In this document: positions 1 to 46,132 of the stretch, one piece after another | How the letters are laid out: the number at the start of each line of letters is the position of its first letter | Numbering within the stretch: position 1 is the stretch's first letter | NCBI GenBank assembly: GCA_946412015.1 | Contig: CAMKGA010000010.1 | Span: forward strand, 1-46,132 | Reading direction: 5' to 3' | DNA from: an uncultured Caryophanales bacterium | GTDB lineage: Bacteria; Bacillota_I; Bacilli_A; RF39; UBA660 | Length of the DNA: 46,132 bases | The notes under the pieces: model-generated | The model's database searches: none | What the model was told of the DNA's origin: nothing | What the model saw: the letters and a program-made list of their open reading frames with translations, nothing else | Made by a program: the position numbers and the translations under genes

Positions 1-111
1 ACCTGATAACGATTTACTATTATAACAAAGAAAGAAGAATTAATATATATATTTTTATTGCGGTTTGTGGCTTAAACGAACGTAGTGAAGTGGAAAGGAA
101 TGTTTAGAATA

Positions 112-633
112 ATGGAAGAAATATTTGATGTATTTACACGAGATGGTGAATATTTAGGTACAAAGCCAAAATCATTTTGCCATAGTGAAAATCCAGGAGT
201 ATATCATAAACCTGTTTGGATATGGATTATAAATGATAACAATGAGATTCTAGTTCAAAAAAGAGCGGCATGTAAGAAAAATCATCCTAATAAATGGGAT
301 ATGCCAAGTGCTGGACATGTAGATGCTGGTGAAACGATAATAGAAGGTGCTATAAGAGAAACATATGAAGAATTAGGAGTTCAGACTAAGAAAGATGATT
401 ATGAATTTATCTGTGAATACATAGCAGATTCATCTTATGAAATTGCACAAGTATATTTGTTATATCTCAATTTAAAAGTTGAAGAATTTAAGTTACAACC
501 AGAGGAAGTAGCTGAAGTTAAATGGTTATCTTTTGACGATTTTAAAAAGCTATTCTATTCTGATGAATTTGTTAGATTTGATGATGAATATAGAGAAATT
601 ATTGTAAAGACGTTAAGTAAAAAACTAAAGTAA
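112..633 (+). CDS. NUDIX hydrolase, IDI/YfcD-like
   Basis: This is a NUDIX-fold pyrophosphohydrolase or isomerase-like enzyme of about 173 aa. The Nudix box is complete: G-x5-E-x7-RETYEELG, starting with GHVDAGE. The opening segment (EIFDVFTRDGEYLG) and the KPVWIW strand are typical of the subgroup that groups with isopentenyl-diphosphate isomerase type 1 and YfcD; the substrate cannot be read from sequence. I chose ATG 112 because AAAGGA at 94-99 lies 12 nt ahead of it. The reading frame is open back to a GTG at 85, which has no ribosome site. It sits at the edge of an accessory region and is followed by a tiny ORF with a good ribosome site. Confidence 0.85.
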   Translation: MEEIFDVFTRDGEYLGTKPKSFCHSENPGVYHKPVWIWIINDNNEILVQKRAACKKNHPNKWDMPSAGHVDAGETIIEGAIRETYEELGVQTKKDDYEFICEYIADSSYEIAQVYLLYLNLKVEEFKLQPEEVAEVKWLSFDDFKKLFYSDEFVRFDDEYREIIVKTLSKKLK

Positions 634-648
634 AAGGAGTTGAGTGGG

Positions 649-741
649 ATGAATGAAAATAAAACTAATATTAACTGCTTGCCTTGTATTTATACTGTAC
701 ATCAAGGGAACCCTTATAAAATGGGACTTTTTAGCAAATGA
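649..741 (+). CDS. small ORF, 30 aa, unknown
   Basis: A 30-codon frame starts 15 nt after the NUDIX stop with a strong AAAGGAG ribosome site and ends in TGA. It contains two Cys residues (NCLPCIY) and an NPYKMGLF segment. I do not recognise it. It could be a real small protein or the 5' stub of a decayed gene, because in-frame homology stops abruptly into non-coding AT-rich DNA. Confidence 0.3.
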   Translation: MNENKTNINCLPCIYTVHQGNPYKMGLFSK

Positions 742-854
742 GATCTTGCAAGTTTTAATAAAAAAATAAGAAATTATTAAAAAAACAGGTTAAAATATGC
801 TCGTTTTTGAGAGGAATTAGGGTACTGACTTGTAACACTCTGACACTTATTTTT

Positions 855-878
855 AAACACATTTTATATGTGTTTTTT
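855..878 (+). terminator. intrinsic terminator
   Basis: The stem AAACACAT (855-862) pairs with ATGTGTTT (868-875) around a TTTAT loop, and a T tract runs to 878. It closes the NUDIX/small ORF unit. Six nt after it lies TGATAAAAT (882-890), an extended -10 hexamer, so terminator and next promoter are fused. The rest of 742-980 has a palindrome and the GNAT promoter but no gene. Confidence 0.7.
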
Positions 879-905
879 GTGTGATAAAATATTATGATTA
901 ATAAT

Positions 906-928
906 TCGCAAAATAGTAATATTGCGAT
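906..928. promoter_or_regulatory. palindromic operator-like site, copy 1
   Basis: TCGCAA (906-911) and TTGCGA (922-927) form an inverted repeat. A 23-nt site with the same ends and the same length lies at 2825-2847; 18 of 23 positions match and the differences are all in the centre. This copy ends 25 nt before the extended -10 of the GNAT gene. I infer an operator, possibly for the XRE protein encoded between the two copies. Confidence 0.5.
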
Positions 929-950
929 GTAATTAAAATTTAAAAATATA

Positions 951-959
951 TGATATAAT
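951..959 (+). promoter_or_regulatory. extended -10 promoter of GNAT gene
   Basis: TG (951-952), one base, then TATAAT (954-959). No acceptable -35 is present 16-18 nt upstream. The same TGATATAAT string precedes rbgA, lon, the Gabija pair and the giant helicase gene in this window. Confidence 0.65.
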
Positions 960-980
960 GGTAACAGGAAGTGATAACAG

Positions 981-1919
981 ATGAAAATTAAGAAATTTAA
1001 TAAGAAAGAAGACTATGATAGAGTAATTAATTTTTTAAGAGAAAATTATAAAGAGAATAAAAACATGGTTTCTTGGTTGCCTCAAAGATTCGATGATCTA
1101 ATTTATAGAATTGATGTTTTATATCATGATGAAAGAGGACAAGAAAAAAGTGCGGATTACACATATATATTCGAAGATGATGATAGTAATATAATTGGTC
1201 TTGTTGTTCCAGATGGAGATTCTTTTAATACTTGTATAAAAAAAGGATATGAGTATATTTTTAGTGAAATGTTAGATTTGGGAGAAAAAGAATTAAAGCC
1301 ATTATTTGAAAAAGAAGCAGATGGTACAATAAAATTCTTAGTAGTATCGCATGATAGTATTAAGAATCAACAAGAAGAATTACTAAGAAGAGGATATACT
1401 AGAGATAATGAAGGCGACTATGATAATGTTCAACATCCATTAGAAACAAACTATACTATTGAACTACCTGAAGGATATAAACAAGTTTTTGGTGATAATT
1501 TAAATGAGATTATGAAATGTACAGCATGTCATTATGGTTTTCATCCGGAAGATGATAATGGTGATTTAACAGTTAAACCAAGGGAAGGATTTTTATCTTA
1601 CCAAGGAAGGAAAAATTCACAATTCTATAAAGATAGTTTTGAAAGTCTAATAGTAACAGATGATGGTGATATTTGTTCTTATTGTTTTTGTTATGTTGAT
1701 AGAGAAACAAGTACAGCTTTTGTTGAACCATTAAGCACAAGAGAAAAATATAGACATAAAGGTTTTGCTAAACAAATGTTACATGGTGTTATGAATAGGC
1801 TTAAAGAGATGGGGATTGAAAATGCATATATTAACTCATTTGATTGGAGAGTAAATGTATATAGAAATGCCGGCTTTGAAACTGAAGATACTATAGGTTG
1901 CTGGCATAAAAAAATATAA
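981..1919 (+). CDS. GNAT family N-acetyltransferase (double-domain)
   Basis: This 312-aa protein is about twice the length of a single GNAT domain. The C-terminal half (about 165-312) has the clear acetyl-CoA fold: a beta strand with FVEPLSTREKYRHKGFAKQML (the pyrophosphate-binding R/Q-x-x-G-x-G/A loop) and a final VNVYRNAGFE strand-helix. The N-terminal half looks like a degenerate GNAT fold (LVVSHDSIKNQQEELLRRGY). The substrate is unknown; double GNATs of this kind act on small amines or proteins. It starts at ATG 981 behind AGGAAG. It is a single-gene unit with a promoter at 951 and a terminator at 1959. Confidence 0.8.
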   Translation: MKIKKFNKKEDYDRVINFLRENYKENKNMVSWLPQRFDDLIYRIDVLYHDERGQEKSADYTYIFEDDDSNIIGLVVPDGDSFNTCIKKGYEYIFSEMLDLGEKELKPLFEKEADGTIKFLVVSHDSIKNQQEELLRRGYTRDNEGDYDNVQHPLETNYTIELPEGYKQVFGDNLNEIMKCTACHYGFHPEDDNGDLTVKPREGFLSYQGRKNSQFYKDSFESLIVTDDGDICSYCFCYVDRETSTAFVEPLSTREKYRHKGFAKQMLHGVMNRLKEMGIENAYINSFDWRVNVYRNAGFETEDTIGCWHKKI

Positions 1920-1958
1920 AAAACAAGTAATCGGAAGATTAAGAAGTTACGAAATAAC

Positions 1959-1985
1959 AAAGTAGATGTAAGAATCTACTTTTTC
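1959..1985 (+). terminator. intrinsic terminator after GNAT gene
   Basis: AAAGTAGAT (1959-1967) pairs perfectly with ATCTACTTT (1974-1982) around GTAAGA, followed by T residues to 1984. Four nt later comes TGGTAAAAT (1988-1996), a probable extended -10 for the XRE gene. Confidence 0.85.
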
Positions 1986-1987
1986 TA

Positions 1988-1996
1988 TGGTAAAAT
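1988..1996 (+). promoter_or_regulatory. probable extended -10 of XRE gene
   Basis: TG, one base, TAAAAT directly downstream of the T tract of the preceding terminator. It lies about 108 nt ahead of the XRE start codon, leaving a long 5' leader in which I see no strong structure. Confidence 0.4.
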
Positions 1997-2104
1997 ATAT
2001 GTAGAAATTTAATTTCTTATTTACTAATTTTGCAAACCCTAGAATCATTTCCTGTTAAATTAATTTTTATAGTTATATGATTTTAGTGTGAAGGGAGAAA
2101 GATT

Positions 2105-2773
2105 ATGAATCAAGAAAAAATTGGAAAGTTTATAGCAAAGTGTCGTAAAGATAAAAAAATGACACAATCAGATTTGGCAGAAAAATTAGGTGTTACAGAT
2201 AAATCAATCGGCAATTGGGAAAATGGTAGAAATATGCCCGATTTGTCGCTATTTAAACCATTGTGTGATGTGTTGGGAATAACTATTAATGATTTATTGA
2301 GTGGCGAAAAGATAAGTAAAGATAAATATCAAGAGAGATTTGAAGAAAATATTGTTAATACAATTGATTATTCAACTAAAAGAATAAATAAATATAGCAA
2401 TGTAATAGGGATATTATTAGTTATATTTGGTTTATTTATATCAATGTCAGCTATTATGATATTTCCAAGTGAAAGTAGTTGGGGTTCAATTTATTCAGTT
2501 TTTGGAGTTGTAATATTTGTAATTGGCATTTCAAAATTAACTAATAAAATGAAGATGTGGAAAAGACTATTATTGATATTATTAATTTTTTTAGGGACAT
2601 TAGGTATATTATTTTTTACAGATTATATTAATGTTAAAAGAAATAATGTTGCACCTATGTTTAGAGAAACATCAATGTATCTTGGCGGAGATGAAGAACT
2701 TCTTTATTATGACACACCATTTTATGATGTTATTAAATGTGGTGATAAGTTCAATATTGTAAAAAATAAATAA
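2105..2773 (+). CDS. XRE-family regulator with membrane C-terminus
   Basis: Residues 1-68 are a helix-turn-helix of the XRE (HTH_3) type, with KKMTQSDLAEKLGVTDKSIGNWENGRNMPD as the recognition unit. Residues about 95-180 hold three hydrophobic helices (around IGILLVIFGLFISM, VFGVVIFVIGI and LLLILLIFLGTLGIL). The C-terminal tail of about 45 aa would lie outside or at the membrane surface. It is probably a membrane-anchored transcription factor that senses a signal at the envelope. The ribosome site is AGGGAGAAA. The two related palindromes at 906-928 and 2825-2847, upstream of the GNAT and recombinase promoters, are candidate targets (inference). Confidence 0.8.
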   Translation: MNQEKIGKFIAKCRKDKKMTQSDLAEKLGVTDKSIGNWENGRNMPDLSLFKPLCDVLGITINDLLSGEKISKDKYQERFEENIVNTIDYSTKRINKYSNVIGILLVIFGLFISMSAIMIFPSESSWGSIYSVFGVVIFVIGISKLTNKMKMWKRLLLILLIFLGTLGILFFTDYINVKRNNVAPMFRETSMYLGGDEELLYYDTPFYDVIKCGDKFNIVKNK

Positions 2774-2790
2774 TATACACATGAAGAACT

Positions 2791-2809
2791 ATTTGAATAC
2801 TGTTCAAAT
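2791..2809. repeat. inverted repeat after XRE gene
   Basis: ATTTGAA (2791-2797) and TTCAAAT (2803-2809) around TACTG. There is no T tract, so it is not a standard terminator. It is the first of three consecutive hairpins in the 133-nt gap before the recombinase. Confidence 0.5.
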
Positions 2810-2824
2810 AATAAATAATAACCA

Positions 2825-2847
2825 TCGCAATATTAAGATATTGCGAT
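2825..2847. promoter_or_regulatory. palindromic operator-like site, copy 2
   Basis: ATCGCAATAT (2824-2833) and ATATTGCGAT (2838-2847) form a 10-bp perfect stem around TAAG. It matches the site at 906-928 in 18 of 23 positions, in the same orientation. It lies 34 nt upstream of the recombinase -10. Confidence 0.55.
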
Positions 2848-2853
2848 ATATAT

Positions 2854-2875
2854 ACAGGAGTAAAATCCTGTTTTT
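2854..2875 (+). terminator. intrinsic terminator
   Basis: ACAGGA (2854-2859) pairs with TCCTGT (2866-2871) around GTAAAA, then TTTTT. It ends the XRE unit and runs almost directly into the recombinase promoter. Confidence 0.7.
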
Positions 2876-2878
2876 CTA

Positions 2879-2887
2879 TGTTATAAT
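2879..2887 (+). promoter_or_regulatory. extended -10 promoter of serine recombinase
   Basis: TG (2879-2880), T, TATAAT (2882-2887). No clear -35. It overlaps the region just after the terminator T tract and is 20 nt ahead of the start codon. Confidence 0.65.
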
Positions 2888-2906
2888 ATAGAAAGGAGTG
2901 ATTCAT

Positions 2907-4145
2907 ATGTCTAAGTATAAAGTTGGTGGTTATGTTAGATTATCACGAGATGATGATTATAGTGAATCAGATAGTATTCAAAGACAAATAGACTTAATTA
3001 AAATAATTGCTAATATTGAATTAGATTGTGAATTAAAAGAGTTCTATGTTGATAATGGTTATAGTGGTACATCTCTAGATAGACCAGGATTTAATAGATT
3101 ATTAGATGACATAACACAAGGTAAAATTAATATGATAATGGTTAAAGATTTATCTAGACTTGGTCGTAATCATATAGAGGTTAATAAATATATTGAAGAT
3201 ATTTTTCCATCACTTAATGTAAGAGTATTTTCTATTAATGATAATTATGATAGTTTAAAAACCAAAAATATTATGGAAAGAATTGATATTCCAATTACAA
3301 ATCTAATGAATGATTACATTGCATATGAAACCTCAAAGAAGGTAAAAAATTCTTTTGATATTAATAAGAAAAAAGGATTACATGTGGGTTCATCAGTACC
3401 ATATGGCTATAGAAAAGATCCTAAGGATTATCATTATTTTATAATTGATGAAGTAGCAGCAGACAATATAAGAAATATATTTAAAATGTATTTGTCTGGT
3501 AAATCAAAAATAGAAATAGCAGAGTATTTAAATGAAAATAATATACCAAATCCTGCAACTTATAAATTTGAAAATAATATAGGTAAATCTAAACAAAGTA
3601 ATACAAGAGAGTGGAAAGCTAAAATGGTTGATAGAATCTTAAAAAATGAAACTTATATAGGAACTTTAATACAAAATAAATATAGAAATATAAGTTATAG
3701 AAATCATAATCAAGTATTAAATGATGAATCAGAATGGACGATAACTGAAAATCATCATAAAGCAATTATTGATAAAGATACTTTTAATAAGGTTCAAGAA
3801 TTATTAAAAGCACCTAAAAGAAATAAAACTAGTAATGGAGAAGATATTTTATCTGGTTATTTTAAATGCAAGGATTGTGGTGAGTCAATGTATATAAAGA
3901 AAGGAAAAAATAAAGATTACTATTATTGTAAAAGTTATATAACAAATGGCCTTTGCACTAATCATTCTATAGAAAAAAATAAATTATACGATGAGATATT
4001 AAAACAAATGAATTTAAAAAGAGTAGAAAACAAAGAAATAAAAAAGTTAACAAGAAATAGAATTGTAAAATATATTGAAAATATTTTTATTCATGAAGAT
4101 AAAAGTGTTGAGATTAATTTTAAGGAAGATATAAATTCTATTTAA
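2907..4145 (+). CDS. large serine recombinase (TnpX/site-specific integrase type)
   Basis: This enzyme of about 412 aa cuts and rejoins DNA at attachment sites through a serine-DNA intermediate. The resolvase domain (about 5-150) begins GYVRLSRDD, where the Ser is the nucleophile, and has the KDLSRLGRN motif with catalytic arginines. A recombinase domain follows (PYGYRKDP.., about 165-290), then a zinc ribbon with CKDC and a second Cys pair (C..GLC). The long C-terminal coiled coil of typical 500-550-aa members is short. ATG 2907 is preferred over the GTG at 2898 because AAAGGAG (2892-2898) overlaps that GTG. The gene stands alone, 42 nt before rbgA, so it probably marks one end of an integrated element whose other end is not evident. 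Confidence 0.9.
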   Translation: MSKYKVGGYVRLSRDDDYSESDSIQRQIDLIKIIANIELDCELKEFYVDNGYSGTSLDRPGFNRLLDDITQGKINMIMVKDLSRLGRNHIEVNKYIEDIFPSLNVRVFSINDNYDSLKTKNIMERIDIPITNLMNDYIAYETSKKVKNSFDINKKKGLHVGSSVPYGYRKDPKDYHYFIIDEVAADNIRNIFKMYLSGKSKIEIAEYLNENNIPNPATYKFENNIGKSKQSNTREWKAKMVDRILKNETYIGTLIQNKYRNISYRNHNQVLNDESEWTITENHHKAIIDKDTFNKVQELLKAPKRNKTSNGEDILSGYFKCKDCGESMYIKKGKNKDYYYCKSYITNGLCTNHSIEKNKLYDEILKQMNLKRVENKEIKKLTRNRIVKYIENIFIHEDKSVEINFKEDINSI

Positions 4146-4151
4146 TAATTA

Positions 4152-4160
4152 TGATATAAT
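4152..4160 (+). promoter_or_regulatory. extended -10 promoter of rbgA operon
   Basis: TG (4152-4153), A, TATAAT (4155-4160), 27 nt before the rbgA start. It is the likely promoter of the unit rbgA-mrnC-unknown-rlmB-sigH, whose genes are tightly packed. Confidence 0.7.
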
Positions 4161-4187
4161 GTTATAGAAAAAAGGAAGTGATTTCTA

Positions 4188-5069
4188 ATGAATAATCAAG
4201 ATAATGAAAAGGTGTTTCAAAAGAGCCAAATCAATTGGTATCCGGGACACATGGCAAAAACAAAAAGATTAATTCGCGAAAACATAAATTTAATAGATGT
4301 TGTATATGAAGTTATTGATTCAAGAATACCAAAATCATCTAAGATAATAGATATAGATAATTATATTGGAAATAAGAAAAGAATACTTATTTTTAATAAA
4401 TATGATTTATGTGACAAAATAGAAACTGATAAGTGGATTAAATACTATGAAAATAAGGGATATACAGTTGTAAAAACTAATTTAACTCTTGATAAAAAAT
4501 TAAATTATTTAATAAGTAAGACAAAAGAATTAATGACTTTAGAATTTGATAAAATGAAAGAAAAAAGCATGAAAACAGATAGAAAAATCAGGGTTCTTGT
4601 TGTAGGTGTTCCAAATGTTGGGAAAAGTACTTTAATAAACAGATTGGTAGGTAGAAAAATTGTTAATACAGGTAATAAGCCAGGAGTTACAAAAAATTTA
4701 GATTGGATTAGAGTAGATAATGATATAGAACTTTTAGATTCGCCTGGAATTCTATGGCCTAAATTTGAAGATGATATTGCTTTTAATTTAGCTTCTTTTA
4801 CAGCAATAAAAGAAGAAGTATTACCAATAAATCAAGTAGTAGAATATATTTTAAAGACCCTTTATAATTTATATCCAGAAAAATTGCAAGAAAGGTATAA
4901 AATAGATAAGTACGATGATTTTGTAGAAGCTTTAGATACAATAGGAAAAAAACGTGGATGCTTAGTAAAGGGTGGAGAAATCGATTATGATAAAGTGTTT
5001 AATGTTGTTTTAAATGATATTAAAAATGGATATATTAAAGAAATAACATTTGATAGATATGGAGTGTAA
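4188..5069 (+). CDS. rbgA: ribosome biogenesis GTPase RbgA (YlqF)
   Basis: This circularly permuted GTPase helps late assembly of the 50S subunit. The permuted order is visible: G4 NKYD (about residue 69), then G1 GVPNVGKST (about 140), G2 Thr in NKPGVTK and G3 DSPG (about 183). The N-terminus INWYPGHMAK is a family hallmark. The C-terminal ANTAR-like helical domain is present (LDTIGKKRGCLVKGGEIDYDK). Length 293 aa is normal. It starts behind AAAAGGAAGTG and heads an operon with RNA-maturation genes. Confidence 0.96.
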   Translation: MNNQDNEKVFQKSQINWYPGHMAKTKRLIRENINLIDVVYEVIDSRIPKSSKIIDIDNYIGNKKRILIFNKYDLCDKIETDKWIKYYENKGYTVVKTNLTLDKKLNYLISKTKELMTLEFDKMKEKSMKTDRKIRVLVVGVPNVGKSTLINRLVGRKIVNTGNKPGVTKNLDWIRVDNDIELLDSPGILWPKFEDDIAFNLASFTAIKEEVLPINQVVEYILKTLYNLYPEKLQERYKIDKYDDFVEALDTIGKKRGCLVKGGEIDYDKVFNVVLNDIKNGYIKEITFDRYGV

Positions 5070-5070
5070 T

Positions 5071-5430
5071 ATGAACTCATTAGTATTAGCTTATCTTGGA
5101 GATAGTGTTTATGAACTTTATGTAAGAGCTTATTTAGTAAATAAAAATATCGGTAAAGTAAATGATTTACAAAAGGAAGCAGTGAAATATGTTAGTGCGA
5201 AAGCACAAGAGGAATTTTTACTTAATCTTATAGATAATAATATTTTAACTGAAGCAGAATTAGATATTGTAAAACGTGCTAGAAATCATAAAAACAACCA
5301 CAAACCAAAATATTCTAGTATTATTACTTATAAAAATGCAACAGGATTAGAAGCTTTAATAGGTTATTTATATTTAAATGATAAAAAAAGTAGAATTGAT
5401 GATATAATGGATTATATATTTGAGAGGTAA
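5071..5430 (+). CDS. mrnC: Mini-ribonuclease III
   Basis: MrnC is a homodimeric RNase III-like enzyme without a dsRNA-binding domain that matures 23S rRNA ends. The start MNSLVLAYLGDSVYELYVR carries the catalytic ALGD-equivalent acidic motif (LAYLGDSVYE). The central KRARNHKNNHKPK and the ATGLEALIGYLY segment with the second acidic site are typical. The protein is about 119 aa, near the family norm. ATG 5071 is one nt after the rbgA stop, behind GGAG (5061-5064). Confidence 0.95.
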   Translation: MNSLVLAYLGDSVYELYVRAYLVNKNIGKVNDLQKEAVKYVSAKAQEEFLLNLIDNNILTEAELDIVKRARNHKNNHKPKYSSIITYKNATGLEALIGYLYLNDKKSRIDDIMDYIFER

Positions 5431-5432
5431 AA

Positions 5433-6206
5433 ATGAATAAAGAGGATTTTAATATGAATTTTTATGAATATTTAAGGTATTGTCGTGATAAATCTGTTAG
5501 AGGAGTTATGGTAATAACAGATAAACAATATGTTTTTTATGTTCAAAAAGATTTAAACGATAAAAGATATCATCATGAACTATATATAGATATTGAAAAT
5601 ACTATTCATCCAAATGATCAAAAAGAGGGTATGAAAGCTATAAGAGATAATAATGTATATGTTGCATCATTAGGACATGAAATAGCCATATATATGCCAG
5701 AGAATAGATTATTAAGTTTAGCTCAATATAAGTTTTTAGAAAAAGTATTAGATACAATTGATAAATATAATAAAGAGTATAATGATAATATATTAATATA
5801 TGCTGCATATCCAAAATTACTTGAACAAAGATTAAAAACTAAGGATGTTAATGAAGCAAGAGAATATTTATCTAAATCAATTACAAAAGAAATTACTTTT
5901 GATGATGAAGTAATAATAGGTGATGTTTTATCCAATATAGAAAAAATTGAGTGTATAAAATATCATATTAATTTAGAAGAATGTAGTATAATTATGTATT
6001 TAGATGTATCTATTAAAAGATTAAAAAAATACTATGAAGATCCATTTTATAAAGATATTGTAATTAGTATAATGCCAAACTTAGATGAAGTTTTAAAAGA
6101 ATATAGTATGATAAGAAAAAGTTTAGATGATGATACTGAGGTAACTAATATCAATTATAATAATATTAAAAAAATAGTTGAATCAATTAATAATAGAAAG
6201 AAATAA
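5433..6206 (+). CDS. conserved-position unknown protein, 257 aa
   Basis: I do not recognise this protein. It is soluble, with no signal or membrane helix. It is rich in charged residues, with beta-like segments at the start (GVMVITDKQYVFYVQKD, YVASLGHEIAIYMPENRLLSLAQYKFL) and a helical C-terminal half. It lies inside a tight RNA-processing operon: 2 nt after mrnC, 10 nt before rlmB, behind GAGAGG. In Bacillus, mrnC and rlmB are directly adjacent, so this gene is an insertion relative to that order. A role tied to ribosome or RNA maturation is only inferred from context. Confidence 0.8.
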   Translation: MNKEDFNMNFYEYLRYCRDKSVRGVMVITDKQYVFYVQKDLNDKRYHHELYIDIENTIHPNDQKEGMKAIRDNNVYVASLGHEIAIYMPENRLLSLAQYKFLEKVLDTIDKYNKEYNDNILIYAAYPKLLEQRLKTKDVNEAREYLSKSITKEITFDDEVIIGDVLSNIEKIECIKYHINLEECSIIMYLDVSIKRLKKYYEDPFYKDIVISIMPNLDEVLKEYSMIRKSLDDDTEVTNINYNNIKKIVESINNRKK

Positions 6207-6216
6207 AGAGGTAAAT

Positions 6217-6903
6217 ATGTTAGTATATGGGAAAAATGTAGCTTTAGAAGTAATTAATAAAAATATTAAAATAAATAAAGTTTACCTGCAAGAAAATTTT
6301 AATTGCGATTTTTTTGATAAATTAAAAAATTATAATTTAATTACAATGAGAAAAAATGATATGGATAGAAAATTTAAAGGATTACATCAAGGTATTGCAC
6401 TTGAAATTGAAGATTACAAATATACTGATATTAAAAGTTTTGAGTTTAATAATTCACTTGTTGTTATGCTTGATCATATAGAAGATCCTCATAATTTTGG
6501 CGCAATTATTAGAACTTGTGAGGCAGCAGGAGTTGATTTAATAATTATTCCTGAAGATAGATCAGTAAGTATTAATTCTACAGTTATAAAAACAAGTGTA
6601 GGGACTTTATTTAATATGAAAATAGCAAAAGTTAACAATTTAGTAAATGCTATTAAATATCTAAAAAAACAAGGCTTTTGGGTAGTTGGAACTGATATGG
6701 AAGGTACAGATTACGATAAAATTGATTATAAAGGAAATACTTGTATTATATGTGGCAATGAAGGATCTGGTATGAGCAGATTAGTGCGTGAAAATTGTGA
6801 CTTTATTGCAACCATAAATATGCTAGGGGATGTTAATAGTTTAAATGCATCAGTAGCTACTGGAATAATTTTATTTGAAGCTGTAAAAAACAGGAGAGAT
6901 TAA
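6217..6903 (+). CDS. rlmB: 23S rRNA (guanosine-2'-O-)-methyltransferase RlmB/TrmH family
   Basis: This is a SPOUT (alpha/beta knot) methyltransferase of 228 aa. Residues about 1-70 are the small substrate-binding domain (YGKNVALEVI..). The three SPOUT motifs follow: NFGAIIRTCEAAG (motif 1), CGNEGSGMSR (motif 2) and SLNASVATGIILFE (motif 3). It matches YacO/RlmB, which methylates G2251 of 23S rRNA in E. coli; the exact target here is inferred. ATG 6217 is chosen because GAGG lies 6 nt ahead. The frame is open back to 6178, inside the previous gene. The stop overlaps the next start by one nt. Confidence 0.92.
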   Translation: MLVYGKNVALEVINKNIKINKVYLQENFNCDFFDKLKNYNLITMRKNDMDRKFKGLHQGIALEIEDYKYTDIKSFEFNNSLVVMLDHIEDPHNFGAIIRTCEAAGVDLIIIPEDRSVSINSTVIKTSVGTLFNMKIAKVNNLVNAIKYLKKQGFWVVGTDMEGTDYDKIDYKGNTCIICGNEGSGMSRLVRENCDFIATINMLGDVNSLNASVATGIILFEAVKNRRD

Positions 6904-7499
6904 TGGAATATAATGACTTTAATGATTATGAATTACTTAGCTATATTTCTGAAAATATAGAAGAAGCAAATGATATAATACTAAAAAAGTATTATCCTTT
7001 AGTAACCTCGCTGGCAAGTAAAATGTATAATTATGCAAGTAATTGTGGCATTGATAAAGTTGATTTGATTCAAGAAGGAATGGTTGGACTTACTAATGCT
7101 ATAAATACTTTTAAAGATCAAAAAGATACATCATTTTATACATACGCTAAAACTTGTGTAGAACGTAATCTTATTAGTTTTTTAATTTCTGCAAATAGAA
7201 AAAAACATCAAATATTAAATGAATCAGTATCATATGATAATCCGGATTTAATAATTGATAAAATACTTAAAGATGATAGTGATCCACTTGATATAATGAT
7301 TAATAAAAGTGAAGAAGAATTAATTGAAAATAAAATAAAAAATAAACTTACTAGTTTTGAATATCAAGTATTTGAATTAATGATATCTGGGTTTAAATAT
7401 AAAGAGATTGCAGATATACTAGATAAAGATATAAAATCTATTGATAATGCAATACAAAGAATTAGAACAAAATCAAGGGCAGTTTTAAATAATAATTAA
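6903..7499 (+). CDS. sigH: RNA polymerase sigma factor, SigH-like
   Basis: A sigma-70 family factor of 198 aa. Region 2 contains DLIQEGMVGLTNAINTF and TSFYTYAKTCVERNLISFL. Region 4 contains FKYKEIADILDKDIKSIDNAIQRIRTK. Both resemble Bacillus SigH closely, and the location just after rlmB matches the Bacillus rlmB-yacP-sigH order with yacP missing. SigH directs entry into stationary phase and sporulation and is linked to spo0A, which is present 8 kb downstream. The ATG overlaps the rlmB stop codon by one nt, so translation is likely coupled. Confidence 0.85.
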   Translation: MEYNDFNDYELLSYISENIEEANDIILKKYYPLVTSLASKMYNYASNCGIDKVDLIQEGMVGLTNAINTFKDQKDTSFYTYAKTCVERNLISFLISANRKKHQILNESVSYDNPDLIIDKILKDDSDPLDIMINKSEEELIENKIKNKLTSFEYQVFELMISGFKYKEIADILDKDIKSIDNAIQRIRTKSRAVLNNN

Positions 7500-7509
7500 A
7501 ACTGTTTTT
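7480..7509 (+). terminator. intrinsic terminator of rbgA-sigH operon
   Basis: CAGTTTTAA (7480-7488) pairs with TTAAAACTG (7496-7504), followed by TTTTT. The stem overlaps the last codons and stop of the sigma factor gene. Confidence 0.85.
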
Positions 7510-7510
7510 C

Positions 7511-7539
7511 TTGTAAAATTAATATATTTAATATATAAT
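7511..7539 (+). promoter_or_regulatory. sigma-A type promoter of SDR gene
   Basis: TTGTAA (7511-7516), 17-nt spacer, TATAAT (7534-7539), 17 nt before the start codon. It begins two nt after the terminator T tract. Confidence 0.75.
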
Positions 7540-7555
7540 TCTATTAGGTGATAAA

Positions 7556-8314
7556 ATGAGGGCTTTAATTACAGGAGCATCTAGCGGTATAGGTAGAAGT
7601 TTTGCATATTTTCTCGCTGATATGGGATATGATTTAATATTAGTTGCTCGAAGAAAAAATAAAATGGAATCTATTAAAGAAAGTGTTAATGTAAATGTAG
7701 ATATATACTCAATAGATATTTCGACAACTTTTAATTGTCACAAATTATATAATAAAGTTAAGAATGAGGATATTGATATAATTATTAATGCAGCAGGATT
7801 TGGGCTTATTGGAGATTTTAAAGATACAAATTTAGATAGAGAGCTTGATATGATTGATATAAATATTAAAGCAGTACATACTTTAACTAAATTATTTCTA
7901 AAAGATTTTGTAAAAAAGAATAAAGGTTATATTTTAAATGTTGCGTCCATTGCTGCATTTGAACCTGGGCCTTTAATGGCTACATATTATGCAACAAAAG
8001 CATATGTTCATAATTTAACAACTGCAATTAATTATGAATTGAAAAAAACAAAAAGTAATGTATATGTGGGATGCTTAAATCCAGGGCCTGTAGATACTGA
8101 GTTTAATAAAGTAGCTAAAGTTAAATTCAATTTGAAAAGTCAAAGTAGTGATTATGTAGCTAAATATGCAATAGAAAAAATGTTTAAGAAGAAAAAAATA
8201 ATTATTCCAGGATTTAGAATAAAGATGGGTTATTTAGCTTCGAAAATACTTCCTTTAAGTATAATATTGAATTATACATATAAAGCTCAAGAAAAAAAGA
8301 CAGAAAAATTTTAA
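7556..8314 (+). CDS. short-chain dehydrogenase/reductase
   Basis: A classical SDR of 252 aa. The cofactor loop is ITGASSGIGR (TGxxxGxG, about residues 5-14), NAAG is near 80, and the catalytic set is S (NVASIAAFEPG), Y-x-x-x-K (YYATKAY), then PGPVDTEF. The ARRKNK segment after beta2 suggests NADP(H) preference. The C-terminal hydrophobic stretch (MGYLASKILPLSIIL) may form an amphipathic or membrane-associated end, as in SDRs acting on lipid substrates. The substrate is unknown. It is a single-gene unit; start ATG behind TTAGGTGATAAA. Confidence 0.92.
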   Translation: MRALITGASSGIGRSFAYFLADMGYDLILVARRKNKMESIKESVNVNVDIYSIDISTTFNCHKLYNKVKNEDIDIIINAAGFGLIGDFKDTNLDRELDMIDINIKAVHTLTKLFLKDFVKKNKGYILNVASIAAFEPGPLMATYYATKAYVHNLTTAINYELKKTKSNVYVGCLNPGPVDTEFNKVAKVKFNLKSQSSDYVAKYAIEKMFKKKKIIIPGFRIKMGYLASKILPLSIILNYTYKAQEKKTEKF

Positions 8315-8373
8315 AACTTTTTCACATTTTTTACACATTATAGGACTATTCTTTAAGTACGGAGGAATTAAAT

Positions 8374-9501
8374 ATGAAAAAAAAGGCAAATAAAAATTGG
8401 ATATATATATTACTTATTTCTATATTATCTTTATTAGTGATAATACTTGTAACAATTATAATAATAAGTAAACCTAGTTTAAAAAATGTAATAACTACTA
8501 ATAGAAAAACTAATGAAACAGTTGTTTCAACTAAAACAATAGAAGAAGAAAGTGATTTAAAAAATGCTATTTCAAAAGTATATAATTCTGTTGTTTATAT
8601 ACAAGTAGAGGTTATGAGTAGAATGGGTACACAAGCTGCAAGTGGATCAGGATTTGTTTATAAAAAGGATTCTAAAAATGCTTATATACTTACAAATAAT
8701 CATGTAGTTGAAGATGCAAGTAAAATAGTTGTTACATATATAGATGGTAGTGAAACAGAAGCAGAAGTAGTTGGAAAAGATGAATTTAGTGATATCTCAG
8801 TATTAAAAGTAAAGGCGGATACAGTATTAGCAGTTGCAGAACTTGGTAGTAGTGATGAAGCAGAGATTGGTGATACTGTATTTACAGTAGGGGCTCCTTT
8901 AGGAAAAGAATATATGGGTACTATTACTAAAGGTATAGTATCAGGTATAAATAGAAAAGTTAATGTGACACTTAATAATGGTAGTTATTTAATGGAAACT
9001 ATTCAAACAGATGCAACTATTAACTCTGGTAATAGTGGTGGACCATTATGCAACATATCAGGACAAGTAATTGGTATAACATCTTCTAAATTAGTTGGAG
9101 AAGGTGTTGAAGGTATGGGATTTTCTATTCCAATAGATACAGTTAATGCAATAATAGAAAAGTTAGAAAACGGAGAAGATATAGAAAGACCATATGTAGG
9201 AGTTCAACTTGCTGATGTATCTAATGCTTATGGACTTCAATATTACTATAATATAAATATTTCTAAAGAAGTTAAATATGGAGCAATTTTAACTTACGTT
9301 GAAAAGAATAAACCAGCAAGTAATGCAGGCCTTACAGTAGGTGATGTTGTTGTTGAAATGGATGGAGAAAAAACTGAATCATCAGCTCAATTTAGATATA
9401 ATCTGTATAAGCATAATGTAGGAGATTCAATAAAAATAAAATATTATCATGGTGATGAGAAGAAAGAAGCAACTATAAAGCTTACAGAAAGAATAAAATA
9501 A
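8374..9501 (+). CDS. htrA: HtrA/DegP-like membrane-anchored serine protease
   Basis: An envelope quality-control protease of 375 aa. One N-terminal transmembrane helix (about 7-32, IYILLISILSLLVIILVTIIII) would anchor it with the protease domain outside. The catalytic triad is His in LTNNHVVED, Asp in FSDISVLKV and Ser in NSGNSGGPL. A single PDZ domain (about 275-372) with NAGLTVGDVVVEMDGE follows. Length and order match Firmicute HtrA. The ribosome site is GGAGG. It is monocistronic, with a terminator at 9507. Confidence 0.95.
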   Translation: MKKKANKNWIYILLISILSLLVIILVTIIIISKPSLKNVITTNRKTNETVVSTKTIEEESDLKNAISKVYNSVVYIQVEVMSRMGTQAASGSGFVYKKDSKNAYILTNNHVVEDASKIVVTYIDGSETEAEVVGKDEFSDISVLKVKADTVLAVAELGSSDEAEIGDTVFTVGAPLGKEYMGTITKGIVSGINRKVNVTLNNGSYLMETIQTDATINSGNSGGPLCNISGQVIGITSSKLVGEGVEGMGFSIPIDTVNAIIEKLENGEDIERPYVGVQLADVSNAYGLQYYYNINISKEVKYGAILTYVEKNKPASNAGLTVGDVVVEMDGEKTESSAQFRYNLYKHNVGDSIKIKYYHGDEKKEATIKLTERIK

Positions 9502-9506
9502 TTATA

Positions 9507-9532
9507 AAAAGCAATCAAAAGATTGTTTTTTT
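9507..9532 (+). terminator. intrinsic terminator of htrA
   Basis: GCAATC (9511-9516) pairs with GATTGT (9521-9526) around AAAA. A-rich 5' flank and a T tract to 9532. Confidence 0.85.
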
Positions 9533-9588
9533 CTAACTTTTAATTTAGTAAAAAATAGTGTATAATTTAATTAGATTGGATGATATTT

Positions 9589-10548
9589 ATGAATGTATTA
9601 AAAAAAATATATAAAGAAATAAAAAAACATAAGAAAATAGTTCTAGCACGTCATATAGGACCAGATCCTGATGCATTAGGGAGTACACTTGGATTAAAAG
9701 AAATAATTTTAAATACATTTCCTAATAAGCAAGTCTATGCAGTAGGTACCCCTGCAGCTCGTCATAAATATATAGGAAATCTTGATATGTTTGATGAGAA
9801 ATTATATGAAGATGCACTTTTGATAGTGTTAGATACTCCAGATATAAAAAGAGTAGATGGGATAGATCCTACTAGATTTAAACATAAAATAAAAATTGAT
9901 CATCATCCTATAGTAGATAAGTATTGTGATATAGAATATGTAGTTGATGCTGCATCAAGTGCTTCTGAATTAGTTATAGAGCTTGTATATTCTACGCCAT
10001 TAAAAATAAATAAAGAAGCAGCTGAAAAACTTTATGCAGGCCTAATTAGTGATACTAATAGATTCTTATATTCATATACAACAGACAAAACATTTTATTT
10101 AGTATCTTGGTTATTAAAAAAGACTAATATAAATATAATAGACATTTATGAAAAAATGTATACTATGTCTATAAATGAAAAAAAATTACAAAGTTATGTT
10201 ATACTTAATATAAAAATTACAGACAATAAATTAGGTTATTTGGTATTAAATCAAGAAGAGCTTGATGAACTTGCAAGTGATGCTGCAACCATGACAAATA
10301 TAGTTAATTATTTAAATTATACAGAAGAAATGATATCTTGGGTAATTTTTGCTTATGATAAAAATATAGATAAATTTCGTGCTTCAGTAAGATCTAGAGG
10401 CCCTATTATAAATGATGTTGCTTCACATTTTAATGGTGGTGGACACATTTTTGCATCAGGTGCTAGACTTAATAATTTGGATGAAGTAGATGATATGATA
10501 AAAGAGCTAGATAAAGTTTGTGAGGAATATAATGGAAAGAATGAGTAA
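9589..10548 (+). CDS. nrnA: DHH-family oligoribonuclease/pAp phosphatase (NrnA-like)
   Basis: A DHH/DHHA1 phosphoesterase of about 319 aa. It degrades very short RNAs (nanoRNA) and/or 3'-phosphoadenosine 5'-phosphate in Firmicutes. Visible metal-binding motifs are GPDPDALGS (DxD), LDTPD, DHHP, and GLISDTNRF. The C-terminal DHHA1 domain ends in FNGGGHIFASGARL. ATG 9589 is chosen over ATG 9580 because the only purine-rich site (GGAT) abuts 9580. The coding end overlaps the start of the prepilin gene. Confidence 0.9.
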   Translation: MNVLKKIYKEIKKHKKIVLARHIGPDPDALGSTLGLKEIILNTFPNKQVYAVGTPAARHKYIGNLDMFDEKLYEDALLIVLDTPDIKRVDGIDPTRFKHKIKIDHHPIVDKYCDIEYVVDAASSASELVIELVYSTPLKINKEAAEKLYAGLISDTNRFLYSYTTDKTFYLVSWLLKKTNINIIDIYEKMYTMSINEKKLQSYVILNIKITDNKLGYLVLNQEELDELASDAATMTNIVNYLNYTEEMISWVIFAYDKNIDKFRASVRSRGPIINDVASHFNGGGHIFASGARLNNLDEVDDMIKELDKVCEEYNGKNE

Positions 10549-10882
10549 AGGGTTTACATTAATAGAATTGATGGCTGTTATAGTTATAATATCATTAATT
10601 GCAATTCTTACATTTCCAAATATAGTGAATCAAATAAATAAATCTAAGAAAGCTAATAATGACAATATAAAGACTTTAGTAATAGAAGCTGCAAAAAAAT
10701 ATGTGTCTGATAATGTAAATGATTTTGATAGTGATGAGTATTGTATACCAATTAGTGAACTTGAAAGTAATAATTATATTGAAGAAAGTATAATTGCTAC
10801 TGGAGATGATATTAGTAATATGGGAATTATTTATAAAAATAATAATTATAGTATTGCTAAGTGTGAAAGTGGAGGCTCTTAA
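10532..10882 (+). CDS. type IV prepilin-like protein
   Basis: A protein of about 117 aa with a short basic leader and a perfect class III prepilin signal: KG then FTLIELMAVIVIISLIAILTFP, cleaved after Gly by a prepilin peptidase with Phe methylation and the Glu5 assembly residue. The C-terminal globular part has two Cys (EYCIP, AKCES) that could form a disulfide. It resembles ComGC/pseudopilins, but no assembly ATPase, platform protein or peptidase gene is nearby. ATG 10532 with GAGG 7 nt ahead is inside the nrnA 3' end; ATG 10541 is an alternative. Confidence 0.85.
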   Translation: MERMSKGFTLIELMAVIVIISLIAILTFPNIVNQINKSKKANNDNIKTLVIEAAKKYVSDNVNDFDSDEYCIPISELESNNYIEESIIATGDDISNMGIIYKNNNYSIAKCESGGS

Positions 10883-10898
10883 TTGAAAATTATTAAGA

Positions 10899-10928
10899 AA
10901 TAGTATTAATTTGATTGATACTATTTTT
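10899..10928 (+). terminator. intrinsic terminator after prepilin gene
   Basis: AATAGTAT (10899-10906) pairs with ATACTATT (10918-10925), then T residues to 10928. Confidence 0.8.
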
Positions 10929-10956
10929 CTATATTATAGATTTTGAATCTAAAACA

Positions 10957-10965
10957 TGATAAAAT
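10957..10965 (+). promoter_or_regulatory. extended -10 promoter of pgk operon
   Basis: TG (10957-10958), A, TAAAAT (10960-10965), 25 nt before pgk. No clear -35. Confidence 0.55.
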
Positions 10966-10989
10966 AATATTAGTAAGAAGGTTGATTTT

Positions 10990-12165
10990 ATGAAAACAAT
11001 TAGAGATTTTGATTTATTAAATAAGAAAGTAATAATTAGAGTGGATTTTAATGTTCCTATTAAAGATGGAGTTATTCTTGATGATAATAGGATAGTTATG
11101 GCACTTGATACTATTAATTATGCACTTGATAATGGTGCGAAAGTTATACTTCTATCACACTTGGGTAGAGTTAAAACTTTAGAAGATAAGAATAGTAAAA
11201 GTTTAAAAATAGTTGTAGATAGATTAAGTAAACTATTAAATCGTAAAATTTTATTTTCTACTGAGACTCGTGGAAATAATTTAGAAAATATGATAAACAG
11301 TATGAAAAATGGTGATGTGTTACTTGTAGAAAATACTAGATTTGAAGATTTAGATGGTAAAAAAGAATCAGGTAATGATAAAGAATTAGGTGAGTATTGG
11401 GCAAGCTTAGGAGATATATTTATTAATGATGCTTTTGGTACTGCCCATAGAGCACATGCATCAAATGTAGGAATTGCATCTAATCTAGAAAGTGGTATAG
11501 GTTTTTTGATGGAAAAAGAATTGAATGTTTTAAATTCAGTTTTAAATAATCCAAAAAGACCATATGCAGTAATACTAGGTGGCGCTAAGGTTAATGATAA
11601 GATTGGTGTTATAAATAGTTTAGTAAAAAAAGCAGATTATATTTTAATAGCAGGTGGAATGTGTTATACATTTTTACATGCTTTAGGATATAATATAGGT
11701 TCATCATTATTAGATAGTGATTCTATTGATTACTGTAAGGATTTACTTGCTAAATATAAGGATAAAATAATACTACCTGTTGATAATATAGTAAGTAGTG
11801 GAATAGATTCAAAAGACACAACTTTGGTCAATATTGATTCTATACCTAGTGATAAAATGGGACTTGATATTGGAGTTAAAACTATAGAATTATTTGAAAG
11901 TGTATTAAGTAAATGTAATATGGTTGTATGGAATGGTACTTTAGGATATTCTGAAGAAAAAGCATATGAAGTAGGTACTAAAAGTATTTTAGAATATTTA
12001 AGTAATAGTAATTGCGATACAATAATATGTGGTGGAGATACTGCATCAGCTGCAATTAATTTTGGTTATAGAGATAAATTTATGCATATATCAACTGGTG
12101 GTGGTGCATCTTTAGAATTATTAGAGGGCAAAGTGTTACCTGGTATAGAAGCAATAGAAAAGTAG
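10990..12165 (+). CDS. pgk: phosphoglycerate kinase
   Basis: Catalyses 1,3-bisphosphoglycerate + ADP = 3-phosphoglycerate + ATP in the cytoplasm. The 391-aa protein has the N-terminal signature RVDFNVPIKDG, the substrate His/Arg segments (LLSHLGR, ENTRFEDLDGKKES), the INDAFGTAHRAHAS motif, the hinge GGAKVNDKIGV and the C-terminal nucleotide loop GGGDTASAA..STGGGASLELLEG. It is the first gene of a four-gene unit in which it is separated from tpiA by two membrane-lipid genes; the next gene starts 5 nt after its stop. Confidence 0.97.
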   Translation: MKTIRDFDLLNKKVIIRVDFNVPIKDGVILDDNRIVMALDTINYALDNGAKVILLSHLGRVKTLEDKNSKSLKIVVDRLSKLLNRKILFSTETRGNNLENMINSMKNGDVLLVENTRFEDLDGKKESGNDKELGEYWASLGDIFINDAFGTAHRAHASNVGIASNLESGIGFLMEKELNVLNSVLNNPKRPYAVILGGAKVNDKIGVINSLVKKADYILIAGGMCYTFLHALGYNIGSSLLDSDSIDYCKDLLAKYKDKIILPVDNIVSSGIDSKDTTLVNIDSIPSDKMGLDIGVKTIELFESVLSKCNMVVWNGTLGYSEEKAYEVGTKSILEYLSNSNCDTIICGGDTASAAINFGYRDKFMHISTGGGASLELLEGKVLPGIEAIEK

Positions 12166-12170
12166 GTTTT

Positions 12171-13172
12171 ATGAAAAAGATATTAAATTATATAGTTCTA
12201 GGTTTAGTAACTATAATAGTTTTATATTTTTCTTTAAAAGATAATTTTAAAGAAATAATAGATACATTATTAAAAATGGATATAAAATGGTTAATTGTAG
12301 GTTTTTTATGTATTATAATATATTGGTTTTTAAAAACGTTACCTCTTTATTATTTTACAAAGAGTCACAAGAAAAGTTTCACTTATAAAAGTGCGGTAAT
12401 ACTACTTTTAAGAACGCAGTTTGTAAATGCAATAACACCATTTGCAACAGGTGGACAGCCTTATCAAGTGTATTATTTAAATAAAGAAGGAATTCGTTCA
12501 TCAACATCAACAAGTATAATTCTAGAAAATTTTATTGTATATCAGATTGCTTTAGTATTTTTGGGTATTATTGCAATGTTATGTAATTTTTTCTTCCATA
12601 TATTTCCGCATAACGATATACTTACACATTTAATAACACTAGGTTTTGTAATTAATACTTTAGTAATTATAGTATCCTTTTTAGTAGCCTTTGGTAAAAA
12701 GATAAATAAAAAATTAGTTAATATTGCAATTACTGTTCTAACAAAATTAAAAATTGTAAAAAATAAAGAAGAAAAATTAGCTAAATGGAATGAAAGTATT
12801 ACTAATTTTCATAATAGTGCGAAAGTTTTAATGAATGATAAAAAATTATTTTTCTCAATGATTTTTGTTAATTTAGTTGCATTATCAGTTTTATATATGA
12901 TTCCGGTATTTGTACTATATGCAGCAGGTAATTTTTCAAGTGTTTCAGTAATGCTTGCTGTAATAACATCAGCATACGTTATGCTTATTGGATCATTTGT
13001 TCCAATTCCAGGAGGTACTGGTGGCCTTGAGTATGGCTTTGTTAAATTTTATGGATTTTTTATTAAAGGAAGCTTGCTTTCTGCAACTATGCTTATATGG
13101 AGATTTATAACTTATTACTTTGGACTTATTGTAGGTGGTATTGCATTTAATTTGAAAAGAGGTAAAAAATGA
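12171..13172 (+). CDS. LPG synthase-type flippase domain protein (UPF0104/MprF-TM-like)
   Basis: An integral membrane protein of 333 aa with about eight hydrophobic helices. It carries the family signatures GGQPYQVYYL (about 105) and PIPGGTGGLEYGF (about 277). The family includes the flippase half of MprF and YbhN/AglD-type proteins; there is no lysyltransferase domain here, so it probably moves or handles a polar lipid. Its stop TGA overlaps the start of the glycosyltransferase (ATGA), one of only two confident TGA stops in the window. The coupling suggests the two proteins work on the same glycolipid. Confidence 0.85.
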   Translation: MKKILNYIVLGLVTIIVLYFSLKDNFKEIIDTLLKMDIKWLIVGFLCIIIYWFLKTLPLYYFTKSHKKSFTYKSAVILLLRTQFVNAITPFATGGQPYQVYYLNKEGIRSSTSTSIILENFIVYQIALVFLGIIAMLCNFFFHIFPHNDILTHLITLGFVINTLVIIVSFLVAFGKKINKKLVNIAITVLTKLKIVKNKEEKLAKWNESITNFHNSAKVLMNDKKLFFSMIFVNLVALSVLYMIPVFVLYAAGNFSSVSVMLAVITSAYVMLIGSFVPIPGGTGGLEYGFVKFYGFFIKGSLLSATMLIWRFITYYFGLIVGGIAFNLKRGKK

Positions 13173-14401
13173 GAGTAGGACTTTTTACAGATACATATAA
13201 ACCCCATATTAATGGTGTTGCCACTAGTATACTTATGCTGGAGCATGCTTTACGTAAATTAGGTTGTGAAGTATATATAGTAACAGTAAATAACGATATA
13301 TTATCTTATGATTTTGGTGATGATCACATAATACGTATACCAGGGATTCCAACAGGTATATATGATTATAGATTAAGTGGAATATATCCGTTAAAAGCAA
13401 TTAACAAAATAAAAAAATGGAATTTAGATATTATTCATTCTCATACAGAATTTGGTATTGGTACATTTGCAAGAATAATAGCCAAACAGTTAGATATACC
13501 AATTGTTCATACATATCATACTATGTATGAGGATTATGTGCATTATATAACACGTGGGCATTTTAATAATACAAGTAAAAAAATTGTCGAATATTTTACT
13601 AAATTTTATTGTGATAAAACTGTTACTGAGTTAATTGTTCCAACTAAAAAAACATATGATTTATTTAAAGAAAAATATAAATATGATAGAAATGTTCATA
13701 TAATACCAACAGGAATAGAAGTAGAGCGTTTTTATAAAGATAATATTGATTTTGATAAAGTAAAAAAATTAAAAAAACAATATGGAATAAATAAAGATGA
13801 TTTTGTAATATTGTTTGTGGGAAGAATTGCTAAAGAAAAAAGTATTGATTTTTTAATAGATAATCATGCTAGTCTAGTTAAAAATAATAAAAATTGTAAG
13901 CTACTTATTGTAGGTGGTGGACCAGATTTAGAACTTTTAAAGAAAAAAGCAAAAAAATTAGGTGACAATGTAATATTTACAGGCAAAGTACCATGGGATG
14001 AGGTCCCATATTATTATCACCTATCAAATTGTTTTGCAACTGCTTCTCATACAGAAACACAAGGACTTACTGTAATTGAGGCAATGTCTGCTGGAATACC
14101 AGTTGTATGCCTTGACGATGAATCATTTAATACAGTAGTTATTGAAGGAATTTGTGGATATTTATTCAAAGATAAGAAAAAATATAAAAATTCTATTATA
14201 AAACTAATGAGTGATAAAGATAATGCTATTAAAATGGGGAGAAAAGCACTGATTGAATCAGATAAATATTCAGCTAAGTATTATGCAGAAAGTGTTATGA
14301 AGGTATATGAAATTGCACTAAATGGAAGAGTACCAGGTAAAAAAAGAGGTTTTTTTAGTAAGGCTAGAGATGTTATAAAGAGAGGTTTTCATGGAAAATA
14401 A
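13169..14401 (+). CDS. GT4 glycosyltransferase, probable glycolipid synthase
   Basis: A 410-aa GT-B enzyme of family 4. The N-terminal acceptor lobe starts VGLFTDTYKPHINGVATSI. The C-terminal donor lobe has FVGRIAKEKSIDFLI, GGGPDLELL and the E-x7-E motif ETQGLTVIE. It resembles diacylglycerol glucosyltransferases of Acholeplasma/Streptococcus type (alpha-monoglucosyl-diacylglycerol synthase), which make membrane glycolipids. A strongly basic C-terminal tail (GKKRGFFSKARDVIKRGFHGK) would favour binding to anionic membrane. It overlaps the upstream flippase by 4 nt and tpiA by 11 nt. Confidence 0.88.
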   Translation: MRVGLFTDTYKPHINGVATSILMLEHALRKLGCEVYIVTVNNDILSYDFGDDHIIRIPGIPTGIYDYRLSGIYPLKAINKIKKWNLDIIHSHTEFGIGTFARIIAKQLDIPIVHTYHTMYEDYVHYITRGHFNNTSKKIVEYFTKFYCDKTVTELIVPTKKTYDLFKEKYKYDRNVHIIPTGIEVERFYKDNIDFDKVKKLKKQYGINKDDFVILFVGRIAKEKSIDFLIDNHASLVKNNKNCKLLIVGGGPDLELLKKKAKKLGDNVIFTGKVPWDEVPYYYHLSNCFATASHTETQGLTVIEAMSAGIPVVCLDDESFNTVVIEGICGYLFKDKKKYKNSIIKLMSDKDNAIKMGRKALIESDKYSAKYYAESVMKVYEIALNGRVPGKKRGFFSKARDVIKRGFHGK

Positions 14402-15098
14402 GTTGTTAGTTTTAAATATGAAAATGTATATGGATATTGATGATGTTAATAATTATATAAAAAAGGTTAATAATCTATCAAGTAATGTTATATTGTGTCC
14501 AGAATTAATATATATACCATATTTTATAAATAAATATGATAATATTGCAATACAGTCTATATATCCTATAGATAATGGTGCCTATACAGGATGTGTATCA
14601 GCATACCATGCAAAAAAAATTGGAGTAAGTTATGCAGTAGTAGGACATAGTGAATGTAGAAAATATTTTAATTTAACAGAAGAAGATGTTAACAAAAAAG
14701 TTTTATCTACACTTAATAATAATCTAAAAGTAATACTTTGTATTGGTGAAACATTAGAAGAAAAAAATGCATTAAAAACAAAAGAAAAATTAAAATATCA
14801 ATTAGATAATGATTTAAAAGGTGTAAATAGTAATGATATAATTATTGCATATGAACCAATTTTCTCAATTGGAACAGGAAATGTTCCCACAAATAGTGAA
14901 ATATATGATACAATAGAATACGTAAAGAAAGTTTTAAGGGAAAAAGGTTTAAACTTAAAAGTAATTTATGGTGGAAGTGTTAGTTCTAAAAACATAAAAG
15001 AATTATCAACTATTAGTAATGTTGATGGATTTATGGTTGGAAAATCAAGTTCCATTCCAGAAGAAGTATTAGAAATGGAGAAGTTGTTACGTAGTTAA
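14391..15098 (+). CDS. tpiA: triosephosphate isomerase (divergent)
   Basis: Interconverts dihydroxyacetone phosphate and glyceraldehyde 3-phosphate. The catalytic residues are in place: N and K in LNMKMY, His in VVGHSE, and Glu in IAYEPIFSIGTG, followed by the phosphate-binding YGGSVSSKNI. The protein is short (235 aa; usually about 250) and several normally constant positions differ: the loop-6 hinge reads EPIF instead of EPVW, the last loop reads VGKSSS instead of VGGAS, and GCVSA replaces GEISA. The fold and activity are still likely. It ends at a strong terminator that closes the pgk operon. Confidence 0.93.
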   Translation: MENKLLVLNMKMYMDIDDVNNYIKKVNNLSSNVILCPELIYIPYFINKYDNIAIQSIYPIDNGAYTGCVSAYHAKKIGVSYAVVGHSECRKYFNLTEEDVNKKVLSTLNNNLKVILCIGETLEEKNALKTKEKLKYQLDNDLKGVNSNDIIIAYEPIFSIGTGNVPTNSEIYDTIEYVKKVLREKGLNLKVIYGGSVSSKNIKELSTISNVDGFMVGKSSSIPEEVLEMEKLLRS

Positions 15099-15109
15099 TA
15101 ACTTTTTTT
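15081..15109 (+). terminator. intrinsic terminator of pgk-tpiA operon
   Basis: AAGTTGTTA (15081-15089) pairs with TAATAACTT (15096-15104) with one G-U pair, then T residues to 15109. The stem overlaps the tpiA stop. Confidence 0.8.
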
Positions 15110-15121
15110 GCGCCCATTTAA

Positions 15122-15130
15122 TTCGACAAA
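15122..15130 (-). promoter_or_regulatory. Spo0A box (0A box) upstream of spo0A
   Basis: TTCGACAAA on the plus strand is TTTGTCGAA on the minus strand, an exact match to the 0A-box consensus (TTTGTCRAA; core TGTCGAA). It lies 43 nt upstream of the -10 hexamer of spo0A, a position suited to autoregulation by phosphorylated Spo0A. The 7-nt core also occurs by chance inside the SDR gene near 7721, so position rather than rarity carries the argument. Confidence 0.6.
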
Positions 15131-15152
15131 ACTAGCTAAAATATACTCTAGA

Positions 15153-15178
15153 TTGACTTAAGATTTTTGTTGTATAAT
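15153..15178 (+). promoter_or_regulatory. probable spo0A promoter
   Basis: TATAAT at 15173-15178 is a clear -10. TTGACT at 15153-15158 is the best -35 but the spacer is only 14 nt, so either another -35 is used or activation is needed. I do not see a convincing SigH-type promoter. Confidence 0.45.
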
Positions 15179-15205
15179 GATTGTGCAGTAATAAGGAGGA
15201 TAGAT

Positions 15206-15961
15206 ATGAAAAAAATAAGATTATTAATGATCGATGATAATGTGCAGTTAGTTGATGCAGTAAAAGAGTATTTTAAAGATAATGAAAAAATTGAATTTGT
15301 ATATCAAGCTAGTGATGGAATAGAAGGACTTAAACTGATTGAAACTAAAGAAGATTACGATGTTATTATTTTAGACCTTATTATGCCTAATAAAGATGGA
15401 CTTTATGTATTAGAAGAAATGAAAAAGAAAAATATGGATAAAAACATTATAGTATCTACTAGTTATAATGCAATGGATGTTATAAGAGAAGTATCTGATT
15501 ATGGAGTAAAATATTATTTATTAAAGCCTTTTGATTTTTCTGATTTAGAAAAAAGAATACTTCAATTATATAATCAAAAACCAAGCAAAAATATAGACTT
15601 AGGAAAAAATAACTTAAAAATTTCAATAACAAAAACCTTACACGATTTAGGAATACCATCACATATTAAAGGATATCAATATATTAGAGAAGGTGTTGAA
15701 ATATTATTTGATCGTCCTGATGTGATTGGTGGAATTACAAAAGAATTATATCCAGAATTAGCAGGTAGGTTTTCAACAACAGTATCACGTGTAGAGAGAG
15801 CAATAAGACATGCCATAGAAGTTAGCTGGAATCGCGGAGACTGGGATTTAATGGAAGAATTATTTGGACATAGTGTAGATATAGATAAAGCAAAACCTAC
15901 TAATTCTGAATTTATGGTAACAATTGCAGATAAACTTAGATTAGAATATCATAAAGTATAA
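15206..15961 (+). CDS. spo0A: sporulation master regulator Spo0A
   Basis: A response regulator of 251 aa. The receiver domain (1-120) has the acidic pair D10-D11, phospho-acceptor D57 in ILDLIMPNKDG, the S/T switch region (VSTSYN) and the conserved Lys in LLKPFD. The C-terminal DNA-binding domain (about 145-251) carries the Spo0A-specific stretch TTVSRVERAIRHAIEVSW and EELFG. No other response regulator has this C-terminus. ATG 15206 is chosen because AAGGAGG is 7 nt ahead. The gene is monocistronic, with a 0A box upstream and a terminator at 15960. It is not next to spoIVB/recN as in Bacillus. Confidence 0.97.
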   Translation: MKKIRLLMIDDNVQLVDAVKEYFKDNEKIEFVYQASDGIEGLKLIETKEDYDVIILDLIMPNKDGLYVLEEMKKKNMDKNIIVSTSYNAMDVIREVSDYGVKYYLLKPFDFSDLEKRILQLYNQKPSKNIDLGKNNLKISITKTLHDLGIPSHIKGYQYIREGVEILFDRPDVIGGITKELYPELAGRFSTTVSRVERAIRHAIEVSWNRGDWDLMEELFGHSVDIDKAKPTNSEFMVTIADKLRLEYHKV

Positions 15962-15984
15962 ATAGATTTTTCTATTTTTTTTTT
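15960..15984 (+). terminator. intrinsic terminator of spo0A
   Basis: AATAGA (15961-15966) pairs with TCTATT (15971-15976) around TTTT, followed by a long T run to 15984. Confidence 0.7.
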
Positions 15985-16023
15985 ATAAATTATTAAATAT
16001 TTTTTTTATAAATTATTAAATAT
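15978..16023. repeat. 23-bp tandem duplication
   Basis: Two exact copies of a 23-nt unit (seven T, then ATAAATTATTAAATAT) at 15978-16000 and 16001-16023, between spo0A and lon. It is probably a recent slippage duplication; no operator or gene is evident. Confidence 0.85.
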
Positions 16024-16045
16024 TCATTTACAAAAAATATAAATA

Positions 16046-16054
16046 TGATATAAT
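16046..16054 (+). promoter_or_regulatory. extended -10 promoter of lon
   Basis: TG (16046-16047), A, TATAAT (16049-16054), 27 nt before lon. No CtsR- or HrcA-type operator is visible. Confidence 0.65.
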
Positions 16055-16081
16055 AAAAAACAATTTTAGCAGGAGGACTTT

Positions 16082-18385
16082 ATGAATCTACCAGTGATAG
16101 TTTTAAAGGGGTTGGTTCTACTTCCAAAAAATGAAATAAGATTAGAATTTGATGATAAAGTTAGTAAATCATTGATTGATATATCATCTGTTTTTCATAA
16201 TGATGAGATATTAGTTACTAATCTTTTTAATGTTGATAAAATTGATATTAATAAATTACCTAAAATAAGCATTTTAGGAAAAATAAAAAATAAAATATTA
16301 CTTCCTGATGGTAAAAGTAGGGTTACTATTGAAGGAATTAAAAGAGTTAATATTTTAGAATATTTTTATGTTGATGATCTCATTGAAGCAACAATTATTG
16401 ATAAAAATAATGAGTTTATTGATGATGATATCTTAAATGCAAGTATTAGAAAGATAAAATATGAACTTAATAAATGTACAAAAACTGTACCAACAATAAG
16501 TAATAGTGTAGTTGGTATGATAGATGGGATAAATGATTTATCAGATATAATAGATACTGTAGTTACATACATGCCAATTGATAAAAAAAGACTTAGTGAG
16601 TATGCTAATACATTAGATTCAATTAAAAGATGTGAAATGTTACTTGCTGATATATATAAAGAATCTAGTCTTTATCAAATAGAAAAAGATTTAGAGTCAA
16701 AAGTAAAAGAAGAAATAGATAAAACTCAAAGGGAATATATATTAAAAGAAAAGTTAAAAGTAATAAAAAAAGAGATTGGTGATATTTCTTTAAAAGAAGA
16801 AGAAATAGCTAATTTAAAAGATAAACTTGAAAATTTAAGTGCAAATGATGAAATTAAAAGTCGAATAAGAAAAGATATAAATAGATATGAATTAATGTCA
16901 GATACATCACCTGAAATATCAATTTTAAGGAATTATATAGATTGGATGTTAAGTCTTCCCTGGAATAATTCAACAGATGATTTAGATGATATAAATTTAA
17001 TTAGTGATAGACTAAATAAAAGTCATTTTGGACTTGATGAGGTAAAAAATAGAGTCATTGAATACTTAGCCGTAAAGAAGAATAACTCGAGTATTAATAG
17101 TCCAGTAATATGCCTTGTAGGTCCTCCTGGCGTTGGTAAGACTACTCTTGCTAAAAGTATTGCAAATAGTATTAATAGAAAGTTTATTAAAATAAGCGTA
17201 GCCGGAATAAATGATGAAAGTGAAATTATAGGACATAGAAAAAGCTATGTTTCTGCATCTCCTGGAGGTATTATTTCAGGACTTAGAAGAGTAAAATCAA
17301 ATAATCCAGTAATATTAATAGATGAAGTAGATAAAATATCAAAAGGTTATAATGGAGATCCTACATCAACACTTTTAGATTTATTAGATAATAATCAAAA
17401 TGATAAATTTATAGATAATTATATAGAAGAACCATTTGATCTATCTAAAGTAATGTTTATTCTAACTGCTAATAATATAAATGACATACCTCTTCCTTTA
17501 AAAGATAGATTAGAAATAATAAAGATAGATGGTTATTCAGAATATGAAAAATTAGATATAGCTCGTAATTATTTAATACCAGTTAATGTTAAAAGTCATA
17601 AAATTAATTGTGTAAGTATAAAAGATAGTGCTATTACAAGTATAATTAGAAATTATACAAAAGAATCAGGTGTTAGGGAGCTTGAAAGATTAATATCAAA
17701 AATATTTAGAAAAGTACTTACGAGAATAATGCGTGGTGAAGTTGATAATAATTATATAACAATTGATAAGAATAATTTGTTTGAATATTTAGGAAAGTAT
17801 AAATATAATACATTTAATAAAATAGAAGCACAAATAGGAGTTGTTAATGGATTATCTTGTACGTCATATGGTGGAGATATCCTTCCTATTGAAGTAAACT
17901 ATTATAAAGGTAAGGGTAAGTTAATATTAACAGGATCTCTTGGAGATATAATAAAAGAAAGTGCTGCTATTGCATTAAGTTATATAAAAGCTAATTATAA
18001 AAAATTTAATATAAGATATGAAGATTTAATTAATAATGATATACATATCCATATACCAAGTGGTGCTATAAGTAAAGAAGGACCAAGTGCAGGAGTAGCT
18101 CTTACAACATCAATTATAAGCGCATTTAGTAACTTTAAAGTTGCAAATGATATATCAATGACAGGTGAAATTACATTAAGAGGAAATATCTTACCAGTAG
18201 GTGGTTTAAAGGAAAAAAGTATGGGAGCTATTATGAATAACATTAGTAAAATGTTTATTCCATATGATAATAAAGAAGATTTAGATGATATACCAAGTGA
18301 TATAAGAAACAAAATAAAATATATACCTGTTCATAATTATTTAGAAATATATAAGAAGTTAGGTGATATGAGTGTTAACAGATAA
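16082..18385 (+). CDS. lon: ATP-dependent protease Lon (LonA)
   Basis: A 767-aa homohexameric AAA+ protease that degrades misfolded and regulatory proteins in the cytoplasm. It has an N-terminal substrate domain (about 1-200), a coiled coil, the AAA+ module with Walker A GPPGVGKTT (about 345), Walker B ILIDEVDK and sensor LTANN, and the C-terminal protease domain with the catalytic Ser in GPSAGVAL and Lys in GGLKEKSMGA. Its N-terminal domain is reduced compared with the roughly 800-aa E. coli enzyme. The ribosome site is AGGAGG. Its 3' end overlaps the next gene by 14 nt. Confidence 0.97.
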   Translation: MNLPVIVLKGLVLLPKNEIRLEFDDKVSKSLIDISSVFHNDEILVTNLFNVDKIDINKLPKISILGKIKNKILLPDGKSRVTIEGIKRVNILEYFYVDDLIEATIIDKNNEFIDDDILNASIRKIKYELNKCTKTVPTISNSVVGMIDGINDLSDIIDTVVTYMPIDKKRLSEYANTLDSIKRCEMLLADIYKESSLYQIEKDLESKVKEEIDKTQREYILKEKLKVIKKEIGDISLKEEEIANLKDKLENLSANDEIKSRIRKDINRYELMSDTSPEISILRNYIDWMLSLPWNNSTDDLDDINLISDRLNKSHFGLDEVKNRVIEYLAVKKNNSSINSPVICLVGPPGVGKTTLAKSIANSINRKFIKISVAGINDESEIIGHRKSYVSASPGGIISGLRRVKSNNPVILIDEVDKISKGYNGDPTSTLLDLLDNNQNDKFIDNYIEEPFDLSKVMFILTANNINDIPLPLKDRLEIIKIDGYSEYEKLDIARNYLIPVNVKSHKINCVSIKDSAITSIIRNYTKESGVRELERLISKIFRKVLTRIMRGEVDNNYITIDKNNLFEYLGKYKYNTFNKIEAQIGVVNGLSCTSYGGDILPIEVNYYKGKGKLILTGSLGDIIKESAAIALSYIKANYKKFNIRYEDLINNDIHIHIPSGAISKEGPSAGVALTTSIISAFSNFKVANDISMTGEITLRGNILPVGGLKEKSMGAIMNNISKMFIPYDNKEDLDDIPSDIRNKIKYIPVHNYLEIYKKLGDMSVNR

Positions 18386-19025
18386 TATAGATACATACAT
18401 GAATCATAAATATATAGAATACTTTATTTATAATTTTAATTTAGATGAAGAAACATATAAAGATAATTACGATAGATTAGAAGTATTAGAAATTATTCGT
18501 GATTATATAGATGCAAATAGAAATTTAATAGATGAAGATGTAGCTAATCATATAAGGAATGCAGTTAATATATTTAGAGATATTATTGATAATAATACTA
18601 TGAATCGTAATGAAGTTATTAATGAAATAATAATTAATTTAAATAAAGATTATGATAGAGATATAAATTATGCATATTATAGGACACAACTTTATACAAG
18701 AACAAAAGATAAAAAATTTTTTACAGATTCTAAAGAAGCAATAGATGTTGATAAAAGTGAAATAAATATAAGCATTGCATTTGATTTCTCGCTTTTAAGT
18801 TTTCTAATTGATGTACCTTATGAAATATTTATAGATCATTTATCTGATTTACAAGATAATGAATTCGTATATTTAAGCTTAAGAGCAATATTGTGTGAAT
18901 GTCCAAATGTATTAAAAAATGAAACATTTGTAGGTAGATTAAATGAAGTATTAAATATTAAAACAAATAAAAAAGAGCATAAAAAATTAGTTAAAGAAAT
19001 AAAAAGAATGAAAAGAAAGTTTTAA
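18372..19025 (+). CDS. unknown protein, 217 aa, coupled to lon
   Basis: I do not recognise this protein. It is acidic, soluble and almost entirely helical (DRLEVLEIIRDYIDANRNLIDEDVANHIRNAVNIFRDII..), with a basic C-terminal tail (KKEHKKLVKEIKRMKRKF). The start is probably GTG 18372, with AGGTG (18361-18365) 6 nt ahead; ATG 18399 is an alternative without a ribosome site. The 14-nt overlap with lon implies translational coupling, so an adaptor or substrate role for Lon is possible but unproven. Confidence 0.75.
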   Translation: MLTDNIDTYMNHKYIEYFIYNFNLDEETYKDNYDRLEVLEIIRDYIDANRNLIDEDVANHIRNAVNIFRDIIDNNTMNRNEVINEIIINLNKDYDRDINYAYYRTQLYTRTKDKKFFTDSKEAIDVDKSEINISIAFDFSLLSFLIDVPYEIFIDHLSDLQDNEFVYLSLRAILCECPNVLKNETFVGRLNEVLNIKTNKKEHKKLVKEIKRMKRKF

Positions 19026-19041
19026 AAATCTTTCTTTTTTT
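19011..19041 (+). terminator. intrinsic terminator of lon unit
   Basis: AAAAGAAAG (19011-19019) pairs with CTTTCTTTT (19030-19038), then T residues to 19041. The T tract runs directly into TGATATACT (19041-19049), the extended -10 of recG. Confidence 0.8.
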
Positions 19042-19049
19042 GATATACT
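19041..19049 (+). promoter_or_regulatory. extended -10 promoter of recG
   Basis: TG, A, TATACT immediately after the terminator T tract and 15 nt before the start codon, which would give a very short leader. Confidence 0.5.
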
Positions 19050-19064
19050 TTAAATGGTGATATT

Positions 19065-21032
19065 ATGTCTTTAGAAGATATTAATGGAATTGGTAAAAAA
19101 ACATTAACATATTTAAATAATTTAGGTATATATAATATAGATGATTTAGTAACGTATTATCCATATCGCTATGATATTATAAAAAGAAGTAATTTAGATA
19201 TTATTAAAGATAATGATAAAATAATTATAGATGGAATTATAGAAAGTATTCCAACTATATATTATTATGGTAAAAGAAAGAATGTTATGAATTTTAGAAT
19301 AAATACTACATCTATTATGCTTTTAGTATCTATTTATAATAGAGCATTTTTAAAAAGCAAATTAAAAGTTGGTGAGTATGTTACTGTTATTGGAAAGTAT
19401 TCTAAAGGTAAAGTAATAGCTAGTGATTTAAAACTATCAAGATTAGCAAATGAAACAAAAGTAGAAGTTATATACCATGGAAATAATAAAATTAATTCAA
19501 GTGAAATAAATAAGTATATATTAAATGCTCTTTTATTTTATAAAACTAAAGATATAATACCTGCACAACTAAAAGATAAATATAACTTTTTAAATAGGAT
19601 AGATGCTATTAATGAAATACATAAACCAACATCATCTAATAAATTAAAGAGTGCTATTAATACTTTAAAATATGAAGAAATTTTTTTATTTATGTTAAAG
19701 ATACATAATTTAAAAAAGAATAGAAAAAATATGGATGGAATAAGAAGAAATATAAATAAAAATGAAGTAGATAAATTTATAAGTACTCTTCCATTTAAAT
19801 TAACTAATGACCAAATTAAAGCTACAAATGATATATATGAAGATTTAATTAGTAAAAATCGAATGAATAGATTAATTCAAGGAGATGTTGGAAGTGGTAA
19901 GACAATTGTTGCGATTATTGCTTTATATATAAATTATCTAAGTGGATATCAAGGTGCACTTATGGCACCTACTGAGGTGCTTGCAAACCAGCACTTTGAA
20001 AATATAAAAAAATATATCAAGAGTGCTAATATTGAAATATTATCTGGTAGTACTAAAAAAAGTGAAAAAAAGAAAATAATTAGTAGATTACAAAATAAAG
20101 AGATAGATATATTAATAGGAACCCATTCATTATTTAGTGACGATGTTATATATAATAATTTAGGATTAGTAATAACAGATGAACAACATAGATTTGGTGT
20201 TAATCAAAGAGCATCATTAAAAAATAAAGGTATTACTCCAGATACACTATATTTATCTGCAACTCCAATACCAAGAACCTATGCTCTTACAATATATGGA
20301 GATATGGATATTTCTAATATAAAAACAATACCAAGTGGAAAAAAAGAGATTATAACTATTTTAAAGAAAAATAGTGAAATTAAAGATGTATTACAAATGA
20401 TGCTTGATGAAATAAAGAAAAAACATCAAATATATGTTATCGCACCACTAGCTATGGAAAGTGATAATACTGATTTAGAGGATGTAAATGCATTATATGA
20501 AAAAATGAATAAGGCATTAGGCAAAGTATGTAAAATAGGACTTATGTCTGGTAAGATGAATTCCAAAGATAAAGATGAAGTAATGGAAAAATTTAAAAAT
20601 AAAGAGATAGATATTTTAGTAAGTACTACAGTTATAGAAGTAGGAGTAGATGTAAAAAATGCTACTATGATTGTTATTTTTGATAGTTTTCAATTTGGAC
20701 TTTCTACACTACATCAGTTAAGAGGTAGAGTAGGAAGAAACGATGTACAATCATATTGTATTCTAATTAGTGATAAAGAGGTTTCTAGACTAAAAATAAT
20801 GACTAGTACTACAGATGGATTTAAAATTAGTGAAGAGGATTTTAATATAAGAGGTAGTGGTGATTTATTTGGAATAAAACAAAGTGGTGATATGGCATTT
20901 AAACTTGCTAATATAAAAAGAGATTATCAATTATTTTTAAAAGTTAAAGAAGATATAAACAATTATTTTAAAAATAATAATATTAGTGATGAATTAAAAA
21001 ATATATTAAATAAGTATAGTAAATTAGATTAA
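19065..21032 (+). CDS. recG: ATP-dependent DNA helicase RecG
   Basis: A 655-aa SF2 helicase that remodels stalled forks and Holliday junctions. The N-terminal wedge/OB domain (about 1-230, with GIGKKTLTYLNNLGI and YYPYRYDII) precedes helicase motifs: Walker A GDVGSGKT, APTEVLANQH (Ia), DEQHRFGVNQR (II), SATPIPRT (III), VIEVGVDV (V) and QLRGRVGRN (VI). The C-terminal RGSGDLFGIKQSG clamp is present. It is slightly shorter than Bacillus RecG (about 680 aa). ATG 19065 is used behind GGTGAT. Confidence 0.97.
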   Translation: MSLEDINGIGKKTLTYLNNLGIYNIDDLVTYYPYRYDIIKRSNLDIIKDNDKIIIDGIIESIPTIYYYGKRKNVMNFRINTTSIMLLVSIYNRAFLKSKLKVGEYVTVIGKYSKGKVIASDLKLSRLANETKVEVIYHGNNKINSSEINKYILNALLFYKTKDIIPAQLKDKYNFLNRIDAINEIHKPTSSNKLKSAINTLKYEEIFLFMLKIHNLKKNRKNMDGIRRNINKNEVDKFISTLPFKLTNDQIKATNDIYEDLISKNRMNRLIQGDVGSGKTIVAIIALYINYLSGYQGALMAPTEVLANQHFENIKKYIKSANIEILSGSTKKSEKKKIISRLQNKEIDILIGTHSLFSDDVIYNNLGLVITDEQHRFGVNQRASLKNKGITPDTLYLSATPIPRTYALTIYGDMDISNIKTIPSGKKEIITILKKNSEIKDVLQMMLDEIKKKHQIYVIAPLAMESDNTDLEDVNALYEKMNKALGKVCKIGLMSGKMNSKDKDEVMEKFKNKEIDILVSTTVIEVGVDVKNATMIVIFDSFQFGLSTLHQLRGRVGRNDVQSYCILISDKEVSRLKIMTSTTDGFKISEEDFNIRGSGDLFGIKQSGDMAFKLANIKRDYQLFLKVKEDINNYFKNNNISDELKNILNKYSKLD

Positions 21033-21067
21033 TTTATGATACTATATAAATAGTAGGAGATGATAAT

Positions 21068-21622
21068 ATGCCAATATTGTTAATTGTAGTTTTAGTAGTA
21101 TTATTGATTATTGTATTATTTATAATAGCTAATTATAATTCACTTGTAAGATTAAGAAATAAGGTAAGGGATCAATTTAGTCAAATTGATGTACAACTAA
21201 AGAAAAGAAGTGATTTAGTTCCTAATTTAGTTGAAACTGTAAAAGGATATGCAAAACATGAAAGTGAAACTTTAGAAAATATAGTAAATGCAAGGAATAA
21301 ATATTTAAGTGCAAAAAATGATAATGATAAAGTTAATGCATCTAATGAAATGTCAGATTCTTTAACAAAACTATTTGCTCTTGCAGAAAGCTATCCTGAA
21401 TTAAAGTCTAATTCAAATTTTGAATCTTTACAAAATCAATTGCAAGAAGTAGAAGAAAAAATATCTTATGCAAGACAATTTTATAATGATACTGTATTAA
21501 TGTATAATAATAAAGTAGAAGTATTTCCAAGTAATATAATTGCATCAATGTTTGGATTTAAGAAAGATGCATTCTTTGAAGCTAAAGAAGAAGAAAGAGA
21601 AAACGTTAAAGTAAAATTTTAG
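21068..21622 (+). CDS. lemA: LemA family protein
   Basis: A 184-aa protein with one N-terminal transmembrane helix (1-22) followed by a long helical bundle. It carries the family signature YNSLVRLRNKVRDQFSQIDVQLKKRSDLVPNLVETVKGYAKHE and the C-terminal YNNKVEVFPSNIIASMFGF. Biochemical function is not established for the family. It is paired with the DUF2207 gene, as is common in Bacillota. A TGATACTAT promoter lies at 21037-21045 and a hairpin terminator separates the two genes. Confidence 0.93.
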   Translation: MPILLIVVLVVLLIIVLFIIANYNSLVRLRNKVRDQFSQIDVQLKKRSDLVPNLVETVKGYAKHESETLENIVNARNKYLSAKNDNDKVNASNEMSDSLTKLFALAESYPELKSNSNFESLQNQLQEVEEKISYARQFYNDTVLMYNNKVEVFPSNIIASMFGFKKDAFFEAKEEERENVKVKF

Positions 21623-21644
21623 AGGATTATTTTTAATCCTTTTT
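21623..21644 (+). terminator. terminator/attenuator between lemA and DUF2207 gene
   Basis: AGGATTA (21623-21629) pairs with TAATCCT (21634-21640) around TTTT, then T residues to 21644. With no separate promoter evident before the DUF2207 gene 13 nt later, it may set the ratio of the two proteins by partial read-through. Confidence 0.7.
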
Positions 21645-21657
21645 ATGTAGGAGGCTT

Positions 21658-23355
21658 ATGAAAAAGTTTATATTTTGTTTAATTTTATTATTTACACCAC
21701 TTATTTTTATAAAAGCAAATAGTATTTCATCAATAAATATGGATATTTTTATTGATGATAATGGAGATGCTAGTGTTATTGAAACTTGGGATGCTTCTGT
21801 TAATTCAGGGACTGAAGGTTACCATCCATATTTTAATATTGGTAATTCTAAAATTATAGTGGAAAGTGCTAGTATGGATGGAAAACCATATTCTATAGAT
21901 AATTACTGGGATATTAATAAATCACTTGAGGATAAAGCTTATAAAGCTGGAATATATGAAAGTGGTAATGAGACTGATGTATGTTATGGAATAAGTAATT
22001 ATGGTAATCACGAATATGAAATAAAATATAAAATTACTAATTTTGTATTATCATTAGCTGATGCTGATATGGTATATTGGACACTTTTTCCATATGATTT
22101 TAGTGCAACTCCAGATAATGTATATATAAAAATTCATAGTAATTTTAGATATGAAGATACACTTGATGTATGGGGATATGGAAACTATGGTGGAACTGCA
22201 TATGTATATGATGGATATATAGAAATGAACTCACCTGATAGATTAACTAAAGATCAGTATATGACAGTATTAATTAAATTTCCAAAAGGAACTTTTACTA
22301 CTAATAATATTAGTAATAATGAGTTTGAATATTATCATAATATGGCTGAGGTGGGGACTACTAGATATACTGAGAGTAAAAAGAATAATGTTTTCGATAC
22401 TATCGCTATATTTTTCAGTATATTAATATCTATCCTTCCAATAATTATTGTACTTATAATAGCGCTCACATCTAAATCATTAAAAGAAGAATATGATTTT
22501 GGTGATACTGGAAATACAATAAGAAAAGATGTGCCAAATTTTAGAGATATTCCTTGTAATAAAGATATATTTAGAGCATATTTTGTTGCTAAAAAATATA
22601 AAATAATGCCTAAAAAAGAAAATTTACTTGGAGCACTTTTATTAAAATGGTTAAAAGATGGTAATATAAGAGTTGAAAAAATAGAAAAGAAAACTTTATT
22701 TGGTAAAAAAATAAGAGATAATATTATATTTGTTAATATACCAAATGGTATTCAGTTAGAAAAAGATATGTATAATTGGATGGTAGAAGCAAGTAAAGAT
22801 GGTAAACTAGAAGAAAATGAGTTTAAAAAATGGTGTAATAATAGATATAATAAAATACTTACTTGGTTTGATGATATTATTAATTATGAGAAAGATGAAT
22901 TAATAAAAGAAGGAAAAATACAATTTTCTGAAAATAAAAAAAGATTTTCTATTAATAAAAAATATGTTGTAGATAGTTCTATGATGATAGAAGCCGAACA
23001 AATGCAGGGATTAAAGAATTATTTAAAAGAATTTACTTTAATAAAGGAAAAAGAACCAATAGAGGTTAATCTTTGGAATGAATATTTAATATATGCACAG
23101 ATATTTGGAATTGCTAAAGAAGTTGCTGAACAATTTAAAAAATTATATCCTGAAATTAATGAATATATGAATCAATATGGATATAGTTATGAGTCTATGT
23201 ATTTTATATATACTGTATCAAATACAGGTATAAAATCAGCAAATACTGCACAATCTAGAGCTAGTTCATATAGCTCTGGTGGCGGAGGATTCTCATCCGG
23301 TGGAGGAGGTGGAGGTTCCTTCGGTGGAGGTGGAGGCGGAGGGGGCTTCCGATAA
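21658..23355 (+). CDS. DUF2207 membrane protein with Gly-rich tail
   Basis: A 565-aa secreted and membrane-anchored protein. A signal peptide (about 1-20, KKFIFCLILLFTPLIFIKA) is followed by an extracytoplasmic beta domain (MDIFIDDNGDASVIETWDASVNSGTEG, typical DUF2207 start). A transmembrane helix is near 245-270 (TIAIFFSILISILPIIIVLIIAL). The cytoplasmic domain contains winged-helix-like segments, and the tail of about 26 residues is almost only Gly, Ser and Phe. Such proteins pair with LemA; the function is unknown. The tail is encoded by GGN codons, a sharp GC peak in an AT-rich genome. Confidence 0.9.
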   Translation: MKKFIFCLILLFTPLIFIKANSISSINMDIFIDDNGDASVIETWDASVNSGTEGYHPYFNIGNSKIIVESASMDGKPYSIDNYWDINKSLEDKAYKAGIYESGNETDVCYGISNYGNHEYEIKYKITNFVLSLADADMVYWTLFPYDFSATPDNVYIKIHSNFRYEDTLDVWGYGNYGGTAYVYDGYIEMNSPDRLTKDQYMTVLIKFPKGTFTTNNISNNEFEYYHNMAEVGTTRYTESKKNNVFDTIAIFFSILISILPIIIVLIIALTSKSLKEEYDFGDTGNTIRKDVPNFRDIPCNKDIFRAYFVAKKYKIMPKKENLLGALLLKWLKDGNIRVEKIEKKTLFGKKIRDNIIFVNIPNGIQLEKDMYNWMVEASKDGKLEENEFKKWCNNRYNKILTWFDDIINYEKDELIKEGKIQFSENKKRFSINKKYVVDSSMMIEAEQMQGLKNYLKEFTLIKEKEPIEVNLWNEYLIYAQIFGIAKEVAEQFKKLYPEINEYMNQYGYSYESMYFIYTVSNTGIKSANTAQSRASSYSSGGGGFSSGGGGGGSFGGGGGGGGFR

Positions 23356-23380
23356 AAAAAACGAAAATTAAAAAAATAGA

Positions 23381-23409
23381 TTGACTTATACACTAAAATT
23401 TTATACAAT
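23381..23409 (+). promoter_or_regulatory. strong promoter of small RNA
   Basis: TTGACT (23381-23386), 17-nt spacer, TACAAT (23404-23409). This is the best -35/-10 pair in the window. The expected start of transcription is about 23416. Confidence 0.8.
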
Positions 23410-23415
23410 AGAATT

Positions 23416-23508
23416 GGCATGATACTCCATGCCAGTACTCTTACTTTCTAAGCGTAAGAGTGCAAACCAAAACCCCCTGAAGTTCCCTCGAGAGAGGGAA
23501 CGCTTTTT
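23416..23508 (+). ncRNA. structured small RNA, unknown family; att site at its 3' end
   Basis: About 93 nt between a consensus promoter and a perfect terminator, with no plausible ORF. Hairpin 1 is GGCATG (23416-23421)/CATGCC (23428-23433). Hairpin 2 is ACTCTTAC (23437-23444)/GTAAGAGT (23454-23461). A single-stranded linker reading GCAAACCAAAA follows, then CCCCCTGAAG (23473-23482), which runs into the terminator GTTCCCTC/GAGGGAAC with a GAGA loop. I cannot assign it to SRP, 6S, tmRNA, RNase P or a riboswitch class I know. Its 3' end serves as the integration site of the elements downstream. Confidence 0.65.
23473..23508 (+). other. attL: core plus terminator supplied by element 1
   Basis: CCCCCTGAAG (23473-23482) recurs exactly at 38013 and 46046. 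In each case it is followed by a terminator stem of unrelated sequence and then TTTTTGT. Here the stem is GTTCCCTC/GAGGGAAC (23482-23501). If crossover is within the core, this stem is the P' side of element 1 and now terminates the host small RNA. Confidence 0.65.
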
Positions 23509-23543
23509 GTTTTATAAGGGTTTCTGAGGTTTTTAATTTTTTC

Positions 23544-23586
23544 TAGATACCAAGCCAGATACCAAAAACCTTTTTTCAGATACCAA
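23544..23586 (+). repeat. arm-type direct repeats of element 1, left end
   Basis: Three copies of YAGATACCAA at 23544-23553, 23556-23565 and 23577-23586, between the att core and the integrase gene. Two more copies lie at the other end (37876-37898). This is the expected layout of arm-binding sites for the N-terminal domain of a tyrosine integrase. Confidence 0.6.
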
Positions 23587-23609
23587 ATTTATTTTTTATT
23601 TAAGTTTAT

Positions 23610-24728
23610 TTAAATACCTAGATTTAAATTATCTATGGTATTTTTTACATTAGTAAGATTATTTGGAAACATATGAGCATAGGTATCTAATGTTTCTTTA
23701 GTACTAGCATGTCCTAAATACTTAGATACAGTTGTTACTGGTTGACCAGTATTAATTAATAATGATGCACAACTATGTCTAAAAGAGTGTAGTGGAATTC
23801 TTCTGATATCAGCATTTTCAGCAATTCGTTTATTTATTCTATGCATCATACCAAATGTTAATGGATCTAATTCTCCAAAGATAAACCATTTTTCATTAAA
23901 TCCATAATACTTCTTTTTTTCATTATAAAGGTTTACTAAATCGTTGTATAAGACATCAGTAAGAGGTAATGTTCTAATACTCTTTTGAGTTTTAGGTGGT
24001 GTTAGTTCATAATATTTTTGACTATCTTTAACGCTATTAGCTTGTTTAGTAATAGATACTAATTTATTATTCCAATCTATATCAGACCATTGAAGTCCAC
24101 GACATTCACCACGACGTAATCCGCAATAATATAACATTTCAAACATTGTTTTATCATTTAGATTAGTAGCACCCATAATATATTTTTGAAATTCTTCAAA
24201 GGTATAAACATCTTTTTCTTCTTTCATCTCATTCGAATCTTTAAAGAATTCTATTTTTTTATAGAAACGCATTAAATTAATATCATACATTTTCATACCC
24301 CAGTTAAGAATAATTTTAAGAAATTTTTGAATATCATTTCTACTAGAACATTTAATAGGTTTATCCCATAGTTCTTGTTGAAACTTGTGATATAGATTAC
24401 CATCCATATCCTTTAACTTAACATTTTCAAAACTAGTAAAATATTTTCTTCTCTTTAAATATGTTTCCATAGTTCTTCTACGAACTTTATTTTTTTGTGA
24501 TTCAATATATTGGTCAGTAAGAGTACCAAATGTCATATCAATATCTCCACCAAACTCAACCTTATTATTTAGAAACTCTCTTTCAGCATTCATTGCATCT
24601 AGTTTAGTTTTATATGCTTGTGAAAACTTCTTTTTCCATTTCCCGCTCTTATCTTTTTCATTCCAATAATATTTATATTTACGACCATCTTTAGTCCATT
24701 GATTTTTAGGTAATTTATAGATTCCCAT
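23610..24728 (-). CDS. int: tyrosine-type site-specific integrase
   Basis: A 372-aa Tn916/phage-type integrase that would catalyse integration and excision of element 1. It has an N-terminal arm-binding domain (1-60, GRKYKYYWNEKDKSGKWKKK), a SAM-like core-binding domain (about 65-165) and the catalytic domain. The active residues are R205 (CGLRRGE), K246 (PPKTQKS), H314 and R317 (HSFRHS), H340 (LGHAS) and nucleophile Y350 (DTYAH). All are present, so it should be active. It reads towards the att core, as usual. Start ATG is behind GGAGG. Its promoter region contains one copy of a 17-bp motif that recurs beside the attM core. Confidence 0.95.
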   Translation of the reverse strand: MGIYKLPKNQWTKDGRKYKYYWNEKDKSGKWKKKFSQAYKTKLDAMNAEREFLNNKVEFGGDIDMTFGTLTDQYIESQKNKVRRRTMETYLKRRKYFTSFENVKLKDMDGNLYHKFQQELWDKPIKCSSRNDIQKFLKIILNWGMKMYDINLMRFYKKIEFFKDSNEMKEEKDVYTFEEFQKYIMGATNLNDKTMFEMLYYCGLRRGECRGLQWSDIDWNNKLVSITKQANSVKDSQKYYELTPPKTQKSIRTLPLTDVLYNDLVNLYNEKKKYYGFNEKWFIFGELDPLTFGMMHRINKRIAENADIRRIPLHSFRHSCASLLINTGQPVTTVSKYLGHASTKETLDTYAHMFPNNLTNVKNTIDNLNLGI

Positions 24729-24760
24729 ATATCATTCCTCCTTTGTTGGAATTTATAAAT

Positions 24761-24777
24761 ATACCAGTTCGTAACAA
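24761..24777 (-). promoter_or_regulatory. 17-bp motif at int promoter
   Basis: TTGTTACGAACTGGTAT on the minus strand, identical to 37988-38004 on the plus strand. It covers the expected transcription start of int, just downstream of TGATAAAAT (minus strand, 24782-24790). It is a candidate operator bound by a protein that also acts at the far end of the element, such as an excisionase or the integrase. Confidence 0.6.
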
Positions 24778-24781
24778 AATT

Positions 24782-24790
24782 ATTTTATCA
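24782..24790 (-). promoter_or_regulatory. extended -10 promoter of int
   Basis: On the minus strand TG, A, TAAAAT, about 54 nt ahead of the int start codon. It gives int its own promoter separate from the relaxase gene. Confidence 0.5.
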
Positions 24791-24812
24791 TATAAACTGA
24801 TAATATTATAAA

Positions 24813-26195
24813 TTATCTCTCTAAATCATCTTTAGTTTTAGAATGCTTTTTTAAATAATCTCTTGTAGTATCAATAGCATAATCAATATCATTTGCTTCA
24901 TACCAAGAATAAGGTATATGAAGAATCTCAAATATTTTAGAAGTAAGAGAATATATCTTATCTTGAATTTTTTTCTTAAAATTCTTAAATTCATCAGCTA
25001 ATTCTTCAAATTTATTCTTCCAAGTATTTATTTCATTATCTTTTTGGTTAATAATAATTTTTTGATTAGCTATATTTTTATTTTGTTTTTTGTATGCTTT
25101 GCCTGACCTAAAATTATTAACTTCTTCGGTGAGTGATTTAATCTCTAAATCTTTCCTTAAATTATCTTCAGCAAGTTCTTTTGAATAAGTAGATAGATTA
25201 TCTATATCTTCATCTTTATATTGCTTAATAATACCTTTTTTAACAGGATTTAAGATATCTTTAGCAGTTTCTTTATCAACTTTATCAATAAACTCATTTT
25301 GACTCTTATTTGCCTCTTTTAATAGTTCATTTTCTTTTCTTATTTCTTTGTTTAGAGCATTTAGTTCTTTTTGTTGTTTCATAGCATTAGTTAAATGAGT
25401 TTTATCTCCACCAATTTCTCCTCTAAATAGGTTATAACCTTTAGATTTAATAAATTCGTTATAATCATCTTGTAAAAGAGTATAAGATGCATTGCCACCT
25501 TTTTGTTTCCAAAATTGATCTGAGTTTAAAAATTTGCCTTTAACAGTTTCATAAATATTTTTTCCATTTTCATCTTTCTTTTGAACAGGTACTAATTTCT
25601 TTTCTCCCTTTTTATTAGTTATCTCATGTTTTAATTGATGACCATTTTCATCTAGTTCAAATACTTTTCTTTTAACTTCATTTACAACTGGAGTAAAGTA
25701 AATATGCATGTGTGGAGTAGATTCATCAAGATGTATTGCTGCATATCTAATATTTTCTTTACCGACATAATCAGAAATAAAATTAAGACTTTCATCAAAA
25801 TATCTCCTTATTTCAGTAGGCAACCCATGTTCTTCATCTATAATTACATGCCTAATTGGTTTACCAGCATTATCTCCAGTTTTGTAAACTTCTCCAGTAT
25901 CTCTAAATTCCATACCATAGTGTTCAAAAAATTCTTGACTACTTGTTATTATTAATCCATTTAATACCTTAGTACTTTTTTTATTTGGATTATAGTTTAT
26001 ATTGTTTGAATAAAGATAATCATAAGTTGAACTAGCAAGAGTAGGGCCATCATAATTTATTAATTCTATATTATAAGGAGTTCTAGTGCTATCATATTTA
26101 CCTGAACCTTTTCTTTCTTTTAATTCTTTATCTAATCCACCAATATCTGATGCTTTAAATTTCTCTAATCGTAGTGCTTGTTTACCTGAGTACAT
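24813..26195 (-). CDS. mobV: MobV-family relaxase (Pre/Mob)
   Basis: A 460-aa conjugative relaxase that nicks oriT and leads the strand into a recipient through a transfer system supplied by another element. The MobV catalytic motif H-x-D-E-x-x-P-H-x-H is complete: H155-L-D-E-S-T-P-H162-M-H164. The N-terminal half is the nuclease domain; residues about 285-430 are long coiled coils (ELLKEANKSQNEFIDKVDKE.., EITSLTEEVNNF..), normal for the family. Start ATG 26195 is behind AAAGGAGG. The 256-nt gap upstream holds the oriT. Confidence 0.94.
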   Translation of the reverse strand: MYSGKQALRLEKFKASDIGGLDKELKERKGSGKYDSTRTPYNIELINYDGPTLASSTYDYLYSNNINYNPNKKSTKVLNGLIITSSQEFFEHYGMEFRDTGEVYKTGDNAGKPIRHVIIDEEHGLPTEIRRYFDESLNFISDYVGKENIRYAAIHLDESTPHMHIYFTPVVNEVKRKVFELDENGHQLKHEITNKKGEKKLVPVQKKDENGKNIYETVKGKFLNSDQFWKQKGGNASYTLLQDDYNEFIKSKGYNLFRGEIGGDKTHLTNAMKQQKELNALNKEIRKENELLKEANKSQNEFIDKVDKETAKDILNPVKKGIIKQYKDEDIDNLSTYSKELAEDNLRKDLEIKSLTEEVNNFRSGKAYKKQNKNIANQKIIINQKDNEINTWKNKFEELADEFKNFKKKIQDKIYSLTSKIFEILHIPYSWYEANDIDYAIDTTRDYLKKHSKTKDDLER

Positions 26196-26235
26196 TTATT
26201 TTTGCCTCCTTTCAAATCTGTTTTTAAAATAATAC

Positions 26236-26396
26236 TCTATCTCACTAGGGCATAATTATATGCCCAACCGTGAGCTAAGGAATATTCCTTAGAATCCTTT
26301 ATGCTTGTAATAGCTAGAGCCAATATTTGAACTAGTTAGTATTGGCATTCGCTATCACAAGATTAATTAAACGATATACTATATCCTTTAATTAAT
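26236..26396 (-). other. oriT region, pMV158-like
   Basis: A 256-nt non-coding gap upstream of mobV contains four inverted repeats. Read on the minus strand, the hairpin GGGCATA/TATGCCC (26248-26265) is followed directly by TAGTGAG then ATA (26241-26247 and beyond). In pMV158 a hairpin is followed by TAGTGTG^TTA, where ^ is the nick, so I place the nick between 26241 and 26240. Other repeats are the perfect palindrome CTAAGGAATATTCCTTAG (26275-26292), the imperfect stem with GCCAATA (26319-26325)/TATTGGC (26340-26346) extended by ATAGC/GCTAT, and ATTAATTAAA/TTTAATTAAT (26362-26371, 26387-26396). Confidence 0.7.
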
Positions 26397-26451
26397 TTAT
26401 AATGAATTCACTATCGCCACTTCCAACCTTACAGGTCAGAACGTGCCACTT

Positions 26452-27402
26452 TCATTCATTATCTTCTGAAGGTTCTTCATAAGTGCAATGCCATAATCTT
26501 TGATTACCATTTCTCTTATTTGTTATATGAAGACCTTCATGCTCCAACAAACTAAGGTTTCTTTGAATTAAACCTCCAAGTTGTGTTGGAGTTAATAAAA
26601 TATTTGTTTTAGATAAAATATCTGATATTGTATAATCAAAATCTTTTTTAGAAACTGCATATTTTATAAATAGAAGTAGATTATAATCAGTTTCATCATT
26701 GTTATTTTCATCAACAACACTAAATGTTTGATTATCATTTCGTTTTAAATTTAATTCTAATCTACCTAAATCTCTACCTTTATAATCTAAAGTTAGTTTA
26801 TTATAATCACTTCTTGATTCTTTTAATTTGATTATTCCTGATACATCAGCATTTAAACCAACACTGCCCATAGTGTCATCTCTTTTATTTAAATGATGAG
26901 TAACAAGTAGAGTGATATTATACTTTTTACATAACTCTCTTAATTTTCTAAATACAACATCATTTATTTCCTGATAGTTATTTAAATCATAACTAGTATC
27001 AAATTTTATATCTTTTAACATATCTATAATTACAAATAATTTTTGATTATTGGATGCTAACTGATGAATATCATATTCAATATCTCTAATATAAAAATCT
27101 GATATATCATCTGAATCTATTATGTGAAGTTTATCTAAATTAGGCTTTAAATTCATTAACTTAAATCTTATTTCTAATTGATTTATATCTCCCTCTGTGG
27201 TAATATATAAGATATGAGAGGGATTTACTTTAAATCCTAAAAAATCTTCTCCAGTAGTAAGAGAGAAGGCAAGTTGCTGAGCAAACATTGACTTGCCAAC
27301 CTTAGGATGAGATACAAGTAGATAAACTCCATTTGATATCATTAGGTTTTCGACGATGATATCTTTTTTTATGATTTTGTTTATTTCATTTAATTGTTTC
27401 AT
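26452..27402 (-). CDS. RepA/RecA-like hexameric ATPase (AAA_25)
   Basis: A 316-aa ATPase resembling plasmid RepA helicases and the AAA_25 family. Walker A is SHPKVGKS (G36-K37-S38). Walker B is LFVIIDML, and LLVTHHLNKRDDTMGS matches the conserved His-His/DD loop. The C-terminal region (about 225-316) is a winged-helix-like segment. It probably unwinds DNA for replication of the excised or transferred element. It ends in TGA. It is in a leftward operon after the DUF3173-like and winged-helix genes, with 14 nt to the upstream gene. Confidence 0.8.
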   Translation of the reverse strand: MKQLNEINKIIKKDIIVENLMISNGVYLLVSHPKVGKSMFAQQLAFSLTTGEDFLGFKVNPSHILYITTEGDINQLEIRFKLMNLKPNLDKLHIIDSDDISDFYIRDIEYDIHQLASNNQKLFVIIDMLKDIKFDTSYDLNNYQEINDVVFRKLRELCKKYNITLLVTHHLNKRDDTMGSVGLNADVSGIIKLKESRSDYNKLTLDYKGRDLGRLELNLKRNDNQTFSVVDENNNDETDYNLLLFIKYAVSKKDFDYTISDILSKTNILLTPTQLGGLIQRNLSLLEHEGLHITNKRNGNQRLWHCTYEEPSEDNE

Positions 27403-27416
27403 TTGTATCTCCTTTC

Positions 27417-27668
27417 TTACGGTTTTTTAATTAATTCTTTACTAGAAACTCTAGATTCTAAATAAGGTATATCTATATCAAAGAATGCTACAACTTCTTT
27501 AGTTGGAACAACAGACTTTGGAATAAGATAACCTTGTTTTTCAAGCTTTTCTTTTATCTTTTTTTTAGCCTTTAGTGCAGAATTTCTTCCTAGATGTCCT
27601 AACTTCATAATATCTTCTAGGGTGCACCATTGCTTAGCTATTAAATTTAATGTTTCTTCTGCAGACAT
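27417..27668 (-). CDS. DUF3173-like small helix-turn-helix protein
   Basis: An 83-aa protein. The segment TLEDIMKLGHLGRNSALKAKKKIKEKLEKQGY..VPTKEVVAFF resembles the DUF3173 pattern (a small DNA-binding fold with a conserved KxLxxxG..A..i...AK....G and a terminal VP..aV). Such proteins are common beside integrases of mobilizable elements and may act as excisionase or replication accessory. The match is by pattern and moderate. It starts behind AAAGAGAAAA. Confidence 0.6.
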   Translation of the reverse strand: MSAEETLNLIAKQWCTLEDIMKLGHLGRNSALKAKKKIKEKLEKQGYLIPKSVVPTKEVVAFFDIDIPYLESRVSSKELIKKP

Positions 27669-27683
27669 ATTTTTTTCTCTTTT

Positions 27684-27941
27684 CTAATTATTTTTTTGTG
27701 GTGATACATAAATGTAATATGTATCATCTAAAGAACTATAAATAATATATTTCTTTTTTCTTAATTCTCTAAATGCTAGAGCAACATCTTTTCTACTATC
27801 ATTACTAAGAGAGTAGAGGTCGATATTCTCTAGTTCATCATTAGATCTAACTAATAGAGAGTTAAGCATACCTATAGCACTTACTGATAAATCTTTAGGT
27901 ATTACATATTCATTAGTAGTTTGTTTCTTAAATAATTTCAT
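27684..27941 (-). CDS. small winged-helix-like protein, first gene of leftward operon
   Basis: About 85 aa (MKLFKKQTTNEYVIPKDLSVSAIGMLNSLLVRSNDEL..). The fold pattern of a short strand, helices and a basic KKKYIIYSSLDDTYYIYVSP wing resembles the helix-turn-helix of replication initiators, where LSVSAIGMLNSLL matches the ....LS..A.GLL..Ll motif. The function is inferred as DNA binding in replication. I start at ATG 27941 because AAAGGAGG is 7 nt ahead; the frame is open to 27965. It is the first gene after the operator region shared with the XRE repressor. Confidence 0.6.
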   Translation of the reverse strand: MKLFKKQTTNEYVIPKDLSVSAIGMLNSLLVRSNDELENIDLYSLSNDSRKDVALAFRELRKKKYIIYSSLDDTYYIYVSPQKNN

Positions 27942-27963
27942 ACAAATCCTCCTTTCTACAACC

Positions 27964-28043
27964 ATGTCCGATATCTAGGACAATTTAAATATAACATTGT
28001 CCGAAAAAGATGCCAATACTTTTTGTCCGGAAATATAGACAAA
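27964..28043. promoter_or_regulatory. divergent operator region with TTGTC-n10-GACAA sites
   Basis: Two full sites share one geometry: TGTCC-n8-GGACA (27965-27982) and TTTGTC-n10-GACAAA (28022-28043). A half site TTGTCCG lies at 27997-28003. They surround a minus-strand extended -10 TGTTATATT (27988-27996) and precede a plus-strand extended -10 TGTTAAAAT (28056-28064). A repressor bound here would control both the mobilization operon and the cargo operon. The XRE protein encoded at 28105 is the obvious candidate. Confidence 0.65.
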
Positions 28044-28104
28044 TTGATAAAAAAGTGTTAAAATTGAATTGTGAAGGAACAAAAGGGAAGAAAGAAGTGA
28101 TTAA

Positions 28105-28626
28105 ATGAACTCAGAAGAACTTAAGAATTTAATTGAGTCATCAAGAGTTGGAAAAGGAATTTCTCAAAGAGAACTTGCTAAATTAACTGGTATAAGTAGA
28201 AGTACTTTAAATGATTTAATTAATGGAAAAATAAAAAAAGTAGATATTGATGATCTACGTAAGATTGCTGAAACTTTAGATATGTCATTGCAAAAACTAT
28301 TAAAAGTTGCAGGTTATGATGAGATGCTTTTCTATTTTTCTAAAGATAAATATGCAAATAAATCTAGTAAAAATTTAAAAGACATGATTAAAAATTATGA
28401 AGAATCTCAAAGAAAATTATTAGATTTCGATACTGAAAAAAGAAAAAAAGTAAGTGATGCAAGACAAAAACTATTCTATACAATAGAACACTTACAAATA
28501 ATGAAAGACAATAAAGATAGCTTATATACAATTGATAAAGCAATAGAAGATATTCAGTACGCTTTTGATGAATTAGAATTTGCAGAACATAAATACGATT
28601 ATAGTAAATTACCAAAGAAAAACTAG
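28105..28626 (+). CDS. XRE-family transcriptional repressor of element 1
   Basis: A 173-aa protein. The N-terminal helix-turn-helix (about 5-65, GKGISQRELAKLTGISRSTLNDLINGKIKKVDIDDLRKIAETLDMSL) is of the Cro/C1 type. The C-terminal part (about 90-170) is a long helical, probably dimerising, segment without LexA-type peptidase residues. It lies divergently from the replication/mobilization genes across three operator-like sites. It is followed 18 nt later by the Fic gene in the same unit, so it may also tune Fic expression. Confidence 0.85.
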   Translation: MNSEELKNLIESSRVGKGISQRELAKLTGISRSTLNDLINGKIKKVDIDDLRKIAETLDMSLQKLLKVAGYDEMLFYFSKDKYANKSSKNLKDMIKNYEESQRKLLDFDTEKRKKVSDARQKLFYTIEHLQIMKDNKDSLYTIDKAIEDIQYAFDELEFAEHKYDYSKLPKKN

Positions 28627-28644
28627 AGTGAAAGGAGAATGATT

Positions 28645-29784
28645 ATGAAGTTAGAAGAATATAAAGCCGGAGAATATAAGCAAGGAACAGGATATAAAGC
28701 ATTTTTACCAAGTAATATTAATTATAACTGGGGTTGGGATGATACAAAATTAGATTCTTTACTTGCAGAAGCAAATAGACAAATTGGTGAATTAAATGCT
28801 TATTCATTACTACTTCCTAATGTTGATTTATATATTAAGATGCATGTAAAAATTGAAGCTAATAAATCTAGTAGAATTGAAGGAACAAGAACAACAATAG
28901 AAGAAGATTTATCAGATTTACAAGATATAAATCCAGAAAAAAGAGATGATTGGGAAGAAGTTCAAAATTATGTTAAAGCAACTAATTATGGTATTGCTAG
29001 AATTAATGAAGGTTTTCCAGTATGTAACAGATTATTTAGAGAAATACATAAAATATTATTAAATGGTGTCAGAGGAGAGAAAAAGACACCAGGAGAATTT
29101 AGAATATCACAAAACTGGATAGGTGGAACAATGCCATCAACTGCAGCTTATGTGCCACCATTAGTAGAAGATTTATCTGATTGCTTAAAAGATTTAGAGT
29201 TATTTATTAATAATGAAGAAATAGATACACCAGATTTAATAAAAATAGCTATAATTCATTATCAATTTGAATCAATACATCCATTTTTAGATGGTAATGG
29301 AAGAATTGGTAGATTATTAATTCCTTTATATCTTCAAAGTAAAAAATATTTAGATAATCCCTGTTTATACATATCCTTCTTTTTTGAAAAAAATAGAGAC
29401 TTATATTATCAAAAATTAAATGATGTTAGAGTTAAAAATGATATTATTGGATGGATAAAGTTTTTCTTAGAGGGAATAATAGAAACAGCTAAAATCGCAA
29501 AAGAAAAATTTAAAAAAGTTGTAGGACTTACTAAAAAAGTAGATGTTCAAATATCAGACTTAAAAGTTAAATATGATAATGCTAAAAAAATTATTGATTA
29601 TTTTTATGATGAACCATATTCATCAAGAAAAAAGATATCTGAAGCATTAGAAATGCCAGAATCTACTGTTAATGGTGTAATAAATGAATTGAAGTCTGCT
29701 AATATAATAAAAGAAACAACTGGATATAGTAGAAATCAAATATTTGTATTTTCTGAGTATGTAGAGATATTTTTATCAGAATAA
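28645..29784 (+). CDS. Fic family protein (AMP-transferase type)
   Basis: A protein of about 379 aa. The Fic motif HPFLDGNGRIGR is complete (catalytic H212). An N-terminal inhibitory helix carries the class II motif [S/T]xxxE[G/N] as S75-SRI-E79-G80, so activity is likely self-restrained. The C-terminal winged helix (about 310-379, YSSRKKISEALEMPESTVNGVINELKSANII) suggests DNA binding. Fic enzymes of this layout transfer AMP to proteins or act as regulators; the target is unknown. ATG 28645 is 7 nt after GGAG; ATG 28639 is too close to it. It follows the XRE repressor gene. Confidence 0.92.
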   Translation: MKLEEYKAGEYKQGTGYKAFLPSNINYNWGWDDTKLDSLLAEANRQIGELNAYSLLLPNVDLYIKMHVKIEANKSSRIEGTRTTIEEDLSDLQDINPEKRDDWEEVQNYVKATNYGIARINEGFPVCNRLFREIHKILLNGVRGEKKTPGEFRISQNWIGGTMPSTAAYVPPLVEDLSDCLKDLELFINNEEIDTPDLIKIAIIHYQFESIHPFLDGNGRIGRLLIPLYLQSKKYLDNPCLYISFFFEKNRDLYYQKLNDVRVKNDIIGWIKFFLEGIIETAKIAKEKFKKVVGLTKKVDVQISDLKVKYDNAKKIIDYFYDEPYSSRKKISEALEMPESTVNGVINELKSANIIKETTGYSRNQIFVFSEYVEIFLSE

Positions 29785-29788
29785 TTTA

Positions 29789-29898
29789 TAAAACGAAAAA
29801 AATCAAAAAAATGTTTTAAAAAAAATTATAGAACGAAAAAATCAAAAAATTCGTTCTATAAAAAAATATAAAACGAAAAATCAAAAAAATTTGTTTTA
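29789..29898. repeat. three tandem A-rich hairpin repeats
   Basis: Three hairpins spaced about 40 nt: TAAAAC../GTTTTA (29789-29818), ATAGAACGAA/TTCGTTCTAT (29828-29859) and TAAAAC../GTTTTA (29869-29898). Each has the same loop theme GAAAAAAATCAAAAAA. The middle copy keeps pairing with a changed stem sequence (compensated A-to-G and T-to-C), which argues for selection on structure. They lie between fic and the GNAT gene; none has a proper T tract. Confidence 0.7.
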
Positions 29899-29945
29899 AG
29901 AAAATTTTAATCTTTAAACAATTAACAAATAGAAGGTGTTATAAA

Positions 29946-30371
29946 ATGGAATATAAGAGATTAGAAGAACAGGATTTAAATTTAATGCTAGATTTTATTG
30001 ATGATGAAAATACTGAATATAATTTAGATGATTTAAAAAAATTTGTTAATGAAGTTAATACTTATGGTTTTATTGCAAAAGAAAATAATAAAATTTTAGG
30101 TTTTGCTTTTGGTTACATATTATTAAAACCAGATGGTAGAAAAACCTTTTATCTTCATGCTATTGATGTAATGCTTAATTATCAAGGGAAAGGTATTGGT
30201 ACTGGATTAATTTCATATATTTGTGATTATATAAAAAATACTGGATATTATAAAATGTTTTTAATAACAAATAAAAGCAATGTTTCTGCATGTAAGTGTT
30301 ATGAAAAGTCAGGTGGAATTAATAAGGCAGATGATGAAATAGTGTATGCTTATAATTTTGAGGGGAAGTAG
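29946..30371 (+). CDS. GNAT acetyltransferase, AAC-like
   Basis: A 141-aa single-domain GNAT. The acetyl-CoA loop is YQGKGIGTGLISYI (Q/RxxGxG/A), preceded by the strand HAIDVMLN and followed by NVSACKCYEKSGG. Its size and the DGRKTFYLHAIDV segment resemble aminoglycoside 3-N-acetyltransferases of the AAC(3)-I type, but the substrate is not certain. It starts behind AGAAGGTG and ends 2 nt before an APH(2'')-like gene, so the pair is co-translated. Confidence 0.75.
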   Translation: MEYKRLEEQDLNLMLDFIDDENTEYNLDDLKKFVNEVNTYGFIAKENNKILGFAFGYILLKPDGRKTFYLHAIDVMLNYQGKGIGTGLISYICDYIKNTGYYKMFLITNKSNVSACKCYEKSGGINKADDEIVYAYNFEGK

Positions 30372-30373
30372 TT

Positions 30374-31228
30374 ATGGATATAAAAGGCATTATAGAAAGT
30401 GAATTTGGATTTAAAGTAAAAAATATTGTTGCTTTAGGACAAGGGTTAGATAGTATTGCTTATTTAGTTAACGAAGAGTACATTTTTAAAATGTCAAAAC
30501 ATGAAGAAGCAAGATTAAATTTAAAGAAAGAAATTGAAGTTTTAGACTATTTACAAGGTAAAATAACATTACAAATACCTAATATAGAATTTTATAGTGA
30601 AAAATATAGTGTATGTGGTTATAAAGAAATAAAGGGTGATAAACTTACATCTGATATGTATGATAAAATGAGTGAGTCTGAAAAAGATAAACTTGCAAAT
30701 GATATTGCTCAATTTTTAAAAGAACTTCATTCGTTACCATTACCTAATATAGATGATCTAGAACTTAATGTAATTGAAGATTATAAGAATGACTATGCTG
30801 AATTAAAAAAAATGATATATGATAAAATACCTGACAAATCAAAAGAATACCTAGATAATCTATTTAAAAGAATATTATCTGATGAAAGAATAACTAAGTA
30901 TGTAAGAGTCTTATGTCACAATGATTTAAGTTGTAATCATATTATAATGCAAAATAATAAAGTAGCAGGAATTATAGATTTTGGTGATGTTGCAATTACT
31001 GATAGAGATAAAGATTTTATATATTTACTTGAGAATAGTAGTGAGGAATTAGGAAGAAATTTTGGATTGAAAGTTTTGAATTATTATAATCATCCAAATA
31101 AGGAGAATGCAGTATTAAAGTCTGATTTAAATGATGAGTATTATCCTATCGAACAAATATTAGGTGGCAAATCAAAAGAATTACAAGAAATGTATAATGA
31201 AGGTTTAGAAAAAATTAGAGGTATATAA
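30374..31228 (+). CDS. APH(2'')-like aminoglycoside phosphotransferase
   Basis: A 284-aa kinase of the APH family. It matches the APH(2'') group: GQGLDSIAYLVNEEYIFK (nucleotide loop with Lys), GYKEIKGDKLT, catalytic HNDLSCNH (HxDxxxxN) and the metal site IIDFGD followed by DFIYLLE..EELGRNFG. These segments parallel the kinase half of the AAC(6')-APH(2'') bifunctional enzyme. It probably phosphorylates an aminoglycoside; resistance is inferred, not shown. It is the second gene of a likely two-enzyme cassette after the GNAT gene. Confidence 0.85.
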   Translation: MDIKGIIESEFGFKVKNIVALGQGLDSIAYLVNEEYIFKMSKHEEARLNLKKEIEVLDYLQGKITLQIPNIEFYSEKYSVCGYKEIKGDKLTSDMYDKMSESEKDKLANDIAQFLKELHSLPLPNIDDLELNVIEDYKNDYAELKKMIYDKIPDKSKEYLDNLFKRILSDERITKYVRVLCHNDLSCNHIIMQNNKVAGIIDFGDVAITDRDKDFIYLLENSSEELGRNFGLKVLNYYNHPNKENAVLKSDLNDEYYPIEQILGGKSKELQEMYNEGLEKIRGI

Positions 31229-31241
31229 AAGGTGAATATAA

Positions 31242-31703
31242 ATGTCAAACATAGAAGAATTAGGTAAAATATTTGAAGAAAATAAAGATAAAAGAATATG
31301 TGTTTTAGGAACTACATGTACAGGTAAGACTACATTAATAAATGCTACTAATGTGGGGTTAGATATGGATGAAGAAATATTCCCGTTACTAACACAAGAA
31401 GAAACAGATTATGTATGTCAAACTCCTTGGACTGAAGAAATAGGAAATAAGATGGATGAACTTGTTAGAACAAAGTTAAGTATTAATCCAGGTACTCCAA
31501 TGTTTGGTACTGTTTTATTAGATTGTGATTTGATTGTTTATCTACATATTAATGATGAGCTATTACTTGAAAGAACTAAATTAAGGAATATTGATTTTTT
31601 GAATGCTAAGAATATGCAACAAAAGATAGAGGAAGAAATTAAAAAATCAAACATACCAACAATGTATGTTGAAGTTCAAAATGAAAATAAGAAGGTGAAG
31701 TAA
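31242..31703 (+). CDS. P-loop small-molecule/nucleotide kinase-like protein
   Basis: A 153-aa single P-loop domain with Walker A G23-TTCTGKT. A later D-C-D-L-I-V-Y-L strand and an RTKLRN lid-like segment resemble AAA_18/shikimate- or nucleotide-kinase-like folds. The substrate is unknown. It lies in the cargo operon, starts behind AAGGTGA and overlaps the next start by one nt. Confidence 0.7.
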   Translation: MSNIEELGKIFEENKDKRICVLGTTCTGKTTLINATNVGLDMDEEIFPLLTQEETDYVCQTPWTEEIGNKMDELVRTKLSINPGTPMFGTVLLDCDLIVYLHINDELLLERTKLRNIDFLNAKNMQQKIEEEIKKSNIPTMYVEVQNENKKVK

Positions 31704-32251
31704 TGAAAAAGATTCTTTTAACAAGTACAGGTTTTGATAATGAGAATATAATGAATAAATTTGTAGATTTATTAAACGTAGATGCTAAAGATGCTAAAGT
31801 ATTATTTATAATAACTGCTGCTAATGATCCGGATGCAGTTAGAATATTATCAGGATGTTTAGATGATTTAACTAAATGTGGTATTACGGATGATAATATA
31901 ACAGTTTATGATATGCATAAATTAATATCACAAGAAGAAATTAATAAATATGATGCAATATATGTTTGTGGAGGAAGTACAAAGCATTTAGTTGATAGAA
32001 TTAAAGAATTAAATATAAAACCAGTTATTGATAAATACATTGAAAATGGTGGTATTTATATTGGAGTTAGCGCAGGTAGTGTTTGTGCTAGTGGAAAATA
32101 TAAAGATGGACTTGATTTTATTGAAAATGTATTAGATGTTCATTGTGATAAAGGAACAAGCATTGGAGTAATTAATTCTAGTGATGATATATATTTAACT
32201 GATAATCAAGCAATATTCATTGATGATAATGAAAAAATAATATTTGAGTAA
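31703..32251 (+). CDS. peptidase S51 (dipeptidase E-like)
   Basis: A 182-aa protein of the class-I glutamine-amidotransferase-like fold. It has the S51 nucleophile elbow GVSAGS (Ser about 119), the preceding YVCGGSTKHL motif and a C-terminal YLTDNQAIFIDD strand typical of peptidase E relatives. It probably cleaves Asp-X dipeptides or a related modified compound. It is shorter than E. coli PepE (229 aa). Within the operon its stop is 19 nt before the next gene. Confidence 0.85.
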   Translation: MKKILLTSTGFDNENIMNKFVDLLNVDAKDAKVLFIITAANDPDAVRILSGCLDDLTKCGITDDNITVYDMHKLISQEEINKYDAIYVCGGSTKHLVDRIKELNIKPVIDKYIENGGIYIGVSAGSVCASGKYKDGLDFIENVLDVHCDKGTSIGVINSSDDIYLTDNQAIFIDDNEKIIFE

Positions 32252-32269
32252 TTTGGAGGTGCAAAGAAT

Positions 32270-32698
32270 ATGGAATTATATAGCACTTATATTGAAACAG
32301 ATAAGTTTGATGAAGTTGTGGAATTTTATGAAAAAATATTTCAAACAAAAGGAAATATTTATACTAAAAATAGATGGATAGAATTTGATTTTGAAAATAA
32401 ATTAGCGATATATAATAGATTATATGATGAGAAAAAAATTAAAAATGAAAATTTAAAAGATTGTTATAATGATGAATATATTAAAAATTTTAATATAGAC
32501 AGAGGAGAAAAGAAGAATAATATTGTAACATTCAATTTTTATACAAGTAATCTAAAAGAAGAATATGAAAGAATAAAGAAAATTAATATTTGCAATATGT
32601 CAGAGATAATGTACGTTAATATCACAGAGCCATATTATTATTTTAATATATTTGATCCAGAAGGAAATACCATAGAAATTTGTAGTAATTCATTATAA
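32270..32698 (+). CDS. VOC/glyoxalase-fold protein
   Basis: A 142-aa protein with two paired beta-alpha-beta-beta-beta units: an ELYSTYIETDKFDEVVEFYEKIFQ start and YYYFNIFDPEGNTIEICS end. This is the vicinal-oxygen-chelate fold of glyoxalases and antibiotic-binding proteins. The final Glu in NTIEI is a usual metal ligand. The substrate is unknown; the context of drug-modifying enzymes fits a binding or detoxifying role. Start ATG is behind GGAGGTG. Confidence 0.85.
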   Translation: MELYSTYIETDKFDEVVEFYEKIFQTKGNIYTKNRWIEFDFENKLAIYNRLYDEKKIKNENLKDCYNDEYIKNFNIDRGEKKNNIVTFNFYTSNLKEEYERIKKINICNMSEIMYVNITEPYYYFNIFDPEGNTIEICSNSL

Positions 32699-32710
32699 TA
32701 GGAGAATAAA

Positions 32711-33598
32711 GTGGAATTTGTAAAGGCAAAAACAATACTTACAAAAGTAAAAGATGGTAGTGAATGGTATGGTGTTGACTACAATATGAATCTATATAGA
32801 GGTTGTTCTCATGGCTGTATTTATTGTGATAGTAGAAGTAATTGCTATCATATTGATAATTTTAATAGGGTCAGAGGAAAAGAAAATGCTCTTTATATAT
32901 TAGAAAAAGAGTTATCTAAAAAGAGAACAAAAGGTGTTGTAGGCATTGGATCAATGTCTGATACTTATAATCCATTGGAAATAAAATATGAACAGACAAG
33001 AGGAGCTTTAAAACTTATATCAAAATATGGTTTTGGTGTTTCTATTGATACAAAGAGTGATTTGATTTTAAGAGATTTAGATTTACTTAAAGAGATTAAT
33101 TCTAAAAATAATGTTATAATCAAGTTCACTATTACAACGCCTGATGATAGATTATCAAAAATAATTGAACCTAATGTGTGTATGTCTTCAAAAAGATTAG
33201 AAGCAATAAAGATTTTATCAGATAATGGTATATTTGCAGGAATTATGTTGAATCCAGTTTTACCTTTTATCACTGATAAAGAAGAAGATATAAAGGCATT
33301 GGTAAGACTTGCAAGTGAATATGGTGCAAAATTTATTCATACATATATGGGAATGACACTAAGAGAAAATCAAAGAGATTATTATTTCAATAAATTAGAG
33401 GAACATTTTATTGGATTGAAAAGCAAATATATAAAAACTTATGGAGATAAATATAATTGTTTGCCTCCAAATTATAAACATCTATATAATGTGTTTGCTA
33501 ATGAATGTAATAAATATGGAATACTTTATAAAATGGATGATATTATAAAAACATATAAGAAGAAAATTATAGATAATGAACAGATTTCATTGTTCTAA
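32711..33598 (+). CDS. radical SAM protein, SPL-family
   Basis: A 295-aa radical SAM enzyme. The cluster motif CxxxCxxC is C32-SHG-C36-IY-C39. It resembles the widespread SplB-like family of unknown reaction rather than true spore photoproduct lyase. The last residues are EQISLF, which fit the QxSLF beta-clamp-binding pentapeptide and hint at a role with DNA replication or repair. The start is GTG 32711, 6 nt after GGAG. It ends the cargo operon; the next 250 nt contain no gene. Confidence 0.85.
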   Translation: MEFVKAKTILTKVKDGSEWYGVDYNMNLYRGCSHGCIYCDSRSNCYHIDNFNRVRGKENALYILEKELSKKRTKGVVGIGSMSDTYNPLEIKYEQTRGALKLISKYGFGVSIDTKSDLILRDLDLLKEINSKNNVIIKFTITTPDDRLSKIIEPNVCMSSKRLEAIKILSDNGIFAGIMLNPVLPFITDKEEDIKALVRLASEYGAKFIHTYMGMTLRENQRDYYFNKLEEHFIGLKSKYIKTYGDKYNCLPPNYKHLYNVFANECNKYGILYKMDDIIKTYKKKIIDNEQISLF

Positions 33599-33670
33599 AA
33601 AATAATGAAATAGATTGGGAATCTAGTTACGAAAGCTTATAAGAATAAGAATTATAGAATAATGAATAAT

Positions 33671-33735
33671 AAATGACACTATGACACTATAAATGTGTGC
33701 ATGGCACTCACAAATAATGTGTCACTGTGTCATTT
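33671..33735. repeat. imperfect 17-bp inverted repeat
   Basis: AAATGACAC-TAT-GACAC (33671-33687) pairs with GTGTC-ACT-GTGTCATTT (33719-33735) with two mismatches. The inner 31 nt can also fold (TGTG..CACA around GCATGGC). It lies in the gap before the Gabija promoter. The 5' part of the gap (33599-33670) shows nothing else. Confidence 0.6.
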
Positions 33736-33758
33736 AATAATAAAATTAAAAGAATATG

Positions 33759-33767
33759 TGATATAAT
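33759..33767 (+). promoter_or_regulatory. extended -10 promoter of Gabija operon
   Basis: TG (33759-33760), A, TATAAT (33762-33767), giving an expected start near 33774 and a 76-nt leader. Confidence 0.7.
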
Positions 33768-33782
33768 GGTTATATAAAAAGG

Positions 33783-33832
33783 AAGCGCTAGTACAGGCTT
33801 ATATTTTATAAGTTTTTGTATTGGCGCTTTTT
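33783..33832 (+). promoter_or_regulatory. terminator-like leader hairpin before Gabija genes
   Basis: The nested stem AAGCGC (33783-33788)/GCGCTT (33824-33829), then GTACA/TGTAT, then CTTATA (33798-33803)/TATAAG (33807-33812) is followed by five T residues (33828-33832). It fills most of the leader between promoter and start codon, so transcription must pass a terminator-like structure before gajA. An attenuator is plausible. Confidence 0.6.
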
Positions 33833-33849
33833 AGTGGTAGGGAGTATTT

Positions 33850-35952
33850 ATGCAGGTAAAAAAAATTAAAATAAAAAATTATAAGAAATTAATTAATATA
33901 GATTTATGCTTAGAAAAGGATATTACTTTAATAGCAGGACCAAATAATGCTGGAAAAACTTCAATCGTAGAATTTTTAAAATTTTTATTTGGTGATACTA
34001 AAGATAAAATAGAATTAACGGAATTAAATACAAAATTATTAGATGATTGGATTGAAAAATTTTATGTCAGTTATAAGAGTGTATTAAATAAAAATTTAAA
34101 TGATTCAAAGTTGGTAGATGAATTAACAAGTTATTTTATGATCAATCCAATAAATGATATACAAATATTACCAGAAGCTTATATTGAAATAAGTTATAAT
34201 AAAAAAGATGATCAATTATCTGATATAATTAGATATTCATTTGAACTTGAAGAATATAATTCTATTTACTTTAAGTATCTATGCAAATTAAATGACAATA
34301 AATTTAAAAGCTTTTTGATAGAAAATAATAAAAAAATAATTAGTAGATATAAAAATAAAAACATCAATGATAAACAAAAAAAATTATCTATAAAAAAGAT
34401 CTTAAGTACTATTTTTCAGAATTCAATAGATGAATGCTATTATTATACAAATTCATTATATCTAGATGAATGCGAAATAAAAAAAACAGAATTTAAACAA
34501 TTATTCAATATTAGAGTTATTAACGCATTGAGAAAGTTAGATGATAATAAAAACGATTCAAATTATTCATTAAGTAAGACAATGATTAACATTGCATCAA
34601 AAACAGATGAATATAAAACTAAATTAGAAGATATTTCTGATGATTTATTTGTAAAACTTGAAGAAAATAATATTGAAAAAGCAATTTTAGCGGAAAGTAT
34701 TTCTAAATTTAACGATGAATTAAAATTAACATCAGGAAGTGAAAGTTTTGCTAAAATTGGATTATTAATAAATCCGGAAACTGAAGATATAAATAATTTA
34801 CTTAAAGATTCCACAACGGTACAATATAATGTTGAAAACTTTAATTTGGGAGAATATTCACAAGGTTTGGGATATAGTAATATGGTTTATATGCATATGA
34901 GTCAACAAAATTTTGAAAAAAATATAGATCCATCTAAAATTAATATTATGATTATTGAAGAACCCGAATCTCATATGCATCCACAAATGCAAACTTCTTT
35001 TTTTAAGAAAATATTATCTTTTTATAATAAAAATATTTCACAATGTATTATATCATCACATTCAGTGGAAATTGTTAATCATATTGAAGATATTAATAAA
35101 TTGAGAGTAATTAGGAATACAAAGAATTTGTTTGAAGCAAAATTATATGATTTGCGTGAATTTGTTAAATTAATTCAAAATAAGAAATATGATGAAATAA
35201 CAGATAAACTGGATTTCTACAATTTTTTCTTTACGATTGGATTTCCAAATTTAATATTTTCAAATAAAGCAATTTTATTTGAAGGGGACTCTGAAAGAAT
35301 ATTGTTAAAATATATTATTAGGGGTAATTATGAAAATTTATATAATGATTATATTTCATATGTTCAAGTTGGAGGAGCATATGCAAAAAATTATTTTGAT
35401 CTTTTAAAATTTTTAAATATTAAAACTCTTGTATTAACTGATATAGATTACAAAAAAGATGTAGTAAAAAAGGATGAAATATTAAAATCAACTTCATCTA
35501 ATGCCACACTCAATTATTCTTTCAGGGAATTATCTAAATTTTTATCAAATCCTGATTTTCAAATTTCAGAATATATGGAAAATAAAGAAAATGCAATTAC
35601 CATAGAAGATATTTACAAAACTAATAATTTTAGTAAACATGATTTAATAAGAATCTTTACCCAAAATTCAAATGATAAATATACTAGAACTTTGGAAGAA
35701 GCAATGTTCACTAAATTATTAAACATAAATGTATGGGATACTCTTACACAAGAAGAATGGAAAAATTTAAGAAAAAAAGAAAAATTAAAATTCTCTATTC
35801 CAAATAAGCAAAATATTACAGTTAGAGATATAATACAGAGTACATCAAATAATAAAACTGATTTTATGTATTCAGTAATTTTAATGTCTAAATATAAGGA
35901 TATGTTGCCCAACTATATTAAAGATGGATTGGAGTGGTTGCAAAATGAATAA
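33850..35952 (+). CDS. gajA: Gabija-type OLD-family nuclease GajA (large form)
   Basis: A 700-aa ABC-type ATPase fused to a TOPRIM nuclease, i.e. an OLD class 2 protein. Walker A is GPNNAGKTS (30-38). The signature is GEYSQGLGYSNM, Walker B is INIMIIEEPESHMHPQ and the H-loop is ISSHS. The TOPRIM acidic residues are E478 (LFEGDSE) and D531-x-D533 (LTDIDY). Next to a UvrD-like helicase this is the Gabija anti-phage arrangement, in which GajA nicks phage DNA. It is longer than the B. cereus protein (about 578 aa), with extra sequence between Walker A and the signature and at the C-terminus. Confidence 0.88.
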   Translation: MQVKKIKIKNYKKLINIDLCLEKDITLIAGPNNAGKTSIVEFLKFLFGDTKDKIELTELNTKLLDDWIEKFYVSYKSVLNKNLNDSKLVDELTSYFMINPINDIQILPEAYIEISYNKKDDQLSDIIRYSFELEEYNSIYFKYLCKLNDNKFKSFLIENNKKIISRYKNKNINDKQKKLSIKKILSTIFQNSIDECYYYTNSLYLDECEIKKTEFKQLFNIRVINALRKLDDNKNDSNYSLSKTMINIASKTDEYKTKLEDISDDLFVKLEENNIEKAILAESISKFNDELKLTSGSESFAKIGLLINPETEDINNLLKDSTTVQYNVENFNLGEYSQGLGYSNMVYMHMSQQNFEKNIDPSKINIMIIEEPESHMHPQMQTSFFKKILSFYNKNISQCIISSHSVEIVNHIEDINKLRVIRNTKNLFEAKLYDLREFVKLIQNKKYDEITDKLDFYNFFFTIGFPNLIFSNKAILFEGDSERILLKYIIRGNYENLYNDYISYVQVGGAYAKNYFDLLKFLNIKTLVLTDIDYKKDVVKKDEILKSTSSNATLNYSFRELSKFLSNPDFQISEYMENKENAITIEDIYKTNNFSKHDLIRIFTQNSNDKYTRTLEEAMFTKLLNINVWDTLTQEEWKNLRKKEKLKFSIPNKQNITVRDIIQSTSNNKTDFMYSVILMSKYKDMLPNYIKDGLEWLQNE

Positions 35953-37858
35953 TAGATGTTATTTAATAAATGCTCCTGCTGGGTCCGGAAAGACTACCTT
36001 TATTCATAATAAAATAATGGAGATAACATTAGCAGAACCAAAGGCAAAAATATTATGTATTACTTATACAAATAGAGCTATGAATGAACTTAATGAGAGA
36101 TTTCAATATTATTCTAATAATAATTTAGAAGTATACACAATTCATTCTTTTGTAAATAATTTTATTGATATTTATTTTAAAAATAGAAAAATTATTGATG
36201 AATATTTTATAGTATATAAAAACGAAATAAGTAGTATTATAGAAAATCAAAACGATGAAAAAAACTTAAATAAAATCTCAAAGTATAAAGAAAAATATGG
36301 AGAAAAAATAAGTTTTGAAATTGTAAAATCTAACGTATTAAAAATATATTATAATGAAACAAATTTTAATGGTTATCTATATGGTGGATTATCACATGAT
36401 GAATTAATAAGATTTTTTAATATTATTTGTAATAAATATGAAAATATTTTATTTAAACTTGCCAATATTTATGATTATATATTTATTGATGAATATCAAG
36501 ATACACCATTCTACGTTTTGGAAACGTTTTACAATGCATTAAAGTATTCTAAGTCAAAACTGTATTTGCTTGGGGATAGAATGCAACAAATATATGATAA
36601 TAACAATCAGGAATTTGATAGATTATTAAGAAATTTTAATACCAATATTAATTTAAAATACAACTATAGATCAACAGATAAAATTGTTAAAGTTTTAAAT
36701 AATATTTATGGTAATGAAAAATATATTCAAGAATCAAAAGCAAATGATAATTATATACAATCAAAAGTATTATGTATTATAACAGACGATTATGAAAGTA
36801 TAACTAACGAATTTAAAGATTATTATAAATTATTTTTATTAAATTCTGAAAAATATAACCAAATTGGTGCAAGAACATTATACTCTTCAATTTCATCTAT
36901 TAGTGACTATTCTTTCAATGGAAAATATAATGTTTCTGATGCACTAAATAGTAATATAGAAGAAAATAAAGATGCTTTATTTAAGCCAATGTATATAATT
37001 AATTATATAGTCGAAATGTATAATAAAAATAATTTTGGTGCTATTATTAGAGTCATTCAAAAGTATAATAAAATTTTTGATATTGTTAAAATTAATATTA
37101 GTGATTTTTCTCAAATTAAAAATTTAAAACTTTATATAAAAAAAATTCATGATGAATATTATAATAAGGACAATTCTATAAGTGATTTTCTTATTAAAAT
37201 TCAGTTATTAAAACAAGAATATTTTGATATCATTACTCAAAATACCGAATACGAACAGGTTATGAACACCAAAATTAGTGAGTTTGTTAATTATGTAAAT
37301 TATATAAAAAATTCTGATTGTTCTACTCAACACGGTGTAAAAGGTGAAGGCCATGATAATATTTTATTTGTTTCAGAGTCATCTACAAATCCTAATATAA
37401 ATATTTATGAATTTTATAAATTATATAGTAAAAAAAATATATGTATGGATGATTTAGATATGTTTAATAAATTATATTTAATTTCTATTAATAAGTTGGA
37501 AGAAAAAATTGGAATTAGTATAAATAAATTAAAAAAAGAAAGTTATGATAAGTTTTATTTTGAAATAAATGAAACTATACAAGAAATTTATGATTCTCTA
37601 AATTCTTATGAATATTTTGACTTAATTAAAGACAAATATAATATATATATATCTAAACCGAATGTTACATCATTAAAAGATTTTTTAAAGAAAGGATATT
37701 TCACTAGTATATTATTTGCTTATAAAATTTTTTATGTGGGATGTTCACGTGCTAGAAAAAATTTAGTTGTTTTAATAAAAAAATCTAATATTGTGGATTA
37801 TCAAAAGGAATTAATAAAAAAATTAGAAGACATCGGATTTGAAGTTGTAATAAAATAA
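35945..37858 (+). CDS. gajB: Gabija-type UvrD-like helicase GajB (large form)
   Basis: A SF1A helicase of 637 aa. Motif I is APAGSGKTT (10-18), Ia is CITYTNRAMNEL, II is FIDEYQDTP (D182-E183), III is LLGDRMQQIYD, V is TQHGVKGEGHDNILF and VI is YVGCSRARKNLVVL. Class 2 OLD genes are regularly followed by such a helicase, and GajB activates the system upon sensing DNA ends or nucleotides. Its ATG overlaps the gajA stop by 8 nt, implying coupled translation. It is larger than the reference GajB (about 494 aa). Confidence 0.88.
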   Translation: MNNRCYLINAPAGSGKTTFIHNKIMEITLAEPKAKILCITYTNRAMNELNERFQYYSNNNLEVYTIHSFVNNFIDIYFKNRKIIDEYFIVYKNEISSIIENQNDEKNLNKISKYKEKYGEKISFEIVKSNVLKIYYNETNFNGYLYGGLSHDELIRFFNIICNKYENILFKLANIYDYIFIDEYQDTPFYVLETFYNALKYSKSKLYLLGDRMQQIYDNNNQEFDRLLRNFNTNINLKYNYRSTDKIVKVLNNIYGNEKYIQESKANDNYIQSKVLCIITDDYESITNEFKDYYKLFLLNSEKYNQIGARTLYSSISSISDYSFNGKYNVSDALNSNIEENKDALFKPMYIINYIVEMYNKNNFGAIIRVIQKYNKIFDIVKINISDFSQIKNLKLYIKKIHDEYYNKDNSISDFLIKIQLLKQEYFDIITQNTEYEQVMNTKISEFVNYVNYIKNSDCSTQHGVKGEGHDNILFVSESSTNPNINIYEFYKLYSKKNICMDDLDMFNKLYLISINKLEEKIGISINKLKKESYDKFYFEINETIQEIYDSLNSYEYFDLIKDKYNIYISKPNVTSLKDFLKKGYFTSILFAYKIFYVGCSRARKNLVVLIKKSNIVDYQKELIKKLEDIGFEVVIK

Positions 37859-37875
37859 TTTATTATTAATTTTCC

Positions 37876-37898
37876 TAGATACCAAATCTAGATACTAA
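37876..37898 (+). repeat. arm-type direct repeats of element 1, right end
   Basis: TAGATACCAA (37876-37885) and TAGATACTAA (37889-37898), same orientation as the three copies at 23544-23586. Together they frame element 1. Confidence 0.6.
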
Positions 37899-37950
37899 TT
37901 GTAAAAAATGAAGTTATTTTAATAAACTTTAGTAAATTTAAGAAAATAAA

Positions 37951-37973
37951 AAAGCCTTATTTTATAAGACTTT
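37951..37973. repeat. hairpin in P arm of element 1
   Basis: AAAG-C-CTTAT (37951-37960) pairs with ATAAG-A-CTTT (37964-37973) around TTT with one mismatch. It may also stop transcription from gajB. A related sequence is at the same distance from the last att core (about 45983-46006), showing that the two elements share this arm. Confidence 0.5.
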
Positions 37974-37987
37974 GGTCTATTATTAAA

Positions 37988-38004
37988 TTGTTACGAACTG
38001 GTAT
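37988..38004 (+). promoter_or_regulatory. 17-bp motif beside attM core
   Basis: TTGTTACGAACTGGTAT, identical to the int-promoter copy (24761-24777, opposite strand). It ends 8 nt before the CCCCCTGAAG core. Confidence 0.6.
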
Positions 38005-38012
38005 TTAGATTT

Positions 38013-38044
38013 CCCCCTGAAGGAGCCGCAAGGCTCCACTTTTT
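38013..38044 (+). other. attM: junction of elements 1 and 2
   Basis: CCCCCTGAAG (38013-38022) followed by the terminator stem GGAGCC (38022-38027)/GGCTCC (38032-38037) with a GCAA loop, then ACTTTTTGT. The left flank is related to the flank of the last att site, the right flank to that of attL (TTTTTGTTT..TATAAGG), as expected for a tandem junction. Confidence 0.65.
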
Positions 38045-38080
38045 GTTTGTTTATAAGGTTTCATAGCCTTTTTATTTTGT

Positions 38081-38102
38081 TTTAGGTGACATTTAGGTGG
38101 CA
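38081..38102 (+). repeat. arm-type tandem repeats of element 2, left end
   Basis: TTTAGGTGACA (38081-38091) and TTTAGGTGGCA (38092-38102), directly abutting. Matching copies are at the other end (45916-45937). The sequence differs from the element 1 repeats. The remainder of 38103-38249 is AT-rich with no gene seen. Confidence 0.6.
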
Positions 38103-38249
38103 AACAAGAAGCTCGCTAAAAAATATTAAAAAGCGTAATATTTATTTTCAAAATGTTAATTGATTTAATACTTTTATTATAGTATCTGCTTTTTATATCA
38201 AAAATTTAATATCAAATTTATTGCAAAGGACCAAATTTTATAGAAATTA

Positions 38250-38258
38250 TGATATAAT
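38250..38258 (+). promoter_or_regulatory. extended -10 promoter of giant helicase gene
   Basis: TG (38250-38251), A, TATAAT (38253-38258), 29 nt before the start codon, with GGAGG at 38277-38281. Confidence 0.65.
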
Positions 38259-38287
38259 AATGCTAATAGACTTAATGGAGGTATGTT

Positions 38288-41200
38288 ATGGGCGACGAAC
38301 AAAAAGAATATAATTGTCCTGAATGTGGAGAAGCAATTCAGGTAGATTCTCCTGTTTGTGAAAATTGTGGTACTGAACATGAATGGAGTATTGATGAAAG
38401 TGAAGAACTTGAAAAAATAAAGGAAAGTTTAATAAAAGCTGGTAAAAAAAATGGTTTAATTACATATGAACAGTTAGCTTCATTACTTAAAGGCCATGAT
38501 ATTGATGAAGATGGTTTAGATAGTTTGTATAATACACTTAATGAAAATGATATACTTATAATATCTAAAGAAGAAGAGATTCAAGTTAAAGAAGATTATT
38601 CAAAAAGTATTGAAGATAACAAAAAGAAAAGTAACGAAAATATTAAAGAAGTAAGTAAGAATTCAAATAAATTTGATAATGTGAAGATTATTTCACTATA
38701 TAAATTTATTTCTGAATTTTGTAAAGTTAAAAATAAAATTATTACAAATGATAAAAGTTATTTGTGGACATTTTCAATTGATAATATTCCAGAAGATGAA
38801 GATAATATAAGCCTTTTATATAGTGACAAAAATGATTCAGAAGATGAAAATGAAGAATTATATGATGAACCTAATTATTTGTTAAAAGTTCATAAACCTG
38901 AATTTCAAAAATGTCCTGAACCTCCATTAGATTTAAAAAGATGGTTATTAGATAATTGGAATTATCATAAAAACGATGCTAAAATTAGAGAAAAAATAGA
39001 GCGTATCAATAGTAAGACTAATGAAACTGAAACAGAATTATTTGATGATGATAGTAATAGAAGAAAGCTATTAGAAGATTGGTTGAGAAAAAGAAAAATT
39101 TGGGTTGAACAACAACTTTTAATTGAAAAAACCAGAGATTTTTTTACCGAATTATATATGAAATATATTGATTTGCAAAGAGAATCCGAAACAACTGAAA
39201 TGATAATTGCAAATGGATATATAAAAGATAGTAATAATAGAGAAATCTATCATCCTATTCTTACAAAAAGATTAATCATGAATTTTGATGCTGCTGAAAA
39301 TACATTATATATTTTGAACACTAATGCAAAATCTGAATTATATACTGAATTATTTCAAGTAATGGAAGATATAAATGTAGAATCATTATCAACTTTAAAT
39401 TCAGATTTAATGCAACATGATTATCATCCAATGGATAGAAATGATACGAAAGAGTTTTTAAAAGTGTTGGTTCATAAACTTTCTGCAAATAGTAAGTTTG
39501 TTGAAAATGAAGACGATGAGGATGAAAATAATAATAGAATACTAATGTATTTTAAACCTTGTATAATTATTAGAAAAAGATTAGATGGAACAATAAAAGC
39601 AATAGAACAGATTATTAAGAATATAGAAGAAACAGGGTTTATACCTGAACATTTATTAGACATAATTAATAATCGAGAGTTAGATAAACCAGAAGAAATT
39701 GATGAAAGTGTTGAAGAATTACTTGCTAAAGCAGGTGGGGAAAGTATAGATATTCTATTAACTAAGGAAGCAAACAAAGAGCAATTGGAGATAGCAAAGA
39801 GAATAGAAATGTATAATGGTGTTTTGGTTCAAGGTCCTCCTGGAACAGGTAAAACTCATACTATAGCAAATTTAATTGGTCATTTTTTAGCAAAAGGTAA
39901 AAGTATTTTAGTTACAAGTTATACTAAAAAAGCTTTAACTGTATTAAAGGATAAATTGCCAAAAGGTATGCAAAGTCTATGCGTAAGTATTTTGGATGAA
40001 TCAAATGAGGACATGGAAAATTCTATAGATGGAATTACTGAATATATGTCTAAAATTACTTCATTTGAATTAAAAAAACAAATAGATAAGTTAAAAGAAG
40101 AAAGATTAAAGATTATAGATGAATTATCCAAGACAAGAAAAAAAATATATAATGCTTTAAACAATGAATATAAAAGTATTGTATTAAATGGTGAAGAAAT
40201 ATCTCCTTCAGATGCAGCTAAATATATAGCACATAATAAAGGAAAACTAGACTATATAAAAGGAAATATAAAATTATATTCACCGTTACCTCTTTCTGTA
40301 GAAGAAATAAATTATTTATATTCTACTAATTCTAAAATTACTGGTGACGAAGAAAAGGAATTAAATTATCAACTCCCAGATCCAAGTAATCTAATTACCC
40401 CCAGTGAATTAAAAAATATACTTGATGAAAATGAAAAATTAGAAAATTCAATTTTTGAGATAGCAAAAAATAATAAGTGGAAATTAAATTTAGATGCTGA
40501 TTTGTTTTTTGATACGGAGTTCGGTAAGTTTTATATAAATAATCTTGATGAAAATTCTGTTAATGATTTAAAAAAATATATTTCAAATTTTGAAAATAAT
40601 GAAGAATGGTCTAGAAATGTATGCTGCGACGGCAAAATAGGAGGAGCGTATAAAAAAAGATGGACAACACTTATTCAAAAAATTCAGAATACTACTAAAA
40701 TTAGTGAGAATATATTAGATAATTATTTTGGAAAAACAATTACTTATGATTTAGATATTTTAAAAAATAATAAAGATTCAGTTATAAAACTTAAAAATAT
40801 CTTATCAAAAAAAAATAAGATTAGTAAATTTGATTTATTATTAAATAATAATTTAAATAGGATTGTTAGTTTAGATATTGTAAATGGAAAACCATTAAAG
40901 ACATCTGACGATTGTGAGTTTGTATTACAAAGTATGGAATTACAAGATGCTAGAAAAGATTTGTCACTTGTTTGGGATGAATTGATGGGTTCAAGTGGAA
41001 TGTCTAAGTTTAAAGATTTAGATTTAAATGAACCAGAGAGAATTGCAGAAAAGTATATAAATAGTATAAATGATTATCTAAATTGGTATTCAAAAGATTA
41101 TAGTAAATTGATAAAGTTATTACAAAATGCCAATATACCAGAACAAATTGTATTAAAAATTAATGATTTTGATAAAGATATTGATCAAATAAATAAAATA

Positions 41201-43867
41201 TTTGATTCAATCAAAAATACATTGCCAAGTATAATTGATATTTGCTTAAACAAATTAAAAATTAATAGTAATGTAAATGAAGTAGAAAAGACAATTAATA
41301 TTTTAGAAGATAATTCGCTAATTAATTCTACACTATGCATTAACATGAAGAATGCATTAATTACCAATAATTATGAGCAGTATTTGAGTGAATTTAAAGA
41401 ATTAAATGAAATTTACAATAAATATGAATCATTAAATAAGAGAAATGAATTATTAGATAAAATTGAGGAAGTTGCACCAGTATGGGCATATGAAATTAAA
41501 AATAGAATTGGTATTCATGGTGAGAATAGTTGTCCAAAAGACATAAGTGAAGCTTGGAAATATAGACAATATGAATTAATTCTTGATGGTTTCATGACAA
41601 ATTCTGTTGAAAACTTACAAAAAAGAAGTCAAAAACTAAGTTCTGATTATCGAAAAATTACTGAGGAATACGCAACTAAATGTGCTTGGTTTGAATTAGC
41701 ATCTAGAACTGAATGTAATCTTGGAATGAAAAAAGCTTTAAAAGGTTGGGAATTAACTGTTAAGAAGATAGGAAAAGGTACAGGTAAAAATGCAGCTAAG
41801 TATAAAGCTCAAGCAAGAGATTTAATGGTTGAATGTCAAAATGCAGTTCCATGTTGGATTATGCCTATTAATAAGGCAATTGAGTCTCTAAAGCCAGGAG
41901 AAAACGAGTTTGATGTTATTATAATAGACGAAGCAAGTCAATCCGATATTTCTTCACTTGCTATTTCTTATTTTGGTAAAAAAATGATAGTTGTAGGAGA
42001 TGATAAACAAGTTAGCCCAATGGCAGTAGGTGCTGAGATAGATAAAATTAATGCATTAGAACAAATGTATATTAAAGGGAAAATTCCTAATTCTCATTTA
42101 TATAGTTCAAAAACATCTTTATATGATATAGCGGCTACTACATTCCAACCTTTAATGTTAAGAGAACATTTTAGATGTGTTCCTGAGATAATTGGATTTA
42201 GTAATATGTTATCATATGATTTCAAAATAAAGCCATTAAGAGATTCGGCAAGTAGTAATTTATTACCAGCAGTAATAAATTATAGAGTTGATGGCAAGAG
42301 AGTAGGAAAAACTAATAAAATAGAAGCTGAAACTATAGTTTCGCAAATTAAGGCTTGTATAGAATTAGAAGAATATGAGGGAAAGACTTTTGGAGTAATA
42401 TCACTATTAGGTGATGAGCAGGCAAAACTAATTCAATCCCTTATATTTAAATATATTGATCCAAGAGATATTGAAAGAAGAAAAATACTTGTCGGAAATG
42501 CATCAAATTTTCAAGGTGATGAAAGAGATGTTATTTTCTTATCTATGGTTGATAGTGGTAATGAAGATGGTGGACCTTTGGCTTTTTCTGGAGTAGGTGT
42601 TGAAGAGGCTACTAAAAAAAGATATAATGTTGCTGCTAGTAGAGCAAGGGATCAATTGTGGGTTATTAATTCACTAGATCCTGCTAGTGATTTAAAACCT
42701 GGTGATATGAGAAAAAAACTATTAGATTATGCAACTAATCCCAAAGCATTTGCAATAAAAGAGGAAGAAATTAAGAAAAAAGCTGATTCAGTATTTGAAG
42801 TACAAGTTGCTAATAAATTAGTTTCAGAAGGATATCATATTACTCAACAGTATCCTGTTGGGGCTTATAGATTGGATATTGTAGTTTTAAGTGGAAATAA
42901 TAAAGTTGTTATTGAATGCGATGGTGAAAGATATCATAGTGGTGAAGAAAAAGTACGTGAAGATATGCAGAGACAGGCTATTCTTGAAAGAATTGGTTGG
43001 AAGTTTATTAGAATAAGAGGTAGTCAGTTCTTTAAAGATTCAGATAGCGAAATGTCAAAAGTGATAAATCAATTAAATGATATGAAAATATATCCAGAAG
43101 ATGAAAATAATCTTGAAAACGTAAGAACAAGTGAGTTATTAGAAAAAGTTAAATTAGAATCAAGCAAACATCTTGAAAATATACAACAGGGAAAAGAAAT
43201 AGAAATAGATTATCAAGACATACAGTTTGCATTAGATTCAAAAAGAAAAAAAAGTATTAATACTTCCCTTAATACAGGAGATGTAATATGGGGACCTAGT
43301 CAATTTAGATACATGGTATTGTATTGTGAGGGCGTTAATAGGAAAGAAATATCTAATTATTTTAACGTTGCATATGACACTGTTAAAAAATCGCTACAGG
43401 TTGTAGCTAAGAATTATAATGCTTTATCAGCAGATGAATGTATTAATGAATTCAAAAAAGAGTATAAACAAAGTAAGAATTATCAAGATATTATAACTAA
43501 GTATTATTCTGATAATAAAAAGAATTTAAATAAAGTTGGTAATATATCGTTTGAAAATAATATAGAAACAAGTCTAAGAAGTTTTGAAAAAAATACAGAA
43601 AAGAAGAATATTATTAAACCTGAAATAAATAAACAAATGAATCATAAAATGAAATCAAGTGATGAGTTTGTTGATGAACTTAATAAAAATAATATAAACT
43701 TTATTGACAATAGAGAAAAATCAGATATAATATGGATATTATATGAAGAAAGAATACAACAATTAGTGGTAGATTTAATAACTAAATATAATTTTAAATT
43801 TTCTTTTGAAAGAAGAGGATCAATTGTTACTAATAATGTTTCGGCATGGAGAGTAATGTGTAAATAG
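38288..43867 (+). CDS. 1859-aa zinc-ribbon / SF1 helicase / PD-(D/E)XK nuclease protein
   Basis: A probable stand-alone defence protein. Visible order: zinc ribbon (C10, C13, C24, C27); a domain at about 40-95 resembling sigma-70 region 1.1 (KAGKKNGLITYEQLASLL..); charged linker; UPF1/Dna2-like helicase with Walker A GPPGTGKT (516-523), a long insert of nearly 700 aa, DEAS box D1214, GDDKQVSP, REHFRC, NFQGDERDVI and VAASRARDQL. Next comes a Vsr/MTES_1575-type nuclease with D1530 and E1543-C-D1545 (IECDGERYHSG); a helix-turn-helix near 1675-1705; and a small C-terminal domain (FIDNREKSDIIWILYEER..). The helicase-nuclease core resembles the DUF4011-helicase-Vsr (Hhe) defence design; the ends look new to me. 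It is followed by ydbC. Confidence 0.85.
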   Translation: MGDEQKEYNCPECGEAIQVDSPVCENCGTEHEWSIDESEELEKIKESLIKAGKKNGLITYEQLASLLKGHDIDEDGLDSLYNTLNENDILIISKEEEIQVKEDYSKSIEDNKKKSNENIKEVSKNSNKFDNVKIISLYKFISEFCKVKNKIITNDKSYLWTFSIDNIPEDEDNISLLYSDKNDSEDENEELYDEPNYLLKVHKPEFQKCPEPPLDLKRWLLDNWNYHKNDAKIREKIERINSKTNETETELFDDDSNRRKLLEDWLRKRKIWVEQQLLIEKTRDFFTELYMKYIDLQRESETTEMIIANGYIKDSNNREIYHPILTKRLIMNFDAAENTLYILNTNAKSELYTELFQVMEDINVESLSTLNSDLMQHDYHPMDRNDTKEFLKVLVHKLSANSKFVENEDDEDENNNRILMYFKPCIIIRKRLDGTIKAIEQIIKNIEETGFIPEHLLDIINNRELDKPEEIDESVEELLAKAGGESIDILLTKEANKEQLEIAKRIEMYNGVLVQGPPGTGKTHTIANLIGHFLAKGKSILVTSYTKKALTVLKDKLPKGMQSLCVSILDESNEDMENSIDGITEYMSKITSFELKKQIDKLKEERLKIIDELSKTRKKIYNALNNEYKSIVLNGEEISPSDAAKYIAHNKGKLDYIKGNIKLYSPLPLSVEEINYLYSTNSKITGDEEKELNYQLPDPSNLITPSELKNILDENEKLENSIFEIAKNNKWKLNLDADLFFDTEFGKFYINNLDENSVNDLKKYISNFENNEEWSRNVCCDGKIGGAYKKRWTTLIQKIQNTTKISENILDNYFGKTITYDLDILKNNKDSVIKLKNILSKKNKISKFDLLLNNNLNRIVSLDIVNGKPLKTSDDCEFVLQSMELQDARKDLSLVWDELMGSSGMSKFKDLDLNEPERIAEKYINSINDYLNWYSKDYSKLIKLLQNANIPEQIVLKINDFDKDIDQINKIFDSIKNTLPSIIDICLNKLKINSNVNEVEKTINILEDNSLINSTLCINMKNALITNNYEQYLSEFKELNEIYNKYESLNKRNELLDKIEEVAPVWAYEIKNRIGIHGENSCPKDISEAWKYRQYELILDGFMTNSVENLQKRSQKLSSDYRKITEEYATKCAWFELASRTECNLGMKKALKGWELTVKKIGKGTGKNAAKYKAQARDLMVECQNAVPCWIMPINKAIESLKPGENEFDVIIIDEASQSDISSLAISYFGKKMIVVGDDKQVSPMAVGAEIDKINALEQMYIKGKIPNSHLYSSKTSLYDIAATTFQPLMLREHFRCVPEIIGFSNMLSYDFKIKPLRDSASSNLLPAVINYRVDGKRVGKTNKIEAETIVSQIKACIELEEYEGKTFGVISLLGDEQAKLIQSLIFKYIDPRDIERRKILVGNASNFQGDERDVIFLSMVDSGNEDGGPLAFSGVGVEEATKKRYNVAASRARDQLWVINSLDPASDLKPGDMRKKLLDYATNPKAFAIKEEEIKKKADSVFEVQVANKLVSEGYHITQQYPVGAYRLDIVVLSGNNKVVIECDGERYHSGEEKVREDMQRQAILERIGWKFIRIRGSQFFKDSDSEMSKVINQLNDMKIYPEDENNLENVRTSELLEKVKLESSKHLENIQQGKEIEIDYQDIQFALDSKRKKSINTSLNTGDVIWGPSQFRYMVLYCEGVNRKEISNYFNVAYDTVKKSLQVVAKNYNALSADECINEFKKEYKQSKNYQDIITKYYSDNKKNLNKVGNISFENNIETSLRSFEKNTEKKNIIKPEINKQMNHKMKSSDEFVDELNKNNINFIDNREKSDIIWILYEERIQQLVVDLITKYNFKFSFERRGSIVTNNVSAWRVMCK

Positions 43868-43876
43868 GAGGTTTCA

Positions 43877-44119
43877 ATGGCAAAAGAGTTTAAATACGAG
43901 ATAATCAATAGTATTGGTGTTATATCAGAAAATAATTCTTGGAAAAAAGAATTAAATAGAATAAGTTGGAATGGTAATGAACCAAAATATGATTTGAGAG
44001 ATTGGTCAGATAATCATGAAAAGATGGGTAAGGGTATTACATTAACCGAAGAAGAATTAAGAGCACTAAAAAAGATTATTGATGAAGAAGTTAAACTACT
44101 AGATGAGGAAATAAAATAG
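43877..44119 (+). CDS. ydbC: YdbC-family PC4-like ssDNA-binding protein
   Basis: An 80-aa protein. FKYEIINSIGVIS..GWxKELNRISWN-like start, GNEPKYDLRDWS and the tail HEKMGKGITLTEEELRALKKII match YdbC, a bacterial PC4-fold dimer that binds single-stranded DNA. It lies 9 nt after the giant helicase-nuclease gene behind AGGAGG, so it is co-transcribed and may coat the strand that the helicase produces (inference). Confidence 0.9.
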   Translation: MAKEFKYEIINSIGVISENNSWKKELNRISWNGNEPKYDLRDWSDNHEKMGKGITLTEEELRALKKIIDEEVKLLDEEIK

Positions 44120-44170
44120 TAGTAATATATCTTTGATTATCAAAAACTAAAATTTATAATTACTTAAATG

Positions 44171-44200
44171 AAGCCTGAACTTTTGCTTTCAGGTTTTTTT
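44171..44200 (+). terminator. intrinsic terminator after ydbC
   Basis: CCTGAA (44174-44179) pairs with TTCAGG (44188-44193), then seven T residues. Two nt later comes the extended -10 TGATAAAAT (44202-44210) of the next gene. Confidence 0.8.
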
Positions 44201-44201
44201 G

Positions 44202-44210
44202 TGATAAAAT
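44202..44210 (+). promoter_or_regulatory. extended -10 promoter of HEPN gene
   Basis: TG, A, TAAAAT directly behind the terminator T tract, 23 nt ahead of the start codon. Confidence 0.55.
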
Positions 44211-44233
44211 AGTTAATCAAGAAGGTGAGTATT

Positions 44234-45634
44234 ATGACAAATATTATATGTGGAACTCTCAGAAAAATTAAAAAGTTTTATTTTTCATTTGACGTTGATA
44301 AAAAAATATTGACAATACAGCCAATTAAAATGAATGACCATATTTCTTTTCTTAGTGAGTTAGATTTTTGTGATTTTCCATATTTTAAAGATTATGCCGA
44401 TTTAGAAGGGGAAACGAATACACATGCATATATAAAGTTTATAAATATTAAGTTTTCAAGTATAGGAAGAGGTTGCTTTAAAGCTTGGGTTCCAGCATAT
44501 ATACTGGGAATAACCAATGATATATATCCAATTTCCAAACCTAATAAAATTAATAAATTAGTATTTAAAGGGGAGTGTATAGATAGATTTTCCTCATCAA
44601 AAAGTATTGTATCTAGTAAGTGGGATAGAGATAATAGTAAATTGCAGGTTAACCTCAATTATGGAGAAGATAAGATAAAAAAGTTTTTTTATAAAAATTT
44701 AGAATTTAATTTAATTCCAGGATGGAGAATGATTAATAATCAAAATGATGTAAATACATTTTTAACGACAAAAACATTATTAACCATAAAATCAGAAAAA
44801 ACATTAAAAATTAATTCAATTATTAAAATTTATAGAGAAGTACAAAAACTATTTTCTTTTATTTGTTATAGACAACATGTTGAATTTGATAGTATAATCC
44901 TGAATCAGATTGAACCAATTAAATTTGGTGATAATATTAGAGATACAATTATAAGCTTTGAATTACATATATCTGCAGATGACGATAAATATGACTTGCC
45001 AAAAGTAGGTAAAACCATGATATTAAAAGATTATGTTGGTAGAATTCCAAAGTTAATTCAATGCTTGTGTGATGATGAATTTATGCTACTATCTTTTCCA
45101 TCAAACTCATTAACTGAGTCTATAATTGATAACAATAAATACATTAGTATATCTTCTGCATTTGAATCAGAGTTTAATTTATTGAATCCTAAATTTAAAA
45201 GTTTTAGAAAGAAAAAATATAGTGAAGCTAAAATTGCTACGCTAAATTATTTAATTAATCAAAAAGATAATGTTGAAAAATATAATAGGCAAACAAGAAA
45301 TTATTTTGAAGATTTGTACAAGTTTATAGATGATTGTGAAGGTAGATTAGAAGAAAAAATTATGTATGCATTAGAAACATATTCTTATATTGTTGAACCT
45401 GAAAGAGGATTTTTTATAAATAAAAATCCAGATATAGACTTTAGTAATTGCTCGCTAGCTAAAGCATTTACTGATAAAAGAAATAACTTGTCACATGGAT
45501 CAAAATTAGAAAAGTTTAAAAAAATTGAAATAGCCTCCTATTCCATAATAAGAAAAATTAATTATGCAATGATTTTAGAAAGGGCTGGTTTTAATAAAAT
45601 TCAAATAAGAGAAATAATAAAACAAGTTTTATAA
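44234..45634 (+). CDS. ApeA-like HEPN RNase, probable abortive-infection protein
   Basis: A 466-aa protein. The C-terminal HEPN domain (about 330-466) has the R-x4-H RNase motif R416-NNLS-H421-G. The N-terminal part opens GTLRKIKKFYFSFDVDKKILTI and is beta-rich, as in ApeA N-terminal domains. ApeA-type HEPN proteins cleave tRNA or other RNA in response to phage. The N-terminal match is weak, so ApeA-like is a tentative label. ATG 44234 follows AAGGTGAGT; the frame is open to GTG 44225. It has its own promoter and terminator inside element 2. Confidence 0.7.
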   Translation: MTNIICGTLRKIKKFYFSFDVDKKILTIQPIKMNDHISFLSELDFCDFPYFKDYADLEGETNTHAYIKFINIKFSSIGRGCFKAWVPAYILGITNDIYPISKPNKINKLVFKGECIDRFSSSKSIVSSKWDRDNSKLQVNLNYGEDKIKKFFYKNLEFNLIPGWRMINNQNDVNTFLTTKTLLTIKSEKTLKINSIIKIYREVQKLFSFICYRQHVEFDSIILNQIEPIKFGDNIRDTIISFELHISADDDKYDLPKVGKTMILKDYVGRIPKLIQCLCDDEFMLLSFPSNSLTESIIDNNKYISISSAFESEFNLLNPKFKSFRKKKYSEAKIATLNYLINQKDNVEKYNRQTRNYFEDLYKFIDDCEGRLEEKIMYALETYSYIVEPERGFFINKNPDIDFSNCSLAKAFTDKRNNLSHGSKLEKFKKIEIASYSIIRKINYAMILERAGFNKIQIREIIKQVL

Positions 45635-45651
45635 AAATAGTAAATTTTTCA

Positions 45652-45677
45652 AAAAAATTGCATTTTTGCAATTTTTT
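45652..45677 (+). terminator. intrinsic terminator of HEPN gene
   Basis: AAAAAATTGCA (45652-45662) pairs with TGCAATTTTTT (45667-45677) around TTTT. The perfect A/T-flanked stem could work in both directions. Confidence 0.8.
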
Positions 45678-45724
45678 CTTATATAAAAAACTGTTGGTGT
45701 TAAGATGAAATTAGGAGGTGTATA

Positions 45725-45916
45725 ATGATAAAATTAAATACAATAGATATAATGACTGAAGAAATTGCAAGAGATTTGGCTAGCAAGAAAGCTCATATTT
45801 GTTTTTCATGGTACAATAAAGAGGATAGTACCGTAGAAAGTATGCCGGGCATAGTATTAAAATATCAGAATCGTAAAATAACTGTTGATAAGAAAATAAA
45901 AAAAACTTTAAAATAG
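45725..45916 (+). CDS. unknown small protein, 63 aa
   Basis: I do not recognise it. It has a helical N-terminal half (TEEIARDLASKKAHICFSWYN), a beta-like middle (PGIVLKYQNRKITVD) and a basic tail. A strong AGGAGGTG ribosome site and an upstream TGTTAAGAT support expression. Its stop abuts the arm repeats at the right end of element 2, the position where small excisionase-like genes often lie, but no helix-turn-helix is visible. Confidence 0.6.
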   Translation: MIKLNTIDIMTEEIARDLASKKAHICFSWYNKEDSTVESMPGIVLKYQNRKITVDKKIKKTLK

Positions 45917-45937
45917 TTTAGGTGGCAATTAGGTGGC
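45916..45937 (+). repeat. arm-type tandem repeats of element 2, right end
   Basis: TTTAGGTGGCA (45916-45926) and ATTAGGTGGCA (45927-45937), the same 11-bp period and orientation as at 38081-38102. The first copy overlaps the stop codon of the 63-aa gene. Confidence 0.6.
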
Positions 45938-46045
45938 AGACTTTCAAAAATTTGTAAAAAAGCTAGTTTTTTTGTTTCTATTAAGCCCTTATAAAATAAG
46001 ACTTTGTAGTAATTTATAGAAAAATATAATAACTAGACTGGAATT

Positions 46046-46082
46046 CCCCCTGAAGAGAGCATTTAACCGTGCTCTCATTTTT
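46046..46082 (+). other. attR: last core with its terminator
   Basis: CCCCCTGAAG (46046-46055), terminator stem GAGAGCA (46055-46061)/TGCTCTC (46070-46076), then TTTTT. If the array grew from the small RNA gene, this stem is the original host terminator. Confidence 0.65.
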
Positions 46083-46132
46083 GTGTGCCAGGCATGGCAT
46101 ATAACTAGGTGGTGAAAGTCCACTATACGCGT
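46083..46132 (+). mobile_element. group IIC intron, 5' end (cut by window edge)
   Basis: GTGTGCCAGGCATGGC and, after a short gap, GGTGGTGAAAGTCCACTA match the start of class IIC introns such as the Oceanobacillus iheyensis intron (GUGUGCCCGGCAUGGG.. GGGUGAGAGUCCC). The intron begins directly after the T tract of a terminator hairpin, the known target preference of class IIC. The reverse transcriptase would lie outside the window. Confidence 0.8.

Follow-up and report, generated by a model that had tools for sequence, protein, structure and literature searches.

A terminator-like RNA hairpin stands between the promoter and the first gene of a Gabija operon in an uncultured Caryophanales bacterium, and copies of it precede many unrelated defence genes in the same bacterial family. 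On balance, we consider this leader to be probably a promoter-proximal attenuator common to a family-wide defence regulon, which would be relieved by a trans-acting factor recognising its core. Comparison of the copies supports an RNA hairpin with a terminator-like foot and a conserved core, recurring close to the promoter before many defence families.

The window, i.e. the whole stretch of DNA analysed, comprises 46,132 nucleotides. The following features are referred to below:

33673-33733, no strand given: left cassette block, made of paired TGACAC units arranged as an inverted repeat, present in 17 of 109 copies (set A)
33759-33767, plus strand: extended -10 box TGATATAAT, from sequence
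33783-33829, plus strand: leader hairpin formed by two helices with a U-rich internal loop; core GCTAGTACAGG / TTTTTGTATTGGC
33828-33832, plus strand: T-run (five T) of the terminator-like hairpin, from sequence
33839-33844, plus strand: gajA ribosome binding site, Shine-Dalgarno-like AGGGAG, from sequence
33850-35952, plus strand: gajA (AAA/OLD-TOPRIM), first cargo gene (PADLOC PDLC00082, 3.3e-182)
35924-37858, plus strand: gajB (UvrD-like helicase), second cargo gene (PADLOC PDLC00109, 3e-191)
37874-38022, plus strand: right cassette block, conserved directly 3′ of the last cargo gene in 13 loci
38022-38045, plus strand: ordinary 3′ terminator, whose structure and T-run are kept in sister cassettes while its sequence is free

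The original prediction had described a nested 50-nt hairpin with five T residues, placed behind a promoter and ahead of the gajA start codon, and such a structure was found at 33783-33832. The promoter is marked by the extended -10 box, its -35 element being weak by eye, and the position of the box predicts a transcription start near 33774. Approximately 15 nt separate the box from the hairpin and 17 nt the hairpin from the gajA ATG at 33850. An outer helix (33783-33796 with 33816-33829) and an inner helix (33798-33802 with 33808-33812) are stacked on each other. The minimum free energy was -25.9 kcal/mol compared with -12.5 ± 2.4 in 200 dinucleotide shuffles, none of which folded as well (z -5.67), and the minus strand of the hairpin gave a folding energy of -11.5. 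With its stable hairpin and U-run the leader scored d = +14.7 as an intrinsic terminator by the formula of d'Aubenton-Carafa. A simple terminator scan, which accepts only a continuous stem closed by a loop of 3-8, did not list the hairpin, presumably because the internal U-rich loop interrupts the stem.

The adjacent gajA and gajB genes identify the operon as Gabija. Downstream of it are a large helicase-nuclease, in which MTES_1575 and AAA domains were recognised, and an ApeA-like protein, whose ApeA score is slightly under the Pfam cut-off; the surroundings of the operon therefore resemble a defence island. The adjoining helicase of 1859 aa (38288-43867), which carries the MTES_1575 nuclease and is PDC-S37/Hhe-like in PADLOC, has a promoter-like sequence of its own, and no leader hairpin was seen there.

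The source genome contains a second copy of the leader on contig 4, 88% identical over 62 bases and placed directly between a gene read as a putative DUF262/HNH gene and an AAA gene. The sequence of its apical stem differs and pairing is retained. Among genomes of the source bacterial family, BLAST with a 70-base query detected the leader in 48 of 291 and a covariance model in 76 of 386. An order-level draw gave 48 of 288 genomes, all listed matches belonging to the source family, and a class-level draw gave 7 of 296, again all from this family, whose share of the 296 is not given. When named genome contigs were scanned with a pattern, 63 stretches were returned, 61 of them judged by context to be real copies; nearly all come from assemblies of uncultured bacteria that bear the label Bacilli, Bacillales, Tenericutes or Erysipelotrichaceae, and the gut is the source of many.

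The working set of 109 copies was obtained from 139 by removal of near-identical contexts; it retains a few duplicates (e.g. L048 and L073) and some doubtful members (the second copy of L171, L183 and L190). Rows were dropped where the pattern matched within unrelated sequence (L084, L097) or the core motif was missing (L047, L051), and L049 was omitted from alignment A2. The 40 stretches fetched represent part of the places listed by the covariance-model search of the family. Four leader copies on one contig (L157/L158, G295 contig 8) form an array of leader units, in which two are separated by 88 nt and have a promoter-like sequence between them; at L158/L071 two copies are arranged in tandem, and the first is followed by a promoter-like sequence.

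In Rfam, the leader of the window had no match at the gathering score and the AbiF RNA (RF03085) was absent from 33640-33860 to E 10; nine other leader loci gave one tRNA and nothing else. With regard to phage or plasmid origin, a 150-base query found no match among either the 50,697 phage records or the 72,556 plasmid records, and of two patterns run on viral contigs one returned ten unrelated stretches and the other none. GajA relatives are rare in the source family (2 of 193), so that gain or loss of the leader cannot be traced on GajA.

Across 98 distinct rows, in an alignment fitted to the model, 96.9% of the pair cells were occupied by standard pairs. Changes on both sides occurred in 12 of 19 pairs compared with 4.4 ± 1.2 in shuffles (0 of 500), and this covariation signal was lost when the partner was slid by one to three columns. 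A sequence-only MAFFT alignment gave 97.4% pairing and five double-changed pairs compared with 1.6 ± 0.9. RNAalifold returned only three pairs on the first alignment, probably because gaps in the apical part misaligned the arms, and a structure given by hand on alignment A3 was used in place of its fold. The plus strand was the more stable one in all 109 copies (mean -18.5 versus -6.7 kcal/mol) because several pairs are G-U, which are impossible on the other strand; this favours RNA and speaks against a DNA operator. A T-run of at least five is present in 101 of the 109 copies. The terminator score was above zero in 101 of 109 leaders; the same was true of one of the 108 coding stretches and two of the 109 dinucleotide shuffles used as controls. 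The idea that a terminator-like leader could hold the operon down is well supported, recurrence and covariation making the case much stronger than one locus could, and we regard it as very likely that the leader would terminate transcription in vivo.

The core (left arm approximately GCUAGUACAG, right arm UUUUGUAUUG) is conserved in sequence including its G-U wobbles. The 54 copies from the pattern scan contain it by construction and the model search is biased towards its own consensus; GCTAGTACAG was present in 13 of 13 copies found by BLAST, and among 41 model-found copies it was exact in 25, with AGTA[CT]A in 34. In 43 model-found rows G11 and T12 were invariant and C8, A13 and A15 were each kept in 42, while stem position 6 was C in 19 and G in 14 rows, with compensation by its partner. 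At the wobble formed by columns 16-48 of alignment A6, 95 of 98 rows had G-U and none had G-C. That something besides the polymerase may read the leader hairpin is best indicated by the contrast between this fixed core and the 3′ terminators of the same cassettes, which retain shape and T-run and are free in sequence.

According to the attenuator reading, transcription would start a few nucleotides 5′ of the hairpin and most polymerases would by default halt at the T-run, giving an RNA of ~60 nt and keeping the costly defence genes at low expression. A trans-acting factor, either a protein or a modified polymerase, would bind the core and allow the polymerase to read through. Besides termination in vivo, this supposes a specific factor and infection or stress as the signal. 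The chances that a dedicated recogniser exists appear to us about evenly balanced, and a link of relief to infection is rather doubtful. Relief by antitermination, as proposed originally, is plausible insofar as the core and its wobbles point to a recogniser acting in trans; this evidence is indirect, and there is no room for an antiterminator in cis.

The main rival is a fixed brake, in which an intrinsic terminator would let through the same share of polymerases at all times and hold toxic defence genes at a low level, with neither signal nor dedicated factor. This is the simplest reading and agrees with the terminator scores, with the outcome of the search for NusG paralogues described below, which produced no factor, and with the comparable leader known for one system, AbiF (PMC12373285). 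It leaves unexplained that the core and its G-U wobbles are near-constant while the stem base and the apical stem vary, as well as the free sequence of the 3′ terminators. We consider it unlikely.

The position of the hairpin was compared with those of promoter and start codon. Of the 64 copies more than 50 nt from the upstream gene, all but three (61) are preceded by a -10-like hexamer at a distance of up to 45 nt, mostly 7-15 nt before the start of the model. A control region 150 nt further up contained such a hexamer in 56 of 107 cases, and the position of the hexamer is therefore more telling than its mere presence. For the 45 of 109 copies that lie within 50 nt of the upstream gene's stop, inside an operon, the promoter argument is weaker. 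The predicted transcript begins ~9 nt 5′ of the hairpin, which leaves no space for an aptamer, a leader peptide or a competing antiterminator. A riboswitch or cis-acting attenuator with an alternative fold was accordingly not recognised in the leader copies, whose upstream sequence moreover varies.

Downstream, an ORF of at least 100 aa starts 5-25 nt 3′ of the leader in 87 of the 99 copies that have such an ORF. At some loci the gene is further away, for example 131 nt for SoFic in L164. At the three intact Cas9 loci (L191, L166 and L185) the hairpin lies ~25-35 nt behind a TATAAT-like box and ~130-370 nt ahead of the Cas9 start, indicating that the promoter and not the ribosome site is the fixed point. 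The short distance to most ORFs and the Shine-Dalgarno-like sequence straight after the leader would also suit a translational operator, or a 5′ hairpin stabilising the mRNA before a strong ribosome site, with the T-run being incidental. We judge this improbable in view of the Cas9 loci, where the hairpin stays by the promoter, and of the T-run, which is kept in nearly all copies.

In two Cas9 loci read closely, a tracrRNA-like antisense stretch lies between leader and cas9, and the same stretch is found 3′ of the hairpin in L195; the conserved interval in L166, L191 and L195 reads as tracrRNA on the opposite strand, so that the leader transcript would run antisense through it. A link of the leader to tracrRNA or CRISPR repeats, considered on account of its presence at Cas9 loci, was rejected, since the tracrRNA-like stretch is antisense and, by eye, of different sequence. 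A search of 203 genomes gave 19 Cas9-like matches. Among these, L265, which is the L185 locus, matched the leader strongly, and weak leader matches were obtained at L264, L267 and L268 (25-28 bits) and at L271 and L276 (22-25 bits). No leader was seen upstream of the Cas9-like loci L259-L262 and L266.

The first genes behind the leader fall into 52 clusters by BLAST linkage, 42 of which have an ORF of at least 100 aa and are unrelated to each other. Those named by PADLOC or Pfam include Gabija GajA, Cas9, Tmn, AbiO/Nhi, the PD-T4-6 kinase, PDC-S19 DUF3644, PDC-S06 AAA_13, PifA/KAP, a GajB-like helicase, Avs4, DUF4297, Shedu SduA and SoFic. Pfam further named Schlafen AlbA_2, DUF6119, an ADP-ribosyltransferase, HNH and a DEAD helicase, with weak matches to Mrr (slightly under the cut-off) and to a STAND NTPase (sub-threshold). 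At E <= 1e-20, PADLOC matched 13 of 41 cluster representatives and none of 20 control genes, i.e. 10 upstream neighbours and 10 window genes (Fisher one-sided p = 0.003). At 1e-5 the numbers were 16 of 41 and 4 of 20 (p = 0.11), a weaker contrast because generic helicases and proteases match PADLOC weakly; 25 of 41 representatives had no match at this threshold.

Cargo without a defence match comprises G5-domain proteins (four copies), AMP-binding enzymes (two) and, in one further copy, a protein labelled PfkB-like by sequence reading. The small G5-domain protein follows the leader in L174, L179, L186 and L193, the last of which was scanned without a PADLOC match; it would be either a target with no role in defence or a defence protein not recognised so far.

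A small RNA gene would share the layout of promoter, hairpin and T-run. In that case the gene product would be the terminated RNA of ~60 nt, which might resemble an antitoxin or act on other copies, and expression of the defence gene would depend on read-through. Both the tandem copies at L158/L071, with their promoter-like sequence after the first, and the AbiF RNA RCd22, which acts in cis and in trans (PMC12373285), are in line with this possibility. The neighbouring proteins are too diverse for one common RNA antitoxin, and we regard it as very improbable. In ToxIN systems a terminator precedes the toxin gene, and ToxI consists of tandem repeats that are specific for the cognate toxin. No direct repeat families resembling ToxI were found in 33600-33860, where tandem rows are either short and AT-rich or consist of the ATGACACT units of the left block, and the leader thus does not classify as type III toxin-antitoxin. 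The likeness to ToxIN is a structured RNA before a defence gene, ToxI lying 5′ of ToxN (PMC8040213).

In 17 copies, the window locus included, the left block precedes the promoter of the leader and begins shortly after the stops of unrelated upstream genes. The right block, which ends in CCCCCTGAAG and a variable terminator, was present in 35 of 291 genomes, and at several fetched loci it adjoins other genes and the left block is missing. In two empty forms (L234:4007-4225 and L235:4405-4630) the blocks are adjacent with few bases between them, near gene ends, and cargo, promoter and leader are missing. Promoter, leader and defence genes therefore fill a slot between fixed ends. The empty forms suggest that the window locus and the 16 other copies may be a swappable cassette or mobile insertion unit. 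Compared with integrons, fixed end blocks and empty forms were found and no integrase was identified.

Two further backbones have different fixed neighbours. One is a Fic gene with 0.6-2.3 kb of downstream DNA that is 91-94% identical; the same Fic-family gene lies directly before the leader in L055, L063, L066, L068, L091, L094, L098 and L110, and the defence gene 3′ of the leader differs in most of these eight loci. The other is a DUF262-like gene, downstream of which a large serine recombinase is encoded. Such a recombinase (TnpX/TP901-1-like) lies at L009:9538-11157, downstream of the second leader copy, and the DNA 3′ of the cargo in L009 is common to other loci with different cargo.

Since the leader is common to several backbones, it is not just a piece of one mobile element. 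A hairpin conserved as a recombination site or as part of a mobile backbone would account for the empty forms and for the finding that, in each of three backbones, one upstream sequence is followed by differing cargo. Set A, however, makes up no more than 17 of the 109 copies, the hairpin is not part of the conserved ends of the cassette, and it is strand-specific through its G-U pairs, covaries and keeps a fixed place relative to promoter or start codon. Such a DNA-level origin of the conservation is highly improbable.

At BglG/LicT RAT sites and with LoaP, a leader terminator is relieved in trans by an RNA-binding protein. By eye, the present leader differs from the former in having no overlapping RAT-like alternative hairpin. 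Recruitment of a NusG paralogue of the LoaP/RfaH type by the hairpin, suggested by the association of LoaP with a leader RNA hairpin, is scarcely credible and a LoaP-dependent leader was rejected, because a survey of 24 genomes, of which 12 had been selected for having the leader and 12 for lacking it, revealed exactly one NusG in 22, none in two and no second, LoaP-type NusG in any, the leader-bearing ones included. The terms LoaP and leader RNA hairpin do occur together in the record of PMC12691694.

Terminator leaders at single defence genes and a coordinated defence regulon in Pseudomonas are already known. In Clostridioides difficile, a terminator ahead of abiF halts most of the transcription that starts at the AbiF promoter (PMC12373285). 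Its leader RCd22 (abiF motif, RF03085) is likewise a promoter-proximal RNA with a Rho-independent terminator just 5′ of the defence gene, and differs in serving one protein family with two abiF motifs in about 130 nt. The present leader, in contrast, is one hairpin without an Rfam match and has 42 unrelated protein clusters behind it. The Gac/Rsm pathway of Pseudomonas controls many unrelated defence factors (PMC11888443) and is alike in placing one pathway over them. It belongs to another phylum, whereas in the present case a terminator-like hairpin lies at each target and the controller is postulated. In the literature covered, which takes in few subscription journals and hardly any preprints, no description was found of a single conserved leader preceding many defence families unrelated to each other.

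These data address the question of how bacteria silence many costly or self-toxic defence systems and then wake them together. It is conceivable, and we put it forward tentatively, that one trans-acting antiterminator wakes a family-wide regulon of dozens of unrelated and exchangeable defence systems, CRISPR-Cas9 among them, which would each have gained this leader and would stay silent until infection or stress, and that captured cassettes would be wired into this regulon on arrival. The common leader makes such co-control testable, with one hairpin, one probable recogniser and many immune systems. It also provides a search handle, as a gene behind the leader is a candidate defence gene.
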